20,985 nucleotides of DNA, taken from positions 1-20,985 of IMG/VR virus record IMGVR_UViG_3300046804_003262, one strand, 5' to 3'. This document shows, in pieces, positions 1 through 20,985 of this stretch (position 1 is its first letter; each line of letters starts with the position of its first letter). The DNA is from a virus. A program made the position numbers and the translations under genes. The notes below the pieces were generated by a model that was not told the DNA's origin, ran no database searches, and saw only the letters and a list, made by a program, of their open reading frames with translations.

Positions 1-2
1 TC

Positions 3-626
3 TATATTGTTGCACTAGACCCTAGTCTAGGTACTGGCGGCGACCCTGCGGCCATACAGGTATTTGAAGCAGATACCACTGAGCAAATTGCAGAATGGCG
101 ACACAACAAAACTGACGTACCCACACAGGTTCGCATCATGGCCGACATTATAAAAGAAATACACAGCGTAGTACAGGACAACAAAAGTATCTACTACAGC
201 GTGGAAAACAACACACTAGGCGAAGCGGCCTTGATATCTATCAGTGAATACGGCGAAGAAAACATTCCAGGTTACTTTTTGAGTGATAACTCTGTGACAG
301 GATCTACTGGGCGTAGATTCCGCAAAGGATTTAACACCACAAACAAAAGTAAAATTGTGGCCTGCAACAAATTTAAAATTTTGGTAGAATCTGGGCGTAT
401 GAAAATCTACTCAAAACCCTTGGTTAGTGAGCTTAAAACGTTTGTAGCCAACGGTGCTAGCTACGAAGCAAAAATTGGGGAAACTGATGACTTGGTTATG
501 GCTAGTTTGCTGGCTACCCGCATGCTGATGATGTTGCAGACCTATCACAGCGACTTAGATGCACACCTCAAAGACCACTCAGATAATATCATTGAGCCCA
601 TGCCCTTCATTTCAGTAATGCGCTAA
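3..626 (+). CDS. 17: Terminase large subunit, nuclease domain (5' truncated)
   Basis: C-terminal 207 residues of a gp17-type packaging motor subunit; the ATPase half lies outside the window. The large terminase drives DNA into the prohead with its ATPase and cuts the concatemer with an RNase H-like nuclease. Seen here: an ALDPSLGTGGD segment, whose D (residue 6 of this fragment) fits the first catalytic aspartate; YSVENN with E68 fits the second acid; and ETDDLVMA with D162/D163 fits the third (compare T4 D401, E458, D542). The frame is open to the left edge, and the internal ATG at 138 is not the start. The TAA stop is part of a TAAATA box that probably serves the next gene. Partial because of the window edge, not because of decay. 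Confidence 0.9.
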   Translation, partial: YIVALDPSLGTGGDPAAIQVFEADTTEQIAEWRHNKTDVPTQVRIMADIIKEIHSVVQDNKSIYYSVENNTLGEAALISISEYGEENIPGYFLSDNSVTGSTGRRFRKGFNTTNKSKIVACNKFKILVESGRMKIYSKPLVSELKTFVANGASYEAKIGETDDLVMASLLATRMLMMLQTYHSDLDAHLKDHSDNIIEPMPFISVMR

Positions 627-630
627 ATAC
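623..630 (+). promoter_or_regulatory. T4-type late promoter box (CTAAATAC) overlapping the terminase stop
   Basis: TAAATA at 624-629 shares its TAA with the terminase stop codon and ends 7 nt before the ATG at 637. T4 late promoters use TATAAATA around -10, so transcription would begin very close to the ATG. No Shine-Dalgarno sequence lies between the box and the ATG. One of a set of similar boxes in the window. Confidence 0.55.
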
Positions 631-636
631 ACGACC

Positions 637-2457
637 ATGGCTACAGAAAATACATTATCACAACAATTGCTTGATTTTTTAGCAACTCGGGACATTCAGC
701 CCGAAATGCTGGACAAAATGGGCAAGCCCACTGACGCTGAAAACGCTAAAACTTTTACCTTTGACTATGTAAGCGGCACCGGCAAAAACTATGGTACCAT
801 GGTTATTGTGCTTGATGTTGATAACGATTGCAAAATCATGTACGGGGACAATCTGGGCAAGACCATGGAAGGCGATGACAAGAGCGAATTCTTTGATTTT
901 ATCAGCCACCTAGGGCAAGTAGCAGTACGCAATCGTTGGACCAAGACCATACAAGACATTAGCCAGCTCAAGTATACCATGCAAGGACTGGCCGCAATAC
1001 AAGAAGGCCTATTTGAAGGCTACTACGGAACACGCAAGATCAGCTACACTGGCCAACCCACCGAAGCAAGATTGCAAATAGTACACAATCGTGCTCTGGG
1101 CGAAGGCGACGCACGTCATCGCTATGTTGAAAAACTGTTTATCGAAACAGCAGATGGTGAGCGTTTTAAATTGGGCTTCAAGAGCTTGATGGGCGGTCGT
1201 GCTATGTTAGAACACGTTCGTCAAGGTGGCAAACCCTATGACATTCGTGGCAATCACATCACTGAAACTGTAAACGAAATTGCAGTGTTGAACCGTTTCA
1301 ACCGCGCCAGCAACAGTCGCATTGTTGAAGGCTCGACCCAAGACCTTATTACCGAAGCACATGTATACTACCACAGTTTGAGAGAGAATCTCAAACGCAT
1401 GGGCACAAGCCGTGGATATGCAGAGTATTTTGAATCGTGGCATCCGGCCACAATTACTGAACAAGATGGAGTGGTTGACGAAATCAAAACCTTGTTCATC
1501 GAGCAAACCATTGACAGCCGTATTGAGGCTGCGTTGCCATTGTTGGCAAAAATACAGCAACGAGGACAAGAAATGAAAGAAGCAGAAATTTTTGAAAGCT
1601 GGATCAACAATCTAGCTGAAGGTACATGGAACTTACCAGAAACTCCTGAACAATTAGACAAACTCAAAACTCTTATGAGCAAAGAGTTGATTGTGGGCCC
1701 AGATGCCACAAACGCCACAGAACAACTGTATGACTTAGTTGGTGATGACATTTTGTTTGATCGTCTCGGCGAACTTGCCGCACGTGATCCACGAGCCAAT
1801 GCTTGGAATGACACTGAAGTCATGGAAAGACTCAAAGAGTTAGGCATTCAAACTCCCACACCAGTTGAACCTGATGCTGGAATGGAACCAGTAAACACTG
1901 AGCCTGCGGCCACTCCTGGTGCTCCTGCACCAGTAGCGCAACCTGCACCACCAATGGCCGAAGGTTATACTGAAACTGGTGATAATACAGTGGCTGCGGC
2001 AGCCACTGATTTGCACAGTGCTATAAACAAGGACCCTGAAATTATGAAAGGTGTTGTAGTACCTCCCGAAGCCACACAAGAGGTTAAAGAAAACGCAGAA
2101 TTGTTGTCAATTCTAAAACACGCTGGTGTGCCAGTCAAAGAAGGTGTGCTAACAGATTCAACTGGTCACACACTAGAGCACTTACTCAAACGCTTCAGCA
2201 AAGAAGTAGAAGTATTCAAAGAAGGTGGTGACCTGGACCAAGACTTGTACGAAGCCCTGTATGACTACTACTTTGATGACATGCCATATGGCACAAAGAA
2301 AGCCCGTACCGGTGATCCATATGAATGGGTGTCACAACGACTGTACGACGATTTGGGCTTGAATGAAAATCTTATCTCTCCAATGGCTATGCCAGTAGCG
2401 ACCGAAAGCAGTGGTTGCAACATGACAGCCGAAGGCGAGTACTGCCCAGAACATTGA
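637..2457 (+). CDS. Large phage protein of unknown function (606 aa), ends at an in-frame TGA
   Basis: I do not recognise a named family. Visible layout: an alpha/beta-looking N-terminal part (1-230); a region near 310-400 containing AEIFESWINNLAEGTWNLP and the nearby segment VGPDATNATEQLYDLVGDD; a Pro/Ala/Thr/Glu-rich linker at about 410-440; then a C-terminal part with an ELLSILKHAGV helix and an acidic, Tyr/Asp-rich segment (LYEALYDYYFDDMPYG). It lies directly downstream of the terminase, so it is probably late and perhaps structural or head-associated, but this is inference. The start at 637 has no Shine-Dalgarno sequence and follows a late-type box by 7 nt. The reading frame continues in a protein-like way past TGA 2455-2457 (see the separate entry), so the annotated C-terminus CPEH may not be the true or ancestral end. 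Confidence 0.8.
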   Translation: MATENTLSQQLLDFLATRDIQPEMLDKMGKPTDAENAKTFTFDYVSGTGKNYGTMVIVLDVDNDCKIMYGDNLGKTMEGDDKSEFFDFISHLGQVAVRNRWTKTIQDISQLKYTMQGLAAIQEGLFEGYYGTRKISYTGQPTEARLQIVHNRALGEGDARHRYVEKLFIETADGERFKLGFKSLMGGRAMLEHVRQGGKPYDIRGNHITETVNEIAVLNRFNRASNSRIVEGSTQDLITEAHVYYHSLRENLKRMGTSRGYAEYFESWHPATITEQDGVVDEIKTLFIEQTIDSRIEAALPLLAKIQQRGQEMKEAEIFESWINNLAEGTWNLPETPEQLDKLKTLMSKELIVGPDATNATEQLYDLVGDDILFDRLGELAARDPRANAWNDTEVMERLKELGIQTPTPVEPDAGMEPVNTEPAATPGAPAPVAQPAPPMAEGYTETGDNTVAAAATDLHSAINKDPEIMKGVVVPPEATQEVKENAELLSILKHAGVPVKEGVLTDSTGHTLEHLLKRFSKEVEVFKEGGDLDQDLYEALYDYYFDDMPYGTKKARTGDPYEWVSQRLYDDLGLNENLISPMAMPVATESSGCNMTAEGEYCPEH

Positions 2458-2607
2458 CTTGCAGAATGTGGCATGGGCATGGCAACTGGCATCATGGGCG
2501 AGCAAGACCCCATGGATTCCCGCGCCGCTGTAACTGACAGCTACTATGAGTCAAAAGACAGCAACTCACTTCTGGCAAGAATAAAATCATTGGCTTTGCT
2601 CAAATGA
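2458..2607 (+). other. In-frame 49-codon C-terminal extension beyond TGA (readthrough or nonsense mutation)
   Basis: After the TGA at 2455-2457 the same frame stays open for 49 codons to TGA 2605-2607. It reads protein-like: it starts LAECGMGMATGIMGEQDP and ends DSNSLLARIKSLALLK. The end resembles the ELLSILKHAGV helix seen earlier in the same protein. Cysteines on both sides of the stop would make one cluster (C-x8-C-P-E-H-x-L-A-E-C). A single substitution (for example GGA or CGA to TGA) would explain it. Options are a recent nonsense mutation, a sequencing or assembly error, or programmed readthrough (context UGA CUU). TGA is used as an ordinary stop elsewhere here (5605, 11116, 17909, 18646), so a changed genetic code is unlikely. 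Confidence 0.7.
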
Positions 2608-2616
2608 GATAAATAA
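2608..2616 (+). promoter_or_regulatory. Possible late promoter box GATAAATAA
   Basis: GATAAATAA follows directly after the TGA that ends the extended frame of the preceding gene. It matches seven of the eight T4 late-box positions, but it lies about 130 nt before the next ATG, unlike the other boxes in this window. It could give late expression of the gp32-like gene through the hairpin downstream, or be chance in an A/T-rich spacer. Confidence 0.3.
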
Positions 2617-2618
2617 AC

Positions 2619-2647
2619 TTGACACAGTAGAAAAAAGCGCATATACT
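2619..2647 (+). promoter_or_regulatory. Sigma70-type promoter TTGACA-N17-TATACT for the SSB gene
   Basis: A consensus -35 box (TTGACA, 2619-2624), 17-bp spacer and TATACT (2642-2647). The expected start is near 2654, giving a leader of roughly 90 nt before the ATG at 2747. The -10 box lies exactly in the loop of the hairpin at 2632-2668, so promoter and terminator are interleaved. Confidence 0.75.
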
Positions 2648-2668
2648 ACTACGGTGTTTGCGCTTTTT
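2632..2668 (+). terminator. Bidirectional-looking intrinsic terminator with the -10 box in its loop
   Basis: The arms 2632-2641 (AAAAAGCGCA) and 2659-2668 (TGCGCTTTTT) are perfect 10-bp complements around a 17-nt loop. The right arm ends in a T-tract, and the left arm supplies one for the opposite strand. Transcripts arriving from upstream can form the hairpin; transcripts starting near 2654 lack the left arm and escape it. The core is only GCGC plus A/T pairs and the loop is long, so strength is uncertain. Confidence 0.6.
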
Positions 2669-2680
2669 CTTTTGTGGCAC

Positions 2681-2746
2681 AGGCAACAATTGATCTAAGT
2701 AATTTAGATAGGCAACATACATAGGCAACTTAAAGGAGAATATACT
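2681..2746 (+). promoter_or_regulatory. SSB-gene leader: three AGGCAAC repeats, small hairpin, strong ribosome-binding site
   Basis: AGGCAAC occurs at 2681-2687, 2710-2716 and 2723-2729. Between the first two copies lies a 6-bp hairpin (ATCTAA 2693-2698 with TTAGAT 2704-2709). AAAGGAG follows at about 2732-2738, before the ATG at 2747. T4 gene 32 is known to repress its own translation by binding its leader RNA near a folded nucleation site; this arrangement of repeats and hairpin would fit such an operator, but that role here is inferred. Confidence 0.45.
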
Positions 2747-3739
2747 ATGGCATCTTTAGCAGAAATTCGAGCACGACTACAGGCAGCTGAAAACAAACAA
2801 GGTGGGCAATCCACCGGTGGGGATAACAGCATTTATCCACATTGGAACATGGAAGAAGGTCAATCAGCAACAGTCCGTTTTCTTCCAGACGGCAATTCTA
2901 AAAACACATTTTTCTGGGTCGAACGTGCAATGATCCGACTGCCATTCAATGGCATCAAAGGAGAAATGGAATCAAAACAAGTTATGGTTCAGGTACCCTG
3001 TGTTGAGATGTGGGGCGACGCATGCCCAATCTTGGCAGAAGTGCGTACTTGGTTCAAAGACAAATCACTTGAGGACATGGGTCGCAAGTATTGGAAGAAG
3101 CGCAGTTATCTCTTCCAAGGCTTTGTGCGTGAGAACCCACTTAGCGAAGACAAAACTCCTGAGAATCCCATCCGTAGATTCATCATTGGTCCTCAGATCT
3201 TTACCACTATCAAAGGTGCGTTGATGGATCCTGAGTTGGAAGAACTGCCAACTGACTACCTGCGTGGTTTGGACTTCCGTATCAGCAAGGGTAGCAAAGG
3301 CGGCTTTGCTGACTACAACGGTTCTAAGTGGGCTCGCAAAGAGAGCGCATTGACCGAAGAAGAACAAGCCGCAGTTGACAAGCATGGCTTGTATGACTTG
3401 GCAACATTCTTGCCCAAGAAGCCAACTGATGTTGAGCTCAAAGTGATCAAGGAAATGTTTGAAGCGTCTGTTGATGGTCAACCATATGACACCGAGCGTT
3501 GGGGTCAGTATTTCCGTCCTGCAGGCGTTCAGGCGCCAGGTGCTAGCACTGCCGGTGATGAGGATGCACCAGCCAAGGCTGCTCCAGTAGCCAAGGCCGC
3601 TCCTGCTCCAGTAGCAGAAACCCCAGCATGGGAAGATGACGAGCCAGCAACTGCCACTGCTCCAGTAGCAAAACCTGCTGACAACAAGAATGCCCAAGAC
3701 ATCTTGGCAATGATTCGAGCACGTCAGAACAAGCAGTAA
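2747..3739 (+). CDS. 32: gp32-like single-stranded DNA-binding protein
   Basis: 330 aa, close to T4 gp32 (301 aa). It would coat single-stranded DNA during replication and recombination and works with UvsX/UvsY encoded downstream. The layout matches: a short basic N-terminus (SLAEIRARLQAAENKQ), a core from about 30 to 260 with the aromatic/basic run typical of this fold (YWKKRSYLFQGFV, 115-127; RRFIIGPQIF, 143-152), and a Pro/Ala-rich acidic tail from about 265 ending in QDILAMIRARQNKQ. The tail end resembles the N-terminus. Only two cysteines (C85, C93) stand where T4 gp32 has a His/Cys3 zinc site, so metal binding may be reduced or altered. The start is supported by AAAGGAG 8 nt upstream. 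Confidence 0.85.
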   Translation: MASLAEIRARLQAAENKQGGQSTGGDNSIYPHWNMEEGQSATVRFLPDGNSKNTFFWVERAMIRLPFNGIKGEMESKQVMVQVPCVEMWGDACPILAEVRTWFKDKSLEDMGRKYWKKRSYLFQGFVRENPLSEDKTPENPIRRFIIGPQIFTTIKGALMDPELEELPTDYLRGLDFRISKGSKGGFADYNGSKWARKESALTEEEQAAVDKHGLYDLATFLPKKPTDVELKVIKEMFEASVDGQPYDTERWGQYFRPAGVQAPGASTAGDEDAPAKAAPVAKAAPAPVAETPAWEDDEPATATAPVAKPADNKNAQDILAMIRARQNKQ

Positions 3740-3744
3740 ATGGG

Positions 3745-3766
3745 AATGAGGCCGAAAGGCCTCATT
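3745..3766 (+). terminator. Perfect 9-bp hairpin with GAAA tetraloop after the SSB gene
   Basis: AATGAGGCC, loop GAAA, GGCCTCATT: a perfect stem closed by a GNRA tetraloop, starting 5 nt after the SSB stop codon. No T-tract follows, so it is not a classical intrinsic terminator. It more likely protects the 3' end of the mRNA, marks a processing site, or limits readthrough. It sits 6 nt before the probable start of the next gene and could also affect its translation. Confidence 0.75.
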
Positions 3767-3772
3767 CATCGT

Positions 3773-4549
3773 ATGCCAAAGCTACGCTGGACTGCCACTC
3801 ATGATGTAATCGAGTTATCGGTTATTGATCGCAGTGTTTACGATTACTTTGTTGGCCAACTCAATGCCAAATCAATCAACAACTACACTGTATCAAACCT
3901 AGACGTTGCCTCTCTGAGTAAAGATCTAATTGAATGTTTTGAAAACATACGGACATTACTGCAAACTAAATTTCAAATTGATGCTTTTGACTTTGAACTT
4001 GATCCTAGTCAACAGCATCATTTGAATAGATTGCATCGAGAGTGGGCCAAACTGCATCAGCAGTACCCAAATATTGAGCGATTAACAGACAAACACTTTC
4101 CCAAGGCCATGTACAAGCTCAATCAACTTGTGCATCGCATTGAGGAACAGTATGACAGCATCAAGTTGATTAGCAAAGATGCTGACTACTTTATGCCAAA
4201 CCCATTTGGTGTGGACAAACTCTGTGCTGGATGGTTTAACCTTTGTGTTGATTATAACAATTTGGGAAGAAGTTCCTTCCAAAAGTGGTTAGTGGATGAT
4301 CGCACCAATGACACTGACCTTAATAATTTTCAAGAACTGTACACTACACTAAATGTAAGCATTACGCCAATTTTGCAAATTGACACACCCAAATCTTATC
4401 AGTCTTGGTGTGAACAGAACAACATACCTTGTGTGAACAACAAAATGCCGTTGGCAAACTTTGACAACATTGAAAACAATATGCTACAATACAGACAGAT
4501 GTTCTACAAAAATTCATTGGTACAAAATAACTTTATTATACTGGAGTAA
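3773..4549 (+). CDS. Unknown protein between the SSB and UvsX genes (258 aa)
   Basis: No family recognised. The protein looks mostly alpha-helical, with many Asn, Gln, Tyr and His residues, no membrane segment or signal peptide, and no clear catalytic motif. I chose ATG 3773 (MPKLRWTATHDV) because the alternative ATG at 3740 would place the perfect hairpin 3745-3766 inside the coding region; a start at 3740 adds 11 residues. Neither start has a Shine-Dalgarno sequence, so translation may depend on the upstream gene. It ends 2 nt before the UvsX ATG, so it is probably co-transcribed with the recombination genes, but a role there is only a guess by position. Confidence 0.7.
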   Translation: MPKLRWTATHDVIELSVIDRSVYDYFVGQLNAKSINNYTVSNLDVASLSKDLIECFENIRTLLQTKFQIDAFDFELDPSQQHHLNRLHREWAKLHQQYPNIERLTDKHFPKAMYKLNQLVHRIEEQYDSIKLISKDADYFMPNPFGVDKLCAGWFNLCVDYNNLGRSSFQKWLVDDRTNDTDLNNFQELYTTLNVSITPILQIDTPKSYQSWCEQNNIPCVNNKMPLANFDNIENNMLQYRQMFYKNSLVQNNFIILE

Positions 4550-4551
4550 AC

Positions 4552-5607
4552 ATGGGAAAACCCTTTGACGTAAGCAAGTTCCGCAAGGAAATCACTAAGA
4601 GCATTGATGGTCTTAGTATCGGATTTAACGATCCTACTGATTGGATCTCCACAGGCAACTATGCCTTGAACTATCTTATCAGTGGAGACTTTAACCGTGG
4701 AATTCCACTAGGCAAGGTCACTGTGTTTGCCGGCGAATCTGGTGCTGGTAAAAGCTATATTTGTTCCGGCAACATTATCAAGAACGCACAAGAGCAAGGT
4801 ATCTTTGTTGTGTTGATTGACTCAGAAAACGCCCTTGACGAAGATTGGCTCAAGGCCTTGGGGGTTGACACCAATGAAAACAAACTCTTGAAGTTGAGCA
4901 TGGCAATGATTGATGATGTTGCCAAAACTATCTCAACATTCATGAGTGACTATAAAGCTCTGCCCGACGGAGAACGGCCAAAGGTTCTTTTTGTTATTGA
5001 CTCTTTGGGAATGTTACTGACACCTACGGACATCAACCAGTTTGATAGCGGTGATCTTAAAGGCGACTTGGGTAGAAAACCCAAAGCTCTCACTGCCCTA
5101 GTACGGAACTGTGTAAACATGTTTGGTAGTTACAATGTCGGCCTCGTATGTACTAACCACACATACGCAAGTCAGGACATGTTTGATCCAGACGATAAGA
5201 TTAGCGGCGGGCAGGGCTTTATCTATGCTAGTTCTATTGTTGTTGCTATGAAGAAACTCAAGCTCAAAGAGGACGAAGACGGCAACAAAGTAACTGACGT
5301 TATGGGTATTCGTAGTGCCTGTAAGGTCATGAAAACTCGCTATGCCAAACCCTTTGAAGGTGTGCAGGTGAAGATTCCTTACGAAACAGGCATGAACCCT
5401 TACTCAGGTCTTGTTGACTTGGCTGAGAAAAAAGGGTTCCTCAAGAAAGATGGTAACCGTCTTGCATACACTACCCTGGATGGTGAAATTATTAAGTTCT
5501 TCCGCAAAGGCTGGGAAAGCAACGAAAGTGGTTGTTTGGATGTTGTAATGGCTGAGTTTGGAAAACGCAAGGAAGAGGTAACTACAGTGGAGGAGGAGAC
5601 AGAATGA
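4552..5607 (+). CDS. uvsX: UvsX, RecA-like recombinase
   Basis: 351 aa (T4 UvsX 391). It forms a nucleoprotein filament on single-stranded DNA and carries out strand exchange, driving recombination-dependent replication and repair. Seen: Walker A GESGAGKS at 61-68; LIDSENALDED (88-98), whose Glu matches the catalytic Glu of RecA-type ATPases; Walker B VLFVIDS (145-151); and a loop region around NHTYASQDMFDPDDKISGG with the conserved GG. The start ATG is preceded by GGAG at 4543-4546. It overlaps the next gene by 4 nt (ATGA). The gp32-like gene upstream and UvsY downstream support the assignment. Confidence 0.93.
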   Translation: MGKPFDVSKFRKEITKSIDGLSIGFNDPTDWISTGNYALNYLISGDFNRGIPLGKVTVFAGESGAGKSYICSGNIIKNAQEQGIFVVLIDSENALDEDWLKALGVDTNENKLLKLSMAMIDDVAKTISTFMSDYKALPDGERPKVLFVIDSLGMLLTPTDINQFDSGDLKGDLGRKPKALTALVRNCVNMFGSYNVGLVCTNHTYASQDMFDPDDKISGGQGFIYASSIVVAMKKLKLKEDEDGNKVTDVMGIRSACKVMKTRYAKPFEGVQVKIPYETGMNPYSGLVDLAEKKGFLKKDGNRLAYTTLDGEIIKFFRKGWESNESGCLDVVMAEFGKRKEEVTTVEEETE

Positions 5608-5864
5608 TTGAACAGGTAGTAAGCGAAATTTGGGGCGAGCTCAAACGCTACGTCAACACTGTAGATCGTGCCGAAGCCGCAGAGACTGTGGTTCAAATTT
5701 TAATGGATAACGATTGTGATGTTGAGGATATTCGCGATGCTTTTAAAGGTGACAGGGATATCAAAACAGCACTTACATCATATCTAGACAACGACAAAGA
5801 CTACGCCGAAGACGAAGAAGAGTCTGAAGAAGAAGACTACAACGAGGAAGACTGGGAAAATTAA
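5604..5864 (+). CDS. Small acidic protein downstream of uvsX (86 aa)
   Basis: Unknown function. Residues 1-65 look like a compact helical unit (EIWGELKRYVNTVDRAEAAE, then DVEDIRDAFKGDRDIKTAL). The last 20 or so residues are almost all Asp/Glu/Tyr/Asn, a DNA-mimic-like or protein-docking tail. Start is supported by GGAGGAG just upstream and by the ATGA overlap with uvsX; the stop overlaps the next ATG by 1 nt. Translation is therefore probably coupled to both neighbours. The acidic tail recalls the tail of gp32, which recruits partners, but no partner is known here. Confidence 0.8.
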   Translation: MIEQVVSEIWGELKRYVNTVDRAEAAETVVQILMDNDCDVEDIRDAFKGDRDIKTALTSYLDNDKDYAEDEEESEEEDYNEEDWEN

Positions 5865-7099
5865 TGCCCGCAAGGTTGTTTCCTATAAGAACAGCCACTT
5901 CATGTCAGTTAAAATGGAACTGGAGCACATTGTACTTGCATCAAGCACGTACTGCCAGTTGTCATAGAACTGCATGGAGTGATTTTTCTTTGGCAACATT
6001 TGATAGTTTTCACAACACACCAATAAAGATACAAGATCGCGAAGCTATGTTGGCCGGACAATGGCCAGAGCACAGTTGCTCGTATTGTAAAAATATTGAA
6101 CAAGCTGGTGGTGCCAGTGATAGACACATACACATGGATCACCCCAATCGAGTTCCGCAAGAACTCAATGTTGATCCCAGTGCTACACAGGTAACCCCTA
6201 CAGTATTAGAAGTCTACTTCAACAATACTTGTAACCTTGGTTGCTTGTACTGCATACCTGAGCTCAGTAGCAAAATTAACCAAGAGAATGTTAAGTTTGG
6301 GAAATTTGATGACCAAGGTGTAGTACTAGAATCAGTTACTATACACAATCAACATTCGGAGATAGTTGAAAAATTTTGGCAGTGGATGCAATTGAACAGT
6401 CAGCATCTTTTACGCCTTCATGTGTTAGGCGGCGAACCGTTTTATCAGAGCGAGTTTGATCGTTGCTTAGAGTACTTTGATCAGGTAGCACACCCAGGAC
6501 TAGAGCTCAATATTGTAACCAATCTCATGATTGACCATGTCAAGTTACATGATTATCTAAAAAAATTCAGAGACCTGTTGTCTAAAAAGCATTTAAAAAG
6601 AATAGACATCACTTGTAGCATTGACTGCACTGGTCCCGAACAAGAGTTTGTTCGCTGGGGTATGAACATTGATCGTTGGTTGTTTAACTTTGACATGCTC
6701 AGACAACACAAATGGCTGACTCTCAATATCAACCAAACCATCAGTGTGCTAACAATCAAAACCATGCCTAAACTCATGAACTGGCTGGCCGCCTGGCGCG
6801 AGACTAGACCTATTGGACATTTCTTTTCAGTGGTTTCGCCGCAGCCTAGTTACATGGATCCTGCCATACTTGGCGCAGGGGTGTTTGATAGTGATTTTGA
6901 AACAGTATTGGCTCAAATGCCTGATGGCGTTAGCAAACAATACATGGCAGGCATTTTTGCGTCTATCCAAAACACTAAGAAAAATCCTGCAGAAATGTTA
7001 AAATTAAAAACATTCTTAAACGAAAAAGACCGACGCCGAGGCACTGATTGGAAGCAGTTGTTTCCGTGGCTTGCAAAGGAACTAGAACATGTGGTATAG
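5864..7099 (+). CDS. Radical SAM enzyme (CxxxCxxC), phage type
   Basis: 411 aa. The motif CNLGCLYC (C123, C127, C130) is the radical SAM iron-sulfur site, and GGEP (189-192), within LHVLGGEPFY, is the usual SAM-binding element. A second pair, CSYC (C72, C75), in the N-terminal part followed by EQAGGASDR could bind another metal or cluster. Such enzymes cleave S-adenosylmethionine to a 5'-deoxyadenosyl radical; the substrate is unknown. A similar type occurs in many uncultured marine T4-like phages, as I recall it. It lies between uvsX and uvsY with overlaps of 1 nt and 11 nt, so it is in the recombination operon, and metK follows shortly after. No Shine-Dalgarno sequence is seen; translation is presumably coupled. 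Confidence 0.85.
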   Translation: MPARLFPIRTATSCQLKWNWSTLYLHQARTASCHRTAWSDFSLATFDSFHNTPIKIQDREAMLAGQWPEHSCSYCKNIEQAGGASDRHIHMDHPNRVPQELNVDPSATQVTPTVLEVYFNNTCNLGCLYCIPELSSKINQENVKFGKFDDQGVVLESVTIHNQHSEIVEKFWQWMQLNSQHLLRLHVLGGEPFYQSEFDRCLEYFDQVAHPGLELNIVTNLMIDHVKLHDYLKKFRDLLSKKHLKRIDITCSIDCTGPEQEFVRWGMNIDRWLFNFDMLRQHKWLTLNINQTISVLTIKTMPKLMNWLAAWRETRPIGHFFSVVSPQPSYMDPAILGAGVFDSDFETVLAQMPDGVSKQYMAGIFASIQNTKKNPAEMLKLKTFLNEKDRRRGTDWKQLFPWLAKELEHVV

Positions 7100-7541
7100 T
7101 CGTATAACTGCTAACCTTGACGCAATACCAGATTTTATTGCACACTATGAGAACGAGCTTGAATCCGCCAAGAAGGATTGCCGCATCGGAGGCCTAGTTG
7201 AAAAAAATATAACAGCCTTGCCTGGCATTACCGAACATAGATTTAACCAACTGCAAGAGATTGAAGCAGTTTTAAACTATCTCAACATTCAACTACGCAA
7301 GATTAGACGTCGACATTTTCAAAAGTATTTGGAAGCCTATGCTCGTGCGCTAACTAGTAGGGATGCTGAAAAATACGTTGACGGTGAAGACGAAGTTATT
7401 GACTTTGAAACTATCATCAACGAAGTGGCCTTGTTGCGTAACAAATGGTTAGGCATTATGAAAGGTTTGGATACCAAGCAGTGGCAAATGGGACATGTGG
7501 TTCGTTTGCGTACCGCGGGTATGGAAGATATTCAAATTTAA
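7089..7541 (+). CDS. uvsY: UvsY, recombination mediator
   Basis: 150 aa (T4 UvsY 137). UvsY helps load UvsX onto single-stranded DNA covered by gp32. The assignment rests on size, on the N-terminal motif SRITANLDAIPDFIAHYENE, on the basic segment IQLRKIRRRHFQKYLE (about 72-87), and on the presence of UvsX and a gp32-like SSB in the same transcription unit. It starts inside the 3' end of the radical SAM gene (11-nt overlap). Its stop TAA (7539-7541) runs into the ribosome-binding site of metK. Confidence 0.85.
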   Translation: MWYSRITANLDAIPDFIAHYENELESAKKDCRIGGLVEKNITALPGITEHRFNQLQEIEAVLNYLNIQLRKIRRRHFQKYLEAYARALTSRDAEKYVDGEDEVIDFETIINEVALLRNKWLGIMKGLDTKQWQMGHVVRLRTAGMEDIQI

Positions 7542-7548
7542 GGAAAAT

Positions 7549-8649
7549 ATGAGTTATTTGTTTACAAGTGAGTCTGTGAGTGAAGGTCACCCAGACAAAG
7601 TTGCCGACGCAATTAGCGATGCAGTGCTGGACATTGTGATGGCCAAACAAGATCCTGCACTTCGTTGTGCATGCGAAACCTTGGTAACTACCAATCGTGT
7701 TGTGGTTGCTGGCGAATACAAAGGCATTTTGCACACTGAAGAAGTTGACTCAGCAGTGCGAAAAGTTGTCAAAGACATTGGCTACGAGCAAGCAGGGTTT
7801 GACTGGCGCACATTGGAAATCACAAACTTGTTGCATGGACAAAGTGCAGACATTGCCCTGGGCACAGATACATTTGGTGCTGGTGATCAAGGACTGATGT
7901 TTGGTTATGCTTGTAACGAAACTGACAATTACATGCCCAGCGCAATTTACTGGAGTCATAGAATTGTTGAAGAACTTGCAAGGCTGAGAAAAATTGGCAC
8001 AGTAACATTCTTGGGTCCGGATGCTAAATCACAAGTTACATTTGAATACAACGACGACGGCACACCCAAACGCATTGCCAAAGTAGTTTGTTCCACACAA
8101 CACACAGATGACATCAGCATTGATGCTCTGCGTTTGGCAGTAAGCGAAATTATTCGCGCAGTTCTCCCACAAAAATATGTTGACTCCAAAACAGAATTTT
8201 TCATCAACCCCACTGGTCGTTTTGTTATTGGAGGTCCTGATGGCGATACTGGTCTTACAGGTCGGAAGATTATTGTTGACACTTATGGCGGGTATAGCCC
8301 ACATGGTGGAGGGGCTTTCTCGGGCAAAGATCCTACTAAAGTTGATCGTTCGGCCGCATATATGATGCGTTACATTGCCAAGAACATTGTTGCTAGTAGA
8401 CAAGCATCTTGGGCAACGTGCCAGATCAGTTATGCTATTGGTATGAAAGATCCCATGAGCTTCTATGTCGAGTGCGAAGATAAAGAACTTTCAAGACACT
8501 TAACAGCCACAATACCTACTATTGTTGACTTGACACCCATGGGCATCATCAAATACTTTGATCTGTTCCGCCCAATCTACAGCAAGACTACAAATTACGG
8601 ACATTTTGGCAAAGATTTATTGCCTTGGGAAAAAGTAGACCTGTTCTAA
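7549..8649 (+). CDS. metK: S-adenosylmethionine synthetase (MetK)
   Basis: 366 aa, nearly full length compared with bacterial MetK (about 384), and no key region is missing. It makes S-adenosylmethionine from methionine and ATP in the cytoplasm. Seen: GHPDK (13-17), GAGDQGLMFGYA (109-120) and GGGAFSGKD (252-260), the ATP/methionine/metal loops of the family, followed by KVDRSAAYMMRYIAKNIVAS. The start ATG 7549 follows AAGGA by 4 nt, and MSYLFTSESVSEGHPDK matches the usual N-terminus. An auxiliary metabolic gene probably taken from a bacterium. Context suggests its product feeds the upstream radical SAM enzyme and the three methyltransferases of the glycan island. Confidence 0.95.
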   Translation: MSYLFTSESVSEGHPDKVADAISDAVLDIVMAKQDPALRCACETLVTTNRVVVAGEYKGILHTEEVDSAVRKVVKDIGYEQAGFDWRTLEITNLLHGQSADIALGTDTFGAGDQGLMFGYACNETDNYMPSAIYWSHRIVEELARLRKIGTVTFLGPDAKSQVTFEYNDDGTPKRIAKVVCSTQHTDDISIDALRLAVSEIIRAVLPQKYVDSKTEFFINPTGRFVIGGPDGDTGLTGRKIIVDTYGGYSPHGGGAFSGKDPTKVDRSAAYMMRYIAKNIVASRQASWATCQISYAIGMKDPMSFYVECEDKELSRHLTATIPTIVDLTPMGIIKYFDLFRPIYSKTTNYGHFGKDLLPWEKVDLF

Positions 8650-8657
8650 CAGTACCG

Positions 8658-8663
8658 TAAATA
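8658..8663 (+). promoter_or_regulatory. TAAATA late-type box before gmd
   Basis: GTAAATAG, with TAAATA ending 5 nt before the gmd ATG at 8669. There is no Shine-Dalgarno sequence. With T4 late-promoter geometry the transcript would begin at the A of the ATG. It opens the glycan island in the 19-bp gap after metK. Confidence 0.55.
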
Positions 8664-8668
8664 GCAGT

Positions 8669-9643
8669 ATGAAGAAAACTGCTCTTGTAACTGGGATGAC
8701 GGGCCAAGACGGCCCGTATCTCGCAAAATATCTTGTTGAAAAAGGCTATCATGTATATGGCCTAGTCAAACGTTATTCTAATCCCAATCTTGACAACATC
8801 AAGTGGTTGGGAATTGAAAACGACATTGAACTTGTAACTGGCGACATTACAGATGAAAACTGCATGAACCATATCATGCAGACTATCAAGCCACAAGAAG
8901 TCTACAACCTTGCCGCGCAGAGTTTTGTTGGGGTGAGTTGGGACTTGAACAAGCTCACTACCGAAGTAAACTGCATGGGTCCACTGAACTTGCTCAATGC
9001 AATACGTCAACACAATCCCAATGCTCGTTTTTATCAAGCCAGCACAAGTGAAATGTTTGGCAATGCCACAGAGCCTGGACAACAAGGTGAGACTACACCA
9101 TTTCGTCCACGCAGTCCTTATGGTGTAAGCAAACTGTACTCACACTGGATGACCATTAACTTCCGGGAAAGTTATAGCTTGTATGCTTGCTCGGGTATCT
9201 TGTTCAATCACGAAAGCCCATTGCGCGGCCGTGAGTTTGTGACACGCAAGGTAACAGACGCCGTGGCACGTATCAAACTGGGACTAGCTGACTCAGTTAC
9301 GCTAGGTAATTTAGACAGTGCTAGAGATTGGGGCTTTGCTGGCGACTTTGTAGAAGCCATGTGGTTGATGTTGCAACAAGACACTGCACGTGATTATGTT
9401 ATTGCCACAGGGCAACAACACACCATTGGTGATCTCTGTCGTGTGGCATTTGAACATGCAGGTATCACAGAATGGCAACACTTGGTCAAGAGTGATCCAA
9501 GATTCAAACGTCCGGCCGAACTCTACAGTTTGTGTGGCGACTCAAGTCGTGCAAGAGAATTGTTGGGTTGGAAACCACGCACAGATTTTGAAACCATGAT
9601 CCGTGATATGGTTGATGCTGATATCAAAAGACTAAGCGTGTAA
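8669..9643 (+). CDS. gmd: GDP-mannose 4,6-dehydratase
   Basis: 324 aa extended short-chain dehydrogenase. It converts GDP-D-mannose to GDP-4-keto-6-deoxy-D-mannose, the precursor of GDP-fucose, GDP-rhamnose and related sugars. Seen: NADP-binding TGMTGQDG (8-15), YNLAAQSFVGVSW (79-91), catalytic STSEMFG (125-131), YGVSK (Y151, K155), and FNHESPLRGREFVTRKV, the GDP-mannose site typical of Gmd. It is shorter than E. coli Gmd (373 aa) but keeps all motifs. No Fcl/Rmd-type reductase is visible in the window, so the next step must come from the host, from elsewhere in the phage, or not occur. Its last 20 nt overlap the convergent gene on the other strand. Confidence 0.93.
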   Translation: MKKTALVTGMTGQDGPYLAKYLVEKGYHVYGLVKRYSNPNLDNIKWLGIENDIELVTGDITDENCMNHIMQTIKPQEVYNLAAQSFVGVSWDLNKLTTEVNCMGPLNLLNAIRQHNPNARFYQASTSEMFGNATEPGQQGETTPFRPRSPYGVSKLYSHWMTINFRESYSLYACSGILFNHESPLRGREFVTRKVTDAVARIKLGLADSVTLGNLDSARDWGFAGDFVEAMWLMLQQDTARDYVIATGQQHTIGDLCRVAFEHAGITEWQHLVKSDPRFKRPAELYSLCGDSSRARELLGWKPRTDFETMIRDMVDADIKRLSV

Positions 9644-10451
9644 ACGGTAGCCCAGACCTGATTTCCTCCACAGTCCACTCAGTGTGTGCTAGTTGTTCTA
9701 GCCATGCTGTACGATCAGGACGTGGAGGATTTTCTATTTGTGCTAGATTCCAATTGGCAATGGTACTGGCCAAGCTGTTGGGCCCAACAAACGCTGGAAC
9801 ACCTGCAATCAGTGCTTGCGGGCCCGGACCTGAATTCCAATTCAACACACAATGGGCGTTGCTTAACACTCGATCAAAGTCAAAGTCGTCATAGGTGCCG
9901 TGGGTCATTTTAGGTTTGTCAATCAAACAGCCCTGGGGCATTGGACAAGTGCCGCGTGGATGCGGGCGCACTATGATAGGACGGTTGCTGTATTGTTTGA
10001 TTTGTTTTACAATGTCGGCTATCCATGCATTTACGTTAGGTAATCCTGCCCATTGCTGACTGTCGTGACGTTGCATGGCTATCACAATGTTTGTGCCCGA
10101 TCTCCAAGGTTTCAAATTCAATCCCAGTGCAGCCGCACGGTTGGGAATGGGATTGTCAAAGTTGTAACTGTTGATACCAGTGCCATTGACGCCAATCTTC
10201 CAAGTGCGCCCACGTTGTATCATGCCAACTTCAGCAACTACAACTGGCTTGCCCTGACGTCTAAATGTTTCGTACACTTCTTGATTGGGACGCATACGCC
10301 CAGTCCACAGCATACTCCATATCACAGCCACATCGGCTGTAGAGTCGTGATAGGTCACTGTGTGGCCCAGGGACACTAGCCCCTGGGCAATGGCTTGAAA
10401 AACAGGCACTGAATTTTTAGCGCCAAAATTATTAAACAGACTGATCTTCAT
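9624..10451 (-). CDS. Capsule-type glycosyltransferase-like protein, copy A
   Basis: 275 aa; start MKISLFNNFG chosen because the frame upstream is low-complexity and overlaps the divergent gene. The C-terminal half looks like the nucleotide-sugar-binding half of a GT-B glycosyltransferase of the capsule-synthesis kind: IVIAMQRHDSQQW, then RPIIVRPHPRG, then VLNWNSGPGPQALIAGVPAFVG, and finally the tail LAQIENPPRPDR...W. These blocks recur in the proteins at 12631-13599 and 13596-14408, so the three are paralogs. The exact donor and acceptor are unknown. It stands alone on the minus strand, divergent from the FkbM gene (19-bp gap) and convergent with gmd (20-nt overlap). Confidence 0.7.
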   Translation of the reverse strand: MKISLFNNFGAKNSVPVFQAIAQGLVSLGHTVTYHDSTADVAVIWSMLWTGRMRPNQEVYETFRRQGKPVVVAEVGMIQRGRTWKIGVNGTGINSYNFDNPIPNRAAALGLNLKPWRSGTNIVIAMQRHDSQQWAGLPNVNAWIADIVKQIKQYSNRPIIVRPHPRGTCPMPQGCLIDKPKMTHGTYDDFDFDRVLSNAHCVLNWNSGPGPQALIAGVPAFVGPNSLASTIANWNLAQIENPPRPDRTAWLEQLAHTEWTVEEIRSGLPFTRLVF

Positions 10452-10457
10452 TGTGAT

Positions 10458-10463
10458 TAAATA
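10458..10463 (+). promoter_or_regulatory. TAAATA late-type box in a 19-bp divergent gap
   Basis: TTAAATAG upstream of the FkbM-type gene; the box ends 7 nt before ATG 10471 and there is no Shine-Dalgarno sequence. The whole intergenic space between two divergent start codons is 10452-10470. On the minus strand the same stretch reads TATAACTA (7 of 8 matches to TATAAATA) about 10 nt before the copy-A start, so the gap may fire in both directions. Confidence 0.5.
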
Positions 10464-10470
10464 GTTATAT

Positions 10471-11118
10471 ATGCACAAAATAAATTCACACTGGTATTCG
10501 CCTGAACCGCCCAATGGATTTTTCAGCGAACGCTTGCAAGATGTTGTGGACGTACATTACCAGCAACGATATCGGTACTATGTGTACCAAAACATACCAC
10601 GCAAACGAACCATGATTGACATTGGTGCCAACATTGGCATCTTTGCCAAACCTTCAGCAGAACTGTTTGAGCGTGTGATATGTTTTGAGCCAGTGCGCAA
10701 AAATTTTGAAGTGCTGGAACGCAATTTAGAAAACTACAAAAACGTTGAACTCTATTGCCTGGGCATCAGTAACGTGCCTCAAACAGCAATATTTGCATTG
10801 CAGAGTCTGAAGTGCGGTGTATGTAAACAGGTTAACAGTTTTGAACCACATCCTGAATTTGAGCCACACACCGGAGAGCTTGTTACACTAGACCAGTACA
10901 ATTTTGACTGTGTGGATTGGATCAAAATTGACGTTGAAGGTTTTGAAGATGCTGTGTTAGAAGGCAGTCGAGAAACAATACGTCGCAATAGACCTTGGTT
11001 GCTGTTGGAAGACAACGGCAAGCGCGAGCAACATCAACAATGGCTAAATGACTTGTGTGGACCCTATGAGCCTGCGCCAGTTAAAAGTAAAACAAACACA
11101 ATATGGATACCCAAATGA
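10471..11118 (+). CDS. FkbM-family methyltransferase
   Basis: 215 aa. SAM-dependent methyltransferase of the FkbM type, usually O-methylating sugars or polyketides. Seen: SAM-binding MIDIGANIGIF (48-58), acidic strand-2 motif CFEPV (71-75), and the family signature DWIKIDVEGFE (149-159) followed by AVLEG. No membrane segment. The ATG lies 7 nt after a TAAATA box and lacks a Shine-Dalgarno sequence. Its stop overlaps the start of the next gene (ATGA), so it is coupled to a glycosyltransferase; a role in methylating a glycan is the natural reading. Confidence 0.88.
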   Translation: MHKINSHWYSPEPPNGFFSERLQDVVDVHYQQRYRYYVYQNIPRKRTMIDIGANIGIFAKPSAELFERVICFEPVRKNFEVLERNLENYKNVELYCLGISNVPQTAIFALQSLKCGVCKQVNSFEPHPEFEPHTGELVTLDQYNFDCVDWIKIDVEGFEDAVLEGSRETIRRNRPWLLLEDNGKREQHQQWLNDLCGPYEPAPVKSKTNTIWIPK

Positions 11119-11930
11119 AATACGCAGTTGTTACAACATTCAATGCCAGCGGTTACGAACGCTATGCTAGTCGCATGATTGATACATTCTTACAGAACTG
11201 GCCCCGAGAAATTGACTTGTACGTTTACACTGAGGATTGTGCAATACGTCAAAGCGCACCTAACCTGCATGTTAGAGATTTGCATGCAGTTAGTCCAGAA
11301 ATTGTAGCCTTTAAACAGCGTTGGGGTAATGACCCTAGAGCACGTGGCCTAGTGGCCACAGGACCTGCGGATCGCAAAGGCAAAGCACCTGGATTAGGCT
11401 TCCGTTGGGATGCCATACGATTCAGCCACAAAGCCTATTCAGTGTGCCACTGTGCGGCAAACTGTGATGCTGATGTGTTGTTCTGGATGGATGCAGACAT
11501 GGTATGTCACACACCCATCACCACTGACTTTATTGACAGTCAAATGCCACCCAAAATTGGCCTGGCATACTTGGGACGCGAACGCAAGTTTAGTGAATGT
11601 GGCTTGTATGGTATGAATTTACGTGACTCTGTAACACGTACATGGTTAAGTGAGTTTCAGCTAGCATACGATTCAGGACGTTTAATGACCATGGCCGAAT
11701 GGAATGACTGCTGGGTGTTTGATGAGACACGTAACGAAGTACAAGCCGCTCACCCTAAATGGCGTCAATTAAATTGGAGTCATGGATTGATCAAGGGCGA
11801 AGGCCATCCTTTGATTAACACAGCCTGGGGTGCGTATCTTGATCACCTCAAAGGCAAACGCAAAGAAACTGGCCGTAGCATGGCTAAAGATCTTATTCAG
11901 CCACGCACAGAAAGTTACTGGTCTGCTTGA
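11115..11930 (+). CDS. GT-A-like glycosyltransferase (DxD), facing its paralog
   Basis: 271 aa. The start at 11115 (MKYAVVTTFNASGYERYA) is chosen because it gives the 4-nt ATGA overlap with the FkbM gene; ATG 11103 would add four residues. Features of a GT-A nucleotide-sugar transferase: beta-strand start with a Thr-Thr-Phe turn, FSHKAYSVCHCA helix, and the metal/nucleotide motif FWMDADMVCH (D126-A-D128). Family not assigned. It resembles the convergent gene 11915-12634 around the DxD core and at the C-terminal end (WGAYLDHLKGK versus LGEYLIHYKAK). The 3' ends of the two overlap by 16 nt. Confidence 0.78.
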   Translation: MKYAVVTTFNASGYERYASRMIDTFLQNWPREIDLYVYTEDCAIRQSAPNLHVRDLHAVSPEIVAFKQRWGNDPRARGLVATGPADRKGKAPGLGFRWDAIRFSHKAYSVCHCAANCDADVLFWMDADMVCHTPITTDFIDSQMPPKIGLAYLGRERKFSECGLYGMNLRDSVTRTWLSEFQLAYDSGRLMTMAEWNDCWVFDETRNEVQAAHPKWRQLNWSHGLIKGEGHPLINTAWGAYLDHLKGKRKETGRSMAKDLIQPRTESYWSA

Positions 11931-12634
11931 TACTCAGCCTTGCTGTGCTTGGCCTTGTAGTGTATGAGATACTCGCCTAGTACAGTGTGTGGCAAAGGTG
12001 TTTTGTAAGGTTTGGCAAATCCTTCGCACAAGTCATAGACTGGGGCAGCCGCAAGATTGATTGCGGCCCCAAACACATCGTTGTCATAGAATCTACGCAG
12101 GTCTGCGTGATCACGTTCAACATAGCGTCTACGATACTCATTTCTAAAAGCATCAAATTTTTCATGGCGGGTGTTTACAGCAAACACACCTGTTTCAGGC
12201 ACAAGCCATAATCCAGGATTGCCTGATTTGTCTGTAGTGTATGTTACACCCATGTACATGCTGAGATCTTCGGGTCGCATACAATCTAAGATTAAGTGAG
12301 CTGGCAAAGACTTCATGGTAACCACGTCAGCGTCTAACCACAAGATCCAATCTGCGGTGCTGTGGTACATGGCATGTATCACGCTGAATGCTTTCTTGCT
12401 GAACTTTTTAACTTGCACACCATAATCAGTGTCTTGTTGCAAACGATGATACTCAGGATCTGCATGCTGATTAAAGTCAACTTGTTTGATTCTTGAATGT
12501 GTGGGCAGTTCAAAACCTTCCACGTAACAAGTTAATTGAAACTGTGGATCCCAATTTTCCAAAAAACTACTCACGCAGTCCTTGCCTATTAGATCATAGT
12601 AGCGTTGATCAAAACTGGTAATAATTTCTATCAT
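11915..12634 (-). CDS. GT-A-like glycosyltransferase (DxD), last gene of the minus-strand operon
   Basis: 239 aa from ATG 12634-12632 (MIEIITSFDQRYYD), which overlaps the stop of the preceding minus-strand gene by 4 nt. Core: KKFSKKAFSVIHAMYHS, then WILWLDADVVTMKSLP with D101-A-D103 as the metal-binding motif. Paralog of 11115-11930 by shared order and wording of these blocks, though the N-terminal third has diverged. Acceptor and donor unknown; probably cytoplasmic, as no membrane segment is seen. Confidence 0.78.
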   Translation of the reverse strand: MIEIITSFDQRYYDLIGKDCVSSFLENWDPQFQLTCYVEGFELPTHSRIKQVDFNQHADPEYHRLQQDTDYGVQVKKFSKKAFSVIHAMYHSTADWILWLDADVVTMKSLPAHLILDCMRPEDLSMYMGVTYTTDKSGNPGLWLVPETGVFAVNTRHEKFDAFRNEYRRRYVERDHADLRRFYDNDVFGAAINLAAAPVYDLCEGFAKPYKTPLPHTVLGEYLIHYKAKHSKAEYQADQ

Positions 12635-13599
12635 TTTTCCACAAACTTTCTCATGTGCGCCCAAGCAGTACCATCTCTAAGCTCTTGGTGACTCCAGTGA
12701 AACTGACTAATGCGTTGTATCCATGCATCACGATCAGGTGTTATAGGAGTTTCTATCTTGTCTAATCTTGTTTCGGCAATTTCACGTACTTGACTGCGCT
12801 CAGGGTCAGTAACAAATACTGGAATGCCTTCAATTGCCGCGCCTACTGTGGGACTGGAGTTGTGATTGACCACTGCCCAGCAGTTTTTCAAATCTTGTTC
12901 CAAAGACGTATCAGGTGCGCTGAGTTCAACGTTGAGCAATCTGCGACCAATGCACAGTTTCATCAAACGGTCACAGTATTTTTTAGCTCGCTTGTCTCCA
13001 GGGTGCGCACGTATTCTAATGGGTCGTTTGGTGTATCTGCGTAGTTGCATTATGGTCTTTACTGCCCAGTCCAACACTTCAAATCCGCCCATGCTCCAAC
13101 CGCCATCACGTTGCAAACACAACAAGATGTGATTGCCTTGTGTGCGCCAAGGTTTGAGATGTACATTGAGATTTTGTTGTACCGCTAGCCAACGAGCTGG
13201 ATCAGGTGCGGCATCACAGTATTCGCCAGTGTTGGGGAACACACCATCAAAACTGTAACGCAACCAATATCCAGGATTGGCTGTGTTTTTGTATAGGAAA
13301 AGATTACTGTCAGCAATCACGGTGCGACCATTATAGGTTCTTTGCCCGTCTAAGATCTGTTGACGCAGTTGCAAGTGCGGTGCAGATTTTCCATGTTCAT
13401 GAACCCAGCCCAACATCACGGCCACGTCGCTGGGTTGATAGTTAAAGTCATGTACAATTACGCCTTCATCACCGCAGGCCTGCACACCTTGAATAAAAAA
13501 CTTCAAAGTATTGAGTTTGTCTGTGGCAGCTTTGAGGCTTTCCTCAGTTGTGTATTGTTCTTTTCTTGGCAACGTGGCCAAATAGCTTACAACTTTCAT
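12631..13599 (-). CDS. Capsule-type glycosyltransferase-like protein, copy B
   Basis: 322 aa, the longest of three paralogs. Blocks shared with copy A, in order: SDVAVMLGW, VHLKPWRTQGNHILLCLQRDGG, KRPIRIRAHPGD, AVVNHNSSPTVGAAIEGIPVFV, and a tail LDKIETPITPDRDAW...W...ELRDGTAW. The middle PSDVAV-to-QRD part is clearly closer to copy A than to copy C. HP and the NHNSS-to-GIPVFV segment are where GT-B capsule enzymes (Kdo- or sialyltransferase-like) bind the nucleotide sugar; that role is inferred. Start MKVVSYLATLPRKE overlaps the upstream gene by 4 nt and the stop overlaps the downstream one by 4 nt. Confidence 0.72.
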   Translation of the reverse strand: MKVVSYLATLPRKEQYTTEESLKAATDKLNTLKFFIQGVQACGDEGVIVHDFNYQPSDVAVMLGWVHEHGKSAPHLQLRQQILDGQRTYNGRTVIADSNLFLYKNTANPGYWLRYSFDGVFPNTGEYCDAAPDPARWLAVQQNLNVHLKPWRTQGNHILLCLQRDGGWSMGGFEVLDWAVKTIMQLRRYTKRPIRIRAHPGDKRAKKYCDRLMKLCIGRRLLNVELSAPDTSLEQDLKNCWAVVNHNSSPTVGAAIEGIPVFVTDPERSQVREIAETRLDKIETPITPDRDAWIQRISQFHWSHQELRDGTAWAHMRKFVEK

Positions 13600-14408
13600 T
13601 GTTCTTGCATCATTCTAAAAGCGGTACCATCACGCAGTTCACGCACATGATATTGACCATAGGCCATGCTGTGGCACCATGCATCTAATTTGTCTTGATC
13701 TGCCCAGTAAGGGTTTTCAATTTGACTTAGTTGAGTACTGGAAACAGGTTGTGCTATGTGACTAGGAGCCAACACAAATGCTGGTACACCTGCCAGTATA
13801 GATTCCACTGCCGCAACGCTGTTAAATGTCACGAGTGCATGAACATCGTCTGCCAGTACTTGAGTTAACGGGGCAGTCATTACACGATCGATTCGTTTTG
13901 GCGCTCGTTGGCGTACCACTATGGGGCGGTCGGTGTATTTTTTGAGTTCATCAACTGTTTGTTGTACCCATTGTTCTTGATTGATTCCATAATATCTGCA
14001 GGGCTTTTCGTCTGGCGCCGCAACAACAATTTTCCTACCAAATTTTCTTGGTTGCAATTTGATATCCAGCACCTTCCAGCGATCATTGGGACGCTGGCGT
14101 ATTTCTGTGTGTTGCAAATCGTTCTTAACAATGCGATGGTACAGTTTGTTGCCCATGCGATTGTGTCTACTGATGTTGTTACCAACATAGCCAGAATCAA
14201 CATAGTAAAAATCTTTGCCATCAGCTAGACATTTTTGCATGATTTTGTATTTCAAAATACCACGTAGCACTGGCGTCATACCATCTTGCACTACATCATA
14301 TTTGTAATCAAAAAAATCTGTGTCTGTGGGCTCCTGGCCCGCACTCTTAGCCAGCATGTTGATGTATTCATCTTCGCCGCCTTTGCTAAGAAAAATAAAA
14401 TTGGTCAT
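13596..14408 (-). CDS. Capsule-type glycosyltransferase-like protein, copy C
   Basis: 270 aa from MTNFIFLSKGGEDE; this start is preferred over an ATG 51 nt upstream because it gives the ATGA overlap with the preceding gene and has AAAGGA about 8 nt before it. The C-terminal half shares the paralog blocks: DRPIVVRQRAPK (with R-Q where A and B have R-P-H-P or R-A-H-P), ALVTFNSVAAVESILAGVPAFV, LSQIENPYW, and HVRELRDGTAF at the end. The N-terminal half is different from A and B, with YYVDSGYVGNNISRH. The missing HP motif hints at a changed or lost activity. Confidence 0.68.
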   Translation of the reverse strand: MTNFIFLSKGGEDEYINMLAKSAGQEPTDTDFFDYKYDVVQDGMTPVLRGILKYKIMQKCLADGKDFYYVDSGYVGNNISRHNRMGNKLYHRIVKNDLQHTEIRQRPNDRWKVLDIKLQPRKFGRKIVVAAPDEKPCRYYGINQEQWVQQTVDELKKYTDRPIVVRQRAPKRIDRVMTAPLTQVLADDVHALVTFNSVAAVESILAGVPAFVLAPSHIAQPVSSTQLSQIENPYWADQDKLDAWCHSMAYGQYHVRELRDGTAFRMMQEQ

Positions 14409-15094
14409 AGGATGTTCCTTTGCTGGCAGTATTCTGTTAGTATGCGTTCTCGATGCCACTCGTCACCCTGTGGTGTGTCAGCAAACTCGTGGAAGCATGG
14501 AGTGCCCAAGGTATAATGCAAGAGCTTGGCGTCGGGGTTTGGCCCGTATTCATCAGGCAACCAATTCCATTCTTTTGGTAGTTCGTCAATGCGGCTATCA
14601 TCAATCCAGGTAAAGCGATGCAGTTCGGCGCCACTGGCCTTCATAATGTATTCGGGAGTGAGTCGACGATTGGGAAAGCTACCGCAGTTCCACACTATGA
14701 CTGAACTCCAGTTTTTACGTGGATAATCTTCGTTCTTACTGCCCAGATACTTTTCAGTCATCTTGGTCTTGTAATCATGTTTGACCACAGCAACATCTTT
14801 GTCCAAGCCGATGCTGTTGTAAAGCTCAATGATGTCGCCACGCACTATCATGTCACCATCAATAAAGATAGCTCGTCCAGTAAAGTGCATGAGATAAGGT
14901 ACTAGAAACCTTGTGTAGATAAAATGATTGCTTCCGTCAGTGTGTGTTTCTGTATAGTCTTTGAACAAGTTCAAGGCCACAGGCATGATGGCCACAGGCG
15001 CTGATGCATTGCGTATAATACTGTTTACGCAAACATGGTAAGCAATGGCTTCTCGTGGATCATAACCTACAAATACAGGTACGATATCTTTCAT
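14405..15094 (-). CDS. Glycosyltransferase, GT8-like (DGD motif)
   Basis: 229 aa. Typical start IVPVFVGYDPREAIAYHVCVNSI, a feature of lipopolysaccharide-type GT8-like enzymes, then FIYTRFLVPYL and AIFIDGDMIVRGDI with D79-G-D81 as the metal-binding DxD. Further on are VIVWNCG and the C-terminal LLHYTLGTPCF, where GT8 enzymes have a His for the metal. It transfers a sugar from a nucleotide donor with retention in that family; donor unknown. It overlaps both neighbours by 4 nt. Confidence 0.8.
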   Translation of the reverse strand: MKDIVPVFVGYDPREAIAYHVCVNSIIRNASAPVAIMPVALNLFKDYTETHTDGSNHFIYTRFLVPYLMHFTGRAIFIDGDMIVRGDIIELYNSIGLDKDVAVVKHDYKTKMTEKYLGSKNEDYPRKNWSSVIVWNCGSFPNRRLTPEYIMKASGAELHRFTWIDDSRIDELPKEWNWLPDEYGPNPDAKLLHYTLGTPCFHEFADTPQGDEWHRERILTEYCQQRNIL

Positions 15095-15855
15095 CGGCGT
15101 ACGATATCTTCCTCAACACAGTTATCACCGTATTGTATTTCAATCAGTTTCAAGGGCTGATCTGTTTCGTTGCAGAGCTGGTGCCACTCGTTTACAGAAA
15201 TAAACGTAGACTCATGCATGGTCATTGAACATTTAACTTCGGCATCAGTTGTGGTAGAATCTAGTGTGTACACTGTGGCTTCACCTTCGGCAACAAACCA
15301 AAATTCTGCACGTTGGTCATGACGTTGCATACTCAAACAAGTCTTGGGCATCACAGTGAGTTCTTTTAATTTGGTTTGTGGGCCCACTTCGTGTAGCACA
15401 CGATAGTAACCCCAGGCCCTTTCAGTCTTGGGCTTTTTCCATTCTTCAAGTATCCAACTACTTGAATTGGCTTTGTTAGTTCCGCCTACACCAAAAGCAA
15501 ATGTTACATTGGGATCGCTGACACTCATTTCTGGAATGTTTTTGTCAGTGCGATCACCACCATTGGCAAAGACAATTTCTGCGTCTGGATATTGTTCACG
15601 AACTTTGATGATAGCGTCACAACTAGATCCGTCATTGTCATTGTAGATCACAACTTCATCTACCATACTCAACGAATTGATCACAGCATAGCGTTCATTC
15701 CAAGGCATGAATGGGCGACCTTTTTTGCGAGTTAACCATGCGTCTGAGTTAAGCCCAACTACAAGCCAGTCTCCCAATGCTTTTGCGGCTTTGAAATAGG
15801 CAAGGTGTCCCGAATGTAGCGGATCAAAGCCGCCGGTAACAAGTACGATCTTCAT
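15091..15855 (-). CDS. Fusion: cytidylyltransferase-like domain (RfaE2/HldE type) plus mannose-6-phosphate isomerase-type cupin
   Basis: 254 aa, first gene of a five-gene minus-strand operon. Residues 1-135: nucleotidyltransferase of the HIGH superfamily, with GGFDPLHSGH (8-17), NSDAWLTRKKGRPF and WNERYAVI, as in the enzyme activating heptose-1-phosphate or glycerol-3-phosphate. Residues 145-254: a cupin of the mannose-6-phosphate isomerase type II kind, as at the C-terminus of ManC, with MQRHDQRAEFWFVAEGEATV and NEWHQLCN (H179, E184 and H225 as likely metal ligands). The ManC guanylyltransferase domain itself is absent. The combination suggests linked isomerisation and nucleotide activation of a sugar phosphate. 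Start ATG lies 5 nt after a perfect TATAAATA and has no Shine-Dalgarno sequence. Confidence 0.85.
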   Translation of the reverse strand: MKIVLVTGGFDPLHSGHLAYFKAAKALGDWLVVGLNSDAWLTRKKGRPFMPWNERYAVINSLSMVDEVVIYNDNDGSSCDAIIKVREQYPDAEIVFANGGDRTDKNIPEMSVSDPNVTFAFGVGGTNKANSSSWILEEWKKPKTERAWGYYRVLHEVGPQTKLKELTVMPKTCLSMQRHDQRAEFWFVAEGEATVYTLDSTTTDAEVKCSMTMHESTFISVNEWHQLCNETDQPLKLIEIQYGDNCVEEDIVRR

Positions 15856-15860
15856 GCAGA

Positions 15861-15868
15861 TATTTATA
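15861..15868 (-). promoter_or_regulatory. Perfect T4 late promoter TATAAATA for the minus-strand glycan operon
   Basis: The minus strand reads TATAAATA, then TCTGC, then the ATG of the fusion gene. The 5-nt gap puts the expected start at the A of the ATG. All five genes from 15855 down to 11915 overlap by 4 nt and would form one transcript from here. Confidence 0.75.
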
Positions 15869-15883
15869 GACTAATATTACGGG

Positions 15884-15889
15884 TAAATA
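15884..15889 (+). promoter_or_regulatory. TAAATA late-type box, rightward half of a divergent pair
   Basis: GTAAATAC ends 4 nt before ATG 15894, with no Shine-Dalgarno sequence. Together with TATAAATA at 15861-15868 on the other strand it fills a 38-bp divergent region. Confidence 0.55.
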
Positions 15890-15893
15890 CAAA

Positions 15894-16481
15894 ATGCATC
15901 ACTTTTATCAAGACATTGATGGGTTCATGAGTCACAAAAACACAGTGATGTTAGACATTGTGTTAGACTCATTTCCACAAGGCGGCCGTTGGGTCGAACT
16001 TGGCTCTTGGACCGGAAAAAGCACAGCCTATTGTGTTGTTGAACTGTTGCAAAGAAACAAGTTTGGAGATTTTTATTGTGTAGACACTTGGGATGGAGGC
16101 GTAGAACTGGTTGACCAAGACATAATAAAATCTCAAACATTGGAGCAGGTGTTTGAACACAATGTAGCACCAGTGCTGGATCTCATTGTACCTATCAAAA
16201 GTTTGAGCTGGGATGCGGCAGATTGGTTTGATGAGCACTCTGTGGACTTCTGTTATGTCGATGCTGGTCACACTTACGATTGCGTGATACAAGATCTCCA
16301 TGCTTGGTGGCCCAAAATACGACCAGGCGGCCAATTTGGCGGGGATGACTACACCAAAGGCCACCCAGGAGTACAACAAGCTGTATGGGAATTTTTTGGC
16401 GAACTCAATCTCAAAGTACGCAGAGCTGGACGATGTTGGCTAGTAGACAAACCGGATTTTGACAATAGCAGTACTTGGTAA
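15894..16481 (+). CDS. Class I SAM-dependent methyltransferase (Methyltransf_24-like)
   Basis: 195 aa. Rossmann methyltransferase motifs: WVELGSWTGKSTA (33-45) for SAM binding, FYCVDTWDGG (60-69) with the acid at the end of strand 2, and VDFCYVDAGHTYDCVIQDL followed by PGGQFGGDDY, as in the family found in glycan and cephalosporin-hydroxylase-like gene sets. Substrate unknown; neighbours point to a sugar. Starts 4 nt after a TAAATA box. Confidence 0.85.
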   Translation: MHHFYQDIDGFMSHKNTVMLDIVLDSFPQGGRWVELGSWTGKSTAYCVVELLQRNKFGDFYCVDTWDGGVELVDQDIIKSQTLEQVFEHNVAPVLDLIVPIKSLSWDAADWFDEHSVDFCYVDAGHTYDCVIQDLHAWWPKIRPGGQFGGDDYTKGHPGVQQAVWEFFGELNLKVRRAGRCWLVDKPDFDNSSTW

Positions 16482-16483
16482 CT

Positions 16484-16489
16484 TAAATA
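16484..16489 (+). promoter_or_regulatory. TAAATA late-type box between two methyltransferase genes
   Basis: TTAAATAT lies in the 13-bp gap after TAA 16479-16481 and ends 5 nt before ATG 16495. No Shine-Dalgarno sequence. The position argues for ATG 16495 rather than ATG 16459 as the start of the next gene. Confidence 0.5.
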
Positions 16490-16494
16490 TCTTC

Positions 16495-17127
16495 ATGACA
16501 TGGCTTAAACATTATCGCGACAATTATTTTGATCGCTTGAACTCAAACACCAGTGGATCCAAACGTGGCCTACATGAAGGCTTGTATTGTCGTGCAGATG
16601 GCTTTAACTTGATATTTGCCTACTTAGAAAGTCTTCAGCAATCTGAATACCACATTGTAGAAACGGGAACCCTGCGCAATCCAGGTAACTGGAAAGACGG
16701 ACAGAGCGCAAAGTTGTTTGTGGAATTTGTAGAACACCATGGCGGCTCAGTGAGATCTGTGGACATTGATCCTGCGGCAGTGGACATTGCACAGGCTGTG
16801 TTGCCCAATCCTTGTTTTCGTGCCAGTTGCAGTGACAGCGTAGCTTGGTTGTCACAGCAAACTGATCTTGGCCGGGTGGATCTGTTTTATCTAGATAGCT
16901 GGGACGTCAAATGGAAAAACGACCATGACAGTGCCGAACATCACCTACGAGAATTTCAAGCCATTGAACCTCACATCAAACCTGGTGCTATAGTGGCCAT
17001 TGATGACAATGCTAGATTTTTAGAAGACAATCGCAGAACAGGCAAAGGCCGTCGCATTGTTGAATACCTAGCCGAGCAAGGCAAGCAGCCAATTTACGAT
17101 GCTTATCAAATAATTTTTAGATTCTAA
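16495..17127 (+). CDS. Class I SAM-dependent methyltransferase
   Basis: 210 aa from MTWLKHYRDNYFDRL; an upstream in-frame ATG at 16459 would overlap the preceding gene by 23 nt and is less likely. Motifs: HIVETGTLRN (53-62) for SAM, VRSVDIDP (86-93) with the acid that binds the ribose, LFYLDSWD, then IKPGAIVAIDDN. Not closely similar to the methyltransferase just upstream. Substrate unknown. One nt separates it from the GT17-like gene, so they are co-transcribed. Confidence 0.8.
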   Translation: MTWLKHYRDNYFDRLNSNTSGSKRGLHEGLYCRADGFNLIFAYLESLQQSEYHIVETGTLRNPGNWKDGQSAKLFVEFVEHHGGSVRSVDIDPAAVDIAQAVLPNPCFRASCSDSVAWLSQQTDLGRVDLFYLDSWDVKWKNDHDSAEHHLREFQAIEPHIKPGAIVAIDDNARFLEDNRRTGKGRRIVEYLAEQGKQPIYDAYQIIFRF

Positions 17128-17128
17128 C

Positions 17129-17911
17129 ATGATAATTGACACCACACTTTTTAACAACGAGTTTGACATGCTGGACATACGTTTGGAACTTACCAAACAC
17201 TATGTGGACCGGTGGGTTATTTGCGAAGGCAACCGTACCATGAGTGGTAGACCCAAGCCATTCTACTTGTCAGACAACATGGATCGTTATCAACACTGGG
17301 GAGATCGTCTGCACGTGGTGCGCTTGGACATTCCCGAAACTTGGACAAACTGGGACATTGAAAACGGTCAGCGTTCGGCACTACTAGAAGGCTATCAAAA
17401 TTGTAACGATGATGACATTGTGATGCACAGTGACTTGGATGAAGTACTCAATCCTGAGCTGTGGCCCGAAATACTGCAAATGGTTGACACCGCTAACCAA
17501 CCAGTGACTTGTACACTAGACATGTACATCTATCGCTGGGACCAAAAGGTAGATCGCAAATGGACCGGCAACGTTGTAGCTAAAAAACGCATGTTTGAAG
17601 ATCCTTGCAAACTGTACAAAGGTTTGCAAAGCGGAGTAGGGCATCCTCAAAAGAAAAAGGATCGCAGTCATTGTGTGCAATTTCCTAAAACAGCAGGTTG
17701 GCACTGGGGTTGGATTGGCAACGATGATATTATCAAAAGCAAGGCTTGGAGTTGCATCGAAACACAAAATCGTGATGCAGAGGCTATGCTAGAAACATTC
17801 AAACGTCTTGATGGTACTGCAATCAATCACAAAACTGCCACAAACAAAGTTGATCCACAATATCCTGCACAAGTTGATACTGTGTTGCGCCAGTACCCTT
17901 ATTGGTCATGA
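17129..17911 (+). CDS. GT17-family-like glycosyltransferase
   Basis: 260 aa, the usual size for bacterial/phage members of the GT17 family (beta-1,4-N-acetylglucosaminyltransferase type in eukaryotes). Seen: DTTLFNNEFDMLDIRL at the N-terminus, WVICEGNRTMSG (29-40), KPFYLSDN, VMHSDLDEVLNP (98-109) with an acidic metal-type motif, and a C-terminal GWHWGWIG. The donor sugar need not be GlcNAc in phages. It overlaps the next gene by 4 nt. Confidence 0.85.
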   Translation: MIIDTTLFNNEFDMLDIRLELTKHYVDRWVICEGNRTMSGRPKPFYLSDNMDRYQHWGDRLHVVRLDIPETWTNWDIENGQRSALLEGYQNCNDDDIVMHSDLDEVLNPELWPEILQMVDTANQPVTCTLDMYIYRWDQKVDRKWTGNVVAKKRMFEDPCKLYKGLQSGVGHPQKKKDRSHCVQFPKTAGWHWGWIGNDDIIKSKAWSCIETQNRDAEAMLETFKRLDGTAINHKTATNKVDPQYPAQVDTVLRQYPYWS

Positions 17912-18648
17912 GCAAACACTTTCCACGTACTGACCAGATTGTAGACTGTGCCTGTGTAATTCACGGACATGGCTATGAATGGCTTTATGTTGAATGCCTG
18001 TATAATATGTTGGTTAAAAACATACCACAAGGCATACGTTTTCATGTTTACACCGAACACCATCGCAGTGTTCCACCATACATGATTAAACACTGTTTGG
18101 ATGAGTGGCCAGGCATTGGCGGCGCCAAACGCAGTTGGTGGTACAAAATGCAGTTGTTTAATCGCGAGCATTTTGATGGGACTCTACTGTATCTTGATCT
18201 TGATGTTGTGGTGGTAAGAGACCTTGGCTGGATAACTGAATGCCACACTGACTATTTTTGGGCATTGCGTGACTTTAGATATCTGCAAAGAAAAAATGTC
18301 AGCAACATCAATTCCAGTATGATGTACATGAACATAGATAAATTTGGTTGGATCTGGGATGACTTTGTCAAGCTCAACATTGATGAAGTTGTCAAACGCT
18401 GGCCAGGGGATCAAGACTATCTAGGGCATGTGTTAAATGTTAACCAGCGCAGACTGTTTGAAGACCAACTGTTTGAAAGTTATCGTTGGCAAGTACTAGA
18501 TGGTGGCTATGACTTCCAACGCCGCACTCACCGCCAGCCCGGTGCTGGAGCTCGTGTAGCCGGAGATACGGCTGTAGTGGTATTTCACGGTCAACCAAAG
18601 CCGCATCAGCTACCCCCGGGCGAACTACGCACAATTTGGGGCGGTTGA
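17908..18648 (+). CDS. Glycosyltransferase (DLD motif), end of the glycan island
   Basis: 246 aa from ATG 17908; an in-frame TTG at 17902 is not needed because ATGA coupling with the previous gene is clear. Seen: VIHGHGYEWLYVE, SWWYKMQLFN (76-85), LLYLDLDVVVVRDL with D97-L-D99, SSMMYMN, and the end GDTAVVVFHGQPKPHQ, a common ending of phage/bacterial glycosyltransferases of this type, where the His may bind the metal. Family number not assigned. The stop codon TGA lies inside the -35 box of the following promoter. Confidence 0.82.
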   Translation: MSKHFPRTDQIVDCACVIHGHGYEWLYVECLYNMLVKNIPQGIRFHVYTEHHRSVPPYMIKHCLDEWPGIGGAKRSWWYKMQLFNREHFDGTLLYLDLDVVVVRDLGWITECHTDYFWALRDFRYLQRKNVSNINSSMMYMNIDKFGWIWDDFVKLNIDEVVKRWPGDQDYLGHVLNVNQRRLFEDQLFESYRWQVLDGGYDFQRRTHRQPGAGARVAGDTAVVVFHGQPKPHQLPPGELRTIWGG

Positions 18649-18673
18649 CCAATAATTCCCATTTTGCTATAAT
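18645..18673 (+). promoter_or_regulatory. Early-type promoter 1: TTGACC-N17-TATAAT
   Basis: TTGACC (18645-18650) and TATAAT (18668-18673) with a 17-bp spacer; TG at 18665-18666 makes an extended -10 (TGCTATAAT). It is part of a motif GGTTGACCAA repeated in the next two promoters. Drives the 78-aa gene. The -35 overlaps the stop of the glycosyltransferase gene. Confidence 0.85.
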
Positions 18674-18698
18674 TAGGACTTAGCAACAAGGAGCCCAT

Positions 18699-18935
18699 AT
18701 GGGATATCGTGTAGTTGGAGTCCGGGACGAAAAGTGGCAACCCCGCAAAGGACTTGAAGGCCCGTTTTTCTACCCCAACGGACAGGTACTGTATTACGAC
18801 CCCAAAGCAGGGGAATATTGGGATCCAACCACAGATTTCTACGTGCCCCGCGAAGATGTTGCAGAATTACAACAAGATTTCCTGCGTTTTTTAGCCGCAG
18901 ATCACAGTGACCCCTGGAAAACTGTAACACTTTAG
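18699..18935 (+). CDS. Small aromatic-rich protein (78 aa), unknown
   Basis: Unknown family. Rich in Tyr, Trp, Phe, Pro and Asp in the middle (FFYPNGQVLYYDPKAGEYWD, then PTTDFYVP), with a repeat-like pattern YYDPKAGEYWDP; the last third is helical (VAELQQDFLRFLAADH). No membrane segment. Own promoter, and AAGGAG about 7 nt before the ATG, so it is a real and probably early gene. Such small early proteins often target host factors, but nothing here says which. Confidence 0.78.
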   Translation: MGYRVVGVRDEKWQPRKGLEGPFFYPNGQVLYYDPKAGEYWDPTTDFYVPREDVAELQQDFLRFLAADHSDPWKTVTL

Positions 18936-18951
18936 TATTACATTTTTCTGG

Positions 18952-18980
18952 TTGACCAAAAAACCCCATTTTGCTATAAT
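18952..18980 (+). promoter_or_regulatory. Early-type promoter 2: TTGACC-N17-TATAAT
   Basis: TTGACC (18952-18957), 17-bp spacer, TATAAT (18975-18980) with extended -10 TG. CCCATTTTGCTATAAT is shared with promoter 1. Drives the 58-aa gene. No terminator is seen between the two genes. Confidence 0.85.
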
Positions 18981-19010
18981 ATAGACATAGTAAGCAATAA
19001 GGAGCCAGCA

Positions 19011-19187
19011 ATGAACTTTGAACAAGCCATGCAAGTTGTCCAGCAATACAAGCAAGATTGGGCCCTGCCCGGACTGCTAGAAACCCTGGAGCAGATGCAA
19101 GATTCTGTAGACGAGCTCACACACCAAGAACGTGTGGCATTTCGTGTGGTTTTCCGCGAAATGAGCAAGCTCTTTGCCCCAGCCTAA
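19011..19187 (+). CDS. Small helical protein (58 aa), unknown
   Basis: Starts MNFEQAMQVVQQYKQDW and ends FREMSKLFAPA. Predicted all-helical by eye, with two helices joined near ALPG. No motif recognised. Supported by its own promoter, by AAGGAG 7 nt before the ATG, and by a TAA stop directly followed by the next promoter. Confidence 0.75.
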   Translation: MNFEQAMQVVQQYKQDWALPGLLETLEQMQDSVDELTHQERVAFRVVFREMSKLFAPA

Positions 19188-19191
19188 GCGG

Positions 19192-19220
19192 TTGACCAAT
19201 TAATCTAGATCTGCTATAAT
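19192..19220 (+). promoter_or_regulatory. Early-type promoter 3: TTGACC-N17-TATAAT
   Basis: TTGACC (19192-19197), 17-bp spacer, TATAAT (19215-19220) with extended -10 TG. GGTTGACCAA and TGCTATAAT are kept, but the spacer between them differs from promoters 1 and 2. Drives the AAA+ ATPase gene. Confidence 0.85.
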
Positions 19221-19250
19221 ACAATTTTAACGCACAAAAAGGAGCCAACT

Positions 19251-20270
19251 ATGAGTGCAATTCGTGTTATTAACGGTGTGTATCGCAACAAGCCCGTTCA
19301 CAATGTTACCTTTAACCTTGTAAAAGGCTATGCTGAAGGTAGCAAAGGTGGCTTTGTTACTGTAAAATCAGATGGCTATTTTGGCCCTGAGTTTGATGTA
19401 GTGCGTATCCGTGTTGACGGCATCCGCGATTTTGAATATGTAAATGGAGTAGAACCTGTGCAAGACAACACCGTGAAATTTGAGAAGCCTGTGGAAACTG
19501 ATGACCAAGCCATGGATCGTATCCGTGAGCGTTTTGAAATCTTGCACGAGATGACCAAGGCCTGTGTCAGCGGCGACATCCGTGCTATGATTGTGTCTGG
19601 CCCTCCTGGCGTTGGCAAGAGCTTTGGTGTTGAGCAAGAAATTGACAAGGCTTGTTTGTTTGACAAGCTCGCTAACAAGCGTCTCCGTGCCGAGGTCGTC
19701 AAAGGCAGTGCAACGCCTATTGGCCTGTACCAAACCCTGTACAAGTATTCTGACTCTAATTGCGTGGTTGTGTTTGACGACTGCGATAGCATCCTGCTTG
19801 ACGATGTGTCGCTGAACCTGCTGAAAGGTGCTCTGGACTCAGGCAAGAAGCGCAAGATTTCCTGGTTGTCAGAGTCCAGCACTCTGCGCCGTGAAGGCAT
19901 CCCTGACCAGTTTGAGTTCAAGGGCTCGGTAATCTTTATTACCAATCTTAAGTTTGATGGCATGAAGTCGCAAAAATTGCGTGATCACCTGGACGCATTG
20001 CAATCGCGCTGTCACTATCTGGACCTGACGCTGGACACCATGCGCGACAAACTGTTGCGCATCAAACAGATTGCCAAAGATGGTGTGTTGTTTGCAGACT
20101 ACGACTTTGAGCCTGCGGTGCAAGACGACATTATCAGCTTCATGGACGATAACAAGACTCGTTTGCGTGAAGTGAGCTTGCGTATGGCGCTGAAGATTGC
20201 AGACTTGCGTAAGCTGAGTGTGTTGAACTGGAAGCGTCTGGCAGAGACTACTTGCATGAAGGTGGCTTAA
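19251..20270 (+). CDS. AAA+ ATPase
   Basis: 339 aa. An N-terminal part (1-80) of beta character with no recognised domain, then a AAA+ module: Walker A SGPPGVGKSFG (116-126), Walker B CVVVFDDCDS (171-180), sensor-1-like GSVIFITNLKFD, and a helical lid with RLREVSLRMALKIADL. Phage ATPases of this sort remodel or load protein complexes, but the partner here is unknown; it is not a close match to the T4 clamp loader as far as I can see. Good AAGGAG ribosome-binding site and own promoter. A small gene with an AAGGAG site follows 10 nt after its stop, probably on the same transcript. Confidence 0.85.
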   Translation: MSAIRVINGVYRNKPVHNVTFNLVKGYAEGSKGGFVTVKSDGYFGPEFDVVRIRVDGIRDFEYVNGVEPVQDNTVKFEKPVETDDQAMDRIRERFEILHEMTKACVSGDIRAMIVSGPPGVGKSFGVEQEIDKACLFDKLANKRLRAEVVKGSATPIGLYQTLYKYSDSNCVVVFDDCDSILLDDVSLNLLKGALDSGKKRKISWLSESSTLRREGIPDQFEFKGSVIFITNLKFDGMKSQKLRDHLDALQSRCHYLDLTLDTMRDKLLRIKQIAKDGVLFADYDFEPAVQDDIISFMDDNKTRLREVSLRMALKIADLRKLSVLNWKRLAETTCMKVA

Positions 20271-20280
20271 GGAGAACACT

Positions 20281-20463
20281 ATGAGTTGGATACTGGTTTT
20301 ATTTGTGCATGCTGGTATGTTGAGTGAAAAAGATAGCATGGCTATTACTCATGTACCAGGCTTCAAAACCGAAGCCGCATGCACTACGGCAGGCAAACAG
20401 AGCGAGGCATTGACCAAACGAACCACCAAGGAAGTGCGTTTTGTTTGTGTTAAGCAAGACTGA
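20281..20463 (+). CDS. Small protein with hydrophobic N-terminus (60 aa), unknown
   Basis: MSWILVLFVHAGML at the start could be a short signal-like or membrane segment; the rest is polar, with two cysteines (AACTT and FVCVKQD) that could pair if exported. TAAGGAG lies just upstream of the ATG. Follows the ATPase gene by 10 nt, so probably in the same operon. Function unknown. Confidence 0.65.
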   Translation: MSWILVLFVHAGMLSEKDSMAITHVPGFKTEAACTTAGKQSEALTKRTTKEVRFVCVKQD

Positions 20464-20464
20464 C

Positions 20465-20572
20465 ATGGACTCAAGCGACAAGGCATTTTTTGGAACCATA
20501 CTGGCCTTGTTTGCTCTTATGTGCGGGCATCCAGGTTATGCGTTTTTGATTTTCTTGATAGCAGTGCTGTAA
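20465..20572 (+). CDS. Possible tiny membrane protein (35 aa)
   Basis: MDSSDKAFFGTILALFALMC, then a Gly-Pro turn and FLIFLIAVL: two hydrophobic stretches with a charged N-terminus. The ATG begins 1 nt after the stop of the previous gene, so translation may be coupled; no Shine-Dalgarno sequence. The frame has no conservation evidence here, so it is a moderate call. Holin-like or membrane-perturbing roles are possible but not shown. Confidence 0.5.
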   Translation: MDSSDKAFFGTILALFALMCGHPGYAFLIFLIAVL

Positions 20573-20580
20573 AGGTTTCC

Positions 20581-20615
20581 CCTAGGGCATACAAACGGTT
20601 GGCTCCGGCCCTGGG
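20581..20615 (+). terminator. Upstream hairpin of a tandem pair
   Basis: CCTAGGGC (20581-20588) pairs with GCCCTGGG (20608-20615): 8 pairs with one G-U, 19-nt loop, followed by TTTT at 20616-20619. Weaker than the hairpin that follows; together they may stop transcription completely. Confidence 0.5.
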
Positions 20616-20619
20616 TTTT

Positions 20620-20652
20620 AACAGGTACCCCTAAAAAGGTACCTGTTTTTTT
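20620..20652 (+). terminator. Strong intrinsic terminator
   Basis: AACAGGTACC (20620-20629) and GGTACCTGTT (20638-20647) are perfect 10-bp arms around an 8-nt loop, followed by TTTTT to 20652. It ends the early operon that starts at promoter 3. Confidence 0.9.
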
Positions 20653-20679
20653 GACTTTTTCTAGCGGTAAGTATATACT
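20651..20679 (+). promoter_or_regulatory. Promoter TTGACT-N17-TATACT starting in the terminator U-tract
   Basis: TTGACT (20651-20656) uses the last two Ts of the terminator; TATACT is at 20674-20679 with a 17-bp spacer. The start codon at 20686 lies at the expected +1, and no Shine-Dalgarno sequence is present, so this mRNA would be leaderless. Confidence 0.65.
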
Positions 20680-20685
20680 GTTACA

Positions 20686-20985
20686 ATGCTTTCCATCACG
20701 CTAGGCCAACAAGATCCACTAACGCTGAATTTTCGTGTGCGCAACACACCTGTGGCCGACTTGTGGGCACAACGCATGCGTGAACGATTGTCTTGGCCCT
20801 TGGATCACCCGGACAGGTTTTATGGATTTGGCACTCCACAACAAGAGCGTGACCGTGCAGTAGCAGACATCCAACGCTGTATTGCTACAATTAATCTTTG
20901 GGAACCAATCATACACAGGCCCTTTGAGTACACACAGGATTGCCTAAACTATCTGCACAATATCTTTGAACGCTATCACGGACTG
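20686..20985 (+). CDS. Unknown protein, 3' truncated by the window
   Basis: 100 codons are visible and the frame is open at the right edge. Starts MLSITLGQQDPLTLNFRV; later WPLDHPDRFYGFG and LNYLHNIFERYHGL. Looks like a soluble protein with aromatic-rich, helical stretches and two cysteines. No family recognised. The start is the ATG at the predicted +1 of the promoter at 20651-20679. Confidence 0.7.
   Translation, partial: MLSITLGQQDPLTLNFRVRNTPVADLWAQRMRERLSWPLDHPDRFYGFGTPQQERDRAVADIQRCIATINLWEPIIHRPFEYTQDCLNYLHNIFERYHGL

Follow-up and report, generated by a model that had tools for sequence, protein, structure and literature searches.

Gene content of the window and identity of the gene

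The window, by which we mean the whole stretch of DNA analysed, is a 20,985-base virus record from a myovirus-like phage. It carries the 3' end of terL (138-626), the gene under study (637-2457, plus strand), a gene for a single-stranded DNA-binding protein (ssb, 2747-3739), a uvsX/recA-like gene (4552-5607) and, 3' of the latter, genes for sugar metabolism, glycosyltransferases and methyltransferases. A phage-borne S-adenosylmethionine synthetase is encoded at 7495-8649, close to a radical SAM gene (5864-7099) and to genes for a GDP-mannose dehydratase and an FkbM methyltransferase.

As read, the gene under study has 606 codons, its open reading frame being closed by the TGA at 2455-2457. Its upstream part (637..2454, plus strand) encodes a TerL-adjacent virion structural protein, truncated as read, that is a relative of PHROG 13484: the product matches profile phrog_13484 over part of its length (E 1.2e-11), and synteny with terL agrees with this assignment. 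PHROG 13484 proteins of the PA5oct-like jumbo phages, PA5oct gp278 for example, show local homology of 26.7-26.9% identity over about half of the query. The homolog in Pseudomonas phage PA5oct is likewise encoded near terL and is annotated ESI-MS/MS, that is, as a virion protein by annotation, whereas the internal TGA is a feature of the window gene. The C-terminal tail described below was traced in an uncultured IMG/VR group and not in PA5oct. Neither the whole protein nor the tail had an accepted match in Pfam, megablast against phages gave none, and a scan of GTDB genomes found no relative.

An in-frame TGA and the open frame behind it

Beyond the TGA at 2455-2457 the same frame reads LAECGMGMATGIMGEQDPMDSRAAVTDSYYESKDSNSLLARIKSLALLK and, as the initial annotation had pointed out, stays open, for 49 codons, up to a TGA at 2605-2607. 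The length of this frame is unremarkable, for in order-1 Markov sequences matched in composition 8.2% of the segments from stop to stop reach or exceed it; its significance comes from its homology to the C-terminus of the family rather than from its length. A search for a second, near-identical contig found none in the records covered, from which close ones may be missing.

Eighty IMG/VR loci encode relatives of the protein and supplied both the full-length homologs and the copies of a motif, CNxTxEGxYCPxH, that immediately precedes the stop. Across all loci, the window included, this motif occurs in 108 distinct copies, and the codon after it specifies glycine in 107 (GGC 47, GGT 43, GGA 9, GGG 8); the window alone has TGA (2455..2457, plus strand). 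When 26 homologs are aligned, this glycine is likewise invariant. Each of the 54 distinct full-length homologs continues beyond the site and has LLARIKSLALLK, or a variant of it (LxRIKxLALxK), as its C-terminal peptide, so that homologs ending at the same stop, the finding that would have spoken against a meaningful tail, number 0 of 54. When IMG/VR was scanned with patterns, the motif with glycine behind it gave many matches (at least the number listed), and with TGA behind it a single match, on an unrelated contig and in a frame that does not come from this gene. The TGA form was therefore not found elsewhere in the family, either in the IMG/VR scan or among the 107 other copies. One of those 107, L120, has its tail swapped for out-of-frame ssb sequence, in what looks like a deletion or a misassembly. 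Isolated disruptions thus turn up in this gene set, at a low frequency, and the lone stop of the window is of the same kind as the disruption in L120.

The 3' boundary of the gene points the same way. After 2607 come GATAAATAAAC, then TTGACA-17-TATACT and then a hairpin, and many relatives have these elements 3' of their own stops; the TGA at 2605-2607 (plus strand), the position where relatives end, is therefore the ancestral stop of the gene.

The conserved C-terminus

The 49-codon tail (2458..2604, plus strand) corresponds by homology to the genuine C-terminus of the family proteins and shows no decay. Two features stand out in the alignment of 26 homologs. One is a cluster, C-x8-C-x2-H-x4-C (2416..2469, plus strand), which is possibly a zinc-binding site. 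Its four columns (C631, C640, H643 and C648 in the numbering of the nearest relative, L002) are invariant, and the TGA splits it behind the histidine: C594, C603 and H606 of the window protein precede the stop, and the last cysteine, C611, follows it. The suggestion that cysteines on either side of the stop belong to one cluster is thus borne out. The other is the C-terminal peptide LLARIKSLALLK (LxRIKxLAL; 2569..2604, plus strand), in which L683, R685, L689 and A690 (L002 numbering) are invariant. The short terminal helix that had been proposed here holds as a prediction, residues 680-692 being helical in a structure model of L002. That model has a partly confident core and a tail that is disordered save for this last helix (mean pLDDT 64); a fold search of the PDB with it gave no match at E <= 0.001, and the viral models that match its fold are mostly uncharacterised phage proteins.

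Proteins of the family range from 596 to 1373 residues with very variable linkers, yet the CCHC cluster and the terminal helix are kept throughout. Because both are conserved despite such great variation in the linkers, the tail is probably functional in the family, and the model suggests a flexible tether with a binding peptide at its end. The 107 glycines, the 54 homologs that continue and the undecayed tail now strongly support what was first surmised from the window by itself, namely that this tail forms the protein's real end.

Age of the stop

Compared with L002, dN/dS is 0.17 in the tail and 0.12 in the core. Nonsynonymous differences in the tail amount to 11.8 over both branches, near the core rate, while a tail left untranslated since the split should have gathered about 25 nonsynonymous ones on the window branch by itself. 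Three possibilities follow: a stop of very recent origin, a stop that is not real, or a tail that translation still reaches.

Continued translation of the tail is what programmed UGA readthrough particular to this lineage would provide, the major form of the virion protein being short and devoid of the CCHC/terminal-helix tail, the minor one full-length. Working readthrough would leave the tail conserved and undecayed, as observed, and the PA5oct homolog is indeed a virion protein. UGA followed by C is a weak termination context, and the stop is followed by C, but a C is expected there for one base in four. The RNA 3' of the stop folds no better than shuffled sequences (z = +0.68), although a stimulatory structure in that position is not always needed for readthrough. 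The relatives speak against readthrough: with glycine in all 107 other copies and the TGA form confined to one contig, none has a stop at the site, and as the homologs encode the long form only, a pair of forms would be a sudden novelty. The Q-beta A1 protein, a minor extended form, is a product of UGA readthrough, and the window gene resembles its gene in having an in-frame UGA and, behind it, an open extension that reads like protein; the extension of the window gene, however, is the ancestral C-terminus, and its stop occurs in one contig rather than as a conserved regulatory stop. The signature expected of regulated readthrough, which the initial annotation had offered as an option, is thus absent (stop not conserved, TGA unique, 3' RNA structure ordinary), and we regard this explanation as highly improbable.

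A further reading is that the tail is a separate small protein, made by re-initiation at the in-frame ATG at 2473-2475. In-frame ATG codons do lie close behind the stop, but inspection by eye showed no good ribosome-binding site, and the relatives, without exception, have this stretch joined to the main protein, which makes re-initiation scarcely credible.

Genetic code of the window

Another rival reading is that the phage or its host reads TGA as an amino acid. Under code 25, TGA encodes glycine in Gracilibacteria and Absconditabacteria (PMC10746230), and glycine is exactly the residue that homologs have at the site; a TAA, moreover, lies three codons behind the final TGA. Phages in which TGA clearly stands for glycine, however, have many in-frame TGAs each (PMC10746230), and while the window gene shares with them a TGA in a glycine position, the window has this one in-frame TGA and 11 other genes ending in TGA. 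TGA stops are found in 12 of its 26 genes, the gene under study included; the other genes contain 424 glycine and 156 tryptophan codons without a single in-frame TGA; no suppressor tRNA is present within the window; and the TAA near the gene end belongs to a TATAAATA-like motif that is conserved in relatives. Reassignment under code 25 or code 4, which should bring many in-frame TGAs and avoidance of TGA as a terminator, neither of which is seen, was rejected, and we consider it almost certainly not to apply. Selenocysteine at 2455-2457 is unlikely too, as homologs have glycine rather than cysteine there and an Rfam search, with zero matches in all, returned no SECIS element.

A probable isolated nonsense codon

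Very probably, then, the TGA at 2455-2457 is a nonsense codon that stands alone, due to a mutation of very recent date or to a wrong base in the metagenome consensus. No other gene of the window looks broken, and TGA ends 11 others. Of the three options first put forward for the stop, a recent nonsense change and a sequence error fit all the data, and regulated readthrough is left unsupported. The ancestral gene would have had a glycine codon at 2455-2457 and a protein running on to 2605-2607; the change would be very recent, in the phage itself or in one of its minor variants, or else would belong to the consensus. If the stop is real, the main product would have H606 as its last residue and lack both the final cysteine of the CCHC cluster and the conserved helix at the C-terminus, a truncation that would probably impair the protein, and any full-length protein would come from background misreading of UGA alone.

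The present case advises caution: where a conserved tail behind a stop is met in one metagenome contig, a lone nonsense base is the best explanation. The telling test is whether the stop is common to relatives. Here the comparison also reveals how the family ends, with an invariant CCHC cluster and a C-terminal helix peptide.

The leader of ssb

Directly behind the gene end, 2608-2615 reads GATAAATA, where relatives carry TATAAATA or CATAAATA, similar to the T4 late promoter. The TTGACA-17-TATACT element (2619-2647, plus strand) is a conserved, near-consensus sigma70-type promoter. A terminator-like hairpin, AAAAAGCGCATATAC...GTGTTTGCGCTTTTT (2632-2668, plus strand), which also trails the gene end in many relatives, shares bases of its 5' arm with the -10 box of the promoter. 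This composite element (2619..2668) is conserved in 27 aligned sequences, the window and its relatives; the hairpin RNA folds far better than shuffled sequences (z -5.5), with a compensatory change in one pair. A promoter of ssb and a terminator of the upstream gene may occupy the same DNA. Further into the ssb leader, at 2678-2729, a decamer ending in AGGCAAC is present in three copies, with ACAGGCAA invariant in the aligned relatives; by analogy with T4 gp32, these repeats are possibly an operator for autoregulation of ssb.
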